Below are positions 1 to 64,000 of a DNA stretch of 64,000 bases, piece by piece. The notes under the pieces are model-generated. The model made no database searches, was not told where the DNA came from, and saw only the letters and a program-made list of their open reading frames with translations. Origin of the DNA: Methylacidiphilum sp. Yel (GTDB taxonomy: Bacteria > Verrucomicrobiota > Verrucomicrobiia > Methylacidiphilales > Methylacidiphilaceae); contig NZ_LXQB01000067.1 of the NCBI RefSeq assembly GCF_004421185.1, positions 1-64,000 on the forward strand. The letters run 5' to 3'. The translations under genes and the position numbers were made by a program. Positions within the stretch are counted from its first letter, which is position 1. The number at the start of each line of letters is the position of its first letter.

Positions 1-1
1 A

Positions 2-235
2 TGCGTCGTTGTTGACATCGATCTTCACTACACCTCACAAATATGCTCGTGTTGTGGGGATACCCACCGATACAATCGCCAAACACAATCAGGTTTTGTG
101 TGCCGAAATTGCGGCTTCGAACTGAACGCCAGGCTAAAGGCGGCTTGGAACATTGCTCGGAAATACCTTGCCGGAGGAGGCGGCATGTCCACTTCCGGCG
201 GGCTGCTGTCAGCCAGCCTATCGTGTCAGCCGTAA
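2..235 (+). pseudogene. tnpB: IS200/IS605-family TnpB, 3' end only, decayed
   Basis: The frame is open from the left edge of the window and stops at 233-235, so only the C-terminal end is visible. It carries the zinc ribbon typical of OrfB/TnpB, with cysteine pairs CSCC and CRNC, followed by GFELNA and AAWNIARKYL. TnpB is the RNA-guided nuclease of IS605-type elements. The third catalytic Asp of the RuvC fold normally sits in the NAD-x-NAA segment after the ribbon; here it reads NARLKAA, so Asp is replaced by Arg. This copy is therefore probably inactive. The protein ends in a short Gly/Ser-rich tail. The body of the gene lies outside the window, so whether it carries other damage cannot be seen. 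The family call is firm; 'pseudogene' is an inference from the lost Asp. Confidence 0.8.
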
Positions 236-280
236 GGCTAGGCACACGCCCTGCCCTTTAGGGCTGAGGTAGCTGACTTT
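236..280 (+). mobile_element. Candidate right end of the IS605-type element
   Basis: Directly after the tnpB stop is a GC-rich stretch with a perfect hairpin, GCCCTTTAGGGC at 253-264, followed by CTGAGGTAGCTGAC. IS200/IS605 elements end in a subterminal hairpin 3' of tnpB, and the guide RNA scaffold (omega RNA) runs through the 3' end of tnpB to this boundary. Base composition drops sharply to AT-rich sequence after about position 280. The exact cleavage site cannot be fixed from one copy. Confidence 0.5.
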
Positions 281-542
281 GTCTTCAATGGCAATAACAT
301 GAGAGGAGAGTTTGGCTTTTTTAAGCCTGCGTTTGATGGCTGAAAAGAGAAAATGCAAACTACGATAAAATCCTTAACATTTTCTCAACTTGGATGGAAT
401 GTCTTGGGTAATTTTAGATGGAGAATTAGATAGGCATTTAAAATCTACACTTTGCAAGGAAGAAGAGGAGATTGCAGCCGTGAAAAGAAGGAAATATTTC
501 TTTTTTATATAGCAGAATCCATATCTAAGTTTTTCACAGTGA
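281..542. other. Intergenic stretch, no gene recognised
   Basis: This is AT-rich sequence between the insertion-sequence end and the lptD stop. I see no tRNA, no strong terminator and no convincing coding frame. A 37-codon plus-strand frame (about 400-510) and a 63-codon minus-strand frame that runs into lptD both lack a ribosome-binding site and recognisable motifs. It may hold debris from the transposon insertion. Confidence 0.5.
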
Positions 543-2996
543 TTACATTCCACTTCCCCAACCATAATCTACCTTCAGTGAAGGGAAGGCTTTGAGTGTT
601 AAAGCAATGTAGTACATTTGAATGGAAGGGCTTCCAGGGAACATGATGTTTTGAAAGTTAAATGAAAAAATCCAATCTTGGAGATCTCTATAAATGGTGA
701 AATTTTCAAAAGGAATATAACCTCCTGTTCCTTGATAGGTTAACATGCCCTTGACCTGCCAGTCTTTATTGATTCGCCAAAAATCAGAAATGAAAACGGT
801 GTTTTGTTGCCCAATAAAAGCTTGTTGATAGGCATTTAGCAACGATCCGTTTAAGTTCAAAGTCCCAGTGGGATTCACAGCAGGGAATGTAGCCGCAAGG
901 GGTATTGTCAGAAAGCTCACTGGAACTTCCACATTATTCAAATAGGAATAACCGAGGGTCAGATCATTGGCTCTATGAAATTGATATGTTATGGCTGTCG
1001 TCCAGTTGGTGTACCCTAAATCAGCGGTAGGTAAGGCGATATCTGAATGCAAATTAAACCAAGGTACAGGATTGATATCCACTACTCCATAGACTTCATC
1101 GACCGTATCACTCATGGGAATGAGTAGCTGATTATATTTTCTATCCCAATTCGCATCTACAAAGGCAGTAAATTCAGCTAGATTATATGTATTCCCATCT
1201 CTTTTTGTCTGAATCCTTTGCCGTATTCCACTTCTCAGATACGTCATACCAAAAAGGGAATCAATCGAAGGATAATTCATGAGATTAATTACGGGAGGAG
1301 TAATCGTTGGGAGAAAATTATCAAATCCTAAAACTTGATAAGGATTATCATAAGGATTGGGAATATACTGAAAATTCATAAAAGGCTGAACGACATGTCG
1401 TATCCCATGAATCCCCAGGAAAGGGATGTCCACATTTTCCCATACTTTCGAAAGCTTAAAGGAACTTTCAAGGCCTGCAACAAACAGGGCCCTGCTAAAA
1501 TCTAATCGACTAGCCGTAGGAACGGCACTTAGCACATTTTGATCACTCCAATACGTCCCTTCAAATCCGATTCTTGGAGTCACTGAGAGCCAATGGAAAT
1601 ATTCTTTGGGATAGCTCAATTCCTGATAGGTATCCCAACGGTACCCCCCATAATTACTTAGAAAGTAGGGTGGAGGAAGAGCCAAGAGTTGGGCGGGCGT
1701 TAAGGTTTGAGTCTGAGCTAAAGGGAAAAGAAAACGATTGAGAGGCTGCCACGGATAAAAAAGGCCGAAGATATTGCCTGGTGTAAAATTAAGGTTTGAA
1801 AATTGCTGCTCGAAATTGACTACACTATACCGGGATTGATAGGCAATTGGGGTATTGAAAATTCGCGTTCGGTTCGTCAAAATCGATAGTTCAGGCAATC
1901 TGTTTATCGAATTAAAAAAAGGCATTAAATTATCTCTGACAAGAAGATCCGCAGTAAAATTAGGATTATAATAATTAAGCCAAGCCACATTGTCAGGCTG
2001 TCTATTATACATATAGGTATTCCAAAGAAAATCCTCTAACACATAGGGATCCGTCCAGTAATTTAAATCCGTAGAAAGAGTAAATTCTTGAGTCAAAGGC
2101 ATCTTCATAGCCAGATTAAACATCCCTCGATTTGGCCCCACATCAAACCTTGGAATAGATGTCGGATTAAGCTGAAAATCGAAATCATTGGCATAATAGG
2201 TTCTTAAGAATCCCATTCCTCCTTCACTCGGAATGAACTTGAGGATAGCTCCACCAGCAGGGCCTCTTAAGGACCTATAGTCTAGTTGAAAAGTCGCTGC
2301 CGCTTTTTCACTAAATTTATAGTTATAGGTAAAAGTGACAAACCATCCCCAATAAGAGCGTTCCCCAGGGATGATATTGTAACTGCTTTCTTCACTATTC
2401 AAAGGCTGGCTGACAACTGGAAGCCATAGCACTGGAATCTTCCCCATATAAACCGTGACATTTTTCATCACTATCTTATCATTGGCATAAATATCAATCG
2501 TTTTGGCTTTTGTTTGGAAATAGGGTTGCTCTCTATTTTCTACTGTAAACATGCCATTTTCCACATGATAATGATCCTCTTCAGGAGTGGTAAGTGTTTG
2601 ACCGGAGGATAAAAGAGGAGTATCAAAGAGGCTCCAATTTAGAGCAGTTATGGCCTTAGTATCCAAATTATACACGATATGAGAAGCTCTAAAGACCCTT
2701 TTTTCGGTATAAACCCTAGCGTTGCCATCGGCAATGACTTCCCTTTTTACCGAATCATAGCTTATCTCATCTGCATAAATATCTGTTGCTCCATAATGGG
2801 CTACCGCATTGCCCTTAGCAACGGCAATGTTGCCTACAAAGTGAGTTTCTTCAGCGGTAATTTCCACGGGAATCTGTCCAGGAGGAACCTTTTGCTGTTC
2901 TTCCTCGGTTTCATCTGAATCCTGGGCAAAAGAAGAAAGGGGGAAAGCTATCAAAAGGCATGCTAACAGTATGAAAAACAGCCCTTTTTTTGTCAT
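543..2996 (-). CDS. lptD: LPS-assembly protein LptD (OstA/Imp)
   Basis: This is an outer-membrane beta-barrel that, with LptE, places lipopolysaccharide in the outer leaflet. The chosen ATG gives 817 residues with a clean signal peptide (basic MTKK, a hydrophobic core, SSFAQ at the cleavage region). A GTG at 3050 would add 18 residues and is possible; neither start has a strong ribosome-binding site. After the signal comes an acidic linker and the OstA/LptA-like N-domain (about residues 40-170, with ITAEETHFVGN and AKGNAVAHYG). The rest is a long Tyr/Trp/Asn-rich barrel of alternating strands ending in an aromatic segment (VDYGWG). The length fits the family. It is the last gene of a minus-strand run that includes sugar-nucleotide genes, which fits a role in surface glycan assembly. 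Confidence 0.9.
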   Translation of the reverse strand: MTKKGLFFILLACLLIAFPLSSFAQDSDETEEEQQKVPPGQIPVEITAEETHFVGNIAVAKGNAVAHYGATDIYADEISYDSVKREVIADGNARVYTEKRVFRASHIVYNLDTKAITALNWSLFDTPLLSSGQTLTTPEEDHYHVENGMFTVENREQPYFQTKAKTIDIYANDKIVMKNVTVYMGKIPVLWLPVVSQPLNSEESSYNIIPGERSYWGWFVTFTYNYKFSEKAAATFQLDYRSLRGPAGGAILKFIPSEGGMGFLRTYYANDFDFQLNPTSIPRFDVGPNRGMFNLAMKMPLTQEFTLSTDLNYWTDPYVLEDFLWNTYMYNRQPDNVAWLNYYNPNFTADLLVRDNLMPFFNSINRLPELSILTNRTRIFNTPIAYQSRYSVVNFEQQFSNLNFTPGNIFGLFYPWQPLNRFLFPLAQTQTLTPAQLLALPPPYFLSNYGGYRWDTYQELSYPKEYFHWLSVTPRIGFEGTYWSDQNVLSAVPTASRLDFSRALFVAGLESSFKLSKVWENVDIPFLGIHGIRHVVQPFMNFQYIPNPYDNPYQVLGFDNFLPTITPPVINLMNYPSIDSLFGMTYLRSGIRQRIQTKRDGNTYNLAEFTAFVDANWDRKYNQLLIPMSDTVDEVYGVVDINPVPWFNLHSDIALPTADLGYTNWTTAITYQFHRANDLTLGYSYLNNVEVPVSFLTIPLAATFPAVNPTGTLNLNGSLLNAYQQAFIGQQNTVFISDFWRINKDWQVKGMLTYQGTGGYIPFENFTIYRDLQDWIFSFNFQNIMFPGSPSIQMYYIALTLKAFPSLKVDYGWGSGM

Positions 2997-3118
2997 TCTT
3001 GCCACAAGCTTGAGAAAGAAAGAAAACAATGGCAAAAGTAGAATTTTCACAGCATTTAAGTTCCATGATTATGACAAAAAAGTTTCCTTTACAAGTTCAA
3101 AACATTTGTTTTTTAGAC

Positions 3119-4360
3119 CTAATTCAGTGCGTTTTTTCTGTTCCCTTGGTGAGCATAGAACTGACGAATGGTTTCCACAACCCTTTCAATTTCTTCTTCA
3201 CGGAGTCCTGGGAAAATAGGCAAGGCTAGAACTTCCTCTGAAAGCTTTTCAGCTATAGGGAAATCCCCTTTTCTATAACCAAGGAAAGAAAAACAGGGTT
3301 GCAGATGCAAAGGAATAGGATAATAGATTTCTGTTTGGATCCTCTCTTCCCTCAAATAATTTCTGAGTCTGTCCCTGTCTTTTTTTACCCTGATGACATA
3401 CTGGTTGAATGTGTGGATGCCACGAACCCTATTCGGTAGAAAAATGGGATAACCCCACTCTTTTTCTAACCAACTCGAATGTTTCTCTTGTTGGCTTGTC
3501 TGACAAAGACAAGGATCGGGGCATTTTATGGCAATACCTGAAGAAAGGAAAGCTTCCTCATAAAATTGCGCGTTTTTTATTCTTTGGGCAATAAGGCTAT
3601 CAACAGCGGCTAGTTTCACACTGAGGAAAGCAGCTTGCATCTCATCCATTCTGAAATTACCACCAAGCCATTCATGGGAATATTTCTCTTTTGAAGAACC
3701 ATGGACTCTTAAAGCCCGGATTTTGCAAGTTATGTCATCTGAAGAGCTAGAGACTAAACCAGCTTCGCCAAAAGCAGCCAAATTTTTGGTAGGGAAAAAA
3801 GAAAAACAACCTACCGAACCGAAGGTCCCCGCTTTCTTATTACCAATCGAAGCACCGAATGCCTGAGCGCTATCTTCTATAAGAAAAAGATGCTTTTTTT
3901 CTTCGATTGCTTTGAACCTTTCCATATCGGCACATTGTCCAAAAAGGTGAACAGGGATTATCCCCTGGGTATTAGAACTGATCCTTGCTTGTGCCTCAGA
4001 AGGAGAAAGCTGAAAGCAGCTTGGACAAACATCTGCAAAGACTGGTCTTGCTCCCGTCCTCGCAACAGAACTAGCAGTTGCAAAAAAGGTAAAGGCTGGA
4101 CAAATTATTTCATCTCCAGCCTTTACCCCGAAAGCCATGAGCGCTAACAAAAGAGCATCGCTTCCTGAAGAAACTCCTATGCAATGGCTTACATTTAGAT
4201 ACCTTGCAACGGATTGTTCGAAGCTCCGTACTTCCTGACCAAGAATGTATCTTCCACTTTCAAGAACACGAGAGAAAGCCTCTTCTATGCCCTTTTTTTC
4301 AAAGCTGAGCATTCTTCTTAAATCCATGAATGGAACTTCACCACTGTTTTTTTCTTCCAC
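3119..4360 (-). CDS. DegT/DnrJ/EryC1 family sugar aminotransferase
   Basis: This is a PLP-dependent enzyme of fold type I that transfers an amino group to a keto sugar nucleotide for surface polysaccharides. Visible family marks are SSGSDAL (66-71, phosphate binding), PAFTFFATA (88-96), EDSAQAFGA (162-170, Asp that holds the pyridine ring) and FFPTKNL, with the Schiff-base lysine at about K192. The length of 413 residues is slightly above the usual 370-400. The start is GTG; GAGAGG lies five bases upstream and supports it. It follows the nucleotide-sugar reductase gene by 16 bases, so the two are probably co-transcribed. The exact sugar cannot be told from sequence. Related family members act as dehydratases, but those replace the lysine, which is present here. 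Confidence 0.88.
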   Translation of the reverse strand: MEEKNSGEVPFMDLRRMLSFEKKGIEEAFSRVLESGRYILGQEVRSFEQSVARYLNVSHCIGVSSGSDALLLALMAFGVKAGDEIICPAFTFFATASSVARTGARPVFADVCPSCFQLSPSEAQARISSNTQGIIPVHLFGQCADMERFKAIEEKKHLFLIEDSAQAFGASIGNKKAGTFGSVGCFSFFPTKNLAAFGEAGLVSSSSDDITCKIRALRVHGSSKEKYSHEWLGGNFRMDEMQAAFLSVKLAAVDSLIAQRIKNAQFYEEAFLSSGIAIKCPDPCLCQTSQQEKHSSWLEKEWGYPIFLPNRVRGIHTFNQYVIRVKKDRDRLRNYLREERIQTEIYYPIPLHLQPCFSFLGYRKGDFPIAEKLSEEVLALPIFPGLREEEIERVVETIRQFYAHQGNRKNALN

Positions 4361-4376
4361 ACTGACCTCTCAACTC

Positions 4377-5282
4377 TTATTGGCAGGAGCTTTCTTGCCA
4401 TTTCAAAAGATCTTCTTCCAAAGCCTCTTCGATGTTCCTGATTTGGATCCCACAACTTAGTAGCTTCGAATTATCAAGCACACAGTTTGATCTTGGAGCT
4501 TTGACATGCTTTAAAAATTCTTTTTCGTTCTCAAAAAAAAGAAATTGCTTTCCTTTGGCTCTGAGCTTTTTACCTAATGGAGAAACAAGTATTTTTTCAA
4601 TGATCTCTCTGGTTGTTATTGATCCTGTATTGGTTATGTGATAGATGCCAAAGGGTAATCTCTTTTCCCAACATTCAAATGAAGCTCTTACAAACTCTTC
4701 GATTTCAGAAAGAGAGTTCCGGGCATCTAATAAACGTGGATAAAACAAAAGCTTAGAAAGATAATTTTTGGGATGATCCTGCCAGTGAAATGGCATACGC
4801 AATCTCCAAATATAACAAGAGGCACCAATTAAAAGCTCCTCAGCAAGAGCTTTACATCCACTATAAAAACTGCAGGGAGAAGCCCTAAAAGAGAAATTTG
4901 GTGGATCTTCCTCCTGAAATCCTATTCGCTGGCCATCTTCTCCAATTCCCTTATCCCCCTGATAGAGACAACCTGAAGAGACCTGACCAAATATAATTCC
5001 TTTTTTTGTGCATACCTTGGCAAGAATGCCAGGGATAATGACATTGCCTAAAAGACAGTCAACTTTGTTTTCTTCGCATGCATCTACATTCGGTTTGCCC
5101 GTATATCCAACAGCATTGATAATGAAGTCAGCTTCAATTTTATCAAGGAACTCAGTGAGTTTTTTTTCGTCCGTCAGATCGATTTCTTTGTGGGTTGGAG
5201 CAATAAAATCCAATCCTTTGGATTGAAGCATCTTTTTATAAAAACTACCCACATACCCGCTCGATCCAAACAAGACTATCAT
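4377..5282 (-). CDS. RmlD-like nucleotide-sugar epimerase/reductase
   Basis: This is an extended short-chain dehydrogenase of the RmlD (dTDP-4-dehydrorhamnose reductase) subfamily. The Rossmann motif GSSGYVG is at the N-terminus and the catalytic YSGCK (Y140, K144) is present. The segment SSGCLYQG followed by IGFQEEDPPNF resembles the epimerase/reductase enzymes of the plant UER1/NRS-ER type more than classical RmlD; that is my reading of the motif, not a search result. I chose the ATG at 5282 because the Rossmann strand MIVLFGSSG starts there; upstream codons to 5345 encode a basic tail with no homology signal. It lies between a NusG paralogue and a sugar aminotransferase, which fits deoxysugar synthesis for surface polysaccharide. 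Confidence 0.8.
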   Translation of the reverse strand: MIVLFGSSGYVGSFYKKMLQSKGLDFIAPTHKEIDLTDEKKLTEFLDKIEADFIINAVGYTGKPNVDACEENKVDCLLGNVIIPGILAKVCTKKGIIFGQVSSGCLYQGDKGIGEDGQRIGFQEEDPPNFSFRASPCSFYSGCKALAEELLIGASCYIWRLRMPFHWQDHPKNYLSKLLFYPRLLDARNSLSEIEEFVRASFECWEKRLPFGIYHITNTGSITTREIIEKILVSPLGKKLRAKGKQFLFFENEKEFLKHVKAPRSNCVLDNSKLLSCGIQIRNIEEALEEDLLKWQESSCQ

Positions 5283-5424
5283 GATAATTTTGTATGAAAT
5301 CCTTACTTTTCGTTCAAGAACGATTGTTTGGCTGCTAAGGATCAAATATACCTAGAAGACTTAGGCTTCCTTCCCTCATTGCTCTCCTTCCTTTTCTCAA
5401 CAAGGATAAGAATGTTCTTCAGCG

Positions 5425-5976
5425 TTAGTCCAATTCTAAATTCTTTCTGAAAATTTCCGAATCCTTTCCCCCTATATCATCGTATCTTATTTCGGTTTGA
5501 ACTGTTCTCCCTAACCACTCCAATAGCACTTTAATCCGCTCTCTAGCTGGGACAAAACCCAAAACAATGCATGAAAATCCCTTAAAAGGTCCTTCAGCAA
5601 TATTGATCTTCGATCCAATATTGACTTTTTCTTGAACCATTTTAATTCCCTTCTCGCCAAACTGTGTTTTTAATTCTGTGATAAAACAGTCCGGGACAAC
5701 AGGATAGGTGGATCCGAAATGGACAACGGCCTTTACTCCTTTAGCAGAACGAACGAAAATTAGCTTGGATAAAAGGTTAAATTTTGCAAAGATATATCCA
5801 GGGAAAAGAGGTTCCAAAACCAAACAGGATTTTTTACTTCTAATTTTTTTATAGAGAATCTGAGGAAAAAAAACTTCAATATTTTCTTTTTTTAAGTTTT
5901 CTATAGCAAATTTTTCTTTTTTAGGATGAACAGAAAGACAATACCATAAAGATTCATTCGTCCATTGCTTTTCCAT
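5425..5976 (-). CDS. NusG paralogue, RfaH/LoaP-like antiterminator
   Basis: The 183 residues have the NusG layout. An NGN domain (about 1-110) opens with LWYCLSVHPKKEKFA and contains EPLFPGYIFAKF, the conserved patch that binds RNA polymerase. A C-terminal KOW domain (about 120-170, GSKINIAEGPFKGFSCIV) follows. Core NusG normally sits beside secE and ribosomal genes; this copy leads a polysaccharide cluster, the usual place for specialised paralogues such as RfaH, UpxY or LoaP that help polymerase read long surface-glycan operons. The ATG is preceded by GGGAG four bases upstream. Regulation of the downstream genes in cis is an inference from position. Confidence 0.85.
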   Translation of the reverse strand: MEKQWTNESLWYCLSVHPKKEKFAIENLKKENIEVFFPQILYKKIRSKKSCLVLEPLFPGYIFAKFNLLSKLIFVRSAKGVKAVVHFGSTYPVVPDCFITELKTQFGEKGIKMVQEKVNIGSKINIAEGPFKGFSCIVLGFVPARERIKVLLEWLGRTVQTEIRYDDIGGKDSEIFRKNLELD

Positions 5977-6054
5977 GGTTCTCCCAAAAAGTTAGGCTAT
6001 GCTACTGAAAATAGTTCATTTATATTTTAATAAAACGCGAGGGAGAAAAAAAAC

Positions 6055-6119
6055 ATTATCTTAGCATCAGAGAAACACTTCTATTGGTTCAGTAGAAGTG
6101 CTAAAACTTCTGAGATAAT
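6055..6119 (+). promoter_or_regulatory. Two-tier stem-loop just before ychF
   Basis: ATTATCTTAG (6055-6064) pairs with CTGAGATAAT (6110-6119) over ten positions with one G-U. Inside it, CACTTCTA (6076-6083) pairs perfectly with TAGAAGTG (6093-6100) around a nine-base loop. The structure ends nine bases before the ychF ATG and would lie in the 5' leader, where it could mask the initiation region. An AT-rich possible -10 region lies upstream at about 6020-6035. A terminator role seems less likely because no U-run follows. Confidence 0.45.
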
Positions 6120-6128
6120 TTCATTACC

Positions 6129-7229
6129 ATGTTAAAAGCTGGACTTGTTGGACTACCAAACGTAGGGAAAAGCACTCTTTTTAATGCCTTGACAAAAAGC
6201 AAAAAAGCTGAGGCAGCTAATTATCCATTCTGCACAATCGATCCTAACATCGGCATTATTGCTGTAGCGGATAAAAGACTTGAGGAGCTAGCAAAAATTT
6301 CAAAATCAATAAAAACTATACCCGCAGCCATTGAAATCGTCGATATTGCTGGATTAGTAAAAGGCGCAAGCCAAGGAGAAGGTCTAGGTAATCAATTTTT
6401 AGCTCACATCAGGGAAGTGGATGCCATTCTTTTGGTGCTCCGTTGTTTTGAGGGAACAGAAGTGCATCATATTACTGGCAGAGTCGATCCCGTAGAGGAT
6501 CTAGACATCCTTCTGACCGAATTGTCTTTAGCTGACTTTTCCACCATAGAAAAACAGTTAGAGAAAGTCAAAAAGAGTGCTTCTGCAAAAAGGAAAATCC
6601 TTGTCGATCCTTCTCTCCTAGAAAAAGCATCTCATTTCTTGAGTAAAGGAATCCCTCTTTTTTCCTTAAATCTTGATCAGCAGGAAATGAATCAACTTAA
6701 ACGGCTTTCTTTGTTAACCACAAAACCTATTCTTCTTGTTTGCAATGTCGAGGAAAATGAGCTAAGTCTTGGTGAAAACAACCCCTTCGTTCATAAAGTC
6801 ATTGATTATATAAAAACGCATCCTTTTTTTGACTATGTCATTCTTTCGGCACAACTAGAAGCTGATTTAAATGATCTTGATTTAGAAGAAAAAAAAGAGT
6901 ACTTACAATCGCTCGGTCTAAAGGATTCTGGTTGTGACCAGCTCGTTCAAAAGGTTTATAAGCTATTAGGATTGCGAACTTTTTTTACAACCGGGCCGAA
7001 GGAAACCCGTGCATGGACCATCCACGCAGGCGATACAGCTCCCAAAGCAGCTGGCGTCATTCATTCGGATTTTGAAAGAGGTTTTATTGCAGCCGAATGT
7101 CTCCGATTCGATGATTTTGTTTTGTACGGTTCCTTTGCCAAAGCAAAAGAAGCAGGAAAACTAAGGATAGAAGGGAAAGACTATGTTATTGCCGATGGAG
7201 AAATTGTTGAATTTCGCTTCAATGTTTAA
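6129..7229 (+). CDS. ychF: Ribosome-binding ATPase YchF (OLA1 family)
   Basis: YchF is a universally conserved P-loop enzyme of the Obg family that binds the 70S ribosome and prefers ATP over GTP. Visible are the P-loop GLPNVGKST (8-16), the family signature NYPFCTIDPN, the switch II segment DIAGLVKGAS (DxxG) and a C-terminal TGS domain ending FRFNV. The 366 residues match the usual length of about 363. The gene is divergent from the polysaccharide operon and convergent with mutL, from which it is separated by only nine bases. A stem-loop immediately precedes the start codon and no clear Shine-Dalgarno sequence is seen. Confidence 0.96.
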   Translation: MLKAGLVGLPNVGKSTLFNALTKSKKAEAANYPFCTIDPNIGIIAVADKRLEELAKISKSIKTIPAAIEIVDIAGLVKGASQGEGLGNQFLAHIREVDAILLVLRCFEGTEVHHITGRVDPVEDLDILLTELSLADFSTIEKQLEKVKKSASAKRKILVDPSLLEKASHFLSKGIPLFSLNLDQQEMNQLKRLSLLTTKPILLVCNVEENELSLGENNPFVHKVIDYIKTHPFFDYVILSAQLEADLNDLDLEEKKEYLQSLGLKDSGCDQLVQKVYKLLGLRTFFTTGPKETRAWTIHAGDTAPKAAGVIHSDFERGFIAAECLRFDDFVLYGSFAKAKEAGKLRIEGKDYVIADGEIVEFRFNV

Positions 7230-7238
7230 ACCCGATCT

Positions 7239-9032
7239 TTAAAGAATTTTTCCTTTCATTTCACAACCTTGAACTCCTATTCTACCAAATTGTTTTTCAA
7301 GCTCTTTAAATTCAATCTTTATCCAGGTGGGTCTCCCATGAGGGCAAGTATGAGGGAATTTGCAAAGGAATAGGTCCCTCACAAGTTTTTCCTGTTCTTC
7401 CCTAGTGAGCAAATCCCCAGATTTGACTGCTTTTTTACAAACTGATAAAGCAATATCTCTTTGCCAGTAGAGTCGGGCAGTTTTTTTGTGTCTTTCCAAC
7501 TCAACAAGTTCCAAGAGGACTTCTCGCAAAAACATTTCGTAATCTGTTCTTTTAATTCCAGTTGGGACAGACTCCAATAGAAAAGAAGAAATGCCAAAAG
7601 AGCGTATTTCAAAACCAAGATCTTCAAAAAGGCTCAAAGAGTTTGAAAGAATTTCAGCTTCCGTGGCAGAAAGGGTTATAAGAATCGGAGTCAAAAGTTT
7701 TTGTGCCTGCTTTTGAGAAGCATGAAACTGTTCTATCATTTTCTCAAACAATACCCTTTCATGAGCGGCATGTTGATCAATTAATAAAATCCCCTCTTTG
7801 ATTTCAACAGCAATGTAAAGAGAAGAAAAAAGACCAACAATTTTGTATTCAAAAGGGTTGTTAGTTTCTTGATTTTCTTTGGGATGAGAAGAGCTGTAGT
7901 TTGTGAACAGATCTTCTCCAGATAGAGATTCATTGACAAAGCTCAGGCAACTTTCTCCACTATGCGCTGTATCTGTAGTTGGAAGAGTTGGAAGATTTAG
8001 CTCTTTTTTCTCAAAAAAAAACGAAGAAGGTACCGATATCCCTTGAAATTTCAATCCATCTAATACCACTTGGCTTACAAAGTTTCTAAAAGCATATTCT
8101 CTTTTAAAACGAACTTCTTTTTTTGTTGGATGCACATTCACGTCAATCTCCTCAGGACTAACTTCGACAAAAAGAACACAAAGAGGATAGAGCCCTTTCA
8201 TTAGGGAATTTCGATAGGCATCGATGACGGCTAAGGAGAAACTTTTAGATTCCACTGGCCGTTTGTTGACAAAAAAGAACATGTCTTCCCTGGTAGGTCT
8301 TCCTACCCCAGGTTTGCTTATGGCCCCAAATATTCTGAATCCCTTTCCTTCTTTTTCAATCCATAAAAGTTCTTTTGCCCATGTTTCTCCAAAAACAGAA
8401 GAAATTCTTTTCCAAAAATCTTCGCCTTTCTCCCAACATCCTTTACCCCCTGGACTATGATCATATCGAATACCTATTTCGGGATGAGACAAAGCAGAAA
8501 AAATAAGCTGCTTTTGAAGATGTAGCAGTTCGGTCCTAGGGGATTTCAAAAATTTAAGTCTTGCTGGAACATTGAAAAAAAGAGAGCTGACAGCAACTGT
8601 TGTTCCCTCCAATCCGCCCGTTTCATTGACTTGAACTATTTTCCCACCATGGACTTCTATAACGATTCCTTTGGAAGTTCCTTTTTCTTGGGTAGCCAGA
8701 CTAAATTTAGCAACTGAAGCAATGGCTGGAATGGCTTCTCCTCGAAAACCATAAGTAGTAAGCCTGGAAAAATCACTCAACGAGACAATCTTACTTGTAG
8801 CATGTCTTTCCAAACAAAGAAAAGCATCTTCCTTACACATCCCACAGCCATCATCCTTTACCTTTATCCATGATATCCCTCCAGATCTGGTTTCAACATC
8901 GATTTGGGTGGCTCCCGCATCAATAGAATTTTCAATCAATTCCTTAAGGACTGAAGCTGGCCTTTCAATAATCTCCCCTGCCGCAATCTGATTAGAGACT
9001 TCTTCGGTCAAAATGTGAATTTTCCTTCCCAT
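7239..9032 (-). CDS. mutL: DNA mismatch repair protein MutL
   Basis: MutL couples mismatch recognition by MutS to strand incision. The N-terminal GHKL ATPase motifs are complete: ELIENSIDAGA (31-41), DDGCGM (60-65), GFRGEA (95-100) and a conserved NVHPTKKEVRF (299-309). After a linker (about 335-395) the C-terminal domain carries the endonuclease motif DQHAAHE with a further E (419-430), VCKKAVKSGD, and CPHGRP near the end. These mark the nicking MutL type found in bacteria without MutH. The 597 residues are normal. It is divergent from the CAP-domain gene, with only 65 bases between the two starts. Confidence 0.97.
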   Translation of the reverse strand: MGRKIHILTEEVSNQIAAGEIIERPASVLKELIENSIDAGATQIDVETRSGGISWIKVKDDGCGMCKEDAFLCLERHATSKIVSLSDFSRLTTYGFRGEAIPAIASVAKFSLATQEKGTSKGIVIEVHGGKIVQVNETGGLEGTTVAVSSLFFNVPARLKFLKSPRTELLHLQKQLIFSALSHPEIGIRYDHSPGGKGCWEKGEDFWKRISSVFGETWAKELLWIEKEGKGFRIFGAISKPGVGRPTREDMFFFVNKRPVESKSFSLAVIDAYRNSLMKGLYPLCVLFVEVSPEEIDVNVHPTKKEVRFKREYAFRNFVSQVVLDGLKFQGISVPSSFFFEKKELNLPTLPTTDTAHSGESCLSFVNESLSGEDLFTNYSSSHPKENQETNNPFEYKIVGLFSSLYIAVEIKEGILLIDQHAAHERVLFEKMIEQFHASQKQAQKLLTPILITLSATEAEILSNSLSLFEDLGFEIRSFGISSFLLESVPTGIKRTDYEMFLREVLLELVELERHKKTARLYWQRDIALSVCKKAVKSGDLLTREEQEKLVRDLFLCKFPHTCPHGRPTWIKIEFKELEKQFGRIGVQGCEMKGKIL

Positions 9033-9097
9033 TATCTATCCCCATTTAGGATTCAAATTATTGAGCTGTCTTTGTATATTATCTTTCCTTACTAATT

Positions 9098-9709
9098 ATG
9101 AACTTTATGAACTTCCAACAAAAGAAAATAGCTTTCTTAACTAAAAGATTCCATCTATTCTGTTTAATTTTAATTTTTTTCCCCTCTGCATGGGCTTTCG
9201 AAAATTCGTTTCCAACTAGCAAAAAGGCTCCACCCTTCTCCCTCAGAGAATTTAGAGAGAAAACTCTTTTTCTTATTAATCGTTTCCGTAAAGACCAATA
9301 TCTCTCTGCATTAAACTTAAGTCCGGAACTCAACGAAATCAGTCAACAATGGGCTGAACATATTGCCCAAGAAAGAAAACTTGTCCATCGATCCTTAAAC
9401 TCCTTAAAAGAAATAACCCGTAGGGAGGGATGGAGTTTAATCAATGAAAATCTGCATTATTCAACAGAAGGAGCGGATCCAGAAGAAACCGTTGAAGCAT
9501 GGAAAAAAAGTCCCGGGCATCGGAAAAACCTACTGGATGATAACATTCAGATAGCCGGCATTGGAGTTGCGTTTGCAGATAATGCGGGGTATGTGGTTTT
9601 TAATGGAGCGGCAATCAACCAAATGAATGGAAATTCGCCATCCTCATTACCTCATTTTCTTAGAAAGATATTCCCAAAAAGCCAAGAACGCGATGGAGAT
9701 CTTGAATAG
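9098..9709 (+). CDS. Secreted CAP/SCP-domain protein
   Basis: This is an exported protein with a CAP (cysteine-rich secretory/antigen 5/PR-1) domain. A basic N-region and hydrophobic stretch (about 13-31, ending SAWAFE) form a signal peptide. The CAP domain (about 55-175) shows the usual marks: NRFRKDQYLSALNLSPEL, a histidine in LVHRS, ENL, and WKKSPGHRKNLLD with the second histidine. Bacterial CAP proteins are of largely unknown function; some bind lipids or act on the envelope. The 203 residues include a basic tail. Its 3' end overlaps the 3' end of parB by 50 bases in convergent orientation. It is not part of an operon. Confidence 0.82.
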   Translation: MNFMNFQQKKIAFLTKRFHLFCLILIFFPSAWAFENSFPTSKKAPPFSLREFREKTLFLINRFRKDQYLSALNLSPELNEISQQWAEHIAQERKLVHRSLNSLKEITRREGWSLINENLHYSTEGADPEETVEAWKKSPGHRKNLLDDNIQIAGIGVAFADNAGYVVFNGAAINQMNGNSPSSLPHFLRKIFPKSQERDGDLE

Positions 9710-10538
9710 ACCGAAAGGTAATTTCTATTTTCCCCGAATTTTTATCCCCCTTAATTTTGACTGGAGAACCAAATTTTACGCAGAGCTCTTTTTCGATGTT
9801 TGTGAAAAGGAAATCTGCTTCTTTTTCTTTTTGGACCACTAATGATTTTTTTTTCTTTTCGTTATAATTTCCTACAAATTCTTCAGTTTTTCTAACCGAC
9901 CATCCCTCCTTCACTATTTTTTGGGCCACTTTTTCTTGCATTTCTCTATCTGTAAGCCCAACCAAGACTTTGCCATGTCCCTGACTTAAACTGCCTTTTT
10001 CAATAAGATCCTGAACAGGCTGGGACAAGGACAACAATCGCAAAGAGTTGGCGATGGTTGCTCTGTTTTTTCCAAGCCTCTGGGCTACAACCTCTTGGGT
10101 CAGCCCATATTTTTCGATCATAAGGGCATAGCCTCTAGCCTCTTCGATAGGATTCAGATCGCTCCGTTGCAGGTTCTCCATTAAAGCAATCTCTATAAGA
10201 TCTCTATCAGAGGCCCGCCGGATAATCGCAGGAATAGTTTCCAGTCCAGCGCGTATGGCTGACCTCCATCTTCTCTCTCCTGCGATCAATTCGAAATGAT
10301 TTTCTTTTTGCTGCCTTACAATTACAGGCTGCAGCAATCCCTTTTCTTTAATCGATTGGGTTAGTTCTTCCAGTTCTTCTTCACGAATCTCTTTTCTAGG
10401 TTGATACGGATTAGGAGAAATGCTATCTACCTTGATCAAACTAATTTTTTCTCCGAGCTCTTCGCTCGGAACCGATGAAAAAAGTGATTTTGTATTGATT
10501 AAGTCACTCAAACCTTTACCAAGGCTTCTTTTAGACAT
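9660..10538 (-). CDS. parB: Chromosome-partitioning protein ParB (Spo0J)
   Basis: ParB is a CTP-dependent clamp that loads at parS sites near the origin for chromosome segregation. The N-terminus MSKRSLGKGLSDLI is typical of chromosomal ParB. The ParB/Srx domain contains PNPYQPRK (42-49) and the CTP-binding AGERRWRSA (about 82-90), followed by LMENLQRSDLNPIEEA. The helix-turn-helix follows (QEVVAQRLGKNRATIANSLRLL region), then a C-terminal dimer domain. The 292 residues are normal. ParA, often adjacent, is not next to it, and I saw no consensus parS in the nearby intergenic DNA. Its presence about 20 kb from dnaA fits an origin-proximal region. Confidence 0.95.
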   Translation of the reverse strand: MSKRSLGKGLSDLINTKSLFSSVPSEELGEKISLIKVDSISPNPYQPRKEIREEELEELTQSIKEKGLLQPVIVRQQKENHFELIAGERRWRSAIRAGLETIPAIIRRASDRDLIEIALMENLQRSDLNPIEEARGYALMIEKYGLTQEVVAQRLGKNRATIANSLRLLSLSQPVQDLIEKGSLSQGHGKVLVGLTDREMQEKVAQKIVKEGWSVRKTEEFVGNYNEKKKKSLVVQKEKEADFLFTNIEKELCVKFGSPVKIKGDKNSGKIEITFRSIQDLHRVLGFLGISF

Positions 10539-10696
10539 ATCTTCTCAGTTATTTTCCATCAAGTTCAATAGGTTGAAAAGAGAAATCAAAAAGATTTTTC
10601 TTAAAACAACTAAAGGAGAAATAAAGAAAAAAGACATTTTCTTTGAAAGATTTTTAGGCTTTTACTAAAGTAAATTGAAAGTATTCCTTCAGAATG

Positions 10697-10768
10697 GCGC
10701 GGTTAGCTTAGTGGTAGAGCGCTCGCTTCACACGCGAGAGGTCACAGGTTCAATCCCTGTACCGCGCA
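10697..10768 (+). tRNA. tRNA-Val (CAC)
   Basis: A full cloverleaf can be drawn: acceptor GCGCGGT/ACCGCGC, a D arm with GGTAGAGC, anticodon stem CTCGC/GCGAG with loop TTCACAC (anticodon CAC at 10729-10731), and T arm ACAGG/CCTGT with TTCAATC. The discriminator is A. CCA is not encoded. CAC reads the valine codon GUG. Confidence 0.95.
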
Positions 10769-10772
10769 GACT

Positions 10773-13514
10773 TTATTCATTTACCCTATTTCGGGAATCC
10801 ATTTTACCTAAACTCAACTCTGCAATATATTCTTGAGAGGATTCATCAAAATACACAACAAAGCCTTCTTTCTCAGCAATTTTTTTCATCGATTCATTCA
10901 GTGGCAACATTCTGCCAATGATCCATGATAGCTTCTCTTTTAGACCAATCTCTTTAAGCTTGCGTAAAAGGAGCGTTCCAAGCCCCTTATGCTGCCATTG
11001 ATCCTGGATGATAATGGCAAATTCAGCTCCTTCAAATCCATGAAATTTTCCAAGTCTTCCTACACCTATGATTTCTCGAGGCTGATCTGCTGCAAGTATC
11101 TGAGCCACAAGGACAATTTCGATGTTATAATCTGAAAAACATATTCGAGATAATCTCAAATGATCTACTCTTTCTTCAAAGGATAGATTTTGAAAATAAC
11201 GGTAATATACCGATTCTTGAGAAAGGCCTTTATGGAATTCGATCATCAATGGTTCATCTTCAGGTCTAATTGGTCTAATCAAAACGCTTGTACCATCTAA
11301 AAGCCTCTCCTTCCATATATACTCTAAAGGATAAGGCCGAATTGCAGGAGAACGAATAGTGCTCTCATCGATTATAAATGGATGAAGAACAATCCTTGCA
11401 TCTAGAGCTATAACCATAGAGCCGTAGACTAATAGTGGATTAATATCTATTTCTTTTATTCTGCTTTCATATACGAGTAGTTCACTGAAACGGACCAAAG
11501 TTTCATTAAGTTTTCTCATATCCACAGGCGGAATGCCCCTAAATCCATGAAAAGCTTTCGCTATTTTAGTCCGGTCAATAAGAATAGAAGAAAGGGCCGT
11601 AGTCAGAGGCGGAAGGGCAAGGGCATTGTCTTTATAAATTTCGACAAACATCCCTCCAGATCCAAAGAGCATGACTGGCCCAAACTGAGGATCAGTTGTT
11701 CCTCCCAAGATCAGTTCAATCCCTTTTTCTGAAATCATTCTTTGAATCGTTATGCCTTCAAAGGCATCTTCGGAAGCATGTTTTATTGTATTATCCCTAA
11801 TTTTTCGAAAGGCTTTTTCCAGAGAAGCTTTATCGGATATACCAAGGATCACCCCTCCTACATCGCTCTTATGAGAGACTTTTGTCGAATTTAACTTAGC
11901 AACCACTGGATAGCCAATTTCTTCTGCAATAGAGAGGGCTTCCTGTTCGTTTTTTGCCAGGAAAGTTTCATTGACGCCAATCCCATAAAAACGGAGGATT
12001 TCTTTGGATTGATATTCTGTTAAAAGCGTTAGGTTTTTTTCTTTCAGTTGCGAAAGAAGTGCCTGCGTATTTTTTTTGGCTTTAAGTATCTCTTCTGATG
12101 AACTAACAAGGATAGGAGTTTCATAGATCGCTGAAAAATTTTTCCTATGGAGCCAACCAAAAGAAAAAGATTGTGCGGCTTCTTCGGGAAAATCAAAAGT
12201 TGGTATTCCCTCTTTTTCAAGAATATTCCTACTTTCAGAGACAGATTCTCCTCCCATCCAACAGCAAAGCAGTGGCTTAGAGTAATGTTTCGCTAGCAAA
12301 GCTACTTCTTGAGCCGTTTCTTTTGGTTTAGTCATAGCTTGTTTTGTAAGAATAACAAGCAGACCATCGGCATTTTCCTCTTCTAAGAGGACCTCTAAAG
12401 CCTTTCGATAGCGTTCCACATCCGCATCCCCCAATATGTCCACGGGATTAGCATGACTCCAGGCTTGAGGGAGAAAAGCCTCTAATTTACGAATGGTAGC
12501 CTCTGAAAGTTCAGCAAGTTTGCCACCAGTAAGCACAAGCTTGTCGGTTGCCAAGACGCCAGCCCCTCCAGCATTTGTTAAGATTGCAAGCTTCGGACCT
12601 AACGGCAGAGGTCTTTGGCTGAAAAAAGAAGCCAGAGAAAAAAATTCAGAAAAAGAGTCGACCCTTAGCACACCCGTCCGAAGAAAAGCAGCATCTAAAA
12701 CGGCATCACTACCTGTCATTGAACCCGTATGAGATAGCGCTGCCTGAGAACCTTCTTTTGATCTTCCAGCTTTCAATACCAAAATAGGCTTTTGGAAATT
12801 CAGTTGTCTGGCAGCAGAAAGAAATGATGCTGGATCCCCAATGGATTCCATATATATAAGGATCACCCTGGTTAAATGGTCTTCAGCCAGATAAAAAAGA
12901 ATGTCTCCCCAATCTACATCAGCTAAAGAACCCAAAGAAAAAAAAGCGCTAAATCCAATGTCTCGACTTAAACTCCAATCCAATACAGCAGCCCCTAGTG
13001 CTCCACTCTGACTCAAAAAAGCGATATGCCCCACTTTAGGCATTTGAGGTAAAAATGTGCCATTGAATCGAACAGAAGGAAGCATGATCCCTACACAATT
13101 AGGACCAATGATTCTAAGTCCCCCTCGCCTGGCTGTTTGGACAACCTTTTGTTCTAACAACCTTCCTGCCTCTCCGATCTCTTTAAAACCAGCCGAAATA
13201 ATCACTGCTCCTTTAACAGAGGCATGCACACAATCTTCTATGATCTGAGGAACAGTGATAGCCGGAGTTGCGATAATCGCTAGGTCAATAGAACTGGGAA
13301 TATCTTTGATGGTGGGATAAGACTTTCTTCCAAAAATTTCCGTATGATTAGGATTAACCGGATAAAATATGCCTCCCCATTTGATCAGATTTTCCATCAA
13401 AGCCCTTCCGACAGAAAAGGGTTGTTCTGAAGCCCCTACGAGGGCTACCCGCTTGGGAGGAAGAAAATTCCTTATGCCGTAAGTTCCCACAATGAGTTTG
13501 GAGCTGATTTGCAT
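10773..13514 (-). CDS. ADP-forming acyl-CoA synthetase fused to GNAT acetyltransferase
   Basis: Domains in order (numbered from the chosen ATG): CoA-binding (about 15-115, VALVGASEQP); succinyl-CoA-ligase-like domains (about 155-440) with SHTGSMTGSD and the conserved His at H262; ATP-grasp (about 480-700); C-terminal GNAT acetyltransferase (about 735-895, with HKGLGTLLL as acetyl-CoA loop). This is the layout of Pat/YfiQ-type protein lysine acetyltransferases, which regulate acetyl-CoA synthetase, and of bifunctional acyl-CoA synthetases. The phosphate-carrying His of true ADP-forming synthetases appears to be kept, so it may make acyl-CoA as well as acetylate proteins. A TTG at 13565 would overlap the ppsA stop and has GGAG only one base upstream; I prefer the ATG after the ppsA stop. 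Co-transcription with ppsA is likely. Confidence 0.85.
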   Translation of the reverse strand: MQISSKLIVGTYGIRNFLPPKRVALVGASEQPFSVGRALMENLIKWGGIFYPVNPNHTEIFGRKSYPTIKDIPSSIDLAIIATPAITVPQIIEDCVHASVKGAVIISAGFKEIGEAGRLLEQKVVQTARRGGLRIIGPNCVGIMLPSVRFNGTFLPQMPKVGHIAFLSQSGALGAAVLDWSLSRDIGFSAFFSLGSLADVDWGDILFYLAEDHLTRVILIYMESIGDPASFLSAARQLNFQKPILVLKAGRSKEGSQAALSHTGSMTGSDAVLDAAFLRTGVLRVDSFSEFFSLASFFSQRPLPLGPKLAILTNAGGAGVLATDKLVLTGGKLAELSEATIRKLEAFLPQAWSHANPVDILGDADVERYRKALEVLLEEENADGLLVILTKQAMTKPKETAQEVALLAKHYSKPLLCCWMGGESVSESRNILEKEGIPTFDFPEEAAQSFSFGWLHRKNFSAIYETPILVSSSEEILKAKKNTQALLSQLKEKNLTLLTEYQSKEILRFYGIGVNETFLAKNEQEALSIAEEIGYPVVAKLNSTKVSHKSDVGGVILGISDKASLEKAFRKIRDNTIKHASEDAFEGITIQRMISEKGIELILGGTTDPQFGPVMLFGSGGMFVEIYKDNALALPPLTTALSSILIDRTKIAKAFHGFRGIPPVDMRKLNETLVRFSELLVYESRIKEIDINPLLVYGSMVIALDARIVLHPFIIDESTIRSPAIRPYPLEYIWKERLLDGTSVLIRPIRPEDEPLMIEFHKGLSQESVYYRYFQNLSFEERVDHLRLSRICFSDYNIEIVLVAQILAADQPREIIGVGRLGKFHGFEGAEFAIIIQDQWQHKGLGTLLLRKLKEIGLKEKLSWIIGRMLPLNESMKKIAEKEGFVVYFDESSQEYIAELSLGKMDSRNRVNE

Positions 13515-13536
13515 ATCGCTAAGAGTATCTTTGATT

Positions 13537-15975
13537 TTATGATGTTCGAAAAAGGTTCTTTTCAAGCTCCAAGATATTTAAAGTCGTCTTAATAACGACA
13601 TCCGCACTCAATGAGAGGCTATCGATTCCCTCTTTGACGAGAAACTCGGCAAACTCAGGATAATTACTGGGAGCTTCTCCACAAATCCCAATCTTTTTCT
13701 GTTTCTGTTTTGCCGTTTTTATTACAGAAGAAATCATACGCTTGACCGCCTCATTTCTTTCGTCATAGAGGGAAGCGATAATTTCAGAATCCCTATCTAC
13801 CCCAAGGACAAGTTGAGTCAAATCATTCGAGCCAATAGAAAAACCATCAAAAATCTCGCAAAACTCTTCGGCCAGAATGACATTACTGGGAATTTCGCAC
13901 ATCATGTAAATCTCAAGCCCCTTTTCTCCTTTTTTAAGACCGTTTTTCTCCATTTCGGCTATCACCTTCTTGCCCTCTTCTACCGTCCTTACGACTGGAA
14001 TCATGACCTTGATATTAAAAAGGCCAAAGGTTTCTCTCGCTCTCCGTATAGCCTGGCACTCCAAAGCAAAACCTTCCTGATACCTTGGATTATAATAACG
14101 AGAAGCACCCCTAAATCCAATCATCGGATTGCGTTCTATAGGTTCAAAGTCTTGACCGCCTATCAAATTGGCATATTCATTGGTCTTAAAATCACTAAGC
14201 CTGACTATGACATCCTTTGGATAAAAGGCAGCGGCAATCATCCCAATTCCTTCGGCGAGTTTCTCCACAAAAAAATCCGTTTTTTTTGGATAGATTTCTG
14301 TCATTTCTATGATCTTCTTTTTATCTTCCCCTTCTTTTAACTGGTCAAAATGCACTAAAGCCATTGGATGGATTCTGACATAATTGGTCAAAATAAACTC
14401 TTCCCGTGCTAACCCTACCCCATCATTGGGAAGAAAAGAAAGATCAAAGGCCTCTTCAGGATTTCCTACATTCATCATGATCTTTGTCCGTGGCCGTGGG
14501 ATGTTTTCCAAATTCACTTTTTCAATTTCAAAAGGAATTTCTCCATTATAAACTTTACCCACCTCTCCTTCTGCACAGCTCACGGTTACGATCATACCAT
14601 CTTTCAAAACCTCCGTCCCTCTTTCTGTACCTACAATAGCAGGAACCCCTAACTCTCGACTAACAATAGCCGCATGACAGGTCCTTCCGCCCCGATTCGT
14701 CACAATCGCCTTGGCCTTCTTCATTATAGGTTCCCAATCAGGGTCAGTTTTTTCAGTCACAAGAATTTCGCCTGGCTCGAACCGATCTATCTGTTGAATG
14801 CTTTTGATAACCTTGATTTTCCCATGAACAATTTTTTCTCCCACGCTTCTTCCTTCAACCAGAACGGGGCCAGTGCCTTTGAGTCGATAAAATTCTAAAA
14901 CGTTCCTGACTTTCCCTCCATGTACTGTTTCTGGTCTAGCTTGAAGCATAAAAAGTTCTCCACTCAGTCCGTCTTTTGCCCACTCCATATCCATGGGAGT
15001 AAATCGACCATTGAGTTGAGAATAATGTTCTTCCACAATACAAGCCCACTTGGCAAGGGTAAGGATCTCTTCATCTGTTAAAGAAAATTTTTTCCTCTCT
15101 TCTGGGGGCACAGGAATATTTTTTACAATTTTTTCTCCTCCAATATCGTAGACGAGTTTCATTTCTTTGCCCCCCAACCTTTTCTGTAGGATTGGCTGAA
15201 AACCCTGCATCAAAGTGGGCTTGAAAACATAAAATTCGTCTGGATTGACGATTCCTTGTACAATATTTTCTCCTAACCCATAAGAAGAATTGATTAAAAC
15301 CGCATTGCGAAAACCTGATTCCGTATCAATAGAAAACATCACTCCCGAGCAAGCCAAATCCGATCTAACCATTCTTTGAACCCCAACAGAAAGAGCTACT
15401 TTTGTATGTTCAAATCCCATGTCTGACCGATAAGATATGGCTCTATCAGTAAACAAGGAAGCAAAACACTTTTTAATTGAATGCAGTAAATTATCCTTAC
15501 CCCGAACATTTAAATAGGTTTCTTGCTGACCAGCGAAACTAGCACCAGGGAGATCTTCAGCGGTAGCACTGGAGCGAACCGCTACATCCACAGCCTGCTG
15601 TTTAGCCTCTTTATTCAGTTTTGCATAGGCATTTATAATTTCATTTTCAAGTTCCTTGGGCATTGGAGAATCAATTATTAAGGTTCTAATTTTCCTACCT
15701 CTTTCCCTCAAATTCTCAAGATCATGTGGATCTAAACCTGAAAGCAACTCTTTTATCTCTTCTTCAAGCCTGTTTTCAGATAAAAAAAATCGATAGGCTT
15801 GGGCTGTTGTAGCAAAACCGTTTGGCACTTTTATGCCTTTGGAAGAAAGATGAGAATACATTTCCCCTAAAGAAGCATTTTTGCCACCAACAAGAGGAAC
15901 ATCTTTGAGACTTATCTGATCGAACCATAAGACGAAAGGTTTATTGTCTTTTAGACTATTAGGCGTCGGATGCAT
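13537..15975 (-). CDS. ppsA: Phosphoenolpyruvate synthase
   Basis: It converts pyruvate, ATP and water to PEP, AMP and phosphate, allowing gluconeogenesis. The N-terminal ATP-binding domain opens with VPLVGGKNASLGEMY and contains VAVRSSATAEDLPGASFAGQ. The central swivelling domain holds the phosphohistidine loop GGRTCHAAIVSRELG. The C-terminal PEP/pyruvate barrel has GFRGASRYY, SIGSNDLTQL and KIGICGEAPS. The 812 residues match PpsA rather than the larger pyruvate phosphate dikinase. GAGGTGA lies just upstream of the ATG. It leads a pair with the acyl-CoA synthetase/GNAT fusion downstream, placing C2/C3 intermediate handling in one transcript. Confidence 0.95.
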   Translation of the reverse strand: MHPTPNSLKDNKPFVLWFDQISLKDVPLVGGKNASLGEMYSHLSSKGIKVPNGFATTAQAYRFFLSENRLEEEIKELLSGLDPHDLENLRERGRKIRTLIIDSPMPKELENEIINAYAKLNKEAKQQAVDVAVRSSATAEDLPGASFAGQQETYLNVRGKDNLLHSIKKCFASLFTDRAISYRSDMGFEHTKVALSVGVQRMVRSDLACSGVMFSIDTESGFRNAVLINSSYGLGENIVQGIVNPDEFYVFKPTLMQGFQPILQKRLGGKEMKLVYDIGGEKIVKNIPVPPEERKKFSLTDEEILTLAKWACIVEEHYSQLNGRFTPMDMEWAKDGLSGELFMLQARPETVHGGKVRNVLEFYRLKGTGPVLVEGRSVGEKIVHGKIKVIKSIQQIDRFEPGEILVTEKTDPDWEPIMKKAKAIVTNRGGRTCHAAIVSRELGVPAIVGTERGTEVLKDGMIVTVSCAEGEVGKVYNGEIPFEIEKVNLENIPRPRTKIMMNVGNPEEAFDLSFLPNDGVGLAREEFILTNYVRIHPMALVHFDQLKEGEDKKKIIEMTEIYPKKTDFFVEKLAEGIGMIAAAFYPKDVIVRLSDFKTNEYANLIGGQDFEPIERNPMIGFRGASRYYNPRYQEGFALECQAIRRARETFGLFNIKVMIPVVRTVEEGKKVIAEMEKNGLKKGEKGLEIYMMCEIPSNVILAEEFCEIFDGFSIGSNDLTQLVLGVDRDSEIIASLYDERNEAVKRMISSVIKTAKQKQKKIGICGEAPSNYPEFAEFLVKEGIDSLSLSADVVIKTTLNILELEKNLFRTS

Positions 15976-16196
15976 GCATCACCTCTTTTTTGTAAAAGTT
16001 GTTATTTTTAGTATTAAAAAAAAGAAGCTTTTATCGCACAGGAGGAACATAAAGGGATCTTTGCCCAAAAACAACCCTTGTGTCTCTTTAAGCATATTTA
16101 GGTAGAGTGGTCATAGAATTCCACTTAAGAGGATATTTCTTTGACCCGCCTCTCTCTTTTTCCTATTGGAGAAAGGGGTTTTTAGCCAAGATAATT
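15976..16196. other. Gap between rlmI-like gene and ppsA
   Basis: No coding frame is seen. At about 16150-16183 the plus strand has a stem of CTCTTTTTCC against GGAGAAAGGG followed by a T-run, a terminator shape for plus-strand reading, although no plus-strand gene ends here. The ppsA promoter should lie in the AT-rich part at 15990-16040. Confidence 0.35.
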
Positions 16197-17390
16197 CTAA
16201 TCTATTTTTTGAGCTAAAACTCCCTTGAGGTACTCGGTTTCAGGAATATTAAATAAAATAGGATGATCAGCACTTTGCGGCAAACAATTAAGATAGCGAA
16301 GTCTGGTATGAGTCTCCCAGGAAGCCTTGGCAATCAACTCTTTCCATTCTTCCATCATAATATGATGCGAACAACAAAAACTAGCTAAATAGCCTCCCAC
16401 CTCCAACAAATTTAATGCTCGCAAATGGATCTCATGATAGCCGCGAAAAGCCGATTCTTTTTGAACTTTTGTTTTGGTAAAAGAAGGAGGATCGAGAATA
16501 ATCAAATCAAATTTCTGCTTTTCTTTTTCTTTTTTCCGCAGCCAATCGAAAGCATTTTCACATACCCACTCTATTCGCAGGCCGAGCGAATCGGCATTTT
16601 TTTTCCCAATACCGATTGCAGCAGCAGATTGATCCACAGCAATACAATGTTTGGCGCCTTGAAGGGCACAAAATATTGAAAAAAGACCTTGATACGAAAA
16701 ACAATCAAGCACTCTTTTATCTTTGGCCATATTGGCAATCAGCCGATAATTGGCAGCTTGATCCAAATAGAGGCCGGTTTTCTGTCCGTTAAGAATGTCA
16801 ACCAAAATAGTCACCCCATCCAGAGTAACAGAAAAGAGCCCTGGAGCCTGTTGTGCTAAGCATTCTTTTGTTAGAGGTAATCCTTCTAGCAGCCGCACTG
16901 GAGCGTCATTTCGAACTATAATATTAGTGGAAGAGGTTAGTTGTTGTAAGCTATCTAGAATTTCCCCTCGTTTTCGATCAGCTCCCGATGTTAACAGTTG
17001 AACAACATACCAATCGGCATATCGATCTATGACCAATCCAGGAAATCCATCTGATTCAGACCAGAACAACCTATAAGCGTTGCTCCTTTTGCCCGAAAAA
17101 ATCTGTTCCCTATATTTGAAAGCGTTAGTTAGGAAGGATACAATAATATTTTTATCCAGAGGGACTCTTTCCCTAGAATAAATCCTTACAGAAATTTGAG
17201 ATTGACTATTCCAAATTCCAACACCCAAATTTTGACCATTGGCAGAAATTACTTCCACAACATCCCCATTTTGAAGATGCTCATCAAAATGGGAAATCTC
17301 TGTTCGATATACCCAGACATGACCTTCTAAGATTCTATGCCTTCCCTCCTTTATCAAATAAACTTTGCCAGAAAAGGGAGATGGCTCCAT
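16197..17390 (-). CDS. RlmI-like rRNA (cytosine-C5) methyltransferase
   Basis: This is an SAM-dependent methyltransferase of the RlmI/YccW family, which in E. coli methylates C1962 of 23S rRNA. The N-terminal PUA domain (about 1-75, RILEGHVWVYRTEI) binds RNA. A middle domain follows (SDGFPGLVIDRY). The Rossmann core has motif I VLDCFSYQGLFSIF, an acidic VDQSAAAI, the catalytic-site LDPPSFTK and a CCSHH segment that holds the presumed nucleophilic cysteine. The 397 residues match the family. The target base in this organism is inferred from family membership. It lies 29 bases past the 3' end of the lysine aminomutase gene on the same strand. Confidence 0.87.
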   Translation of the reverse strand: MEPSPFSGKVYLIKEGRHRILEGHVWVYRTEISHFDEHLQNGDVVEVISANGQNLGVGIWNSQSQISVRIYSRERVPLDKNIIVSFLTNAFKYREQIFSGKRSNAYRLFWSESDGFPGLVIDRYADWYVVQLLTSGADRKRGEILDSLQQLTSSTNIIVRNDAPVRLLEGLPLTKECLAQQAPGLFSVTLDGVTILVDILNGQKTGLYLDQAANYRLIANMAKDKRVLDCFSYQGLFSIFCALQGAKHCIAVDQSAAAIGIGKKNADSLGLRIEWVCENAFDWLRKKEKEKQKFDLIILDPPSFTKTKVQKESAFRGYHEIHLRALNLLEVGGYLASFCCSHHIMMEEWKELIAKASWETHTRLRYLNCLPQSADHPILFNIPETEYLKGVLAQKID

Positions 17391-17419
17391 ACAGATAATC
17401 GAGACTTTATGATTTATTT

Positions 17420-18553
17420 TTACATGCAGGTCCCAGACTGTCGATCATAGTTTTCGTCTTGTTTTGTATCTTGACCTCCGGGATAGGAGTAAATTTTACC
17501 TTCATAATTTCGTAACAGTACTTTATCTTCATAATATCCTATAACATAATCTGGATTCAAAGGGATCTTTCCGCCCCCTCCCGGTCCATCCACCACATAT
17601 TGCGGAACGGCAAAACCGGTTGTAAAACCTCTTAGATTTCTCATGATTTCCAATCCTTTTTTGATTGGCACACGAAAATGGTCCGTTCCCTGAATAAGAT
17701 CGCACTGATAAATATAATAAGGTCTCACTCTGCATCGGATCAGCTTTCTAACTAACTCCAGTATTATCTGATGGTCATCATTGATCCCTTTTAAAAGCAC
17801 AGACTGATTGCCTAGTGGGATGCCAGCATCCGCTAATTTTTCCAAAGCTATTTTCACTTCCATTGTCAATTCCTTGGGATGATTGGCATGGATATTGAGC
17901 CACAAAGGATGATAAGCCTTCAACATTTTGCAAAGACCATCCGTTATCCTTTGTGGGAGGAATATGGGAATCCGTGTTCCAATCCTAATAATTTCAATGT
18001 GAGGGATCTCTCTTAATTGTCTAAGAAGTTTTTCAAGCCGACTATCAGATAGTAAAAGTGGGTCTCCTCCGGAAATAAGCACATCTCTAACTTCTCGATG
18101 GTTTTTCAAATACTCAAAAGCTAATTTATCGTCGGTTTCTAGTTTTTGCCCACTAACCCCGCTGACAATCCTGCTTCTTGTACAATATCGACAATAACTA
18201 GCGCATCTATCTGTCACAAGGAAAAGAACTCTGTCGGGATATCGATGAACCAGTCCCGGAGCTACCATATCTTTATCTTCTCCGCAAGGATCTGACATTT
18301 CATAGGGCAAGCTAACTAGCTCCTCAACCCTTGGTATTACCTGCCTACGGATAGGACAATCAGGGTTTTGTGGATCGATGAGATTGAAAAAATAGGGGGT
18401 AAGGGAAAAGGCAAGCTTTTCTTTTGAAGCAAATCTAAGACCACGCTGTTCTTCAGGACTTAGAGCTAGTTGCTTTTCAATTTGCTCTAGGGAATGCAAT
18501 CGATTTTTCAGCTGCCAGTGCCAATCATTCCAATCCTTATCGGATATTGACAT
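17420..18553 (-). CDS. kamA: Lysine 2,3-aminomutase (radical SAM, PLP)
   Basis: This radical SAM enzyme moves the amino group of L-lysine to give L-beta-lysine. The iron-sulfur motif CASYCRYC (cysteines about 117, 121, 124 from the chosen start) and the PLP lysine in DGPGGGGKIPL are both present, with ISGGDPLLL typical of the family. I chose the ATG at 18553 because GGGAAAGG lies seven bases upstream; a TTG 48 bases earlier is weaker. The 377 residues are shorter than clostridial KamA (about 416) and a little longer than EpmB (about 340), the related enzyme that makes (R)-beta-lysine for elongation factor P. No epmA or efp is nearby, so either a beta-lysine osmolyte or EF-P role remains open. 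Confidence 0.85.
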   Translation of the reverse strand: MSISDKDWNDWHWQLKNRLHSLEQIEKQLALSPEEQRGLRFASKEKLAFSLTPYFFNLIDPQNPDCPIRRQVIPRVEELVSLPYEMSDPCGEDKDMVAPGLVHRYPDRVLFLVTDRCASYCRYCTRSRIVSGVSGQKLETDDKLAFEYLKNHREVRDVLISGGDPLLLSDSRLEKLLRQLREIPHIEIIRIGTRIPIFLPQRITDGLCKMLKAYHPLWLNIHANHPKELTMEVKIALEKLADAGIPLGNQSVLLKGINDDHQIILELVRKLIRCRVRPYYIYQCDLIQGTDHFRVPIKKGLEIMRNLRGFTTGFAVPQYVVDGPGGGGKIPLNPDYVIGYYEDKVLLRNYEGKIYSYPGGQDTKQDENYDRQSGTCM

Positions 18554-18687
18554 CCAACAACCTTTCCCTGGAGAAAGGAAATCTCGATGGGAAACACTCA
18601 AAGCAAATACCTTATTTTTTTGTTTATTAGCCTAAGGAATTGACCGTAGTTGTCAATAAGGAGAGAAGGATAAAAAAGAAAAAAAAA

Positions 18688-18770
18688 TGGGCAGAGCTGG
18701 ATTCGAACCAGCGAAGGCATACGCCAGCAGATTTACAGTCTGCCCCCGTTGGCCACTTGGGTATCTGCCC
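18688..18770 (-). tRNA. tRNA-Tyr (GTA)
   Basis: This is a class II tRNA. Acceptor GGGCAGA pairs with TCTGCCC and the discriminator is A. The anticodon loop CTGTAAA has GTA (18734-18736 on the plus strand reads TAC), a long variable arm follows, and the T arm contains GGTTCGAATCC. CCA is not encoded. The tRNA sits between kamA and pssA on the same strand. Confidence 0.95.
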
Positions 18771-18838
18771 AATTTTAAAAATCTTCTAACCTCCAGCATT
18801 GGCAATCTTTATCAAGCTTATTTTCAATCATGTAAGTT

Positions 18839-19744
18839 TTAAAGAGGAATTCTATCAGAGTTTTCCTTTTTCTGAATAATTTTCAAATGGTTGTTTTTTC
18901 CCTCCTCTTTTCCTTCTCCTTCTTCCTCTTCTTCGCCTTCTTCTTCTTCAATAGCTTTTCTCAATGGCTTCGAAATAAAAGGTCTAAAGAAGCCATACAA
19001 AAGATATCCCAAAAAATCAACTGCCAACATCCACTTATAATAAACTATGGTCAATCCTAAAATAGAAACCACAAACAAAAATTTAGGAACGGTCCACTTC
19101 GTTTTCCAGGTAATGCCTTTGAAGCTAGGATAAAGATTCTTACTAAACATCATGATAGAGAGAAAAAGCAAAAGGACAACCAATATGTATTTTCCCCAAC
19201 CTTTCTCCAGTTCCCTATCTGTTTCATAAAAATAAAGCATCAGTAAAGTAATGGAGCATACTAGTCCGGCAGCTGCAGGAATAGGAAAACCAGTAAATTC
19301 CAGATTCGATCCCTTATACTGAGTAGATAACACATTGAAACGAGCAAGTCTTAGAGCTCCGCAAACCAGATAAATAGAAGCAACAATCCACCCTATTTTA
19401 TGAGGGAATTGATAGAGAACTATCTCGAAGACCAACAAGGCCGGGGCAACGCCAAAGGAAATAAGATCGGCCAAAGAATCAAATTCTCTTCCAAACATGC
19501 TTTCTTTACCTCCAAACCGAGCGAGCCTTCCATCCAAAACATCAAATACAAATGCCGCTAAAATGAAATCTAAACTATTTTCGTATGTATGAATCCATCC
19601 TGCCGTATCGCTGTCTCGTAGAATGCTTCCTTCGAGAATTTTTAGAATGGCAAGAAAACCACAAATCAAGTTGCCCGCTGTCAGCAAATTAGGCAAAAGA
19701 TATATTTTTTCCTCTTTTTTTGCGTCCCATCCGTTCATGGCCAT
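18839..19744 (-). CDS. pssA: CDP-diacylglycerol-serine O-phosphatidyltransferase
   Basis: It makes phosphatidylserine from CDP-diacylglycerol and serine in the inner membrane. The CDP-alcohol phosphatidyltransferase signature DGRLAR-x8-G-x3-D-x3-D is readable (DVLDGRLARFGG then REFDSLADLISFGVAP). About eight hydrophobic segments follow one another up to residue 250. The C-terminal 50 residues are unusual: a run of almost only Glu and Gly, then a Lys/Asn-rich end. That tail is outside the enzyme domain and its role is unknown. The start overlaps the psd stop by ten bases (ATG and TGA interleaved), so the two are translationally coupled, matching their consecutive reactions toward phosphatidylethanolamine. 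Confidence 0.93.
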   Translation of the reverse strand: MAMNGWDAKKEEKIYLLPNLLTAGNLICGFLAILKILEGSILRDSDTAGWIHTYENSLDFILAAFVFDVLDGRLARFGGKESMFGREFDSLADLISFGVAPALLVFEIVLYQFPHKIGWIVASIYLVCGALRLARFNVLSTQYKGSNLEFTGFPIPAAAGLVCSITLLMLYFYETDRELEKGWGKYILVVLLLFLSIMMFSKNLYPSFKGITWKTKWTVPKFLFVVSILGLTIVYYKWMLAVDFLGYLLYGFFRPFISKPLRKAIEEEEGEEEEEGEGKEEGKNNHLKIIQKKENSDRIPL

Positions 19745-20382
19745 TTTGCAACTACAGTTTTTCCAGCTTCTACTTTCTCTCCATTATGTACTACAACAAT
19801 ACAGTCGCTAGGAAGATAAAGTTCTGTTCTAGATCCAAACTTAATCATGCCAATTCTTTCCCCCATCTTAATCGTATCACCAGTTTCTTTCCAAGAAACC
19901 AACCGGCGTGCAATAAACCCAGCAATCTGTCTTATTCCTACAATACATCCTTTTGTCGATTGAATCCACCAATCCTGTCTTTCATTTAATAAAGAGGCCT
20001 TTGGATTGCGTGCATCCAAAAAGATCCCTTTATGGTACTCTTTCTTAATAATTTTGCCATCAACGGGAGAACGGTTCACATGCACATCAAAGATAGAAAG
20101 AAATATAGATATTTTTGTTGCTTTCCCTTCAGAGAAAGGGGATTTTTCTTCCATTTTGATTTCCACGATTTTGCCGTCTGCAGGAGCCAAAATATAATGA
20201 GGGTCAGTAGGGATAGTTCTTTCTGGATTTCTGAAGAAATAAAAGAGAAAAAGAAGGGCAAATAAAAAAAAGACTCCTACAAATTTTGCTGGTTTGAAGG
20301 GTAAAAACAAGAAAATCAAAGATAGCATTGCCATGGTAAAAGCAATGGGAAATGCCTCACGAAAAAGAAGGGAATCTTTCAT
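19735..20382 (-). CDS. psd: Phosphatidylserine decarboxylase proenzyme (short type)
   Basis: It removes CO2 from phosphatidylserine to give phosphatidylethanolamine. The 215 residues identify the short PSD-A type. Two hydrophobic segments at the N-terminus (about 10-29 and 33-50) anchor it. APADGKIVEI (66-75), SIFDVHVNRSPVDG (96-109) and the self-cleavage site FGSRTELYLP with Gly183-Ser184 are all present; the Ser becomes the pyruvoyl group. It lies between cdsA and pssA in a phospholipid operon, so the substrate and product steps are encoded side by side. Confidence 0.95.
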   Translation of the reverse strand: MKDSLLFREAFPIAFTMAMLSLIFLFLPFKPAKFVGVFFLFALLFLFYFFRNPERTIPTDPHYILAPADGKIVEIKMEEKSPFSEGKATKISIFLSIFDVHVNRSPVDGKIIKKEYHKGIFLDARNPKASLLNERQDWWIQSTKGCIVGIRQIAGFIARRLVSWKETGDTIKMGERIGMIKFGSRTELYLPSDCIVVVHNGEKVEAGKTVVAKWP

Positions 20383-20412
20383 AATTGGAATGTTTATAAT
20401 TTGGACAAGAAG

Positions 20413-21303
20413 CTATGGGTATATATGGTATCGGAAAAGACAATAAAAATAAAAGAAGGGGCCGCTTAAAAGCAAACTATCTATTAGATCCAATAGTCCT
20501 CCAATCCCTGGAATGAAATGCCCTGAATCCTTCACATGAGCATCTCTTTTGACCACACTTTTAGCTAAATCACCTACCGCTCCAATAATTCCTATCACGA
20601 CGCTTAAAAGAATCGAATCGATCAAAGGAAATCCAACAAAAAATTTTGAAAATCCAATAGGTAATAATGTCCCAGCCAAAAAAGAGAAAAAAATGCCTCC
20701 TCCCAAACCTTCCCACGTCTTCTTAGGGCTTACATGGGGAATAAGCAGATGGCTGCCAAAATTTTTTCCTACAAGAAAAGCACCCGTATCGCTCAGTTTT
20801 GTTACCGCAATGATATAAAATAAGGCAGCATCGGCATTAAATGGTAGGCCTTTACAAAAGGAGATTCGCTCAAGAAAACTAAAAAGAAAAGCAACATAAA
20901 AAAATCCTAAAAGGGTCAGAGCTATCGATGCTATTGGATTGGTTAGCTTATCCCAATGCCAAATTACTTGACCAAAAAGAATGGTTAACAATCCAAAATA
21001 CAAGATTTGCTCAAAAAAAGGATAAAAGGAATAACCAGCAGCATGAACATTCTGAAAAAACCATATCCCTAGGTAAAGACAGAAAGCAGCTGTAAAACCT
21101 GCCAAGCGAAATATCTTATGGCCTTTGGCTTGTTGCATCCGATAAAACTCTTCCTGGGCTACAAGCCCAAAACACATAAAAATGATCATTTCAAGAATTT
21201 TTAAGCTGTATAAAAGGGCTATAAGAATAACACCCCAGAGAACAAGCGAGGAAAGTAATCTCGAATAAAAATTGGATTCTTCTTTTAACATTTCAATAGT
21301 CAT
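20413..21303 (-). CDS. cdsA: Phosphatidate cytidylyltransferase
   Basis: It makes CDP-diacylglycerol from phosphatidic acid and CTP, the precursor of all phospholipid head groups. The family signature is present near the C-terminal half: KLSDTGAFLVGK, then HVSPKKTWEGLGGG, and AVGDLAKSVVKRDAHVKDSG with GHFIPGIGGLLDLIDSLL. Around eight membrane segments are visible. The 296 residues are normal. It follows uppS by about 50 bases; uppS-cdsA is a common bacterial gene order, here continued by psd and pssA instead of dxr and rseP. Confidence 0.95.
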   Translation of the reverse strand: MTIEMLKEESNFYSRLLSSLVLWGVILIALLYSLKILEMIIFMCFGLVAQEEFYRMQQAKGHKIFRLAGFTAAFCLYLGIWFFQNVHAAGYSFYPFFEQILYFGLLTILFGQVIWHWDKLTNPIASIALTLLGFFYVAFLFSFLERISFCKGLPFNADAALFYIIAVTKLSDTGAFLVGKNFGSHLLIPHVSPKKTWEGLGGGIFFSFLAGTLLPIGFSKFFVGFPLIDSILLSVVIGIIGAVGDLAKSVVKRDAHVKDSGHFIPGIGGLLDLIDSLLLSGPFFYFYCLFRYHIYP

Positions 21304-21352
21304 TAGTAGGATTGAATTGAAATAGAGGGAATAGACAACAGAAAAGCTTCAG

Positions 21353-22147
21353 TTATCTCTTTTTTGCAGTGATTTGTCCGAATCTACGCTGCCTTTTTGC
21401 AAAAATAGCTAGGGCTTCTAAAAACTCCTCTCTTCGGAAATCTGGCCAAAAGGTACTTGTAAAATAAAACTCTGTATAAGAGGACTCCCACAAAAGAAAA
21501 TTACTCAGTCGCATTTCCCCACTTGTCCGTATCAACAAATCTGGATCTGGAGAAAAATGTGTAGAAAGATGCGCTTTGAAAAATTTCTCATCGATATCGT
21601 TAAGGTTGATTTCTCTAGACTGAGCTTTTTTAGCTATTTCCCTCACAGCATTGAGAATATCAAGTCGTGCACCATAGCTCAAAGCAAGAGTAAGGATAAG
21701 CTTGAAATTTTTTTCTGTTTTTTGGCAGGTAGCCATCAACTGATTTTGTAGACTTCTTGGCAAATCCGTCATTCTGCCAATCGTTAATAATTTTATACCT
21801 CTTTCTACTAACTCATTCTCGTTTTTTAAAAGAAAATCCTGAAACATCGTCATCAAGGCTCGAATCTCAAAATAAGGTCTTTTCCAGTTATCAATGGAAA
21901 AGACATAAAGAGTTAAAAACTGTATTCCTATTTCTAAGGCTGTTTGAACCACTTCTTTGGCTGCATTCAACCCTTCCTTATGTCCCTCGATTCGAGGCAA
22001 ATTTCTTTTTTCAGCCCATCGGCCGTTACCGTCCATGATTATTGCCACATGGTTTGGAATATTCTTCGCATCGAGCAAATAAGAATTAAGTTCTGTATTG
22101 ACTACTCCATTATTTTTTTGATGCTCGTTTTCAATTGTAATATTCAT
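21353..22147 (-). CDS. uppS: Isoprenyl transferase (undecaprenyl diphosphate synthase)
   Basis: This cis-prenyltransferase makes the C55 lipid carrier for peptidoglycan and O-antigen. The core begins with HVAIIMDGNGRWA, containing the catalytic Asp and phosphate-binding GNGRW, then the usual EGHKEG, SIDNWKRP (normally STENWKRP) and, near the end, DPDLLIRTSGEMRLSNFLLW and FTSTFWPDF. The family consensus is complete apart from small substitutions. A 30-residue polar extension precedes the core. The 264 residues fit the family. Confidence 0.94.
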   Translation of the reverse strand: MNITIENEHQKNNGVVNTELNSYLLDAKNIPNHVAIIMDGNGRWAEKRNLPRIEGHKEGLNAAKEVVQTALEIGIQFLTLYVFSIDNWKRPYFEIRALMTMFQDFLLKNENELVERGIKLLTIGRMTDLPRSLQNQLMATCQKTEKNFKLILTLALSYGARLDILNAVREIAKKAQSREINLNDIDEKFFKAHLSTHFSPDPDLLIRTSGEMRLSNFLLWESSYTEFYFTSTFWPDFRREEFLEALAIFAKRQRRFGQITAKKR

Positions 22148-22287
22148 CTAAATAAAAGTTTGAATTTTCCTTCTCCAATTTTTCTTTTCCCGAATTTAAG
22201 GATAAAACATGTTATAGACTAAGATGCTCAGATTTTTATTGAAAAAAAATTTATTCTGAATAATACCCTCATTTTTTTTAAGATGAA

Positions 22288-23556
22288 TTAATCAACAAAA
22301 AAAGTCTGTTTCCTATCAGCCCCAACTGAGACAATTTTAATTGGAGCTCCCACAAGAACTCCCAACTTCTTCAAATACTCTTGAGCGGCTTTAGGTAGCT
22401 CTTTAAAAGATCTGACTCCTCCTGTATATTCGAGCCATCCTGGCAATTCCTCATAAATAGGGATGCACTCTTCTAACTGTTCTACAGAGTTGGGAGGATA
22501 TTTTAAAATCTTTCCCTTATATTCGTAGGCCACACAAATGGGGATCTTTTCTATAGTATCAAGCCCATCGAGATTGGTAACAGCCACTTCGTGAAAGCCA
22601 TTAATCAACGAGGCATATCTAGCCAAAACGCCGTCAAACCAACCACATCGTCTAGCTCTACCCGTTGTCGACCCAAACTCTCTGCCTGTCGAATGGAGTA
22701 TATTGGAAAGCTCAGCGTTTTCTACTGGAAAAGGACCTTCTCCAACACGTGTGGTATAGGCTTTCATACAACCTATGACTCGAGAGATTTTATGTGGAGG
22801 CAATCCACTACCGGTAATAGAGCCTCCAGCAGTGGTGTTGGATGAGGTTACAAAAGGATAGGTTCCAAAATCGATATCAAGGAATGTTCCTTGTGCACTC
22901 TCAAAAAGAATTTTTTTCCTTGAAAGGGAAGCTTCATGCAGCCAAAGAGTAGTGTTTGTAACCATTGAAGCAATTTCATCAGCTGCTGCTAAATAAGCAT
23001 CCGCAATTTCATTCCATAACACAGGCTCCCCACCTAAAAAATGTATATAGCGGTTTTTTTCTTCAACAAGTATCTTGAGCTTTTCAGAAAACTTCTTTCT
23101 ATCAAGAAGATCAAGGATACGAAGCCCAACTCGGCTTACTTTATCTGCATAGGCTGGTCCAATGCCCTTTTTTGTTGTACCAATCCGGCCTTTCCCACGT
23201 CTTTTTTCAAGAAGTTCATCAATAATCCTATGATAAGGAAAGACCATGTGAGCTGTCTCTGAAATAAATAGTCGGCTGCGTATTTCAATACCTCTTTTTT
23301 CTATGTTTTTTATTTCATCGACTAGTGAGACTGGATCAATAACCATGCCACCGCCCAGCAAACAAAACTTGTCAGGCCATAAGATCCCTGAAGGGATAAG
23401 ATGGAGTATAAACTTTTCGTCATGAACCTCTACCGTATGACCCGCATTATCCCCTCCCTGACATCGGACAACGACATCCACATCTTGGGTTAAAAAATCG
23501 ATTATTTTTCCTTTCCCTTCGTCTCCCCACTGAGCTCCAACAAGAACAGAATTCAT
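22288..23556 (-). CDS. purA: Adenylosuccinate synthetase
   Basis: It joins IMP and aspartate with GTP in AMP synthesis. The N-terminus VGAQWGDEGKGKIIDFL is the invariant P-loop region, followed by GGDNAGHTV with the catalytic His, GTTKKGIGPAY, and TTGRARRCGWFD near residue 300. The C-terminus ends in the usual guanine-site region (KIVSVGADRKQTFF). The 422 residues are normal. The ugd stop lies ten bases upstream of this start, so purA is probably read from the ugd promoter, although the two functions are unrelated. Confidence 0.97.
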   Translation of the reverse strand: MNSVLVGAQWGDEGKGKIIDFLTQDVDVVVRCQGGDNAGHTVEVHDEKFILHLIPSGILWPDKFCLLGGGMVIDPVSLVDEIKNIEKRGIEIRSRLFISETAHMVFPYHRIIDELLEKRRGKGRIGTTKKGIGPAYADKVSRVGLRILDLLDRKKFSEKLKILVEEKNRYIHFLGGEPVLWNEIADAYLAAADEIASMVTNTTLWLHEASLSRKKILFESAQGTFLDIDFGTYPFVTSSNTTAGGSITGSGLPPHKISRVIGCMKAYTTRVGEGPFPVENAELSNILHSTGREFGSTTGRARRCGWFDGVLARYASLINGFHEVAVTNLDGLDTIEKIPICVAYEYKGKILKYPPNSVEQLEECIPIYEELPGWLEYTGGVRSFKELPKAAQEYLKKLGVLVGAPIKIVSVGADRKQTFFVD

Positions 23557-23566
23557 GATTCAGCCT

Positions 23567-24856
23567 TTAGTTTCCAACCCCAACGTAATGATACCCCATC
23601 TCGATCATCTTTTTTTTGTCGAGTAGATTTCTACCATCAAAAATGATCGGGCTGATCATTTTTGATTTCATCGATTTCCAATCTAGATTTATAAACTCTT
23701 CCCATTCCGTCGCAAGAACTATGCAGTCAGCTTCTTCAGCGACCTCTAAAGCCGAGGAACAATAATGAATCGAAGGTAGTAGTTCTTTTGCCTTTCCCAT
23801 AGCTTTTGGATCAAAAGCTTGCACAATTGCTCCTTCTTTCAAAAAAACTCTTGCAAGATCCATAGCAACACTACTTCTTACATCATCGGTGTTGTTTTTA
23901 AAGGCTAAGCCCAAAAGGCCAATCCTTTTATCTTTTAATACCCATAGAACATTGCGAATTTTTCGTAAAAATATTTCCTTTTGATCATTATTAATTTGAG
24001 AGACTTCTTTGAGCAGCTTAAAATCATAGCCCAATTCCTGTGAGATTTTAATAAAAGCAGCCACATCCTTTGGGAAACAGGACCCTCCCCACCCTATGCC
24101 AGCTTTAAGAAAATGCTTGCCTATTCTGTGATCTAATCCCATTCCCTCTGCCACCATTTGCACATTGGCTCCAGCTGCTTCGCATATCCTTGATAAGGCA
24201 TTGATATACGAAATCTTTAAAGCAAGAAAACTATTGGAGGCATGCTTGATAAGTTCTGCGGAATTTAGATCTGTGATGAGGATCGGAGCCTTAAAAGGAG
24301 CGTAAACTTCTTTCATTATTTTAATAGCTCTTTCACTGGTAGCACCAATTACAACACGGTCAGGATGAAGCAAATCATGGATGGCAACGCCCTCTCTCAA
24401 AAATTCAGGATTACTTACGACATCAAATTCGCTTTTATGGCTATTATATCTTTTGATCGTTTGATAGACTTTTTCTCCGGTCTTGACTGGAACAGTACTT
24501 TTATCAACAATGACTCTATAATCTTTTAAAACAGCAGCAATTTGTCTGGCGACCTTTTCGATATAAGTCATGTCGACACTGCCATCTTCCAAGGGGGGGG
24601 TAGGAACTGCAATGAAAATGACTAAACTCTTTTCAACCCCTTCCTCGATGCTCTCAGTAAAATGAAGCGTTCCCTTCTTAACATTTTTTTTAACCAGCTC
24701 TTCCAGGCCAGGTTCATAAATAGGAATATTTCCTGCTAGGAGAGATTTTATTTTATTTGAATCATTGTCTATGCAAATGACCTCATGGCCGATATCAGCA
24801 AAGCAAGCTCCTGTTGTTAATCCCACATAACCGGAACCTATGATTGAGATTTTCAT
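23567..24856 (-). CDS. ugd: UDP-glucose 6-dehydrogenase
   Basis: It oxidises UDP-glucose twice to UDP-glucuronate, a precursor of acidic surface sugars. The NAD-binding motif GSGYVGLTTGACFAD is at the N-terminus; STVPVKTGE and the active-site GWGGSCFPKD with the catalytic Cys follow; GLAFKNNTDDVRSS marks the C-terminal domain. The 429 residues fit the family. It is the first gene before purA. A 21-base perfect palindrome lies about 40 bases upstream of its start and may be its operator. Confidence 0.95.
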   Translation of the reverse strand: MKISIIGSGYVGLTTGACFADIGHEVICIDNDSNKIKSLLAGNIPIYEPGLEELVKKNVKKGTLHFTESIEEGVEKSLVIFIAVPTPPLEDGSVDMTYIEKVARQIAAVLKDYRVIVDKSTVPVKTGEKVYQTIKRYNSHKSEFDVVSNPEFLREGVAIHDLLHPDRVVIGATSERAIKIMKEVYAPFKAPILITDLNSAELIKHASNSFLALKISYINALSRICEAAGANVQMVAEGMGLDHRIGKHFLKAGIGWGGSCFPKDVAAFIKISQELGYDFKLLKEVSQINNDQKEIFLRKIRNVLWVLKDKRIGLLGLAFKNNTDDVRSSVAMDLARVFLKEGAIVQAFDPKAMGKAKELLPSIHYCSSALEVAEEADCIVLATEWEEFINLDWKSMKSKMISPIIFDGRNLLDKKKMIEMGYHYVGVGN

Positions 24857-25156
24857 TTTTTAAATTGTCCAATGAATGTGATGATGGATACTGTCGATTT
24901 TTGTCGTCGACAAAAATTCACCCCATGACACCTTTTATCGTCTTTCTTAGATAATTTTAGCTTTTTTTTAAATGTGAATTTTTACACGCGGAAAAAACCA
25001 AAAAAACGATATAGTGATTTTCGGATATCTTGCAATTTTAATTTTTAAAAAACCCGCTTTATTCCCTTAACTTAAAAAAAATTTCTCTCCTAGAATAAAT
25101 TCCCAACGATAGCAATTAACCTTAAAAAATCGGCTCCATCCTATTATAGTTTTCTT
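24857..25156. promoter_or_regulatory. Divergent promoter region of ugd and RNA ligase gene, with palindrome
   Basis: This AT-rich 300-base spacer holds one striking site: ATTTTTGTCG (24897-24906), a central T, and CGACAAAAAT (24908-24917), a perfect 21-base inverted repeat. It is too tight for a good RNA hairpin loop and looks like a dimeric repressor site upstream of ugd. No coding frame or tRNA was seen. The remainder has several A/T runs that could serve as promoter elements in both directions, but no clear -35/-10 pair. Confidence 0.45.
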
Positions 25157-26257
25157 ATGTTTGAACTGTTCATTGAAGAAATTCTTGCCAAAAAAAGGGG
25201 GGTCCAAGGAAAATTTCAGGATAAGACTTATATAAGATTGACAAATAGCTATGGGGGATGGCCAGAGGGAAGCATTGTTTTTAAAGATCTTATCATTGCA
25301 GGTTTTCCTAAAATCGGAAGAATAAACTCCTTGGAGTCCGGACTACGAGAACAATTTTCTGGTTCCTTTTGGATGGAAGAAAAAGTCGACGGTTATAACG
25401 TCCGGATTTTTCACCATCAAGGTCAAATTTATTGTGCCACTCGAGGAGGATTTATCTGCCCATTCAGTACGGACAGAATAGTGGATCTGCTCAATGTAGA
25501 TATTTTCATCGATCATCCCAATCTTGTTTTATGTGGTGAAATTACTGGGCCTGGAAGTCCTTACATTGAGGGACCCACCCCATTAGTTTCTGAAGATATC
25601 AAGCTTTTTATTTTTGATATTGCAAAAGGTTCCACCATGGAATTTCTGCCTGAACGACAAAAACATGAGCTTATTAGTCGATATGCGTTGCCTTCAGTTA
25701 AGAATTTTGGTCTTTTTGAAAACCAACCTGAAGACTTGAGGCAAATAAAAAAAATCTTGTTATCGCTTCACAACGAATACAGAGAAGGGGTTATTTTTAA
25801 AGAAGAACCATTTGGCCGGCGCACAAAATACGTCACTGCAAATTCTGATTTGAACGATATTGCCGTTTTTTCTCAAAAGATTTTAGATGTGAGCCCTAAC
25901 TACTTTATCGATAGAATTATACGGTACGTGTTATTTTTAACAGAACTGGGACTGATCGAAGAAAACAACTGGGAAGAAAAACTAGGAAAAGCCTTTGTTT
26001 GTGGAATCAAAGAAGTACTCAAAAAGGTGCAAGCAGATGGTCGATCCTCCCGATTTTTTCGATGTCGATTTAGGGAATTGAAAAATGCTGAATATTTTAT
26101 CGAACATCTTAAACATATTCCAGGACATCAAGAGCATGTAATCATAAAGAAAGTATACAAAGAGAACAGCTATTGGGTTTTGGAGTTTGAAAAGACTTTT
26201 CCTTCGACTAGCGACACTTTAAGAAACTGGCTCTCCGGAGCCCTCCGGTTTGATTAG
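25157..26257 (+). CDS. Rnl3-type RNA ligase (Pab1020 family)
   Basis: This is an ATP-dependent RNA ligase that joins or circularises RNA through an enzyme-AMP intermediate. Nucleotidyltransferase motifs are all visible: motif [11 protein letters not shown] with lysine K76, ATRGG (94-98), [12 protein letters not shown] (motif III region, E128), FIFDIAKG (151-158), EGVIFK (210-215, motif IV) and RTKYV with K224 (motif V). An alpha-helical C-terminal domain of about 120 residues follows. Length and layout match the archaeal Rnl3 enzymes known from Pyrococcus and Methanothermobacter; bacterial members are uncommon and mainly thermophilic. Its last 39 bases overlap the 3' end of the convergent HARP gene. 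The natural RNA substrate is unknown. Confidence 0.88.
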
Positions 26258-26827
26258 ATTTTTTAAACAATCTCTTAAAAATTTTGCATTCATTATTTCA
26301 ATACCCATCTTATCAGCCCATTTTTTCATGCCTTCATCAGCTGTTACTAAAATCCCTTCCAATTCATAAGCTAAAAGAATGACATCCACATCCTCCCTGC
26401 TATCAAGGATGCCTTGTCTTAAGGCTTCGCGATAACGATTTCTTAAGCGGTTTACCAACTGATCAAAAGGAATGGGATTTCCTCCATTTGGCCCTGCAAG
26501 TTTCAAATGTTCCTCGGCTATCCTTAGTCCATGATCAATTCTTTTCCTTATTTCTTCAATGAAATCATAAAGAACGAAACCTGGAATGAGCAGGTTAAAT
26601 TTTCGAGGAGAACGAATGTGGACAGTCAATTCAAAATCGGAAGAGAAAAAACCGGCTCCTTTCATAATTTTCAGTTCTTGATAGGCAGATGAGGGCATAA
26701 AAAATTGAGCATCGGCTTTGGTCGCTAAGGAAAGAAAATTTGAAAAAACCGTTGGATCGTCCTCTCCAAATTGTTGCGTAATATCTGGATTTGTAAAGAC
26801 ACTTGTATCCAGAACAAACTTTTTCAC
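26219..26827 (-). CDS. HARP: RNA-free RNase P homologue / 'RNA ligase partner' PIN protein
   Basis: This is a PIN-domain nuclease of the UPF0278 family. The N-terminus [10 protein letters not shown] with Asp7 closely matches my memory of Aquifex Aq_880, the minimal protein-only RNase P (HARP). Further metal-binding acidic residues are D142/D146/D148 in [15 protein letters not shown] and D164 in VTADEG. A helical arm (about 85-135) with RNRYREA lies between them, as in HARPs. The family is also named RNA ligase partner because it co-occurs with Rnl3 ligases, and here the two genes overlap tail to tail by 39 bases. Whether it processes tRNA 5' ends or does another job is open, since many HARP carriers also have ordinary RNase P. 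It follows nadA on the same strand. Confidence 0.87.
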
Positions 26828-26865
26828 TCTTTTCTGTACTTAAGGATCATTATATCTTGATTCTT

Positions 26866-27792
26866 TTATTCACTCCACTCCAACATTTGTTGAATAGGAA
26901 TAAAAGCTTTTTTACGGATTTCTTCTGGCAGATCAATCTCAGGATAATCCCTTTCAAGAGAAGAGATAACCTTGTCTATGGTGATCTTTTTCATAAACTT
27001 ACATTGAGAGCAAGCACATCTGGGTGTCGAAGCCGGGATGAAATTCTTCTCTGGAATTTCTTTTTTAAGCCTAGTGGTCATCCCAACCTCCGTCACAATT
27101 ATAAACGTATTAGCCGGATGGTTTCTACAATACCTGATCATCTGTTCCGTCGAACAGACCTCATCGGCAAGCATTCTTACTGCTCTTTCACACTCCGGAT
27201 GAGCCACAATTGGAGCAGTAGGATAATTTTTTTTCAAATTTAAGAGGGATTGATGCGTAAATTCTACATGCACATAGCATTCTCCAGGCCACAAGTCCAT
27301 CTGTCTACCCGTCTTGCTTTGTACCCATTCCCCTAAATTTTGATCAGGTACGAAAAGAATTTTCTTATCAAGAGGGACTTTTTCGATGATTTTTATGGCA
27401 TTAGCAGACGTACAAATACAATCACTTAGTGATTTTACCGCCGCAGAGGTATTGACATAAGCTACAATAAAAACCTCTGGATTTTTTATTTTGTATTCAA
27501 GAAGTTCTTCATAAGAACATGTATCCGAAAGAGAACAACCCGCTTCCAAATCAGGAAGGATTACTTTTCTATTTGGGTTTAATATCTTGGCTGTTTCAGC
27601 CATAAAATGAACCCCACAAAAAACAATCCGTTCTGCCGTAGTATCCCTGGCTTTAAAAGAAAGTCCTAGGGAATCCCCTATATAATCGGCTACTTCCTGA
27701 ATTTCAGGCAACTGATAATTATGGGCCAAAAGAATAGCGCGCTTTTCTTTTTTAAGTTTTAAAACAGTTTCTTTTTTTTCCCTTAAATCCAT
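26866..27792 (-). CDS. nadA: Quinolinate synthase NadA
   Basis: It condenses iminoaspartate with dihydroxyacetone phosphate in NAD synthesis, using a [4Fe-4S] cluster. Visible are AHNYQLPEIQEVADYIGDSL at the N-terminus, GVHFMAETAKIL, LPDLEAGCSLSD with one cluster cysteine, a second in SDCICTSANA, and the third in the CACSQCKFMKK region. The 308 residues match the short NadA class without extra domains. It lies nine bases after lspA on the same strand; nadB and nadC are not here. The enzyme depends on iron-sulfur supply, which the suf genes in this window could provide. Confidence 0.95.
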   Translation of the reverse strand: MDLREKKETVLKLKKEKRAILLAHNYQLPEIQEVADYIGDSLGLSFKARDTTAERIVFCGVHFMAETAKILNPNRKVILPDLEAGCSLSDTCSYEELLEYKIKNPEVFIVAYVNTSAAVKSLSDCICTSANAIKIIEKVPLDKKILFVPDQNLGEWVQSKTGRQMDLWPGECYVHVEFTHQSLLNLKKNYPTAPIVAHPECERAVRMLADEVCSTEQMIRYCRNHPANTFIIVTEVGMTTRLKKEIPEKNFIPASTPRCACSQCKFMKKITIDKVISSLERDYPEIDLPEEIRKKAFIPIQQMLEWSE

Positions 27793-27800
27793 TTTTTGTT

Positions 27801-28352
27801 TTAAGTTGTTTTTTTAAATGTTCTTTTAGAAGACAATGCCGATTCCAATAAAATACAAACAAAACCGATAGTCAGATACGCATCAGCTAGATTAAAAGCT
27901 GGCCAATGATACTCTAAAATATGAGCATCTATAAAATCGATCACATGGCCATGAATCACTCTATCTATCCAATTACCTAAGGCACCTGCAAAAATCAAAG
28001 AGCTAACAAGCATATGAAAAATATTGGTAAAAATTTTTTTTCTAAAAAAAATAAAGCCTATTAAAATTAATAATAGTGTAAAATATTCCCAAAATCCATT
28101 GTTTCCAGCAAATAATCCAAAAGCAATACCTGTATTTTCAACAAAGACAAGATCTAAAAAACCTGGAATTAATTGTTTATTAAAGGAATTTCTAAAAAAA
28201 GAAGAAACCCAAGATTTTGTTATCCAATCAAGCAATAGAAAAAGACTCAAGTTTAGAATAAAGAAAAAGACTTTGAATAAATAGCATTTGAAAATCTCCG
28301 GTTTATTCAAGGCTGATAGATAATGAGATGACGTCGATGGAGACCCCTTCAT
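27801..28352 (-). CDS. lspA: Lipoprotein signal peptidase (signal peptidase II)
   Basis: This aspartic protease cuts signal peptides from diacylated prolipoproteins. Four membrane segments are visible. The two catalytic Asp motifs are present: GALGNWIDRVIHGHVIDFID and FNLADAYLTIG; the conserved ENTGIAFGLF lies between the first two segments. I chose the ATG at 28352 (183 residues); a TTG at 28409 would overlap the upstream gene and add only a non-conserved tail. It would process lipoproteins such as Pal and the L,D-transpeptidase found elsewhere in the window. Confidence 0.92.
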   Translation of the reverse strand: MKGSPSTSSHYLSALNKPEIFKCYLFKVFFFILNLSLFLLLDWITKSWVSSFFRNSFNKQLIPGFLDLVFVENTGIAFGLFAGNNGFWEYFTLLLILIGFIFFRKKIFTNIFHMLVSSLIFAGALGNWIDRVIHGHVIDFIDAHILEYHWPAFNLADAYLTIGFVCILLESALSSKRTFKKTT

Positions 28353-28386
28353 AGATAAAAATAGGATTTGGGGGTAAAGTAAATAA

Positions 28387-28773
28387 TCAAAAATAATGAT
28401 CTTCTTCAAGTTCCTTCAGTCTTTTCTCGTTAGTTTCTTCTACGACTTCTACAAGATTCGGTAATTCCAGAAGAACTTCAAGACTAAGTGGAATTTGATC
28501 GGAGAAAAAGCTAGTGGTTTCAATGATTTGTCGGTTATTGGAAAGATATACCCAAGCAAATTCATCCCCCTGAATGATTCGAAATTGCGGATGTTCTTCA
28601 TAAAAAATATCATCCAGTTTTTCTATTACCATAGTTGACGTATAGTTCCCCTGTCCAGGAATTACCTGCTCAACTCTTTCAAAACGCTCCAGCCAATGTG
28701 CCACAAACTTCTCAATTTCTTCTTTTGTAAAAGGTTGTAAGAAAACACCAATGTATCCACTCCGTTGTATCAT
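28387..28773 (-). CDS. Conserved-looking small protein, function unknown
   Basis: I do not recognise this 128-residue protein. It begins MIQRSGYIGVFLQPFTKEE and alternates beta-like and helical segments (IGVFLQPF, STMVIEKL, FRIIQGDEFAWVYL), followed by a strongly acidic C-terminus. It has no cysteines, no signal peptide and no membrane segment, so it is probably a cytoplasmic alpha/beta protein. It sits 12 bases after dnaN and 34 bases before lspA on the same strand, which supports it as a real operon member. Codon use looks like its neighbours. Confidence 0.65.
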   Translation of the reverse strand: MIQRSGYIGVFLQPFTKEEIEKFVAHWLERFERVEQVIPGQGNYTSTMVIEKLDDIFYEEHPQFRIIQGDEFAWVYLSNNRQIIETTSFFSDQIPLSLEVLLELPNLVEVVEETNEKRLKELEEDHYF

Positions 28774-28785
28774 AAAAGCAGGCTC

Positions 28786-29901
28786 TTATTGATTTTTAAT
28801 TGGCATTAAAACATAGACAAAATTCGTCCCTTCGGTTATCAGGCATGGATTGCCTTTGGTTGAAGGATTAACAAATTCTAAAATGACATCTTCTTTTTCC
28901 ATTTCTTTTAAAGGATCCAAGAGATAGAAAGGATTAAAAGGAATTGAAAATGGCTCCCCTTTAAATTCTTTTATAATGAGGGTTTCTTTGGCTTGTCCAA
29001 TTTCTGGAGCCTGACAAGAAAGGACTAATTCTTGATTCCCTACGAAATTAAGGATAATTGGAATCGATCCAGAACCACTAGAAGCAATGGAGGAAACCCT
29101 ACGGATAGAATGCATAAAGCTGTTACGATCGATAACCGCTTTTTCTGTTGTAGCTTTAGGAATAACCTGTTTAAAATTAGGGTACTTGCCTTCGATGAGT
29201 TTAGAAAAAAAGAGAATATTGTCGTATTCTAAAAAAATTTTATTTGGATCCAAAAACATCTTTAGAGCCTTGTCAGAATTTTCTAGTATCCTAGAAATTT
29301 CTAAAATTGCTTTGGCTGGAACAATCCCTTCAGCTTCCAAACTACCTGTCTCAAAGTCATCAAAAACATAAGCTAACCTTTTCCCATCGGTAGCCGCCAC
29401 TTCAAAACGACCTGGTTTGACCGAAAACCACGCCCCATTTAATGCAGGCCTACTTTCGTCAGCCATGGCATACTCGACCATTTTCAGCATCTTCCGTAAT
29501 TTGCTTTGAGGCATTTCCATAGAATTGTTAAACTTTCCTGGAGAGAATTTTGGATAGTCATCCTCTGGCAACCCGTGTAACTTAAATAAACAATTGGCTG
29601 AAGAAAGTGTTGTGAGGTGATTGGAATCCGTTTCTAGAGTGAGTTCATTTGACTCTAGCTCTCTGACAATGGTCAATAGTCTTCGGGCGGGCAAAGTAGT
29701 TATTCCATTTTCTGTAACCGTTGCTTTTAGGTTTAATTTTAAGCTTGTTTGTAGGTCGGTAGCAAACAAAACAACCAAATCAGGAATCTGTGCTGTCAAA
29801 TGCAAATGACTAAGAATAGGAAGAGTTGATCTAGGATTAATAATACTTTGAATCAGCGATAAAGATTCAATGAATTGGTTTTTATCCACACAAAATTTCA
29901 T
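28786..29901 (-). CDS. dnaN: DNA polymerase III sliding clamp (beta subunit)
   Basis: The ring-shaped processivity factor of the replicative polymerase. Three repeats of the clamp fold fit in 371 residues. Marks include RSTLPILSHLHL near the start, LPARRLL, LPEDDYPKF, and RPALNGAWF at the second-domain start; the conserved C-terminus ends YVLMPIKNQ, close to the usual VMPMR. A perfect DnaA box (TTATCCACA, 29882-29890) lies within its first codons. It is downstream of dnaA on the same strand, the classic dnaA-dnaN order, separated by about 210 bases. Confidence 0.97.
   Translation of the reverse strand: MKFCVDKNQFIESLSLIQSIINPRSTLPILSHLHLTAQIPDLVVLFATDLQTSLKLNLKATVTENGITTLPARRLLTIVRELESNELTLETDSNHLTTLSSANCLFKLHGLPEDDYPKFSPGKFNNSMEMPQSKLRKMLKMVEYAMADESRPALNGAWFSVKPGRFEVAATDGKRLAYVFDDFETGSLEAEGIVPAKAILEISRILENSDKALKMFLDPNKIFLEYDNILFFSKLIEGKYPNFKQVIPKATTEKAVIDRNSFMHSIRRVSSIASSGSGSIPIILNFVGNQELVLSCQAPEIGQAKETLIIKEFKGEPFSIPFNPFYLLDPLKEMEKEDVILEFVNPSTKGNPCLITEGTNFVYVLMPIKNQ
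29882..29890 (+). promoter_or_regulatory. DnaA box, consensus
   Basis: TTATCCACA on the plus strand is an exact match to the E. coli R1/R4 consensus. It sits at the start of dnaN and may serve DnaA-dependent control of the clamp gene or form part of the origin region. One nine-base match alone can occur by chance, but the location favours function. Confidence 0.55.
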
Positions 29902-30110
29902 GCTTATTCTCCAATAATAACACTCTGTTTTTTCTTATACATAGTATTCATAAGAATAATAAAAAAAGGGAAAGAGCTTCTTAATCATTATAAGACAAGG
30001 AGTTTGTTCCCTTCTTTTATTTTGAATATTTTATCAATTCTTGTTAATAATTTCATACTTTAAGCAAATTTTTTTTTTAAAAACCTCTTTTTTTCACAAC
30101 CATTCACACT
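29902..30110. other. dnaA-dnaN spacer with DnaA-box-like sites
   Basis: This 209-base AT-rich spacer lacks a coding frame. TTTTTCACA (30090-30098) and CCATTCACA (30100-30108) lie next to the dnaA stop and match the TTATTCACA boxes upstream of dnaA at eight and seven of nine positions. The spacer probably holds the dnaN promoter. Confidence 0.4.
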
Positions 30111-31466
30111 TTATTGAGAAGAAGTTAATCTTTCGGTGATTTTTTTTATCAGCTGCATTAGATCAGGATCTTGAGTCATTTTTTCTGAAATGGTTCTTTG
30201 TGCATGGAGGACTGTTCCATGATCTCTTCCTCCAAAGCTTTCACCGATCTGGGATAATGAAAAATTGGTCAGCTTTCTAGCTAAATACATAGCTACCATT
30301 CTGGGAAAAGCTATCGAAGATATCCTTCTTTTTGAAACCATATCCGAATACCTAATATCATAAGCCTCACAGACCATTTTTTGAATCATTTCAATTGTAA
30401 TGGTTTTTGATGGTTGAATGGAAATAAGATCCTTGAGAAGCGATTCGACTTCTTCCAAACTAACTATTTCCCGCTTATGAATGGAAATATAAGCACAAAG
30501 TCTATTTAAGGCTCCTTCCAGTTGCCGCACGTTTGTTTTTATTCTTTCTGCAATAAATTCCAAAATTTTTTCTTCGATAGAAATAGAATAATTTTTCAAT
30601 TTATTTTTTAATATAGCTAATCTGACCTCAATTCCAGGAGGAAGTATTTCGGCTGTCAATCCCCATTCAAACCTTGATATAAGCCTTTTCTCCAGGTTCT
30701 GAAGAGCACTTGGAGCTTCATCTCCGCTTAAAACAATTTGCTTGCTCCCATCAAAAAGGCAGTTAAATGTGTGAAAAAATTCTTCTTGTGATCTTTCTTT
30801 CCCAGCCAAGAATTGAATGTCATCAATCAAAAGCACATCGATTTGCCTATATTTTTTTCTAAACTGCACAAGATTTCCTTTTTGTATAGCCTCAATAAAT
30901 TCATTAGTAAACTGCTCCGAGGTGACGTATTGAAGAAGGATTCTCTTATTCTTTTTAAAAATATAATTACCTATAGCCTGCATCAGATGTGTCTTTCCTA
31001 AGCCAACTTTTCCATATAAAAAAAGAGGATTATAAGCTTTGGCTGGAGATTCCGCTACTGCTTTTGCAGCTGCTGCAGCAAACTCACAATTTGGTCCTAC
31101 TACGAAGTTTTCAAAGGAAAATTTTAAATTTAATCCTTTTGATTCAATGACTGATTTTTCCTCTTGAATAGGCTCTTTAGTAGATTTTTCTATTATCCCC
31201 ATTTGCTTTTGATCATGATAAAAAGAGACCTTCAGATTTTTGCCAAGAATCCTAGAAGAAGCACCGATAACTTGGGGTAAATAATTTTCTTCTATCCAAT
31301 ATTGATAAATCGGATCGGGAGCCTTCAGTATTAAAATATCATTCTCTATTCCTATCAATTCTATGGGATAAAACCATTTTTCGATCGCTTCTCTGGATAT
31401 TACTTTTTGAAGTTCTAAACAAATGCCATTCCAAAGAGAATGATATTCAGTAGCCACTTTATTCAC
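30111..31466 (-). CDS. dnaA: Chromosomal replication initiator DnaA
   Basis: DnaA opens the origin. The N-terminal DnaB-interacting domain (about 1-90) has FYPIELIGIENDILILKAP-type strands, then a variable linker (about 95-115). The AAA+ domain has a Walker A of GKVGLGKTH (usually GGVGLGKTH) and Walker B LLIDDIQFLAGK. The C-terminal DNA-binding domain has SLSQIGESFGGRDHGTVLHA, the DnaA signature with Gly in place of the usual Thr/Ser. The 451 residues are normal. The start codon is GTG, overlapped by a DnaA-box-like TTATTCACA, which suggests autoregulation. Confidence 0.97.
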   Translation of the reverse strand: MNKVATEYHSLWNGICLELQKVISREAIEKWFYPIELIGIENDILILKAPDPIYQYWIEENYLPQVIGASSRILGKNLKVSFYHDQKQMGIIEKSTKEPIQEEKSVIESKGLNLKFSFENFVVGPNCEFAAAAAKAVAESPAKAYNPLFLYGKVGLGKTHLMQAIGNYIFKKNKRILLQYVTSEQFTNEFIEAIQKGNLVQFRKKYRQIDVLLIDDIQFLAGKERSQEEFFHTFNCLFDGSKQIVLSGDEAPSALQNLEKRLISRFEWGLTAEILPPGIEVRLAILKNKLKNYSISIEEKILEFIAERIKTNVRQLEGALNRLCAYISIHKREIVSLEEVESLLKDLISIQPSKTITIEMIQKMVCEAYDIRYSDMVSKRRISSIAFPRMVAMYLARKLTNFSLSQIGESFGGRDHGTVLHAQRTISEKMTQDPDLMQLIKKITERLTSSQ

Positions 31467-31791
31467 AAGTTATTAACAATTATTTTTTTTTATTTCTCAG
31501 ATATGTTGTTTTGTCTCAATTTTTATAACTCATTAATAATCATAGCCTAAATATTTTTTTTATAAGGAAAATATTTGCTTAATGACAAAAAATAGAAATG
31601 GTAACTAAAGTTATTCACATTATCATTATGTTTTCTTTGAATGGATTTTTTATTCTTTTTAAAATTTTTTTCTCTCACAAGAAAATTGACATTTTAAAAA
31701 AATAAATTTTTTAAATATTGACATGAATAATTTTTTTCTATCTTCCGATAGAAAAAGCCTTTTAGGTTTTTCCCTTTTCTAAATCAAATAT
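31467..31791. other. Candidate replication origin (oriC) upstream of dnaA
   Basis: This is a very AT-rich 325-base gene-free segment between dnaA and aroE. TTATTCACA occurs twice on the plus strand, at 31459-31467 (touching the dnaA start) and 31611-31619. The stretch 31640-31745 is almost pure A/T with long T and A runs and could be the unwinding element. This arrangement, boxes plus AT-rich DNA beside dnaA, is typical of bacterial origins. The dnaA promoter must also lie here. No GC-skew calculation was possible. Confidence 0.55.
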
Positions 31792-32679
31792 TTAAGCTTC
31801 AGAAGAAGCCACTGATTTTTTCATTATTTCAATAGGTGCAGGAAGGCCGGTCCATATTGAAAATGAAAGAGCACCCTGTTCGATAAGCATCCCCAAGCCA
31901 TTTAATGCCTTGCAACCTAATTTTTTTGCTATTGATTCAAGGGGGGTGGGATTTGGAAAGTATAAAAGATCATAAAGAAGGATTCCAGCCCGCAGAATAT
32001 TCTCCCAATGAAATCCAAGAGAGTTAAAATGTTGAAAAGGGAGGGCTTGAACAAAAAGCTCGCTTTGCTCAATTGCTTTTTTGACATTAGCTTCCGTTAA
32101 AGCCAATACTTGAACTTTAGTTTTGTACTGACTTTCTAAAAGATTTGCTAAATTTAAAGCATTACCATAAGTTCTATTTACTAATATGAGTTTTTGGACA
32201 CCTTCTCTGGCTGATTGTATGGCAATAGCTTTCCCTGCCCCTCCAGTGCCTAATATGGTAATGGATAACTTTTGGAAGTCAATAAAGAAGTTTTTTTTAA
32301 CATCCTTTACCCATCCGAGGCCGTCGGTATTAAAGCCCAATAACACATTTTCCCTTCTTTTCACGGTGTTGACTGATCCAAGAGCTATTGCCGAATGGTC
32401 CAATTGGTTACACAACTCCATCATCCTTTTTTTAAGAGGGGAAGTACAATTCCAACCTAAAAAACCTTTTTTAACCAAAAGGCCTACCGCCTCTTCTAAT
32501 TCTTCTTCTGAAACTTCCATACGTATGTATTCTGAATCGATGGATAATTTTTCAAAGGCCGCCTTTTGGAAAATGGGAGATAAGGAGTGAGCAATTGGTT
32601 TTCCTAAGACTGCATAACTAGGTTTTGTTGGATGAAAAGCAGCAATTGTTTCCAAAGTAAAATATTTTTGGTCCCTCAT
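31792..32679 (-). CDS. aroE: Shikimate dehydrogenase
   Basis: It reduces 3-dehydroshikimate with NADPH in aromatic amino-acid synthesis. The substrate motif GKPIAHSLSPIFQ is near the N-terminus, NCTSPLKKRM follows (catalytic Lys), then GFNTDGLGWV and the NADP motif LGTGGAGKAIA, with VNRTYGNA after it. The C-terminal helix MLIEQGALSFSIWTG is typical. I chose the ATG at 32679 (295 residues); the upstream TTG adds four residues. It is transcribed toward the origin segment and stands alone. Confidence 0.93.
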   Translation of the reverse strand: MRDQKYFTLETIAAFHPTKPSYAVLGKPIAHSLSPIFQKAAFEKLSIDSEYIRMEVSEEELEEAVGLLVKKGFLGWNCTSPLKKRMMELCNQLDHSAIALGSVNTVKRRENVLLGFNTDGLGWVKDVKKNFFIDFQKLSITILGTGGAGKAIAIQSAREGVQKLILVNRTYGNALNLANLLESQYKTKVQVLALTEANVKKAIEQSELFVQALPFQHFNSLGFHWENILRAGILLYDLLYFPNPTPLESIAKKLGCKALNGLGMLIEQGALSFSIWTGLPAPIEIMKKSVASSEA

Positions 32680-32817
32680 AGTAAAAAACAAACAATATTT
32701 TCCAATGAATAATAGCTACTAATAGCTAATATGATGGAGAATAGATGGAATAGCGATAGCTAAAAATTGAAAGTTTTCATTAGGATCAAATTAGATTTTA
32801 ATAGATAAGGGGAAAAA

Positions 32818-33690
32818 ATGGAAAATTTTTCTTTCAATTTGATTTTAGAGGAGCTTCTTACCTCTTATAAGATTCATGGCGGAATCAACTGTGCTGATGG
32901 GAAGAATCTCCCTTCAAAAAAAGCCGTCTCAAAACTCACTGAAGACCTTCTAAGTCTTATATTTCCTGGATTTTATATTTCTCTTTCTCTTTCTCAGGAC
33001 AAAGTAGGAGCGTTTTGTTTGGAAGTTTTAAAAAGAGTGTATCAAGCTTTACTAGCGGAGCTGGAAAAAAGCTTGCTTTTCTCTCCTATAAAGGATCAAA
33101 CCGCTGCCTCAATATGCCAGAGATTTTTATCTAAACTTCCAGAAATCAGAAAGATTTTAGCTACAGATCTAAAAGCCACCTATGAAGGAGATCCAGCTTC
33201 AGCAAGCATTGAAGAAGTACTTTTGGCATATCCAGGAATTGAAGCCATAGCTGTCTATAGATTAGCTCATGTGCTTTATCAGGAAAATGTAGCATTGATT
33301 CCAAGGATGATGACCGAATGGGCACATGCAAGAACAGGAATTGACATCCATCCTGGAGCCGAGATTGGTTCAGATTTTTTCATAGACCATGGAACGGGTA
33401 TTGTCATAGGGGAAACCTGCAAAATTGGACATCATGTGAAAATTTACCATGGAGTTACTCTTGGCGCTCGATCCACCAAGGGTGGAAGAAAATTGCGTGG
33501 ACAAAAAAGGCATCCTACAATTGAAGATTATGTAACTATCTATCCAGGAGCGACCATTCTTGGAGGAGAAACAGTAATAGGGGCAGGCAGCATCATAGGC
33601 GGTAATGTCTGGTTGACACATCCAGTCGCTCCCAATTCGATTGTCACTCTCGTAAATCAAGAAATTCGCGTAAGAACCAAGAACGAATAG
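32818..33690 (+). CDS. cysE: Serine O-acetyltransferase
   Basis: It acetylates serine with acetyl-CoA, the committed step of cysteine synthesis. The N-terminal helical domain (about 1-140) is followed by a left-handed parallel beta-helix of hexapeptide repeats (about 165-280): IDIHPGAEIGSDFFIDHGTG with the catalytic His/Asp region, IGETCKIGHHVKIYHGVTLG, and an IIGGNVWLTHPV end. The 290 residues and longer N-domain fit the EpsC/SATase branch. GATAAGGGG precedes the ATG. It is 15 bases upstream of nifS on the same strand, so cysteine production and sulfur mobilisation are linked. Confidence 0.93.
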   Translation: MENFSFNLILEELLTSYKIHGGINCADGKNLPSKKAVSKLTEDLLSLIFPGFYISLSLSQDKVGAFCLEVLKRVYQALLAELEKSLLFSPIKDQTAASICQRFLSKLPEIRKILATDLKATYEGDPASASIEEVLLAYPGIEAIAVYRLAHVLYQENVALIPRMMTEWAHARTGIDIHPGAEIGSDFFIDHGTGIVIGETCKIGHHVKIYHGVTLGARSTKGGRKLRGQKRHPTIEDYVTIYPGATILGGETVIGAGSIIGGNVWLTHPVAPNSIVTLVNQEIRVRTKNE

Positions 33691-33705
33691 CTAAAAAGAT
33701 AGGTA

Positions 33706-34842
33706 ATGAAACGCATTTACCTTGACTACAATGCCTCAACCCCTATGGATCCAAAGGTTATCAAAGAAATAGCCTCTGGGATGACCGTCATGGGTAATCC
33801 TTCCAGCATCCATGAAGAGGGCAGACAGGCGCGCTTTCTCATAGAAAAAGCCCGTGAAAAAGTGGCCCAGCTTCTTGGAGTTAAAAGCAAGGAAATTATT
33901 TTTACTTCTGGAGGTTCAGAAAGTGATTCCTTGGCTCTCATGGGGGTTGTCTATGGAAACAAGAAAAAGAAAAACCATATTGTTCTATCGGCAATAGAGC
34001 ATCATGCTGTTTTAGAAACAGCCTCTTACTTAGAAAAAAATGGATGCAAAATCAGTTTCGTTCCCTGTTCTAAGCAAGGGATAGTCGATGTAGAAAAATT
34101 AGCTTCTTACCTTACAGATCAAACTATTCTTGTTTCTATCCAATCGGCAAACAATGAGACAGGTGTCTGCCAGCCAATTGAAGAAATAGCGAATCTGTGC
34201 AAACAAAAAGAAATTTTTTTTCATTCCGACATTGTCCAGAGCATCGGTAAAGTTCCCATAGATATAAAAGGATTGTCTTTGGCTAGCCTTTCAGCTCATA
34301 AATTTTATGGACCCAAGGGAGTAGGAATCCTTTTTATCAAAGAAGGGGTTCCTTTTGAAAGACTGATCTATGGCGGCAATCAAGAAAAAGGAAAGAGAGG
34401 GGGGACAGAGAATTTGTTAGGAATCATTGGACTTGCAAAAGCTTTAGAAATTTCTCTCCTAGAGATGGAGGAACAAAAGGAAAGACAATTTCGACTCATC
34501 GAAAGACTGTGGGAATCCCTAGCTGATCTTCCAGGTATAGAGCGTGTTGGAGATCCCAATCGTAGGGTACCTAATACGCTTCTTGTCCTCTTTTCAGGAC
34601 TCAGTGGACATGATCTTTTAATAGGGCTTGATCTTGCCGGCATTGCAGCATCTAGCGGCTCAGCCTGTATGTCTGGCAGCAGTCAGCCTTCTCATGTCCT
34701 TATGGCGATGGGATATGGGTCTTCTCAAGCCATCTCTTCGGTTCGATTTTCTATCGGAAAATTTACCACGGAAGAAGAAATTACCGAAGCAGCCCAAAGA
34801 ATTAGAGAGGTAGTTCTCTCACAACAAAAAGCATTGTCTTGA
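33706..34842 (+). CDS. nifS: Cysteine desulfurase, NifS/IscS type
   Basis: This PLP enzyme removes sulfur from cysteine as an enzyme persulfide for iron-sulfur clusters and thio-modifications. Key parts: YLDYNASTPMDP at the N-terminus, EHHAV (His at 99-100), PLP lysine K199 in SAHKFYGPKG, and the mobile-loop cysteine C321 in SSGSACMSGSSQPSHVL, which puts it in group I (NifS/IscS), not the SufS group II. The 378 residues are normal. It follows cysE closely and has no iscU or sufE beside it. As sufBCD in this window lacks sufS, this enzyme may be their sulfur donor. Confidence 0.93.
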   Translation: MKRIYLDYNASTPMDPKVIKEIASGMTVMGNPSSIHEEGRQARFLIEKAREKVAQLLGVKSKEIIFTSGGSESDSLALMGVVYGNKKKKNHIVLSAIEHHAVLETASYLEKNGCKISFVPCSKQGIVDVEKLASYLTDQTILVSIQSANNETGVCQPIEEIANLCKQKEIFFHSDIVQSIGKVPIDIKGLSLASLSAHKFYGPKGVGILFIKEGVPFERLIYGGNQEKGKRGGTENLLGIIGLAKALEISLLEMEEQKERQFRLIERLWESLADLPGIERVGDPNRRVPNTLLVLFSGLSGHDLLIGLDLAGIAASSGSACMSGSSQPSHVLMAMGYGSSQAISSVRFSIGKFTTEEEITEAAQRIREVVLSQQKALS

Positions 34843-34847
34843 AACTT

Positions 34848-35945
34848 TTATATAGCCATTGCATTGATGATATCAGGAAGAACCGTTGTAAAAGATACCA
34901 ATTGAAGGTCAAGTTCTTTAATTGTTTCAGAGCTATCAGCAATGGAGTCTTCTTGCAGCATCACAAGCATTTCCTTAGTTATAGGTGGGTTTTTGATCAG
35001 TTTTTCAACAATTCTCACAAGAGGTAAAGCAACAGCAGAAGGCACATTAAATAGTAATCTCTTTTCTATACTCTTACGAAACAGCAGTGTGAGGAAAAGC
35101 CAAGAAAGCAGATATGGAGCCCAAAAGTCTCCATGCCAATGTTCAATTAAGGCCTTAAGACCGATAAGAGGATAAACTAAAAAGCTTAAGAGTGCCATCG
35201 CAATTCTTGATAGGGTATAAAAGGGGAAAGATTCAATTTTGTAGGGTATCTGACCTTGATCTAAAATCAATAATAGAATTTCTTTTAAAGAGTAGACCTC
35301 AGGCCCAGTAAGTGTGTAGGTTTTATGAAAGGTGTTAGGATTGGGGATGGCCCGAACAAAGGCTTCTGCTACATTTTCAACGAATATAGGTTGAAGCTTG
35401 CTTTTTCCACCATCAATCAATGGGAATAACAGCAGAGGATTATTTTGAAAAAAAAGCATTTTATATAATCTTTTTGTAAAGTCATCTCCAATTCCAAAGA
35501 CAACAGAGGGCTGAAAAATTGTCCAATCCAGCTCGCTATTTCTTACCAGTTCTTCGGCAGTCCATTTTGTTTGATGATAACGGCTTCTCGCATTAGGACG
35601 AGTCCCTAATGCACTCATATGAAGAAATCGTTTCACTCCGTTTTCCTTAGAAGCTTGAATCATGTTTTTGGTAATTTGAACATGCACTTTCTTGAAAGTA
35701 TCCTGCCCCTGCTCAACAATAATTCCTACCAAATGAATAACGGCATCGACTCCCGAACAGCATTTTCTAGCAAAAGACAGATCCGAAAGATCTCCCGCTA
35801 AGAATTCACAAGATAGCTCGTAAAGCGCTTTTATTTGCTTTAAATTCCGAGTCGACACTCTCACCTTATATCCTAGCTGGCAAAGAAGCTTGACGATACT
35901 TTTACCAATAAATCCTGTGCCTCCGGTGACTAGTATGGTTGCCAT
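34848..35945 (-). CDS. NDUFA9-like NAD(P)-binding SDR protein with membrane tail
   Basis: This is an atypical short-chain dehydrogenase. The Rossmann motif VTGGTGFIG opens the protein; AGDLSD, HLVGII and YHQTKWTAEELV (catalytic Tyr-x3-Lys-like) follow, the pattern of the complex I NDUFA9 subunit family. From about residue 230 there are several hydrophobic stretches (FYTLSRIAMALLSFLVYPLIG, PYLLSWLFLTLL), which suggest membrane association. The ATG at 35945 starts right at the Rossmann strand; an upstream start at 36023 adds a poorly supported segment. Family members include quinone-related and cofactor-stabilising proteins; the substrate is unknown. It converges with nifS, only five bases apart. 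Confidence 0.78.
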   Translation of the reverse strand: MATILVTGGTGFIGKSIVKLLCQLGYKVRVSTRNLKQIKALYELSCEFLAGDLSDLSFARKCCSGVDAVIHLVGIIVEQGQDTFKKVHVQITKNMIQASKENGVKRFLHMSALGTRPNARSRYHQTKWTAEELVRNSELDWTIFQPSVVFGIGDDFTKRLYKMLFFQNNPLLLFPLIDGGKSKLQPIFVENVAEAFVRAIPNPNTFHKTYTLTGPEVYSLKEILLLILDQGQIPYKIESFPFYTLSRIAMALLSFLVYPLIGLKALIEHWHGDFWAPYLLSWLFLTLLFRKSIEKRLLFNVPSAVALPLVRIVEKLIKNPPITKEMLVMLQEDSIADSSETIKELDLQLVSFTTVLPDIINAMAI

Positions 35946-36109
35946 AGCTTGAATATAAATTTCAAAGGAATCGATAAAAAAATAGTGTAAATCAAGGACT
36001 AAATAAAAAAGAAACTTTTCCATCTTTATTACTTTTGCTTATGATCTTTTTGTTTCTTTGTTATTGAGTGAGCGAAATTCTAATCTCTATATAAAGGAAA
36101 GAAAAAAAC

Positions 36110-36688
36110 ATGAAACGATCGATACTCCTTTTTGCCTTTTTATTCTATCCTCTTTTTTTATATGCAAAAACTCCTACGGCTTTTGAAGCCCTTAGAATTG
36201 CTGAAAAGCAAGTCAGTCCAGATTCCAAACAGTATTTGTATGGAATCATTGGCCAACGCAGTCCTACAACTTTAACTCCAGTCAGTTGGCAGTTTATTTA
36301 TTGGAATCCGCATTCATGGTCCCATTCCGAACAAATTACAGTTGCTGGAGGACAGGTAACGGAAATTAAAGATGGTCTTTTTTCCCTTGGAAACTTACAC
36401 CTTTTGCCTTATAAAAAAGAAAATACGATTAATCCTTCTAAGTTAAAAATAGACTCGAATAGAGCTTTAGACATTGCCACAAAATCTAACGAGATGTTTA
36501 AAGCCGTTAGGCTGAGCACAGTAACCTTTCGGCTCGCCTCACTTAAAGAGCATGAAGAAGCGTGTTGGATTCTGGACTTTTTTGCAGACAAAAACGGGCT
36601 GGAGCACTCCATTGGCTATGTTATTATAGGGGCAATCACCGGCAAGGTATATAAGATGAAACTAAATTTTTCAAAAGTTTTACATTGA
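36110..36688 (+). CDS. Secreted protein of unknown function, PepSY-like
   Basis: The 192-residue protein has a clear signal peptide (MKRSILLFAFLFYPLFLYA). The mature part has two halves. The second half has DSNRALDIATKSNEM followed by WILDFFADKNG and YVIIGAITGKVYKMKL, the general look of a PepSY-type fold (helix, then sheet with a G-x-V end). I do not recognise a named family with confidence. GGAAAG lies upstream of the ATG. It is 28 bases before the amidase gene on the same strand, so an envelope role is plausible but only inferred. Confidence 0.6.
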   Translation: MKRSILLFAFLFYPLFLYAKTPTAFEALRIAEKQVSPDSKQYLYGIIGQRSPTTLTPVSWQFIYWNPHSWSHSEQITVAGGQVTEIKDGLFSLGNLHLLPYKKENTINPSKLKIDSNRALDIATKSNEMFKAVRLSTVTFRLASLKEHEEACWILDFFADKNGLEHSIGYVIIGAITGKVYKMKLNFSKVLH

Positions 36689-36716
36689 TAGAGGCACCAT
36701 CGATGGTTGAGGTATT

Positions 36717-38003
36717 ATGCAAAATGGGTTATTTCTAGCGATTGTTTTTTTTTTCTTTCAGAGTTTGATCCCTCTTTTTGCTGTGCAAAAATTATCTCCC
36801 CTTGCCCCCTCTCCTGATTGGTCACGTCTAGATCAATTTCAAGAAACCATTACAAGGGATGAGTTTGTTCAATTGATAAACACGCTTTATTCTCCAAGTG
36901 GATCCTTTTGGCGATATACAATCATTAATGGCAACGAAGTAACTATATATTCAGATACGGAGCATAACGAACTGTTATATCGATTGCGACTTGCTCCCGA
37001 TCCAGAATCACAGGTGCCTCTAAAGGCAAATTGGGTATCTAATATAAAAACTAGAGGAGAAGAGCCTCTAGAAACTAAGCCACTAAAAGGCCTCATTATC
37101 TGCTTGGATCCCGGACATATTGGAGGGAAATGGGCGAAAATGGAAGAAAGGTTTTTTCAAATTGGTTCTGATCCTCCTGTCATAGAAGCTGAGCTCAATA
37201 TGAATGTTTGTAAAAGAGCAGCGAAATTGTTGGAAGATGCTGGAGCAAGAGTTGTCTGGACAAAAAAAGATTATGAGCCTGTGACAGAACTACGGCCAGC
37301 CAATCTAAGGAAGGACGCCATTGCGCTTCTTTTTCCATTCGAAAACCAAGACAATCTGCCATATCGTTTTTCAGATGAAATAGAGAAAAAAATTTCATTA
37401 ACCGCTGAAAGACTTTTCTATAGAAATGCAGAAATAAGAGCGAGAGCCGAGATAGTGGATCGTTTGAGGCCGGATATAACAATTTGTGTCCATTTCAATG
37501 CCGACAAATGGTCAGACCATCCAACACGGGAAGAGCTTGTTCCCAAAAGTAAACTGGTGGTATTCGTTAATGGAAATTATTCGGAGGAAGAGCTAGTTTT
37601 TGATGATCAGAAATGGGATATGCTCTACAAGCTTTTGTCTCGGACAGCTCTACCTGAGTTGGAAATTTCTGAAGCTGTAGCCAAAGAAATGGAAGTCGTA
37701 TGGAACTTCCCACCTGAAACGTATACGAATTGGTCGGCAGCCTATAAAGTCGGGAAAAGTCCTTATGTTTTTGCAAGAAATTTATTGGCTAATCGAATCT
37801 ATCATAGCCCAGTTGTGTTTATTGAGGGTCCGTATATGAACTCCCATGATTCCTATGATAGGATCATTGCTGGGGATTATGATGGCAATAAAAATATAAA
37901 TGGAAAATCTGTTAAAAGCATTTTTGTTGAGTATGCAGAAATCATCACTCAGGGAATAATATCCTGGGCTACATCCAAGCAAGGAATTGTTGTTCAAGAA
38001 TAG
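36717..38003 (+). CDS. N-acetylmuramoyl-L-alanine amidase (Amidase_3)
   Basis: It cleaves the bond between MurNAc and the peptide stem in peptidoglycan. A signal peptide (about 1-22) exports it. The zinc site is readable: ICLDPGHIGG (His), VIEAELNMNV (Glu) and ITICVHFNADKW (His), with a conserved late Glu in VVFIEGPYMNS. The N-terminal 125 residues are a separate domain of unknown type. An insertion between the Glu and second His is longer than in AmiC. The 428 residues are in the range for exported amidases. It is convergent with sufT, with 22 bases between. Confidence 0.85.
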   Translation: MQNGLFLAIVFFFFQSLIPLFAVQKLSPLAPSPDWSRLDQFQETITRDEFVQLINTLYSPSGSFWRYTIINGNEVTIYSDTEHNELLYRLRLAPDPESQVPLKANWVSNIKTRGEEPLETKPLKGLIICLDPGHIGGKWAKMEERFFQIGSDPPVIEAELNMNVCKRAAKLLEDAGARVVWTKKDYEPVTELRPANLRKDAIALLFPFENQDNLPYRFSDEIEKKISLTAERLFYRNAEIRARAEIVDRLRPDITICVHFNADKWSDHPTREELVPKSKLVVFVNGNYSEEELVFDDQKWDMLYKLLSRTALPELEISEAVAKEMEVVWNFPPETYTNWSAAYKVGKSPYVFARNLLANRIYHSPVVFIEGPYMNSHDSYDRIIAGDYDGNKNINGKSVKSIFVEYAEIITQGIISWATSKQGIVVQE

Positions 38004-38025
38004 GAACAAGAAAAAAACGGTTCTC

Positions 38026-38580
38026 TTAAACCAAACCAAGGATCATTTTTCCTTCCTCGCTAATCATACTGGGATTCCATGGAGGGTCCCAAACCAAGTC
38101 CACTTGGGCTTCTGAAACAGCTGGTATTTCAAGGATTCTTGATTGAGCGTTTTGTGCTAAAATAGTCCCCATGCCACATCCAGGTGCAGTCAATGTCATC
38201 TTAACAGCTACTGAATAACTACCGTCTTCTTTACTTTTAATTTGACAGTCGTATACTAATCCAAGATCTACAATGTTTACAGGAATTTCTGGGTCGTAGA
38301 CTTCTTTTAGGCGGCTGTATATAATTTCTTCGGTCAGTTCTTCATGTTCGCTTAAAATCTCTTTCTGGGAAGAAAGCTCTTGTTGGATTCCAAGGGCATC
38401 GGCATCTTTAGAGTCAACTCTCACCAATAGCCTATTATCATAAAGGAGAGTATATGAGCCTCCCAAGGATTGGGTAATCTGGAAGGGTTTATCCTTCTGA
38501 AGCTGTACTTTTTCGCCGCTGGGAATGAGAATAGCTTCTAGATCTCTGGTCAACTTGGATTGGGAACTGTTCAGGTTCAT
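38026..38580 (-). CDS. sufT: SufT-like Fe-S maturation protein (DUF59/MIP18)
   Basis: The C-terminal half (about 80-184) is a MIP18/DUF59 domain with VYDPEIPVNIVDLGLVYD and MTLTAPGCGMG, which has the conserved cysteine, and ends VDLVWDPPWNPSMISEEGK. The N-terminal half (about 1-75, IPSGEKVQLQKDKPFQITQSLGG) is the extension that distinguishes SufT from stand-alone DUF59 proteins. SufT helps mature iron-sulfur enzymes, mainly under high demand. It is the last gene of the sufC-sufB-sufD-sufT run and follows sufD by 33 bases. Confidence 0.9.
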   Translation of the reverse strand: MNLNSSQSKLTRDLEAILIPSGEKVQLQKDKPFQITQSLGGSYTLLYDNRLLVRVDSKDADALGIQQELSSQKEILSEHEELTEEIIYSRLKEVYDPEIPVNIVDLGLVYDCQIKSKEDGSYSVAVKMTLTAPGCGMGTILAQNAQSRILEIPAVSEAQVDLVWDPPWNPSMISEEGKMILGLV

Positions 38581-38613
38581 TTCACAGTATAGAGTATAGA
38601 TAACACCTTTGGT

Positions 38614-39906
38614 TTATACTTGCAAGCAACTGTGGAAAAAGTCAAGAATTCGATCAGCTATTTGCGTATTTTTTAATCTTTGGGCACACTCAGCAAGAAA
38701 CCCAACCGAATAAAGCTTTTCAAAAACCACTTTGGGTATCCCTCTTTGTTGACTATAAAATAGTTCTTCTTTTGCTAAGCTTCCAGTTGTCGCTCCATGA
38801 GTGCATCGAACATCATCGGCCATAATTTCAAGACCAGGTAAGGAATTGGCTTCAGCGTTTTCTCCCAATATCAAATTTTTATTACTTTGATAGGCATCCG
38901 TTTTCTGTGCCTCTGGAGAAACATCGATCATGCCAGAAAAAATAGTTTTTGCTGAATCAAACAATACATTTTTAAACAATAGATTACTGGTTGTATAAGG
39001 AGCGGAATGAATCTGGAGGGTTCGTTGATCAAATTCTTGATTATTCTTTGCTATAGTAGCTGAAAGAACTTCGGCTGAGCCTCCGGCACCACTGAGGCGT
39101 GTTTTGCCTTCAAATCGATTGTATGCCCCTCCAACATTGACGTAGAGAGAAGAACTTTGAGCGTCTTGGCCAACATCGGTAAGGCTGAATAGAAAAGAAT
39201 TAACCTCTTTGGCCCATTGTTGTACAGAGACAAGTTCGAAATGAGATGATTGCCGAAGGTAACTTTCTATTGCTGAGCAACTAAAGCCTCCTCTCTCATT
39301 GATAGATCTAAAATTTAATTGTACTCTTGCCTTACTACCTTCTTCCAAAACGAATAAGCAGTGTGGATAGGTTCCTGTGTTAGGCTCAGAAAGCCAAAAC
39401 CATACTTCAAAAAATTCCTGAATTTCAACATATTTAGGAACATAAAGAAAAACGCCAGATAGAGTATTCGATCGATGGAGAGCTTCTAATTTGTCACTCC
39501 CCATAGAAAGTTTTTCTTTAAAAATGTACTCTTTTAAGAGGTCAGGATATAAGGTTATGGCGTCAAATAAAGGAGAGAAAATGACTCCCATTTTTTGAAG
39601 TTTTTCAGAGATTGGAGAATAAAAAAGCAAGGTATCATTTCCGTAGACAATCGAACCAAGTGAATTTTCATAAGGGAAGAATTGACAGATCTTGTCTAGA
39701 TCCGAAGGACTCACTGGAATCTCTGGAGGGTAACCTTCCCATTTTACTTTCTCTATAGTGGTAAATCGCCATTTTTCATCTTTTTTTTGTGGAGGGGAAA
39801 GCCTCTCATAGTCCAAAAGGGCTTGCCTTCGGACATCTTCCCACCAGGAAGGGATGATATTTTTTTCTGCCTTGGTTACTACAGAGTTCTTTTGCATAAG
39901 GTGCAT
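38614..39906 (-). CDS. sufD: Fe-S assembly scaffold subunit SufD
   Basis: A partner of SufB in the SufBC2D scaffold complex. The beta-helix core appears from about residue 170, and the C-terminal part holds the family segment PGLEIMADDVRCTHGATTG, with the cysteine and histidine known to matter in SufD, then SQQRGIPK and FFHSCLQV at the end. The 430 residues fit. SufB lies 47 bases upstream on the same strand. Two nearby ATGs (39906 and nine bases on) cannot be told apart. Confidence 0.93.
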   Translation of the reverse strand: MHLMQKNSVVTKAEKNIIPSWWEDVRRQALLDYERLSPPQKKDEKWRFTTIEKVKWEGYPPEIPVSPSDLDKICQFFPYENSLGSIVYGNDTLLFYSPISEKLQKMGVIFSPLFDAITLYPDLLKEYIFKEKLSMGSDKLEALHRSNTLSGVFLYVPKYVEIQEFFEVWFWLSEPNTGTYPHCLFVLEEGSKARVQLNFRSINERGGFSCSAIESYLRQSSHFELVSVQQWAKEVNSFLFSLTDVGQDAQSSSLYVNVGGAYNRFEGKTRLSGAGGSAEVLSATIAKNNQEFDQRTLQIHSAPYTTSNLLFKNVLFDSAKTIFSGMIDVSPEAQKTDAYQSNKNLILGENAEANSLPGLEIMADDVRCTHGATTGSLAKEELFYSQQRGIPKVVFEKLYSVGFLAECAQRLKNTQIADRILDFFHSCLQV

Positions 39907-39953
39907 GGGAAACTACTCCATTGTCTATTAGAATGACAGATCTTTAAGGAAGC

Positions 39954-41378
39954 CTAACCAACAGAACCTTCCATTTCCAAATCGATCAACCTTTTTAATT
40001 CTACACTATATTCCATGGGAAATTCTCTCACTAGTTCATTGATAAATCCGTTAACTGATAAGCTCATAGCTTCATCTTCAGGTAGTCCACGTTGTTGCAT
40101 ATAAAAGAGTTGTTCAGCACTGATCTTACTAACAGTTGCTTCATGTTGAGTGGCATTTTTATTGCCAATCACTGTTATTGCTGGATAAGTGTCTGTCCGT
40201 GAAGAGGAGTTAATAAGTAAGGCATCACATTCGGTATTATTCTTACAATTTTTTAAATGATTAGGCATGCTAACAAGCCCTCGGTAACTGGCTCTTCCTG
40301 AGCCAATACTAATGCTCTTGGAAATAATATTACTGGTGGTTTCATCGGCAGCATGATACATTTTTGCACCTGTATCTTGATGCTGACCACTATTTGCTAG
40401 CGCAATGCTAAGGACCTCTCCCCTCGCTTTTCTCCCCTTAAGGACAACCCCTGGATATTTCATTGTCAAGCGGGAGCCGATGTTGCAGTCGAGCCATCGG
40501 ACTTCGGCTTCTTCCATGGCAATGGCTCTTTTGGTTACTAGATTGAAAACATTCGAACTCCAATTTTGGACCGTTATATATTGAATTTTTGCACCAGGCA
40601 TGGCGACCAACTCAACGACAGCACTGTGTAAGGTGGAGGTTTCAAACCGAGGCGCCGTACATCCCTCCATGTATGTCACTTCTGATCCTTCATCAGCAAT
40701 GATAAGAGTTCTTTCAAACTGACCAAAACTTTCGGCATTGATTCTGAAATAAGCTTGAAGCGGCTGTTGAACTTTAACTCCTGGAGGGACATATATAAAG
40801 CTTCCACCACTGAAGACGGCACTATTCAAAGCCGCAAACTTATTATCGGCTGGGGGTATAACTTTAGCAAACCACTTTCGAAAAATTTCTGGATATTTGT
40901 GTAATCCCTCTGTGCTGCCAACAAATATAACCCCTTGTTTACTTAATGATTCTTTGATGTTGGAATAAGCAGATTCGCTGTCAAATTGAGCTTCAACGCC
41001 AGCAAGAAACTTTCTTTCCTGCTCCGGAATCCCCAATCTTTCAAAGGTTTTTTTAACTTCCTCAGGCACATCGTCCCAACTTCTTTGAGGAGCCTTGTTG
41101 TAGGCTAGATAATAGCGGATTTTATCAAAATCAATTTTTTCGAGCTCTTTGCTTGCCCAATGCACAGGCAAAGGCTTTTGGAGAAAAATATGAAGGGCTC
41201 TTTTCCTAAAAGCACGGATCCAATCGGGGTCATTTTTTACATCGCAAATATAATCAATGGTTTTTTCATTTAGCCCTATGCCAGCATCATAAGAATACTC
41301 AATATCATAAGAGAAATCCTCTACAAGGGAATTGATTGACACAACCTCTTCTTTATTCATTTCTTTTACAGTCTGCAT
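39954..41378 (-). CDS. sufB: Fe-S assembly scaffold SufB
   Basis: The SufB subunit builds and holds the nascent cluster. The N-terminal part has [12 protein letters not shown] and [14 protein letters not shown], followed by the beta-helix with [27 protein letters not shown] with a conserved Cys, and near the end [10 protein letters not shown] and [20 protein letters not shown]. The 474 residues match SufB well. GGGGGA lies upstream of the ATG. It sits between sufC and sufD in the usual order. Confidence 0.97.
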
Positions 41379-41420
41379 AGGTTTCCCCCTTTTTTGTTTA
41401 TAATGAAATGTAGTTCAACT

Positions 41421-42179
41421 TTATGGAGTTTGCACTGCCAATTCTTCTTCAAATTGGCTGTATCCTTTTTCTTCTAGTTTTAAAGCTAGCTCCTTTGTTC
41501 CACTTTCCACTATCCTTCCATTGACCATTACATGGACACGATCTGGAAAAATATAATTAAGAAGTCTTTGATAATGGGTAATGAGTAAAATACCCATATG
41601 AGGGCCTTTCAAGGAATTCACTCCGTTAGCAACGATTTTAAGGGCGTCAATGTCTAAACCACTATCCGTTTCATCAAGAATAGCATACTTTGGTTTTAAG
41701 ATAGCCATTTGAAGAATTTCGCTCCTCTTTTTTTCTCCTCCAGAAAAACCTTCGTTAACATATCGGGAACTAAATTTCCTATCCATAGCTAGTTTTTCCA
41801 TAGCGGCATACAGCTCTTTGTAAAAATCGGTGATGTTAAGCGTCTTTCCTTCAGGAAGCCTTGCTTGTAAAGCCGCACGAAGAAAGTTAGCTACCGTCAC
41901 TCCAGGAATCTCACAAGGATATTGAAAGGCCATAAACAATCCCTTTCTCGACCTTTCATCTGGGGCAAGATCAAGGATGGGTTCTCCATCCAACAATACT
42001 GTTCCCGAATAGACTTCATAATCGGGATGTCCCGTTAACAATTTTGAAAGGGTGCTTTTTCCTGACCCATTCGGCCCCATGATAGCATGAACTTCTCCTG
42101 GATTGATTTCCAAAGATACGCCTTTAACAATCTCTTTTCCTCCAATGCCTCCGTGAAGATTTTCTATTTTTAAGCTCAT
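41421..42179 (-). CDS. sufC: SufC ATPase of the Fe-S assembly complex
   Basis: This ABC-type ATPase drives the SufB-SufD scaffold and is not a transporter. Walker [11 protein letters not shown]-loop [11 protein letters not shown], signature GFSGGEKKR and Walker [12 protein letters not shown] are all present, with the SufC-specific ITHYQRLL. The 252 residues are normal. AGGA lies seven bases before the ATG. It is the first gene of the suf run; a copy of AAAGCATGCCAA lies 24 bases upstream and may be an operator. No sufS, sufE or regulator (IscR/SufR) gene adjoins it. Confidence 0.96.
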
Positions 42180-42371
42180 AATCTATTCCTACTATAGAGC
42201 TAAAAGCATGCCAAGTTTTTCCTCTAATTATTCAGGTTTTTTCTTAATTTTGAATGGAAGAAATACTACAATTATGTACAATGTATAGAAAATAACATTA
42301 CAAAAGAAATTACTTTATCATTTTTATTTATTATATTTTTTCTCTTTTTCTTTTTCTAAACAATGAGGTTA
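42180..42371. promoter_or_regulatory. suf operon upstream region
   Basis: This is AT-rich DNA without a coding frame. AAAGCATGCCAA (42203-42214) is repeated nearly exactly as AAAGCATGCTAA at 42400-42411 on the other side of the spacer. The core GCATGC is palindromic. The pair looks like binding sites for one regulator of the divergent transcripts. No confident -35/-10 pair for sufC could be chosen. Confidence 0.4.
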
Positions 42372-42399
42372 TTGTTTTTGCTTGACGATCGGATAATAT
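42372..42399 (+). promoter_or_regulatory. Candidate promoter for RNA/tRNA-Pro
   Basis: TTGTTT (42372-42377), a 16-base spacer and TAATAT (42394-42399) form a plausible sigma-70-type promoter reading rightward. Transcription would start near 42406, about 127 bases before mature tRNA-Pro. The second AAAGCATGC repeat overlaps the start point. Confidence 0.4.
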
Positions 42400-42405
42400 A
42401 AAGCA

Positions 42406-42514
42406 TGCTAACTCCACGCGCAAAGTTTTAGAGGGTTGGCCAACCGATTCTATTCTTCTAGCCAAGTCACCTGTTCAGTGTGTGGATGTAGGGTATGAGG
42501 AGGGGACCCTTTTT
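42406..42514 (+). ncRNA. Candidate structured small RNA upstream of tRNA-Pro
   Basis: TCCACGCGC (42413-42421) can pair over nine positions with GTGTGTGGA (42478-42486), with two G-U pairs that make the plus strand the better RNA. Inside, TTGGC (42436-42440) pairs with GCCAA (42461-42465), extended by AGG/CCT across an internal loop. A five-pair hairpin (42490-42510) followed by five T could terminate it. It matches no RNA family I know (not SRP, 6S, tmRNA or RNase P). It could instead be a tRNA-Pro leader. Confidence 0.35.
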
Positions 42515-42532
42515 AGGAAAGATGGGAGACAA

Positions 42533-42610
42533 CGGGGCGTAGCTCAGCCTGGCTAGAGCACCTGCTTTGGGAGCAGGGAGTCGCAGGTTCAAATCCTGTC
42601 GCCCCGACCA
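42533..42610 (+). tRNA. tRNA-Pro (TGG)
   Basis: Acceptor CGGGGCG pairs with CGCCCCG; anticodon stem CCTGC/GCAGG carries loop TTTGGGA with anticodon TGG (42568-42570); the T arm has GGTTCAAATCC. The discriminator is A and CCA (42608-42610) is encoded, unlike in the other two tRNAs here. Confidence 0.96.
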
Positions 42611-43018
42611 AAAAAGCCTTTTAACGTTTCTAGAGGAAGATATTTACGCGTTTGCTTTCCCAGAGAGAAGAGCTTTTGAAAATCAGAAGTTAGTGTTTTG
42701 TCCAACAGGCGTCGACTTGGTCCAATTTTATATACGATTTGGTTTCATCAAAATCGTTTAACGAAGGCAGTTTTTCAGTGTGAGGAGAGCGGATAAAATC
42801 CATTCTCTCAATGGATTGATCCAATTTTGTTTCCCTTTTGCCTCTCTACAAGCAAGGACCAAGTTATTTGAGGCAATGATAATAACGATAAGTTCCGCTG
42901 TTGCTGTATCCATTGATGCCGTTATTGCCGCTGGGCATTCGCTGCATTTCAAAATTTCGGTGAGTGGAAAAGGCTTTTTTCATTGAATGGCCGAGCTTGG
43001 CTCTGTTTTTCGAAACTA
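42611..43018. other. Gene-free stretch between tRNA-Pro and L,D-transpeptidase gene
   Basis: About 400 bases without a recognisable gene. Two opposed frames of 60-70 codons (42780-42986 plus, 42758-42952 minus) lack ribosome-binding sites and family motifs. AAAAAAGCCTTTT (42610-42622) and its exact reverse complement (42968-42980) flank the stretch as a 13-base inverted repeat; each is also a possible terminator remnant. Confidence 0.5.
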
Positions 43019-44056
43019 TCACTCAAGAGGCTTTTTCTTTTTTGAAGGGGAAGGATCAACAGTAGTGGATTTCGTTGAATGGCTTGCTAACTTTATAGCG
43101 CTTATTTTTTTCTTGCTGTGGACCAAGGGTTTTGTCGAATGAGGATGTTTAGAACTATGGGTAGTGGCTAGCCTTTTGGAAGCCAATTGGGAATGACCCT
43201 TTGAGTTAGTAGTTGGAGCCATGTTTCTAGGATGCTGTTGGACAAGGAGATAATTGCTTTGGGTTAGAGTTTTTTGAGGAATCGTTCCTGAAATAGCTGT
43301 GTTTGATCTTGTCTCAGAAGCTACTGCTATTGCTGGTACAACCTTGATGGAAGGTTCTTCTTGGATAGGGAAAGAAGCCACTGATTGAATTCTTGGCTGA
43401 TTATAAAAATGAAAACTTGCTAAAATCTCTTTAGGAACCGGCTTTTTGAGTGATTCTTTCTGAATATATACTGGAGTGTTTTCTCCAACCAAATCGTAAA
43501 GTTCAAGGACATCCCTATTTTTCATTCTTATACACCCATAACTGACAGGCTGTCCGACAAGCGGTTCTTGATTCGTCCCATGGATAAATATTCCTCTATA
43601 AAAGGAATTTTTATTCTGAGAATCCAAACCTCTAAGCCAAAGAATTCTTGTCAATATGCTGTCATGATCAAAAGCCGGATTTGAAGGATCATAAGCAGTC
43701 AATTTAATGACATCCCCAGTAAATTTCCTATGGTAAAACTTGCCGCCCAAAGGAATGCCATCCCCTATTTTTTTTGCAATAACAAACCTCCCAATGGGGG
43801 TTTTATAACTATTCCATTCATCCCCAATACCGTATTTAGAGGTGGATACAAGATAATAACGGTGGGATTCTCCATTTTTGCCTACATTTTGAATCAGTTC
43901 CATTTTTTGATCATGAATGCTCACCCGGATCAAATTGGAAGGAAGTGCCGAAGAAAGTTGTTTTGACTTTTGTGTGTTATTTAGAGCGCATCCTCCCAAA
44001 AACAAAGCGGATAGAACGGTTGCATAAAAAAAACGTGGGAAAGAAGATTTTTGCAT
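43019..44056 (-). CDS. L,D-transpeptidase (YkuD), lipoprotein
   Basis: An envelope enzyme that makes 3-3 peptidoglycan crosslinks or attaches proteins to the wall. The lipobox LGGC near residue 22 follows a signal sequence. The YkuD domain (about 45-205) carries the catalytic HGTNQE and SYGCIRM motif, with the nucleophile Cys in the latter. The last 110 residues are a Ser/Thr/Lys-rich, very basic tail (KKKISAIKLASHSTK and similar), likely disordered and able to bind wall polymers. The start is well placed for the signal peptide. A 12-base palindrome TGCCATTTGGCA (44080-44091) lies 24 bases upstream. Confidence 0.88.
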   Translation of the reverse strand: MQKSSFPRFFYATVLSALFLGGCALNNTQKSKQLSSALPSNLIRVSIHDQKMELIQNVGKNGESHRYYLVSTSKYGIGDEWNSYKTPIGRFVIAKKIGDGIPLGGKFYHRKFTGDVIKLTAYDPSNPAFDHDSILTRILWLRGLDSQNKNSFYRGIFIHGTNQEPLVGQPVSYGCIRMKNRDVLELYDLVGENTPVYIQKESLKKPVPKEILASFHFYNQPRIQSVASFPIQEEPSIKVVPAIAVASETRSNTAISGTIPQKTLTQSNYLLVQQHPRNMAPTTNSKGHSQLASKRLATTHSSKHPHSTKPLVHSKKKISAIKLASHSTKSTTVDPSPSKKKKPLE

Positions 44057-44412
44057 TTTTACTCATTTTATGGAATAAATGCCATTTGGCAATGAATTTG
44101 TCTAAGTTTTTTCCCTGACTCGACGAGCCTAAGGCCATACGGATCAAGGAAGAGAAAAGATAACGCGGGAAAAGAGGCTATTTGTAGCTTAGAAACACTA
44201 GTAAGTTTAAAGTAAGACAGAGAGAAGCCAAGTGTGTGGAGCCAAAAGGGCTATCAGGCAAAAAGAGCTTAGCCCAAAGAAAAGGAAGAGAAGCCAATGG
44301 CAGTTAACTTGGGACATATCATTTGTAAGAATTTTTAAGGGCTAAAAACATAGCATTCAGCAGGCTCTCAAATTTCATTGACAACTGTATAGAGCACATT
44401 AAAAATCGGAGC
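44057..44412. other. Purine-rich intergenic region
   Basis: This 356-base region lies between two divergent genes. Near the transpeptidase gene is the inverted repeat TGCCATTTGGCA (44080-44091). The middle (44130-44330) is unusually purine-rich on the plus strand and encodes no clear protein or tRNA. At the right, TTGACA (44378-44383) with an A-rich -10 near 44400-44406 would be a promoter for the Rieske gene, placing the start of transcription almost at its ATG (44413). Confidence 0.4.
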
Positions 44413-44721
44413 ATGGCTAAAATTAAATGTCCTTTTAAAGCTTCTGAAATTCCTGAAGGAGGGGCTAAATGCATCGAACTGGAGGGAAAAAAAATAGCTA
44501 TCTTTTGTTATAAGGGAGCATATTATGCTCTTGATGATACATGTCCCCACGAAGGAGGTCCTCTGAGTGAAGGATTTCTGGAAGAGGGGGAAGTGGAATG
44601 CCCGTGGCATGGTGCACGGTTTAGTTTAAAGACAGGAGATGTTCTTTGTGGCCCAGCAACTAAAGGAGTAACAGCTTATCATTGTCAGAAAATAGGAGAA
44701 GACTTAGAGGTGGAGATTTGA
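44413..44721 (+). CDS. Rieske-type [2Fe-2S] ferredoxin
   Basis: A 102-residue single-domain Rieske protein that carries electrons for oxygenases or reductases. Both cluster motifs are intact: CPHEGGPLSEG (C-x-H) and CPWHGARFSLKTG (C-x2-H). The N-terminus KIKCPFKASEIPEGGAKCIELEGK is typical of the ring-hydroxylating ferredoxin or NirD-like small Rieske group. It has no signal peptide, so it is soluble in the cytoplasm. It lies 38 bases upstream of the glycosyltransferase-like gene on the same strand. No oxygenase partner is adjacent. GGAG is only one base from the ATG, and a promoter-like TTGACA is very close, so the leader may be very short. Confidence 0.9.
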   Translation: MAKIKCPFKASEIPEGGAKCIELEGKKIAIFCYKGAYYALDDTCPHEGGPLSEGFLEEGEVECPWHGARFSLKTGDVLCGPATKGVTAYHCQKIGEDLEVEI

Positions 44722-44759
44722 ATTTATTTTTTGGCCTCAAAATGATATTTGAATGATAC

Positions 44760-45926
44760 ATGGCCAAAAAGGTAGTCATCGGATGTCGTATTGCTGGTTA
44801 TCCGATTTCAGCGATTGGGATTAATCTGGTCTTTATTCAATGGGCATATGCCTTTCGGAACCTTGGGTGGGATGTTTGGCTTTTAGAAGAGATCACCCAA
44901 GAGAGTTTGCCAAAAATTAAAAATTATAATCCCAAACAAATCCTGAAATTAGGTTTAAGCCATTGGAAATTAATTACTTCCTATTTTGATTTTGTCGAGC
45001 AATCTACGATTTTTATCAATGGGGAAGCAGAAAATCTCGATGCCTTTCTGCATTTTGCAAGGGAAAGTTCTTTTCTTTTAAATATTTCAGGGCTCATACG
45101 TAATAAGAACCTTCTTTCTGCCTTTAAAAAAAGGGTTTATCTGGATTTGGATCCTACCTTTACACAGATATGGGCTAAGGGGTATGGCTGTGATATGAAT
45201 CTGGAAGCCCATGACATTTTTTTTACAGTTGGCCTTTCTTTAAAAGAGGATGGTAAGAGAATACCTTTTACGGGGATCAATTGGATTCCTACTTTTCCCC
45301 CAGTATGTTTAGAGCTGTGGCACAAGTGGCTAGGCGGCAAAAAATGGTCAACAATCACTCATTGGTGTGGCTATCCTGAAGTAAATTGGGAAGGTAAGGT
45401 GTACGGGAACAAAGCCAGTGAGTTCGAAAAGGTTATTGAGCTTCCTCTTTTTTTTGATGGGAAAGTTCTTTTTCAGATTGCTTCGGATCTGCAAGAAGAC
45501 CACGAAATTCGCAACCGTTTTCTTTCCAAAAACTGGGATATGCTCAGTGTTTCAGCTATAGCCTCAGATTTTGAAAGTTATAGAAATTTTATCGGCGCCT
45601 CTCGGGGAGAATTTTCTGTAGTTAAAAATGGCTACTGGTTAAGCGATTGTGGTTGGTTTAGCGATCGAACAGTATGTTATTTGGCAATGGGAAAACCAGC
45701 AGTAGTTCAGGATACTGGTTGGTCAAGGATCATCCCTACCGGAGCGGGTCTTTTGGCTTTTACGACGATCTCTGAAGCGATTGAGGCCATAAAAAGGATT
45801 GAAAAAGATTACGCTTACCATTCTATGAAAGCCAGAGAATTAGCCGAAAGCCTATTTGATTCGGTCAAAGTAGCTCAAAAAATGGTTGAACAAATAGAAG
45901 GATCAGAGAAAGGAATGCCTGTTTAG
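44760..45926 (+). CDS. Glycosyltransferase-like protein (GT-B fold), substrate unknown
   Basis: The 388 residues look like a GT-B protein: VVIGCRIAGYPISAIGINLVFIQWAYAFRNLGWDVWLLEE at the start resembles the N-domain of GT4 enzymes, and the C-domain has SDCGWFSDRTVCYLAMGKPAVVQDTGW and GAGLLAFTTISEAIEAI, the usual donor-binding helix and loop. No signal peptide or membrane segment is seen. I cannot assign donor or acceptor. It follows the Rieske ferredoxin gene; no functional link is evident. Its last four bases overlap the 3' end of the convergent Bat gene. Confidence 0.68.
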   Translation: MAKKVVIGCRIAGYPISAIGINLVFIQWAYAFRNLGWDVWLLEEITQESLPKIKNYNPKQILKLGLSHWKLITSYFDFVEQSTIFINGEAENLDAFLHFARESSFLLNISGLIRNKNLLSAFKKRVYLDLDPTFTQIWAKGYGCDMNLEAHDIFFTVGLSLKEDGKRIPFTGINWIPTFPPVCLELWHKWLGGKKWSTITHWCGYPEVNWEGKVYGNKASEFEKVIELPLFFDGKVLFQIASDLQEDHEIRNRFLSKNWDMLSVSAIASDFESYRNFIGASRGEFSVVKNGYWLSDCGWFSDRTVCYLAMGKPAVVQDTGWSRIIPTGAGLLAFTTISEAIEAIKRIEKDYAYHSMKARELAESLFDSVKVAQKMVEQIEGSEKGMPV

Positions 45927-48649
45927 TTATGAAAAATGGATAAATAAAAAGCTTTTTCTTTCTCAGAAACGAACGCATGAGGAGTTTTGTAAAAGAGAGT
46001 CACGCATTGGGACCTTACCCAGCCATTCTGGCCATTCATAAATTCAATTTTGTACCATCCTAAATAGGCTTTTATGACTCTAATCACTGAACCTGCTTTT
46101 ACGGGTAGGCTTTGTTGTTGGACTTCTGTTGGAACCGACCGCAAAGGGGTATCCTCAACAAGCATCCCGGCATTGGGGGTTGCAAAAATACCGTATGAAA
46201 AAAATTCTAATAAAGAAAGACTGCTTATAAAAGCCAACACCAATACAATGCTAAAGCAAAAGGCTGGAATTCTGATTTTCTGGTACAGATGCAAAAGCAA
46301 AATACATAAGAAAAAGAATAACAAAAAGATACTTATAGCAGCTACTCTTTCCCATTCTCCAGGAGATAGAAAGATTTTTAAGCTGTTGAAATAGCCTTTT
46401 TTCTTGAAAGAATGAATATGAGTATCAGCCTCAGGGTTTTTATTGATTCCGACAGTCAAATTCCATCTAACAGAAGCATTGCGAGGGGCTAATAGGAAAG
46501 CTGCTGTCCATTCTCCTAAGGCTCTTTGCCATTGTTCTTGTTGTGAAAAGGCTAACCCAAGATTATTTCTTGTTTTCCAATCCAGAGGTTGTACTAGGGT
46601 TTTTTTCTTCCAAATGTCAATAGCCTTAGAAAACTCCCCTTTTTCATAGCAGCGGTAAGCCTCTTCAGAAGTAAACGATTCGACCTTTGAATCAGAAGGA
46701 GGATCAGCCAATGAACAAAATAGAAGGGAAGAAGCAGAAGAAGGAAGCCTTTTGTTGCTTGTAAAAGAAAAGGGCAGCGGACCACCTGGATTTTTTGATC
46801 CTTTTAAATTGTTTGTTAAAATACTAGAGAACAGCCCGACGAAAATACTCAGGGAAAGGAAGGGAAGGAAGTTTGCCGTGGTAAAGAATTCTTTTAAGGG
46901 AATCTTAGCTTTGGGCAGTTTTCGAGCTAGCTCTTGTGCCTCATCAATCCATTGTGATGAAGGAGTAGAGAGTCGACCAAACAAATAAAGCTGGGACTGA
47001 TTCCACAAAGCTGCCCATTTTTTAGCCATGACAGAGTTCTTTAGATAGTCCTTTATAAGCTGTTTTTCAATAGAGTCCTCATCTGGGAAAGGATAAGGAA
47101 TATCCCAAAACTCTTTAAATGCTTTTTGCCAAAGTAGGAGATACCTATAAATCTCCTCATTGGTCTTTGCTTTAGCAATCGCTTGGGGGATTGTCCTTAA
47201 ACAATGACTCGCTTTTTTTTTCTGGAGCAGTAAGGGTTTGTGGGCAACACGATCCCAGCAAAGCAAACACCAAAGAAATAAGAATATAAATGCAAAGAGT
47301 AGGCTTTCTTTGCCAAGGTCCCATGGGGGAAAAGGAGCCAAGCCTTTTTCCATACCAAGGAGAGGGCCTGTTGGTAACATATCTAGAGGATAGCCTGTAT
47401 TAATCGGCTGAGAGCGATCAGTCAGGAGCTCTAATTTATTATCTGGAGTCTGGTTTGAAAGGGAGGATTTTTTCACAGATAAATGGATAGGATCAGATTT
47501 TATTGTTTGATATTCCCCTTGCGTCACCTCAAAATAGGTAAAAGAATAGGCAGGCAGATCTATTTCTCCAAAAATATCAGGTATAAGAACTAACTCCATT
47601 TTCAGAACCCCAGTAAACAAAGACTCGGGGTCTATTTGACGAGACGGCAAAGAATTTATAATTCTTATACCCTTACAAGGGGGATATTCCGGTAGTTTCC
47701 AGGGAACTGCCCAATTCCCTGTCCCTTCTATTCGTATCGAGAGAGAAATCGGTTCGCCTTGAATGGCTTCAACGGGGTTTACCTTACAGGAAAGTTTAAA
47801 GGTTCCTATTGCTTCAGAAAAATCAGGAGGCGCTGCTGGGAGTGGAGCTATTTCAATGACTTTGGGTTCGGTTGTGGAGTGGATAGGTTTGACAATAGGT
47901 TGAGAAAAAAGACCGCGCCCGAATCTCTCTATTTCCAAAGTAAGTTGCTGACTGATTGGAGGCAAAACAATTTTGCCCGCTTTTAAGGATAATAAAGTGG
48001 TTGTGTAGCGTATACCGCTCGCATACGTTCCGTTGGCATTTAAAATCACTCGTTGAGGTTTGCCCCATCGGTTGGAAAGAAAATCCTTTGGATCCCATTC
48101 AGGTTGACTTGTTATATCTAAAAAAGTTCCTGAGCGGGTTAAGAGTCTATATTCTATGACAAAAGGCTCGCCTTTCCATAAGGTTCTTTGGGGGACAAGC
48201 ACTTGAGCATCTACGCCATCAGCCGATATAGGAGCTATTTCTACTTCTTTTACTGTAAAGGAAATGGGGGGGATTTCCACAAGTCCATGGTCTGTGGAAA
48301 TTAAAAACGGAGGAATAATATAATTGCCTGGTTGGTGGGGAATAATAGGAAAGTCGTATATAAGCTCTTTACGGCTATTTCGGCTGATGGATGGAGCCTC
48401 TATTTCCAAAAAGGCGACTTTTGGTGGTTTCACTTCATCTTGAGGAGAACAATTTTCGAAAACAAGCAAGAGATGTGCAGATACCCCAGGTTCCAACTTG
48501 TCATTTAGGGGTAACCAATGAGCAGAAAAGGCCATTACATTGCCTAGCGTCATGACATTGAGCAATGTATAAAAACAACAAGCTAGGACAACCAATCGGA
48601 TCTTACCAATCGGGATCTTCCAAATAAGAATCGTTTGTCTCACTTTCAA
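45923..48649 (-). CDS. BatD-BatE fusion (oxygen-tolerance/aerotolerance protein)
   Basis: A large membrane protein of the Bat system. The N-terminal half (about 40-430) is BatD: repeated Ig-like strands such as VSAHLLLVFENCSP and GEPISLSIRIEGTGNWAVPW. A membrane segment lies near 475-490. The second half has TPR repeats (about 675-760, EAYRCYEKGEFSKAIDIWKK), two more membrane segments, and an SH3-like domain (about 825-890, LPVKAGSVIRVIKAYLGWYKIEF), which is BatE. The two are often separate genes. The first codon may be TTG (48649), GTG (48643) or a TTG further in; the upstream gene's 3' end overlaps by 47 bases, so translation is coupled. Confidence 0.82.
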   Translation of the reverse strand: MKVRQTILIWKIPIGKIRLVVLACCFYTLLNVMTLGNVMAFSAHWLPLNDKLEPGVSAHLLLVFENCSPQDEVKPPKVAFLEIEAPSISRNSRKELIYDFPIIPHQPGNYIIPPFLISTDHGLVEIPPISFTVKEVEIAPISADGVDAQVLVPQRTLWKGEPFVIEYRLLTRSGTFLDITSQPEWDPKDFLSNRWGKPQRVILNANGTYASGIRYTTTLLSLKAGKIVLPPISQQLTLEIERFGRGLFSQPIVKPIHSTTEPKVIEIAPLPAAPPDFSEAIGTFKLSCKVNPVEAIQGEPISLSIRIEGTGNWAVPWKLPEYPPCKGIRIINSLPSRQIDPESLFTGVLKMELVLIPDIFGEIDLPAYSFTYFEVTQGEYQTIKSDPIHLSVKKSSLSNQTPDNKLELLTDRSQPINTGYPLDMLPTGPLLGMEKGLAPFPPWDLGKESLLFAFIFLFLWCLLCWDRVAHKPLLLQKKKASHCLRTIPQAIAKAKTNEEIYRYLLLWQKAFKEFWDIPYPFPDEDSIEKQLIKDYLKNSVMAKKWAALWNQSQLYLFGRLSTPSSQWIDEAQELARKLPKAKIPLKEFFTTANFLPFLSLSIFVGLFSSILTNNLKGSKNPGGPLPFSFTSNKRLPSSASSLLFCSLADPPSDSKVESFTSEEAYRCYEKGEFSKAIDIWKKKTLVQPLDWKTRNNLGLAFSQQEQWQRALGEWTAAFLLAPRNASVRWNLTVGINKNPEADTHIHSFKKKGYFNSLKIFLSPGEWERVAAISIFLLFFFLCILLLHLYQKIRIPAFCFSIVLVLAFISSLSLLEFFSYGIFATPNAGMLVEDTPLRSVPTEVQQQSLPVKAGSVIRVIKAYLGWYKIEFMNGQNGWVRSQCVTLFYKTPHAFVSEKEKAFYLSIFHN

Positions 48650-50366
48650 TTTGACGCATTCTTTTGAAGAATGTTGATGGGTTATCTAGCTGTTTGATTT
48701 GCCTTAATTTTATCTCTTTTTCTGTCTCTTCTCCAGTTGAATTTTCTGAATCGGAAGAGAGATTATCAGGAGTAAGAGGAGAGTTTTGAGTTTGTTTTGA
48801 TTCGCTAGTTACTGTTGATTCTTTTTGTTCCTTTTTAGAAGAAGGAAAAGCAGAGGGATTTTTTCCTAAAGAAAGATTATCTTTCGAAAAGCCTTGTTTT
48901 TTTTCTTTTAGATCCAACCCCCTTTTCCTGAGATTCGAGTCGGACATAGGTTCGGACAGAGCGTTATTTTCTTTTTGATTCTGGGCTGGCTCTGTCTTTT
49001 TATTTGCCATGTTTGAAGAAGAGCCATTCTCTTCAAGAAGTTTTAAAAGTTCTTTTAAATAGCTTTCCCAATAGGGAAAATTGGGATCGAGCAACTTCCC
49101 CAATTCCACAGCTTTTATTCCATCTTCAATCACCCCTGTGGGCAGTTTGCTTTTTTTCCCGAGCTCAATGGTTGACTGGGCAATCATCACACAATCATTT
49201 TTTGTCAATTCAGCCTTTTTACTCACTGCTTCTATTCTAGCAATGAACGTAGAGTAAAGTTCTCTATCTATATTGGCTCCTTGTGCCGAGCAGAAAAAAA
49301 ATAAAAATAACAACAAGGAAAGAAGAAAATGGCCTTTAATTTTTTTCCCTTTTGCACCGAGTTTATTAACCATAATGAATCTTTCATGACGAGGAAATTC
49401 CCAATAAAAACTTGCTATGGCCAACAACAATGCTGGTAAAAGGAAGCAAGTATATTGTTCTGCAAGTACTTTCATTTTTTCTTTATTTTTTGAATACTCT
49501 GGACTCTTTACCATCTTTTGAACCAAAGGGACAATGTCAAGCCACTTATCAGCCTGGACATAGATACCACCAGTAGAGTGTGCAATAAGTTCCAATGAAG
49601 AAGGATTGAAAAAGCTGACTATAGGCTGACCATTGTAATCTTTATAGAGAGACCCATTGGTATTTTTTATTAATGCCCCGTTAGAGGAACCAATGCCGAT
49701 GGCTAGCACTTGAACACCATATTTTTTCAATTCAGTAAGTTTTTGTTCCCATTTCCCTCCATGATCTTCGCCGTCACTGAAAAGAATAAGTATTTTTTTA
49801 TGCCTTTCTTCGGAAGAGAAAAAAAGGAGCACTTCATCCATCATGGCAGCAAAACTTGTTCCTCCATTTGGGAAATCATCTAGGGACAATCCAGAAATCA
49901 TTTCTTGGATCAAATCATAATCAGTTGAAAAGGGGACTTCTATAAATGCATTTCTAGTAAAAGCGAGCAATCCGACTCTTTCCCCTTGAAGTTTGGCAAC
50001 AAAATTGGAAGCAAGCAATTTTGCTCTTTCCAGTCTAGAAGGAACGGTATCTTCTGCTAACATGCTTTTGGACACATCTATAGCCAAGAGATAATCGCTG
50101 TTTGATTGAAGCAGCTCTATGTCTGTTTGACCCCATTGGGGTCTTGATAAAGCAATAATAAAAAGAATTGAAGAAAGGAGGAAGAACCAGGGAATAGGAA
50201 TCTTTTGGTTCACTTCTCTTTTGATTTCTACTCCTTGACGGGAAAAGAAAACTTTGAATAAGTGGGCAAAAGTGGCTTTTGAGACGGAGTTTTGATGATA
50301 ATATAAAAATAAAAAAAGAGGCAAAAGCAGCAAACCAAAAAGGATTTGGGGATTTTTAAACTGCAT
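48603..50366 (-). CDS. BatB-BatC fusion: VWA membrane protein with TPR domain
   Basis: The N-terminal part is a BatA/BatB-type protein: membrane segments at about 5-22 and 58-75 (IALSRPQWGQ), a von Willebrand A domain (about 92-290) with the metal site DVSKS (97-101), GGTSF and SDGEDHGG, then a membrane segment at about 315-330. A second hydrophobic segment (about 362-378, ending CSAQG) looks like an internal signal anchor for a TPR domain (about 385-450), which is BatC. A Ser/Glu/Lys-rich tail completes 587 residues. BatA, MoxR and DUF58 proteins, usual partners, are not in this window. It follows rarA by about 70 bases. Confidence 0.84.
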   Translation of the reverse strand: MQFKNPQILFGLLLLPLFLFLYYHQNSVSKATFAHLFKVFFSRQGVEIKREVNQKIPIPWFFLLSSILFIIALSRPQWGQTDIELLQSNSDYLLAIDVSKSMLAEDTVPSRLERAKLLASNFVAKLQGERVGLLAFTRNAFIEVPFSTDYDLIQEMISGLSLDDFPNGGTSFAAMMDEVLLFFSSEERHKKILILFSDGEDHGGKWEQKLTELKKYGVQVLAIGIGSSNGALIKNTNGSLYKDYNGQPIVSFFNPSSLELIAHSTGGIYVQADKWLDIVPLVQKMVKSPEYSKNKEKMKVLAEQYTCFLLPALLLAIASFYWEFPRHERFIMVNKLGAKGKKIKGHFLLSLLLFLFFFCSAQGANIDRELYSTFIARIEAVSKKAELTKNDCVMIAQSTIELGKKSKLPTGVIEDGIKAVELGKLLDPNFPYWESYLKELLKLLEENGSSSNMANKKTEPAQNQKENNALSEPMSDSNLRKRGLDLKEKKQGFSKDNLSLGKNPSAFPSSKKEQKESTVTSESKQTQNSPLTPDNLSSDSENSTGEETEKEIKLRQIKQLDNPSTFFKRMRQIESETNDSYLEDPDW

Positions 50367-50435
50367 CTTATTTCTTTAACAATTTTCCATGAACGCTCAT
50401 CAATTTAGTCAACAACGGTTGTAAAAAAAGTCGCT

Positions 50436-51806
50436 CTACCTAATCGAATCCTCTGCAGCAATATTCATCGGATTGTTTTGTTTTCTTAAGCTTTCTATGT
50501 ATTTCAATCTTTCTGAAAATTCTTTTTCTTTTCCGTGATTCGTTGGAGAGTAAAAAGTTCCTGGATTAATCCCGTATCGTTGAGGGCTGATTGCTTCCCT
50601 AAAATCGTGGCTGTAGAGATAGCCTATACCTCGACCCATTTTGGTTGCCCAAGAATAATGGGTATCTTTTAAAAATTGAGGGACTTCAACTCTCTCCTTT
50701 TTCTCCACCCATTCCATAGCTTTATTTATAGCGTTGTAGGCAGAGTTGCTTTTCGGAGACAAACAAAGATAAATAGTTGCAAAAGCAAGGGGAATCCTTC
50801 CCTCAGGCATGCCAATTTTTTCAATCGCATCGAAGGCCCCCATTGCCACAGTTAAGCCATTGGGGTCTGCTAACCCAATATCTTCGGTCGAAAGGATCAC
50901 TAGCCTTCTAGCAATAAATCTAGGGTCTTCGCCTGCTGCAAGCATTTTGGCAAGCCAATAAATAGCAGAATCTGGATCGCTGCCACGCACTGATTTAATA
51001 AAGGCCGAGATTGTGTCATAATGTTCATCTTCGCCGTGATCATAGCGTGGAGTTTTTTTCTGGATTAGATTTTCAATGACATCAATACCAATGATTAAGG
51101 GTTGTTTATTTTCTTGAAAAGAGGAGAGAACAGCCACCTCAATGTAGTTAAGTAGGCATCTTGCGTCTCCCTCACAAATATCCAATAATAATTCTTGGGC
51201 TGCTTTATCAATTTTAGCTTCATAGTTGCCAAGTCCTCTCTCTTTATCAGTGAGAGCAAGGTTTAGGAGAATTTCTAGCGATTTTTTTGATAGAGCTTTA
51301 AATTCGAAAAGTTGGGAACGGGAAAGCAATGGGGCTGTTAAGTAAAAACTTGGATTATGAGTAGTTGCTCCTATTAGTTTAATGATGCCTGTTTCCAAAT
51401 CTGGAAGGAGAACATCTTGTTGCGATTTGTTAAATCGATGAATCTCATCGATAAAAAGCAGTGTCCCCCTTTTTTGTTCTTTCCAGCGTGTCGAGGCTTT
51501 GTTTAGAATTTTTCTTAAATCAGCTACCCCAGATTCCACCGCGTTGAGTCTTTCAAAAAAACATTTCGTTTTTTTAGTGATAATTTCTGCCAGTGTCGTT
51601 TTTCCTGTTCCCGGGGGGCCAAATAAAATGATCGATTGAATCCTGTCTGCATCTATTAGTCTTCGAAGGGGCTTCCCGGGCAAAAGAATCTCTTCCTGGC
51701 CAACAAGCTCTTCTAATGACCGAGGACGCATTTTTGTTGCTAGAGGAGCTGTCGGACTAATGGAATGTCTCTCTTCGTTTTCCTGCCAGTCAAACAATTC
51801 TTGCAT
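50436..51806 (-). CDS. rarA: Replication-associated recombination protein RarA (MgsA)
   Basis: An AAA+ ATPase of the clamp-loader family that acts at stalled forks. MRPRSLEELVGQEEIL, Walker A FGPPGTGKTTLAE, Walker B LLFIDEIHRFNKSQQD and sensor 1 IGATTHNPSF are present; the C-terminal half contains SAFIKSVRGSDPDSAIYWLA, the RarA/WRNIP1 signature, and PQRYGINPGTFYSP near the end. I start at the ATG 51806 (456 residues); an upstream TTG adds 12 hydrophobic residues. It sits between pal and the Bat genes on the same strand without obvious link to them. Confidence 0.94.
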   Translation of the reverse strand: MQELFDWQENEERHSISPTAPLATKMRPRSLEELVGQEEILLPGKPLRRLIDADRIQSIILFGPPGTGKTTLAEIITKKTKCFFERLNAVESGVADLRKILNKASTRWKEQKRGTLLFIDEIHRFNKSQQDVLLPDLETGIIKLIGATTHNPSFYLTAPLLSRSQLFEFKALSKKSLEILLNLALTDKERGLGNYEAKIDKAAQELLLDICEGDARCLLNYIEVAVLSSFQENKQPLIIGIDVIENLIQKKTPRYDHGEDEHYDTISAFIKSVRGSDPDSAIYWLAKMLAAGEDPRFIARRLVILSTEDIGLADPNGLTVAMGAFDAIEKIGMPEGRIPLAFATIYLCLSPKSNSAYNAINKAMEWVEKKERVEVPQFLKDTHYSWATKMGRGIGYLYSHDFREAISPQRYGINPGTFYSPTNHGKEKEFSERLKYIESLRKQNNPMNIAAEDSIR

Positions 51807-51872
51807 TAATCGAAATAGAATCAAAGAAAATAGAATATGCAAAAAAGAATTTCTTGAGCAGACAAAAAAAGC

Positions 51873-52412
51873 CTATTTGCGAATCACTCCAGTTTCGACT
51901 CGGCGGTTTTTGGCATAATCGGCTTCCGTATGTCCAATGGCTGCAGGCCGATCTTTCCCATAAGATATGGTATGTATTCTTTCCGGAGCCACTCCTAGTC
52001 CCACTAGATATTCCCTAACGGCAATGGCTCTTCTTTCCCCTAGTCCACGGTTATATTCTTCTGTTCCTCTTTCATCACAATGTCCAGCAAGAAGAATTGA
52101 ATCTCCTGGATGCTCATTCATCCATTGGGCTATTTTTTCAATTTTTCCTCTCTCGGTAGCAGGAATAGCAGAACTGTCGAAGGCAAAATAGATCGTTTGG
52201 TCTTTAAATGGTGAATAATCAACATCAAAATCGGGATTGAATGCTCCTCGAGTTGGTAAAGGAGAACTTTCAAGAAATTCTTCTTCTGCTGTTGGTTTTT
52301 CTTTTCCTTTAGGGTGTTTGGCGCATCCTGTCCAGCTGATAACAAAAAGACAAGCAAACAAGAAAAAAAGAAAAGAAGGGTTGCTTTTAGCAAAACGGAG
52401 AAGTCTTTTCAT
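51873..52412 (-). CDS. pal: Peptidoglycan-associated lipoprotein Pal
   Basis: An outer-membrane lipoprotein that ties the outer membrane to peptidoglycan as part of Tol-Pal. The ATG at 52412 gives a short signal peptide ending in a lipobox (ISWTGC). The OmpA-like domain (about 75-178) has IYFAFDSSAIP, the diaminopimelate-binding ILLAGHCDERGTEEYNRGLGERRA and YGKDRPAAIGHTEADYAKNRR. The 179 residues are typical. It follows tolB by about 120 bases and is processed by LspA, which is also encoded in this window. Confidence 0.95.
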   Translation of the reverse strand: MKRLLRFAKSNPSFLFFLFACLFVISWTGCAKHPKGKEKPTAEEEFLESSPLPTRGAFNPDFDVDYSPFKDQTIYFAFDSSAIPATERGKIEKIAQWMNEHPGDSILLAGHCDERGTEEYNRGLGERRAIAVREYLVGLGVAPERIHTISYGKDRPAAIGHTEADYAKNRRVETGVIRK

Positions 52413-52530
52413 AATACTGCCTGAGGAATAAAAAAGAGAGAGGATAAAGGGGTGTATTTTCAAATTTTTTATGATTTTTATGGCTAATCACTAAACCTTG
52501 TAAAGGCAAAAAGAGTAGACTTTTTGAAAA

Positions 52531-53676
52531 TTATGGAGAGACCGCCGGCTGATAACAATTTTTCAGTTCACAATCAATTTTTAGAGTTTGTCGGCTGACT
52601 GTATCCAATAAATACAAAGAGCCATGTGATTCATAAACAAGATGGCGTGAATTTGGAGTCCATGATGGATCTTCTCCCCCTTGCGTTGTAAGAATCGACG
52701 CTTCCTGTTTGTTTAAATCATAAACTCCAATCTGAAACTGACCTCCAATCCTTGCACTAAAAGCAATTTTTTTCCCATCCCTTGACCAGTCTGGCTCTGA
52801 ACTGTAGGTGTTGCCTGTAATCAGTCGTCTTGGGGTTCCTCCTTCTGATGGAATTATGAAAAGCTGAATACTTCCTCTTTCATCAGAGGTATAAACGATC
52901 TGACTCCCATCTGGAGACCAGCAGGGGGATGTGTTTGTGGCTCTATTCCGAGTAAGTTGTCTTGGAGTACCTCCCTCTATGGACATGATATAAATTTCTG
53001 GATTGCCATCTTTGCTCAGGGTTAAAGCCAAATTTTTATCATCTGGGGAAAAGGAAGCACCGGAATTGACTCCAGGGAAAAAGGCGAATCGAACCCTGGA
53101 ATGCTTAGAAAGTTTGATTAAGTAGACGTCAGGATAACCGCTTTTATAGGAAGTATAGGCGATCATCGTACGATCATGACTCCATCGCGGATGAGCGCTA
53201 ATGGTTTTATCAGAGGTTAGCCGCTGTAGACTTGCTCCATCCATGTCCATCAAGTAGAGCTCTTTAAATCCAGTATCAGATGATATAAAGGCTATTTTAC
53301 AGTTAGCAAAGCCTTTAACCCCGGTTAATGCTTCTAAAATGGAATCTGAGAATAGATGGGAAGATTGCCTAATATCTCCTCCAGCAAAAGTTTTATGAAT
53401 GAGTTCCTCTTTTTTGGTTCTATCTAGAAGGATGCCTTCAAGAACATTACCAGAAATTCTCCCTGAAACTATATAGCGTTCGTTACCCGCAGTACTAACA
53501 TCTATAAGCATGGTCTGAAGCAGGTCTTTTGAGATTATTTTTTGACAGGCTTCAGCCTCTTTCCCAACGAATGATCCCAAGGATAGTTTAACTTTGCCAC
53601 CGGTTACTTCAACCTGCGCATAGAGCTTACCAAAAAGGATAATAAAAAAATAAAAAATTAAAAAAAGTGGGGTCAT
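52531..53676 (-). CDS. tolB: TolB-like periplasmic beta-propeller protein
   Basis: Periplasmic member of the Tol-Pal system. From the ATG at 53676 a signal peptide (MTPLFLIFYFFIILFGKLYAQ) leads to an N-terminal alpha/beta domain (about 25-125) and a six-bladed WD40-like propeller (about 130-375) with repeated WSxDGxxIAY-type units: HPRWSHDRTMIAYTS, SPCWSPDGSQIVYTS, EPDWSRDGKKIAFSA. Total length is 381 residues. An upstream ATG at 53760 overlaps the stop of the small ORF (ATGGTAA) and would add 28 charged residues; coupling makes it possible, but the signal peptide favours the inner start. Confidence 0.9.
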   Translation of the reverse strand: MTPLFLIFYFFIILFGKLYAQVEVTGGKVKLSLGSFVGKEAEACQKIISKDLLQTMLIDVSTAGNERYIVSGRISGNVLEGILLDRTKKEELIHKTFAGGDIRQSSHLFSDSILEALTGVKGFANCKIAFISSDTGFKELYLMDMDGASLQRLTSDKTISAHPRWSHDRTMIAYTSYKSGYPDVYLIKLSKHSRVRFAFFPGVNSGASFSPDDKNLALTLSKDGNPEIYIMSIEGGTPRQLTRNRATNTSPCWSPDGSQIVYTSDERGSIQLFIIPSEGGTPRRLITGNTYSSEPDWSRDGKKIAFSARIGGQFQIGVYDLNKQEASILTTQGGEDPSWTPNSRHLVYESHGSLYLLDTVSRQTLKIDCELKNCYQPAVSP

Positions 53677-53753
53677 TTTTAAAAAAAGATCCTTATTTTT
53701 ATGTGGCCTAAAATAGGCTTTCCATTGCGTAAACCCTTTGTTCTTTCGTATGC

Positions 53754-54086
53754 TTACCATGGATTGATAGGCTGTTGTCTATAGAGTTGGGAGTTGATTC
53801 TCTTTCTTGGAAAGGTATGCCTTCCAAAGATGTTTGATTCGATAAGAAAAATCCCTTCTGCTTGAGTTTGAAAAAACACTCTTGGCAGTATAGAACAATT
53901 TCTACAGTCATGCACTAAGTCTTGTCCTCTAATTGGAGGAATGCGTTTTCTTTTAGACATTTCCACTTTAAGAAATCGGTAGAAAAGGAGAAAGAACTGA
54001 GTGTTTATTAATGTCAAGTGTTGACTGATACCCTGAATAGCTTTCTTTAGTTTTTTTATATCCTCCTTCCAGTTTGTCAAGCGCAT
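53754..54086 (-). CDS. Possible small protein between TonB-like gene and tolB
   Basis: A 110-residue frame from an ATG with AGGAT eight bases upstream. It starts with a charged helix (MRLTNWKEDIKKLKKAIQG), has a short hydrophobic piece (FFLLFYRFL), then a basic, Arg/Pro-rich half with two cysteines (HDCRNCS). I do not recognise it. Its stop overlaps a possible tolB ATG, and it fills what would otherwise be a 460-base gap in a tight operon; those are the reasons to list it. It may also be noncoding leader of tolB. Confidence 0.35.
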   Translation of the reverse strand: MRLTNWKEDIKKLKKAIQGISQHLTLINTQFFLLFYRFLKVEMSKRKRIPPIRGQDLVHDCRNCSILPRVFFQTQAEGIFLIESNIFGRHTFPRKRINSQLYRQQPINPW

Positions 54087-54144
54087 TTCAACTATCCTAT
54101 GTAGGATGAGACGATAGGCGATGAGCCCCAAGTAAGGAAAAGAT

Positions 54145-54948
54145 TCATTCTGCCATTTGGAATTTGACAGTGATTACTTCTGGTATAGAAGAGGGCCTTG
54201 GTTCGCCTATGCTTTCGAGTTTTTTTACTGCCTCTAGGGCGCTTTGATCAAATTTTTCGTTTCCGGAACTTTGAAGAAGCTTAAACTGTCGAACCTTCCC
54301 ATTGCTCTCCACTATCATTTCAATAGTAGCAGAAAGTCCAAGTCCCAAAAACTCTACTGGTTGGTCCCATAGAGAATATAATTTTTCACGAATAAGCAAA
54401 TAATATCGTTCATAATCCCCTGATTCGGAGCCGGGCGTTACCGATTCATTCTTAGCTAAATTCTGGTTTTTGTTTCCTTTTTCTTCCAGTGAACTAGTTT
54501 TAGGATGGGTTGGGATTTTTCTCGTGACTTCGGTTAGATCGGGCACAACTGTATGCTTCAGTTGAGGCAAAGAATCGGATCTTTTTAATTCTTTGTCGGC
54601 AACGGAATGTTTCCGTTGAGAACTTTTGATAGGGTTTCTGTTAGATGAAAATTTGGAATGACTCTCTTCTGCGATTCCAAAAGAAGAAGCGTTGGTTTTT
54701 TCTGCTTTTTTAGTCATTTCTTTTGGGATATTGTCTGCATGCAATTTTACATCTGAGGGCTCATGGGAAGAAGAAGAAGGCATGAATTGGAAATAGGAAG
54801 TTTTTGGTTGAGTAGGTTTTTTAAAAGCATGGAGTAAAAAAAAACAAAAAATGATAGCAAGATGAAGACTAGCAACTAGGAGAAATATTTTCCAAAAATG
54901 GTGTCTTTTGTGCAAATTTTTATTTTTTTGACTATGCGTTACATACAT
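54145..54948 (-). CDS. TonB/TolA-type energy transducer
   Basis: An inner-membrane-anchored periplasm-spanning protein. One membrane segment (about 20-40, IFLLVASLHLAIIFCFFLL) follows a basic N-terminus. A Pro/Ser/Lys-rich extended region (about 45-170) is followed by a C-terminal TonB/TolA domain (about 180-267) with RYYLLIREKLYSLWDQP, ATIEMIVESNGKVRQFKLLQSSGNEKFDQSALEAVKKL. Given its place between the exbBD-like and tolB-pal genes, it most likely plays the TolA role. The family domain does not by itself separate TolA from TonB. Confidence 0.85.
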   Translation of the reverse strand: MYVTHSQKNKNLHKRHHFWKIFLLVASLHLAIIFCFFLLHAFKKPTQPKTSYFQFMPSSSSHEPSDVKLHADNIPKEMTKKAEKTNASSFGIAEESHSKFSSNRNPIKSSQRKHSVADKELKRSDSLPQLKHTVVPDLTEVTRKIPTHPKTSSLEEKGNKNQNLAKNESVTPGSESGDYERYYLLIREKLYSLWDQPVEFLGLGLSATIEMIVESNGKVRQFKLLQSSGNEKFDQSALEAVKKLESIGEPRPSSIPEVITVKFQMAE

Positions 54949-55051
54949 AGGCTATTAGGTAAAGAAACAAAAGAGAGCAATGTATAAGACTACAATATAG
55001 GCCAACAGAGTAGAACCCAAATGGTAGTTTTTTTCTCTACTATCGGATTGT

Positions 55052-55468
55052 TTACTTTTCATCGACATTGTGAACAAGGCCTATTCTTTTTATTCCAGCT
55101 TTTTCAAGTATTTCTACAAAAGGCAAAAATTCTTCATACTTTAGATCCTTGTCCATTTTAAGAGATACAGTCAACTCAGGATCTTTTTGTATTCTTTCCA
55201 AAAGTATCTTCTCTAGATTATGCTTATCCACTGGGATATTATTACATACTATTTTCCCATTTTTGTTTATTTCTAAAACTAAGGGATTTTTAGAAAAAGT
55301 GGATTCTTTTTTGGAGTTGAGAGATGGCAGAGAAATGTCGAGATTTTGTTCGAGTAACGGAGTAGTAATAAGAAAGATAATCATTAAGGTAAAGGCAAAA
55401 TCAAGCATTGGGGTAACATTCAGTTCTGAAAATCCAGTATAGCGCCATTTACTTGAGAATTTTTTCAT
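55052..55468 (-). CDS. ExbD/TolR-type proton-channel subunit
   Basis: A small membrane protein with one N-terminal membrane segment (about 18-38, LDFAFTLMIIFLITTPL) carrying the functional Asp in TPMLDFAF, then a periplasmic domain. The 138 residues are typical. The ATG at 55468 clears the end of the ExbB gene; the earlier candidate start would overlap it by 23 bases and adds a non-family segment. With the ExbB/TolQ subunit it uses the proton gradient to move the TonB/TolA-like protein. Confidence 0.92.
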   Translation of the reverse strand: MKKFSSKWRYTGFSELNVTPMLDFAFTLMIIFLITTPLLEQNLDISLPSLNSKKESTFSKNPLVLEINKNGKIVCNNIPVDKHNLEKILLERIQKDPELTVSLKMDKDLKYEEFLPFVEILEKAGIKRIGLVHNVDEK

Positions 55469-55490
55469 CTTATCTGGCTCTCTTACAAGA

Positions 55491-56225
55491 TCAGATGGAG
55501 TCCTCCGCCACAAATCTTTTTTCTATTTCACTTAAGACTTCCGTTCCGAAATTTTCCAAATCGATAGTCAGGGCTTTGATAGTAGCGACAATGAAGTTAT
55601 ATCCGAAAAGTGCAGGGATAGCAACTAAAAGACCCATTACAGTAGACAATAGAGAGCCTGAAACCCCAGGAGCCATCGTAGCCAAAGTGGCTTTCCCAGA
55701 AAGAGCTAGATCGCCGAACGCGTCCATTACTCCCCACACTGTTCCTAATAAGCCTATAAAGGGGGCCCCACTGGCTGCAGTAGCAAGTAGAATCATTTGG
55801 TCTTCTAACTGGAGTAGCTGATTGCCAATTTCTCTTTCAATAGCTCCTTGAATTAATTTGAGAGATTTTTCTGGAATTTTTATTTTTAAAAGAGATTTTT
55901 CAGAATATCCCTCTATGGGATCAGATAGTCCATGGTATAGGTTAAACAATTCTTTACATCCACTCATATATATGGCGTGATGGGGAGAGCCTGGATAACT
56001 TTCTTTACTTAAAAAAATGCCTAGCCATTTTGAGGAGACTTTCAACTTACGCAAAAATTTTCGACTCTGTTTTTTGGCCGAGTGGATTTGCCAAAGTTTT
56101 ATTAAAAGTACGGTCCAGCTAATAGAGGAAACACCCAAAAGGAATAGGAGAATGAGCTTAGTTGCTATGGTTGCTTTTTCAAAAGCAAAAACCAAACCAG
56201 AGGTTTGAAAAAAAACCGCGTTCAT
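55491..56225 (-). CDS. ExbB/TolQ-type proton-channel subunit
   Basis: Three-membrane-segment protein of the MotA/TolQ/ExbB family. Segment 1 is near 20-45 (LILLFLLGVSSISWTVLLIKL); the hallmark C-terminal pair is AASGAPFIGLLGTVWGVMDAF and GVSGSLLSTVMGLLVAIPALFGYN. The 244-residue length from the ATG at 56225 is right for the family. The reading frame stays open to 56564, but that extra 113-residue part has no family similarity and overlaps the divergent J-domain gene, so I reject it as the start. First gene of the Tol-like operon. Confidence 0.92.
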   Translation of the reverse strand: MNAVFFQTSGLVFAFEKATIATKLILLFLLGVSSISWTVLLIKLWQIHSAKKQSRKFLRKLKVSSKWLGIFLSKESYPGSPHHAIYMSGCKELFNLYHGLSDPIEGYSEKSLLKIKIPEKSLKLIQGAIEREIGNQLLQLEDQMILLATAASGAPFIGLLGTVWGVMDAFGDLALSGKATLATMAPGVSGSLLSTVMGLLVAIPALFGYNFIVATIKALTIDLENFGTEVLSEIEKRFVAEDSI

Positions 56226-56396
56226 TCTTTTTGTTGCAAGTGGGTAGTCAAAGAGAGAAAGGTTTTTAAAAAATAAAGCAAAGATCCTTCTTTTCTCAAG
56301 ACATGAATTACTTTGGTAGATTTTTAATTGTTTGATTGCTTTTTTTTTAAAACATTTTAATCTTTTTGCCTCGGAGATTGTTTTAAATCTCCTTTG

Positions 56397-57341
56397 ATGA
56401 AAGGGAAAAAACCAATCATTTATCCATTCTACCATCTGAGTGTAAATAAAAATAAAGGCTCTTTTTCTCTTGTTGCTATAGACGACCAAAATATCAGGCA
56501 AAATTGGCAAATCAGATATTTGTATCTCCAGAAAGAACTGGAGACTGTCCAAAGCAAACTGCAAAAGTTTCTATCTGTTGAAAAGCCCCAATATACCATT
56601 TGGCTAGAGTCGACCTTTCCCAAAGAAACAGCCAAATTAAAAGATATCGAACTAAAAATAAATGACTTAAAACAATTTATATTTGAAGTGGAACTGGATA
56701 GTTTGTTGCATAACCGCAGTGTAGCTATTTCGTATCATTTTCTTTTGCAGAAAAAAAATAAGAAATTACCCAATATAGTCTCACATGTTGCTTGTGCAGA
56801 TAGTCTTCCAAACAACGAAAAAACAGATGAGATCCCAGACAATAATTGGAAAAGAAATTCTCACGACTCCAAGATTAAAGCAGCATTTAGGACGATAGCT
56901 CGGCTTCTTCATCCTGACGCTAACAACTCCGTTTCTCCAGAGAAAATGGAAAGGTGGTATGCTGCTCAGATGGCCTACAAAGCAAAAGATTTAGAATTAC
57001 TAGAATCTCTCTGTTACTTGGAAGAAAAGCAACCCGAGGCTCTCCCAATCGCTATCATTCAAAAAAGAATTGTCGTATTGGATAAAACGCTTCAAAAAAA
57101 AAAGAAAGAATTGGAAGGATGTTTGGGCCATCCAGCTTGGGGATTTTCTCTGTGCCAAATCGACAGGCAGTATATTCGAAAAATAAAAATTTGGATCAAT
57201 GAAAAGATAAAGGAAAAGAACAAAGAATTTAACAGATTGAATGATAAAATGAGGGGTTGGAAGTTAGAAGCCAATCGCCTCCTTCTTAAAAATAAAACAA
57301 AGAAGAAGCGTAGTAAGAAAAAACTCTCAAAGAAAAAATAA
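56397..57341 (+). CDS. J-domain-like protein with coiled coils, partner unknown
   Basis: A 314-residue cytoplasmic protein. Its centre (about 158-205) resembles helices II-III of a J domain: SKIKAAFRTIARLLHPDAN with the HPD motif at 172-174, then a second helix KMERWYAAQMAYKAKDL. Helix I of the usual J domain is not seen, so it is a J-like domain able at most to contact DnaK. Flanking parts are charged and helical, likely coiled coil (about 40-100 and 225-290), and the C-terminus is almost all lysine and arginine. The ATG at 56397 directly follows a TTG. It is divergent from exbB, with about 170 bases between. Confidence 0.65.
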   Translation: MKGKKPIIYPFYHLSVNKNKGSFSLVAIDDQNIRQNWQIRYLYLQKELETVQSKLQKFLSVEKPQYTIWLESTFPKETAKLKDIELKINDLKQFIFEVELDSLLHNRSVAISYHFLLQKKNKKLPNIVSHVACADSLPNNEKTDEIPDNNWKRNSHDSKIKAAFRTIARLLHPDANNSVSPEKMERWYAAQMAYKAKDLELLESLCYLEEKQPEALPIAIIQKRIVVLDKTLQKKKKELEGCLGHPAWGFSLCQIDRQYIRKIKIWINEKIKEKNKEFNRLNDKMRGWKLEANRLLLKNKTKKKRSKKKLSKKK

Positions 57342-57476
57342 AGATTAGCTCGTTATTTTCTGGACATTTTGGTTCTAATTATTCAAATTAAATCACTTGG
57401 TGGTTTCCTAAGTAAACAGAAAGAAACAGGTCAAAACTCTTAGAAAACTGTTTTTTCAATGTGGTTTCATTATTAA

Positions 57477-58826
57477 ATGGCTGTATTAAATAGAGTTCCT
57501 ATCGAAATAGAAAAAAGGCTTTTACTTGCTTCTATTTTAGGATTTTTCTGGGGTTCTGCCATTGGCACATTTTGTTGGGTAGGGCTCTTCAATGCTATAG
57601 AAGAAAAGATTGTTCATTTAGAGGAATACTTACCCACTCCTGCCAAAGACGCACAGTTCGTTTTAGTAGAAATTGATAGAATTCCCGTTGATCGGCCTTG
57701 GCCATGGCCTCGATTAGAATATTCCCTTTTTTTAAGAAGTTTGATTCCTCAAATGCCTCAAAGTGTGGTTTTGGATGTTTTATTTACAGATCGAGGGCCA
57801 AGACTTGATAGTTTTGACGAAACATTCCGGTCATTAATCAACAGGTTAAATAGGGTATGTTTTGCAGGGGCTGCCCTTAAAACAGAGTCATTGGCGCCTC
57901 AACAGTTTCTCTTTGAAAAATTTTTGGTTCGTGGAAATCCAAGCCTCTTACCGAAGTATGGATCGGCATTCTGGCCCTCGACTGATCTGACTGAAGGCAA
58001 TCCAGTAGGAATCAATAACCTAGGAGTTGGCGCAAAACGCAAAATCAGAGCTGTGCCTCTTTTTTTTCAGCTCAAGGACAACTTAGTTCCTTCTCTGACT
58101 TTAGTTGCTGCTGCTTCTTACATGCAAGCATCCATAGGAAATTCAGAAGCAAGGTTGAATAAAGCTTTTCTTTTGCGCAACTCCACAGGAAACATTTTAA
58201 GGAGAATTCCATTAGATTCGGAGGGACGAATGCAGTTGAGATATAAGCGTTTCCCCTCTGGAATCATTCGAATCAAATATGATGATTTTTTGCTTTATGC
58301 TGATCAAATGGCTAGAGGGATTAAACCGGCTTTTGATCTTAATTTGCTTCATGGAAAGCAGATATGGCTTGGGGTGACTGATCCTGCTGTTATCAACTGG
58401 GTGGAGACGGATATGGGGAAGATGAGTCCTGTGGAAATCAAATTAGAAGCTGCAAGACAGATAGTCCAAGGAGATTTCTTAAGAAGAACACCTAAAGGAG
58501 TGGCCTTTGTGTTCCTTTTTTTATTTTCTGTTTTAGCTCCAAGGTTATTTGTACGCTTTTCCTTTCTAAAAGCTTTAGGCTTATTTTTGGTGTTATTTGG
58601 AACTGTTGTGGGCACTTCCGTTGCAGGATTTATACTATTTAACCTAGTATTCCCTTTAGCTTCTTTTCTTTTTGTGTCTTTAGGGGTTATATTATGTGGA
58701 CTCTCAGCTCGTTTTTGGAAATTCCATGTGATTTCCTTAAAATCTCCTCATTTGGAAAGAGTAGAAGCTGCCTTAGAAAGAATAGAGAAAAAGTTCTTGC
58801 ATGATGGATCAAAATTTAATCAATGA
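57477..58826 (+). CDS. CHASE2-domain membrane protein without output domain
   Basis: An inner-membrane protein: one N-terminal membrane segment (about 16-38), a large extracytoplasmic CHASE2 domain (about 45-335) with FVLVEIDRIPVDRPWPWPR, VVLDVLFTDRG, and GKQIWLGVTDPA near its end, then three membrane segments (about 340-362, 368-392, 395-416) and a short cytoplasmic helix. CHASE2 normally senses signals for cyclases, kinases or phosphatases; here no such domain follows the membrane segments. Its stop overlaps the next start (ATGA), so it is coupled to a LolD-type ATPase. It may act as a sensor or regulator of that ABC system; this is inference. Confidence 0.8.
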   Translation: MAVLNRVPIEIEKRLLLASILGFFWGSAIGTFCWVGLFNAIEEKIVHLEEYLPTPAKDAQFVLVEIDRIPVDRPWPWPRLEYSLFLRSLIPQMPQSVVLDVLFTDRGPRLDSFDETFRSLINRLNRVCFAGAALKTESLAPQQFLFEKFLVRGNPSLLPKYGSAFWPSTDLTEGNPVGINNLGVGAKRKIRAVPLFFQLKDNLVPSLTLVAAASYMQASIGNSEARLNKAFLLRNSTGNILRRIPLDSEGRMQLRYKRFPSGIIRIKYDDFLLYADQMARGIKPAFDLNLLHGKQIWLGVTDPAVINWVETDMGKMSPVEIKLEAARQIVQGDFLRRTPKGVAFVFLFLFSVLAPRLFVRFSFLKALGLFLVLFGTVVGTSVAGFILFNLVFPLASFLFVSLGVILCGLSARFWKFHVISLKSPHLERVEAALERIEKKFLHDGSKFNQ

Positions 58827-59500
58827 ACAACCCTATCATAAGCGTTCAGGATGTATCCAAATGTTATTGGAACGGAGAAGTACAAACCATGGCTTTGAGG
58901 AAAGCAAATCTAGAAGTTTATCCTGGACAATCTATCGCTCTTGTTGGGCCTAGTGGCTGTGGCAAGAGCACTTTGCTACACTTAATTGCCGGAATTGATA
59001 CTCCAACCCAAGGGGAGATTTATGTTGATGGCTATCCCTTTCATTTGTTAAAGGAAGAAAAATTGGCCAAGTTGCGAGGCAGTATCCTTGGTATTGTATT
59101 CCAATTCTTTAATCTGCTTCCTACTCTTACTGCCCTTGATAATGTTATGCTTCCTGCCCTCTTGCAGGGTGTCTCTCCTGTGGAAGCCTCCTCTAGGGCT
59201 AAAGAGCTATTGGAACAAGTAGGCCTTTCTCATAGATCCCATCATTACCCTCATCAGCTCTCTGGGGGAGAGATGCAACGAGTTGCTTTGGCTCGGGCTT
59301 TGGTGATGAAACCAAAAATTGTATTGGCTGACGAGCCTACAGGTAATTTAGATTCAGAAGCGAGCCAAAAAGTCTTATATCTTCTTAGAAAACTCGTAGA
59401 AGAATATCACCTGACCCTACTTATGGTTACCCATAGTATGGAAGTGGCAAAAGCCACTGACAGAATCTTGCAGATGAAAGACGGCTATCTGATCTCTTAA
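58823..59500 (+). CDS. ABC transporter ATP-binding protein, LolD/MacB class
   Basis: A 225-residue ATPase: Walker A GPSGCGKST, Q-loop VFQFFNLLPTLTALDNV, signature LSGGEMQRVALARAL and Walker B IVLADEPTGNLD. The FQFFNLLPTLTA and TGNLDS segments are typical of the LolD/MacB/FtsE-like class that pairs with FtsX-type permeases and moves lipoproteins or lipids across the periplasm. It is coupled upstream to the CHASE2 gene by a four-base overlap and is followed 23 bases later by the permease. Confidence 0.93.
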   Translation: MNNPIISVQDVSKCYWNGEVQTMALRKANLEVYPGQSIALVGPSGCGKSTLLHLIAGIDTPTQGEIYVDGYPFHLLKEEKLAKLRGSILGIVFQFFNLLPTLTALDNVMLPALLQGVSPVEASSRAKELLEQVGLSHRSHHYPHQLSGGEMQRVALARALVMKPKIVLADEPTGNLDSEASQKVLYLLRKLVEEYHLTLLMVTHSMEVAKATDRILQMKDGYLIS

Positions 59501-59523
59501 TACCAGATACGGAGTTTAAAATA

Positions 59524-62076
59524 ATGGGTTTATTGAAGATTTTTTTTCATCATAGCTTTCGGTATTTCATAAGCCATCCTTATCTTTTTTTATTGAACGT
59601 ATTTTGTATTGCCTTGGGGGTAGCAAATTTCGTAGCCATTCAGGTGATCAACCACTCGGCATTGGAATCATTCAAGTCCTCGATCGATCTTGTTGCGGGT
59701 AAAGCCAACCTAGAAATTGTTGCTGAGAGTTATCCTTTTGATGAGAAGATTTTAACTGATGTTCTGAAAAAACCATATGTCGAAGTGGCTACCCCCATTC
59801 TCGAACAGGTGTCCCTGTTGGACAAATATCCTGGAGAATATCTTGATGTGGTAGGAGTGGATTTTCTCACTGATCAACCTATTAGGAATTTTGAGTTGGC
59901 ATCGGCTGTAAACAAAAAAGAGGATATTCTCGATTTTTTGAAAGATTCTAGAGCTGTAGGAATAAACAAAAACTTGGGGCAAAGACTTAGTATAAAGCTA
60001 GGGGATACCATACAACTTCGGACTCCCGAAGGGATTGTGAGATTAAAGGTGCATTCATTCTTGGAGATGGAATCAGGGGCAATCGGTTCTGACGAACATC
60101 TTGCGGTGATGGACATTGCGAATGCCCAGGAACTGTTCCATATGCCTAACAAATTGACACGAATCAGCTGTCTCGTCAGATCCCAAAGCAATCGTATGGA
60201 AATCGCCCGAGCTCTTCAAGAGGAGCTCCCCTCCTCGGTAATTGTACAGACTCCCGAGAAAAGAACCTTAAAGGTTGAAAAAATGCTTGGTTCTTTCCAG
60301 CTTAATTTAACGGCCCTTTCTTTAATTTCCTTGTTTGTTGGAATGTTTATAATTTATAATACTGTTCTTGTAGGGGTCGTCAGGAGAAGGTCTGAAATAG
60401 CCTTATTGCGTTGCCTGGGTGTTGGACCAAAAGCAATCATCATCGCATGTCTTGGAGAATCATTGCTAATAGGGCTGTTTGGTATTGCTATTGGTATAGC
60501 GGCTGGCTACATCCTTTCCACTAAGCTTATTAGATGGGTCTCTTCCAGTCTTACTTCTCTTTATCTTTTATCTAGTATTGAGCATATCTTTATTTCTCCC
60601 ATCCAGTTTATTCTTGCAGTAGGAATGGGGCTATTAGCTGTAGGAGTCGCTTCCCTTTTCCCTTCGATGGAAGCTTCTAAAATTCCTCCTTCTCATGCCT
60701 TTTCTGTAGCTACTTTGGAAGAAAAAGTACATAGATTTGGATTTTTTTGGTTCGTAGGCGTTGGCCTCTCCCTGTTGCTTGCGTTTCTCTTGTCTTATTT
60801 TAGTTTTAAAGATAACCTTTCGGTTCTTAGTTTTGGAGCTGCGCTATTTACCATACTTTCTTTTGCTTTCCTCTCTCCTTTGGTTTGTCAACTCATCGTT
60901 CGGTTGTCGCAACCTAAGCATATTGTCTTGAAGCTGATCGTGTCGCATTTTAGTAGATCTTTGCATCGAAATGTTTTGACCGTTGCTGCTCTTCTTACTG
61001 CTCTTGCGATGGTCATCAGCGTTTCCATCATGATAAAAAGCTTTCGTTACACAGTTGATGGATGGTTAAAGCAAAGCGTTAGAGCCGATTTGTTTGTTAC
61101 AACTGCAGCGAATCTGGTTAGTGGTATCCATCAATCTCTTTCAAAGGAGGCGGAAGCACTGATCGAAAAAGATAACCGAATAGAAACCGTGGACCGGTAT
61201 TATGAATTTAGATCTGAATTTAGGAATTCTCCCATAAAAATTTCCTCGATTTCTTTTCCTGTGGCTGCAGAAAAAAACAATCTAGAGTTTAGAAGAGGAA
61301 ACCCTAAAGAACTTTTTAGACAAGCAGCTGGATCCAATCGAATATTCATCAATGAAAGTTTGTCGAGAAAATTTGGTCTTAAAGAAGGAGATATGATAAC
61401 TCTTAAGACAGGTTTAGGAATGATCAACTTTGAAATTTTTGGCGTTTTTAAGGATTTTACGACCGAATTTGGCCTTGTGCTGCTCGATCGACAAACCTTA
61501 ATTAGATTTTGGAATATCAATAGCAGCAATAGTTTAGCTTTGTATTTGAAAAATCCAAAGGAAGCACAAGCAGTAAAAAAAGACTTAGATAAAAAGCTTC
61601 AAGTAGTTGGAGATTACATCGTGTATTCTAATGAGCAACTAAGAACTGAAATATTTCGGATCTTCGACCAAACTTTTTCTATCACCAATCTACTAAAGAT
61701 TACCAGCTTACTGGTCTCGGCGGCGGGAATATTTTTTAATTTATTAATTCTTTCTTCCGAAAGAAGTCGAGAAATAGCAGTCATGCGTTCGATTGGTGCT
61801 TCTAAATCGATGGTTTTTACACTGGTAATTGGTGAATCTGGTCTTGTGGGCATGATTGCTGCTTTTCTTGGGGTCATAGCTGGATTTGCCCTAGCCGTTG
61901 TGTTGACTTATGTGATTAACAGGGCATTTTTTGGTTGGACTATCGACTGGTCAACTCCTTGGGCCATTATCTTCTGGTTACCTTTTGCCGTTCTTATCAT
62001 TGCTATCATGGCTTCTCTTCTGCCTGCCTATCAGTTATCCAAGGACAACATTGCAAAAAATCTGAGGATGGAATAA
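59524..62076 (+). CDS. FtsX-family ABC permease, large
   Basis: An 850-residue inner-membrane protein with two FtsX/MacB-type modules. Each has a periplasmic part and three to four membrane segments: about 18-40, 258-290, 310-345, 360-385 in the first, then 415-450 and 480-500, and a C-terminal set (about 725-840, with LSSERSREIAVMRSIGASKSMVFTLVIGESG, the conserved FtsX loop). The same loop appears in the first module (VVRRRSEIALLRCLGVGPKAI). This size matches YbbP or the AttF/AttG-like permeases. Its stop codon abuts the next gene's ATG. Substrate is unknown; lipid or lipoprotein export is a family-based guess. Confidence 0.9.
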   Translation: MGLLKIFFHHSFRYFISHPYLFLLNVFCIALGVANFVAIQVINHSALESFKSSIDLVAGKANLEIVAESYPFDEKILTDVLKKPYVEVATPILEQVSLLDKYPGEYLDVVGVDFLTDQPIRNFELASAVNKKEDILDFLKDSRAVGINKNLGQRLSIKLGDTIQLRTPEGIVRLKVHSFLEMESGAIGSDEHLAVMDIANAQELFHMPNKLTRISCLVRSQSNRMEIARALQEELPSSVIVQTPEKRTLKVEKMLGSFQLNLTALSLISLFVGMFIIYNTVLVGVVRRRSEIALLRCLGVGPKAIIIACLGESLLIGLFGIAIGIAAGYILSTKLIRWVSSSLTSLYLLSSIEHIFISPIQFILAVGMGLLAVGVASLFPSMEASKIPPSHAFSVATLEEKVHRFGFFWFVGVGLSLLLAFLLSYFSFKDNLSVLSFGAALFTILSFAFLSPLVCQLIVRLSQPKHIVLKLIVSHFSRSLHRNVLTVAALLTALAMVISVSIMIKSFRYTVDGWLKQSVRADLFVTTAANLVSGIHQSLSKEAEALIEKDNRIETVDRYYEFRSEFRNSPIKISSISFPVAAEKNNLEFRRGNPKELFRQAAGSNRIFINESLSRKFGLKEGDMITLKTGLGMINFEIFGVFKDFTTEFGLVLLDRQTLIRFWNINSSNSLALYLKNPKEAQAVKKDLDKKLQVVGDYIVYSNEQLRTEIFRIFDQTFSITNLLKITSLLVSAAGIFFNLLILSSERSREIAVMRSIGASKSMVFTLVIGESGLVGMIAAFLGVIAGFALAVVLTYVINRAFFGWTIDWSTPWAIIFWLPFAVLIIAIMASLLPAYQLSKDNIAKNLRME

Positions 62077-63246
62077 ATGTCTAGTTTTCAAAAATATTTT
62101 TTTCTTTTTTTCTTGCCTATTATAGCCTTCTGCTGCTCGGATTTTTGGAATCCAGGAGCCTTTCTATATGCCCAAGGAGAATGGAAAATAGTGGATCAAC
62201 CATGGGCATGGGTTTTCCCAAGAGATCATGGAGCCCATCCCGAATTTAAAACAGAGTGGTGGTATTTTACTGGGAACCTCTATGGAGAAAACAGAGAGCC
62301 TTTTGGATTTCAATGGACATTATTCAGGCAAGGTATTTTTAGTTCTCCCCCCCAAAAAATAAGTAAGTGGGGGCTCAGAGATATTTATTTTGCTCATTTT
62401 GCTTTGAGTGATATTCGGAAAAAGAAGTTTTATGCTTATGAAAGAGCTGATCGAGGAGCTTTGGAACTTGCAGGCGTCCTAGAAGGAAGCATGGGTGGAT
62501 GGATTAGAGGATGGGAACTGCGAACTATAGACAACACAAAAGATAAGTTTCATATCCATGCTAAGGAGGGCGAGATTGCCATTGATCTTAATCTAGAAGC
62601 TTGCAAACCTCCAGTTTTACATGGTGAAAATGGACTGAGTAAAAAAGCCGATCAAAAAGGATGTGCTTCCTATTACTATTCCTTTACTAGGCTCATGACC
62701 AATGGATCAATTCGGATCTCAAACAAAGAATGGCTTGTTCATGGGACGAGTTGGTTTGATCATGAATTTACTACAAATTCACTGGGAAATAACGAAGTGG
62801 GTTGGGATTGGTTTGCCATACAGCTGGATACGAATGAAGAACTTATGCTTTATTGTTTGCGGACAAAAGAAGGAGTTTTCGACTCGAATTCCGGAGGAAC
62901 ATGGGTAGGGAAAAATAATGTTCGAATTCTCAAAAAAGAAGATTTTAGCGTTGAGCGAACTGCTTTTTGGAAAAGTCCCCACACCAAAGCAACGTATCCA
63001 GCTAGTTGGAAGATTAAATTATTTGATCCTCCGATTGAAATTACAGTTACACCCAAAATGACTTCCCAAGAGCTTGTTCTGCACCAATTAGGTTTTCTTG
63101 CTTATTGGGAGGGAGCCGTAAGCGTTGAAGGAAAAAAAGAGGGCATGCCTGTCCATGGAGAAGGGTATGTCGAACTGACAGGATATGCTTCCCCCTTGCA
63201 AGAAGCTTTTGGTTATTCTTTACAAACCCAAACGGAGCCTCAATAA
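62077..63246 (+). CDS. AttH/CrtC-type lipocalin-like exported protein
   Basis: A 389-residue protein with a signal sequence (about 5-28) and two lipocalin-like barrels of the CrtC/AttH family. Visible marks: EFKTEWWYFTGNLY and FGFQWTLFRQG near the N-terminus, DIYFAHFALSD, and WLVHGTSWFDHEF followed by VGWDWFAIQLDTNEELMLY in the second barrel. The family contains carotenoid 1,2-hydratases and AttH proteins, the latter encoded next to LolD/FtsX-type ABC genes as here. With no carotenoid genes nearby, the AttH role, handling a hydrophobic ligand in the periplasm together with the exporter, is more likely. It starts directly after the permease stop codon. Confidence 0.9.
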   Translation: MSSFQKYFFLFFLPIIAFCCSDFWNPGAFLYAQGEWKIVDQPWAWVFPRDHGAHPEFKTEWWYFTGNLYGENREPFGFQWTLFRQGIFSSPPQKISKWGLRDIYFAHFALSDIRKKKFYAYERADRGALELAGVLEGSMGGWIRGWELRTIDNTKDKFHIHAKEGEIAIDLNLEACKPPVLHGENGLSKKADQKGCASYYYSFTRLMTNGSIRISNKEWLVHGTSWFDHEFTTNSLGNNEVGWDWFAIQLDTNEELMLYCLRTKEGVFDSNSGGTWVGKNNVRILKKEDFSVERTAFWKSPHTKATYPASWKIKLFDPPIEITVTPKMTSQELVLHQLGFLAYWEGAVSVEGKKEGMPVHGEGYVELTGYASPLQEAFGYSLQTQTEPQ

Positions 63247-63336
63247 GATCTCGACTGCCCTTTAAAAATTGTCCTTTATAGATAAAAAGTCAGCCCACGG
63301 CTATTCAGTTTTTATGCAACATGAGGAACGGATATA

Positions 63337-63963
63337 GTGAAAAAAATCAGAGAGCCTTTTAATACCTATTCGCATATTTTTGGGGCCATACTTTCTGTCA
63401 TAGGCGTTGAAGTTCTTTTCTTTAAAGATTTGCGCAACGCTATCAATCCACTGGATAATCTGATTTACGGACTCAGTTTGACCTTTATGTTTGTCTCCAG
63501 TAGCCTCTACCATTCTTTAGATATTACTTCTAAAATGCTTCCCTCCTTTAGAAAACTAGATCATTGTTCGATTTATATTCTCATTGCGGCTACTTATACT
63601 CCTGTTATTGTAAAAGCTGCCGATAAGGAATATAGGATTATGCTACTTGCCCTTATGTGGTCAATAGCGATAACTGGGATTCTTATTAAAATTTTTTTCC
63701 CCTATCCTTCTAGATGGTTATATACAGGATTTTATCTGGGAATGGGTTGGGTAGGGATTTTGTTTTTACCGAGAATCCATCTTTCAAAAGTTTCTTTAGA
63801 TTATGCATTAAGTGGGGGAATAGTTTATACAATGGGTGCATTCAGTTACATTCTCAAATGGCCTCAAAGCCGGAATTTTAATTTCCATAATCTTTGGCAT
63901 CTAATGGTTCTCCTCGGAAGCTTTTTTATGTATCTGATGGTCTACTCATTAGTTCCTTCATAA
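63337..63963 (+). CDS. PAQR/hemolysin III family membrane protein
   Basis: A seven-membrane-segment protein of 208 residues. The family's metal-site residues are visible: SSLYHSLD in the second segment, KLDHCSIYILIAATYTPV in the third, and FHNLWHLMVLLGS near the end. The start is GTG with GAGGAA about eight bases upstream. Bacterial members are named after hemolysin III but are more likely lipid hydrolases or membrane-homeostasis proteins. It follows the AttH-like gene by 90 bases, so it may share the transcript; the last 37 bases of the window hold nothing further. Confidence 0.85.
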   Translation: MKKIREPFNTYSHIFGAILSVIGVEVLFFKDLRNAINPLDNLIYGLSLTFMFVSSSLYHSLDITSKMLPSFRKLDHCSIYILIAATYTPVIVKAADKEYRIMLLALMWSIAITGILIKIFFPYPSRWLYTGFYLGMGWVGILFLPRIHLSKVSLDYALSGGIVYTMGAFSYILKWPQSRNFNFHNLWHLMVLLGSFFMYLMVYSLVPS

Positions 63964-64000
63964 CAGATGGCATTTTTTATAACCGGTGAAACATTGCCAT

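Follow-up and report, generated by a model that had tools for sequence, protein, structure and literature searches.

It is puzzling that certain bacteria retain a protein-only RNase P in addition to the ribozyme, and the main clue to the reason is the RNA ligase partner of this nuclease. The question is raised by two genes in a 64-kb stretch of DNA (the window) from Methylacidiphilum sp. Yel, a heat- and acid-loving methane-eating bacterium, where an RNA ligase of the Rnl3 type and a homolog of Aquifex RNase P (HARP) meet tail to tail. The Methylacidiphilaceae provide a clean setting to address it, since all members possess RNP RNase P, the genome examined for fibrillarin has no recognisable copy and the tRNA-elbow site of HARP shows a marked substitution, and their pair narrows the published models and offers direct tests. 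The reading favoured here, to which we assign a probability of about one half, is that both genes form an accessory module that cuts and seals RNA beside the ordinary RNase P.

The link between HARP and the ligase is itself not new. Published in 2025, it comprises a co-occurrence of HARP and Rnl3 in 89% of 751 HARP genomes and a co-localisation in about 80% of the bacterial cases having both, in an arrangement described as "typically bidirectional" (Seshadri and Gopalan, mBio 2025, PMC12153264), and HARPs in Verrucomicrobia have also been published already (PMC10941002). The locus analysed here is a member of the same kind, as its genes belong to the same two families and lie within 5 kb of each other in a bidirectional arrangement, in this case convergent with an overlap of 39 bp. 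The main text of PMC12153264 contains no mention of Verrucomicrobia as such, of coding overlap or of the geometry of the junction. What is added here, and was not found in the main texts of the earlier papers, is a fixed tail-to-tail and often overlapping junction in bacteria from several phyla that is kept through relocation, together with a head-to-head pair on two haloarchaeal plasmids and a His99 signature in HARP. Furthermore, the lack of a recognisable fibrillarin disfavours the published C/D-box model in this host.

The ligase gene (positions 25157-26257 of the window, plus strand) has an ATG start and encodes 366 amino acids with a conserved C-terminus (...LSGALRFD), and the HARP gene (26219-26827, minus strand) has a GTG start and encodes 202 amino acids. 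The tail-to-tail coding overlap (26219-26257) covers 39 bp, includes both stop codons and keeps the two frames in codon register. Both reading frames and the overlap, which had been recorded in a preliminary description of this DNA, were reproduced at the same positions. Upstream of HARP and on the same strand lies nadA (26866-27792, minus strand), separated by a gap of 38 bp. Codon comparison with congeners yields dN/dS values of 0.06-0.15 for HARP and the ligase, that is, purifying selection, and therefore both are working genes.

The ligase had been assigned beforehand to the archaeal Rnl3 type, with K76 as nucleophile and all motifs present, and profile searches and motif alignment agree. 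It matches TIGR01209 over the full length of the profile (312 bits, with a cut-off of 136.9), contains the Pfam domains RNA_ligase and Lig_C (PF18330 at 68.5 bits) and possesses motifs I, Ia, III, IIIa, IV, and V, which are mostly invariant across seven relatives, motif I being EKVDGYN with the catalytic lysine K76. The closest solved relatives are 3qwu (a "DNA ligase" by title), 8uce, 2vug (PAB1020), and 5d1o. The likeness to the Rnl3 ligases PAB1020, MthRnl, and 3qwu extends over the full length, so that it takes in the Lig_C domain as well as every nucleotidyltransferase motif. Unlike them, however, the ligase studied here resides in a bacterial host without recognisable fibrillarin and, therefore, C/D box sRNA is probably not its substrate. 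The activity predicted from family membership is ATP-dependent intramolecular RNA ligation.

Likewise, HARP shows full-length matches to PIN_5 (PF08745, 197 bits) and to TIGR03875 (198 bits, cut-off 95.3), its PDB matches are all "RNA-free ribonuclease P", and residue comparison confirms the aspartates D7, D142, D146, D148, and D164 on which its first identification was based. The statement that this nuclease family has been called an RNA ligase partner also proved correct, since the NCBI name of TIGR03875 is "RNA ligase partner protein". When the active-site residues of the Aquifex aeolicus HARP Aq_880 are taken from Teramoto et al. (PMC8405995), nine out of nine are kept (D7, T8, S9, D138, S139, E141, D142, D144, and D160). 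The basic site proposed to contact the tRNA elbow (R94, R96, K99, R102, R125, R129, and R133 in Aquifex numbering) is conserved at six of its seven positions. Thus, Aq_880 and the HARP of this host have in common the fold family and nearly all of the residues compared, but differ at residue 99, Lys in the former and His in the latter, and in that Aquifex has no RNP RNase P. His occupies this position in 11 of 11 Methylacidiphilaceae sequences, whereas other sampled HARPs have Lys or Arg. As a separate observation, Glu141 (Aquifex numbering) is replaced by Gly in seven HARPs (L032, L038, L045, L052, L054, L064, and L065), a count that equals the Methylacidimicrobium rows, while all other sampled HARPs have Glu.

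The host genome (2.25 Mb, 99.98% complete) carries RNase P RNA (RF00010, 227 bits), rnpA (66 bits), and RtcB, all of them genes that the preliminary description had proposed to look for. Moreover, RNase P RNA is found in 13 of 13 Methylacidiphilaceae genomes, one of which matches only in part, where its contig stops. With RNase P RNA and rnpA both encoded, HARP is not the only RNase P of this host, and a sole role of the Aquificaceae type was rejected. The cut-and-join RNA pathway put forward from the sequence is partly supported, as the family identities hold and so does the suggested functional link between them, which the conserved adjacency favours.

The presence of the RNP enzyme also bears on the alternative that survives best, although we consider it unlikely, namely that HARP is a backup or stress RNase P that would trim pre-tRNA 5' ends if the RNP enzyme fails, that the ligase would separately mend RNA broken by heat and acid, and that the two are linked solely through habitats that favour each of them. 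Aquifex relies on HARP as its sole RNase P, pre-tRNA cleavage is known for several HARPs (PMC10941002), HARP-bearing organisms are thermophilic or halophilic, and the HARP of this host retains all catalytic residues and most of the elbow site; however, RNase P RNA throughout the family and rnpA in the host speak against such a role, and so does the change of the basic residue 99 to His in every family member. Furthermore, recombinant HARP from Methylacidiphilum infernorum is reported to form oligomers and not to process pre-tRNA (PMC12153264, citing Gossringer 2023), so that a backup role, while possible, runs against this report, to which a caution from the field applies, as recombinant HARP may misfold (PMC10941002). 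His99 was rejected as the sole cause of the inactivity because relatives of other HARPs reported as inactive (Halorhodospira, Thioalkalivibrio) have Arg at this position.

Within the phylum, HARP above cut-off is confined to the Methylacidiphilaceae among 388 genomes, with one sub-threshold PIN match elsewhere. The 13 Methylacidiphilaceae genomes, from three genera, have HARP and the ligase without exception, whereas 27 genomes from elsewhere in the order have neither. Each of the 13 contains one intact, overlapping pair, tail to tail in every case and, therefore, the arrangement is not due to chance. In the first genus, the pair is located between nadA and ugd, near dnaN/dnaA, and in the second and third it lies in unrelated surroundings; it is nonetheless convergent and overlapping in all three (39, 42, and 54 bp). 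The pair has thus stayed together while its neighbourhood changed, with three settings in three genera, a tight adjacency for which a common habitat, as invoked for a backup RNase P, provides no explanation. The ligase tree shows a single origin for the Methylacidiphilaceae with 99% support, and the HARP tree groups the same rows weakly. In Methylacidiphilum only, HARP probably closes a gene run dnaN-orf-lspA-nadA-HARP, in which the 128-aa protein flanked by dnaN and lspA (28387-28773, minus strand) exhibits 81-96% identity within the genus and has no Pfam or NCBIfam match.

The same layout extends to other bacteria. Scanning genome contigs, we recovered 80 HARP loci in bacteria, which come from Aquificota, Pseudomonadota, Verrucomicrobiota and Spirochaetota as well as from a Tectomicrobia bin and from one named "Acidobacteria" that clusters with Aquificota. 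The ligase adjoins HARP in 58 of these loci and is placed tail to tail in all 58, with overlapping coding regions in 40. Hence, the lack of conservation in relatives that the preliminary description had named as evidence against its proposal was not observed, neither in the Methylacidiphilaceae, all of which keep the adjacency, nor across this wider sample. Overlaps of 15-54 bp, all multiples of three, occur at 31 junctions and overlaps of 4 bp at nine, while 16 loci have gaps of up to 187 bp and two have gaps near 1 kb. In the gammaproteobacterial loci L096 and L101, the pair is convergent with about 0.8-1.1 kb between the genes. The constant phase of the overlaps fits common descent of the junction, because point changes of stop codons keep the phase. 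Among the 22 loci without adjacent ligase, six lie at a contig edge and 16 on contigs that continue and, therefore, contact between the genes is not required; a ligase match was found in 21 of the 24 genomes that have no close ligase neighbour (22) or a wide gap (2). Linkage does not depend on a missing RNP RNase P, an idea that was rejected because RNase P RNA turned up in 15 of the 28 sampled genomes with linkage and in 12 of the 22 that are unlinked or end at a contig edge. No third conserved partner gene beyond common families was found at the HARP-ligase loci.

The divergence of both proteins is correlated across 44 bacterial representatives (r = 0.89 between HARP and ligase distances, with a maximum of 0.27 in 2,000 permutations), and their trees have 19 of 43 splits in common. 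These correlated distances fit joint inheritance or transfer, although shared descent alone would also give them. They are thus compatible with a further reading, distinctly improbable in our view, in which the pair is linked by transfer only, the cassette having spread between thermophiles and the overlap reflecting stop-codon drift, with no cooperation between the products. The patchy distribution and congruent trees fit co-transfer as well, and movement of stop codons does generate convergent overlaps, of which E. coli has 75 among 4,131 adjacent pairs (PMC4161906); however, the linkage outlasts changes of neighbourhood within one family, and unlinked genomes mostly retain both genes. Moreover, the convergent adjacency of bacteria has a divergent counterpart on two haloarchaeal plasmids, where HARP and Rnl3 lie head to head with their starts 98 and 121 bp apart, and the recurrence of the same partner in opposite layouts argues for function over mere carry-over. 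Both haloarchaeal loci (L144:3123-5023 and L145:3016-4954) are on megaplasmids, and the region between the starts is a possible shared promoter. The overlapping layout kept across several bacterial phyla supports a joint job of HARP and the ligase.

In the favoured accessory module, the pair would be the Methylacidiphilum copy of a HARP-Rnl3 cassette that operates beside the RNP RNase P and does not replace it. HARP, as a metal-dependent PIN endonuclease (oligomeric in studied members), would cut tRNA-like or stem-ended RNA, leaving 5'-phosphate and 3'-hydroxyl ends, which Rnl3 would then join, circularising or repairing the cut RNA without an end-healing enzyme. In turn, the convergent overlap would hold both genes together and set their transcripts against each other. 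The cooperation of HARP and the ligase, whether physical or sequential, as well as their substrate and the antisense control, are what we infer from the arrangement and the families. RNase P-type cleavage yields products with 5'-phosphate and 3'-hydroxyl ends, and RtcB requires other RNA ends than Rnl3. Rnl3 ligases are described as joining a 5'-phosphate to a 3'-hydroxyl (PMC5599603). The two activities thus fit together without end healing, unlike the case of RtcB. A bolder version, to which only a low probability is given, holds that the Methylacidiphilaceae HARP gave up pre-tRNA cleavage and would form with Rnl3 a dedicated pathway of cutting and resealing or circularisation on a non-tRNA substrate, with antisense co-regulation of both genes; it draws on His99 in the elbow site and on the inactivity reported for M. 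infernorum HARP.

Studies in archaea provide information on both partners. The Thermococcus ligase circularises C/D box sRNAs, and its loss leads to a build-up of rRNA fragments (PMC9014305). Knockouts of the Thermococcus ligase and of HARP in Haloferax and Methanosarcina cause no growth defect (PMC12153264). These results speak against the favoured module, as do the inactivity reported for M. infernorum HARP and the 16 loci on continuing contigs where HARP has no adjacent ligase. The result for the Thermococcus ligase also counts against a toxin-antidote-like pair, a very unlikely alternative raised earlier for HARP (PMC12153264, PMC6380272), in which HARP, a PIN protein of the VapC group, would cut tRNA or rRNA upon a stress or infection signal and Rnl3 ligation would reverse the damage. 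PIN cuts give 5'-phosphate and 3'-hydroxyl ends that Rnl3 can join, and a compact two-gene cassette with patchy spread has the expected appearance; however, Aquificaceae without RNP RNase P have a housekeeping HARP that is still linked, and vertical retention in 13 of 13 family genomes indicates a stable trait, unlike a turnover-prone toxin-antitoxin module. In addition, a search for known defence systems with PADLOC gave marginal matches only, and searches for the ligase in phage records and for HARP in viral contigs returned no copy, plasmid carriage being limited to five non-mobilisable haloarchaeal megaplasmids. A toxin-antitoxin system of the VapC type was rejected as well, with no VapB-like small antitoxin beside HARP, whose neighbours are nadA and the ligase, and no recurrent third gene. 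To our knowledge, C/D RNA is not expected in bacteria, and a profile search of the host genome found no fibrillarin above cut-off, with one sub-threshold methyltransferase-like match. The models of Seshadri and Gopalan, in which HARP trims and Rnl3 circularises C/D-box sRNAs, or HARP removes Rnl3-adenylated leaders, are therefore extremely unlikely here, at least in their C/D part, despite the circularisation of C/D box sRNAs by the archaeal ligase in vivo (PMC9014305; PMC12153264).

The overlap also raises the question of antisense transcription. Within its 39 bp, HARP has its variable C-terminal tail, encoded on the strand opposite to the conserved ligase end and, since HARP follows nadA after 38 bp on the same strand, the HARP transcript must enter the ligase end unless it ends inside the overlap. 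The overlap holds two hairpin or terminator-like matches, in a region with a total of five against 3.2 expected in shuffles; terminators are not claimed, given that this number does not exceed what chance would produce there. A precedent is the conserved tail-to-tail pair mscL-arfA, for which antisense control was shown in E. coli (PMC10070815). The likeness resides in the conserved tail-to-tail overlap. By this precedent, mutual antisense of the HARP and ligase transcripts is a reasonable prediction from the overlap. Beyond three tRNAs, the 64-kb window contains no Rfam match that would indicate a structured RNA tied to the locus.

On the other side of the ligase, a candidate promoter (TTAAAA-N17-TATAGT, about 25122-25156, plus strand), a weak match to the consensus, reaches to within 6 nt of the ATG, and congeners show a similar spacing. 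As there is no clear Shine-Dalgarno sequence, the ligase may be translated from a leaderless mRNA. In G004, a genome of the same genus, ugd is split in two frames (L039:6873-8161), which points to a frameshift or an assembly error. Within the 300-bp intergenic region between the ligase and ugd, a block at 25006-25045 (ACGATATAGT...ATCTTGCAATTTTAAT) is conserved in five of five Methylacidiphilum genomes while the rest drifts, and this block fits a putative minus-strand promoter of ugd (TTGCAA-N16/17-TATATC).
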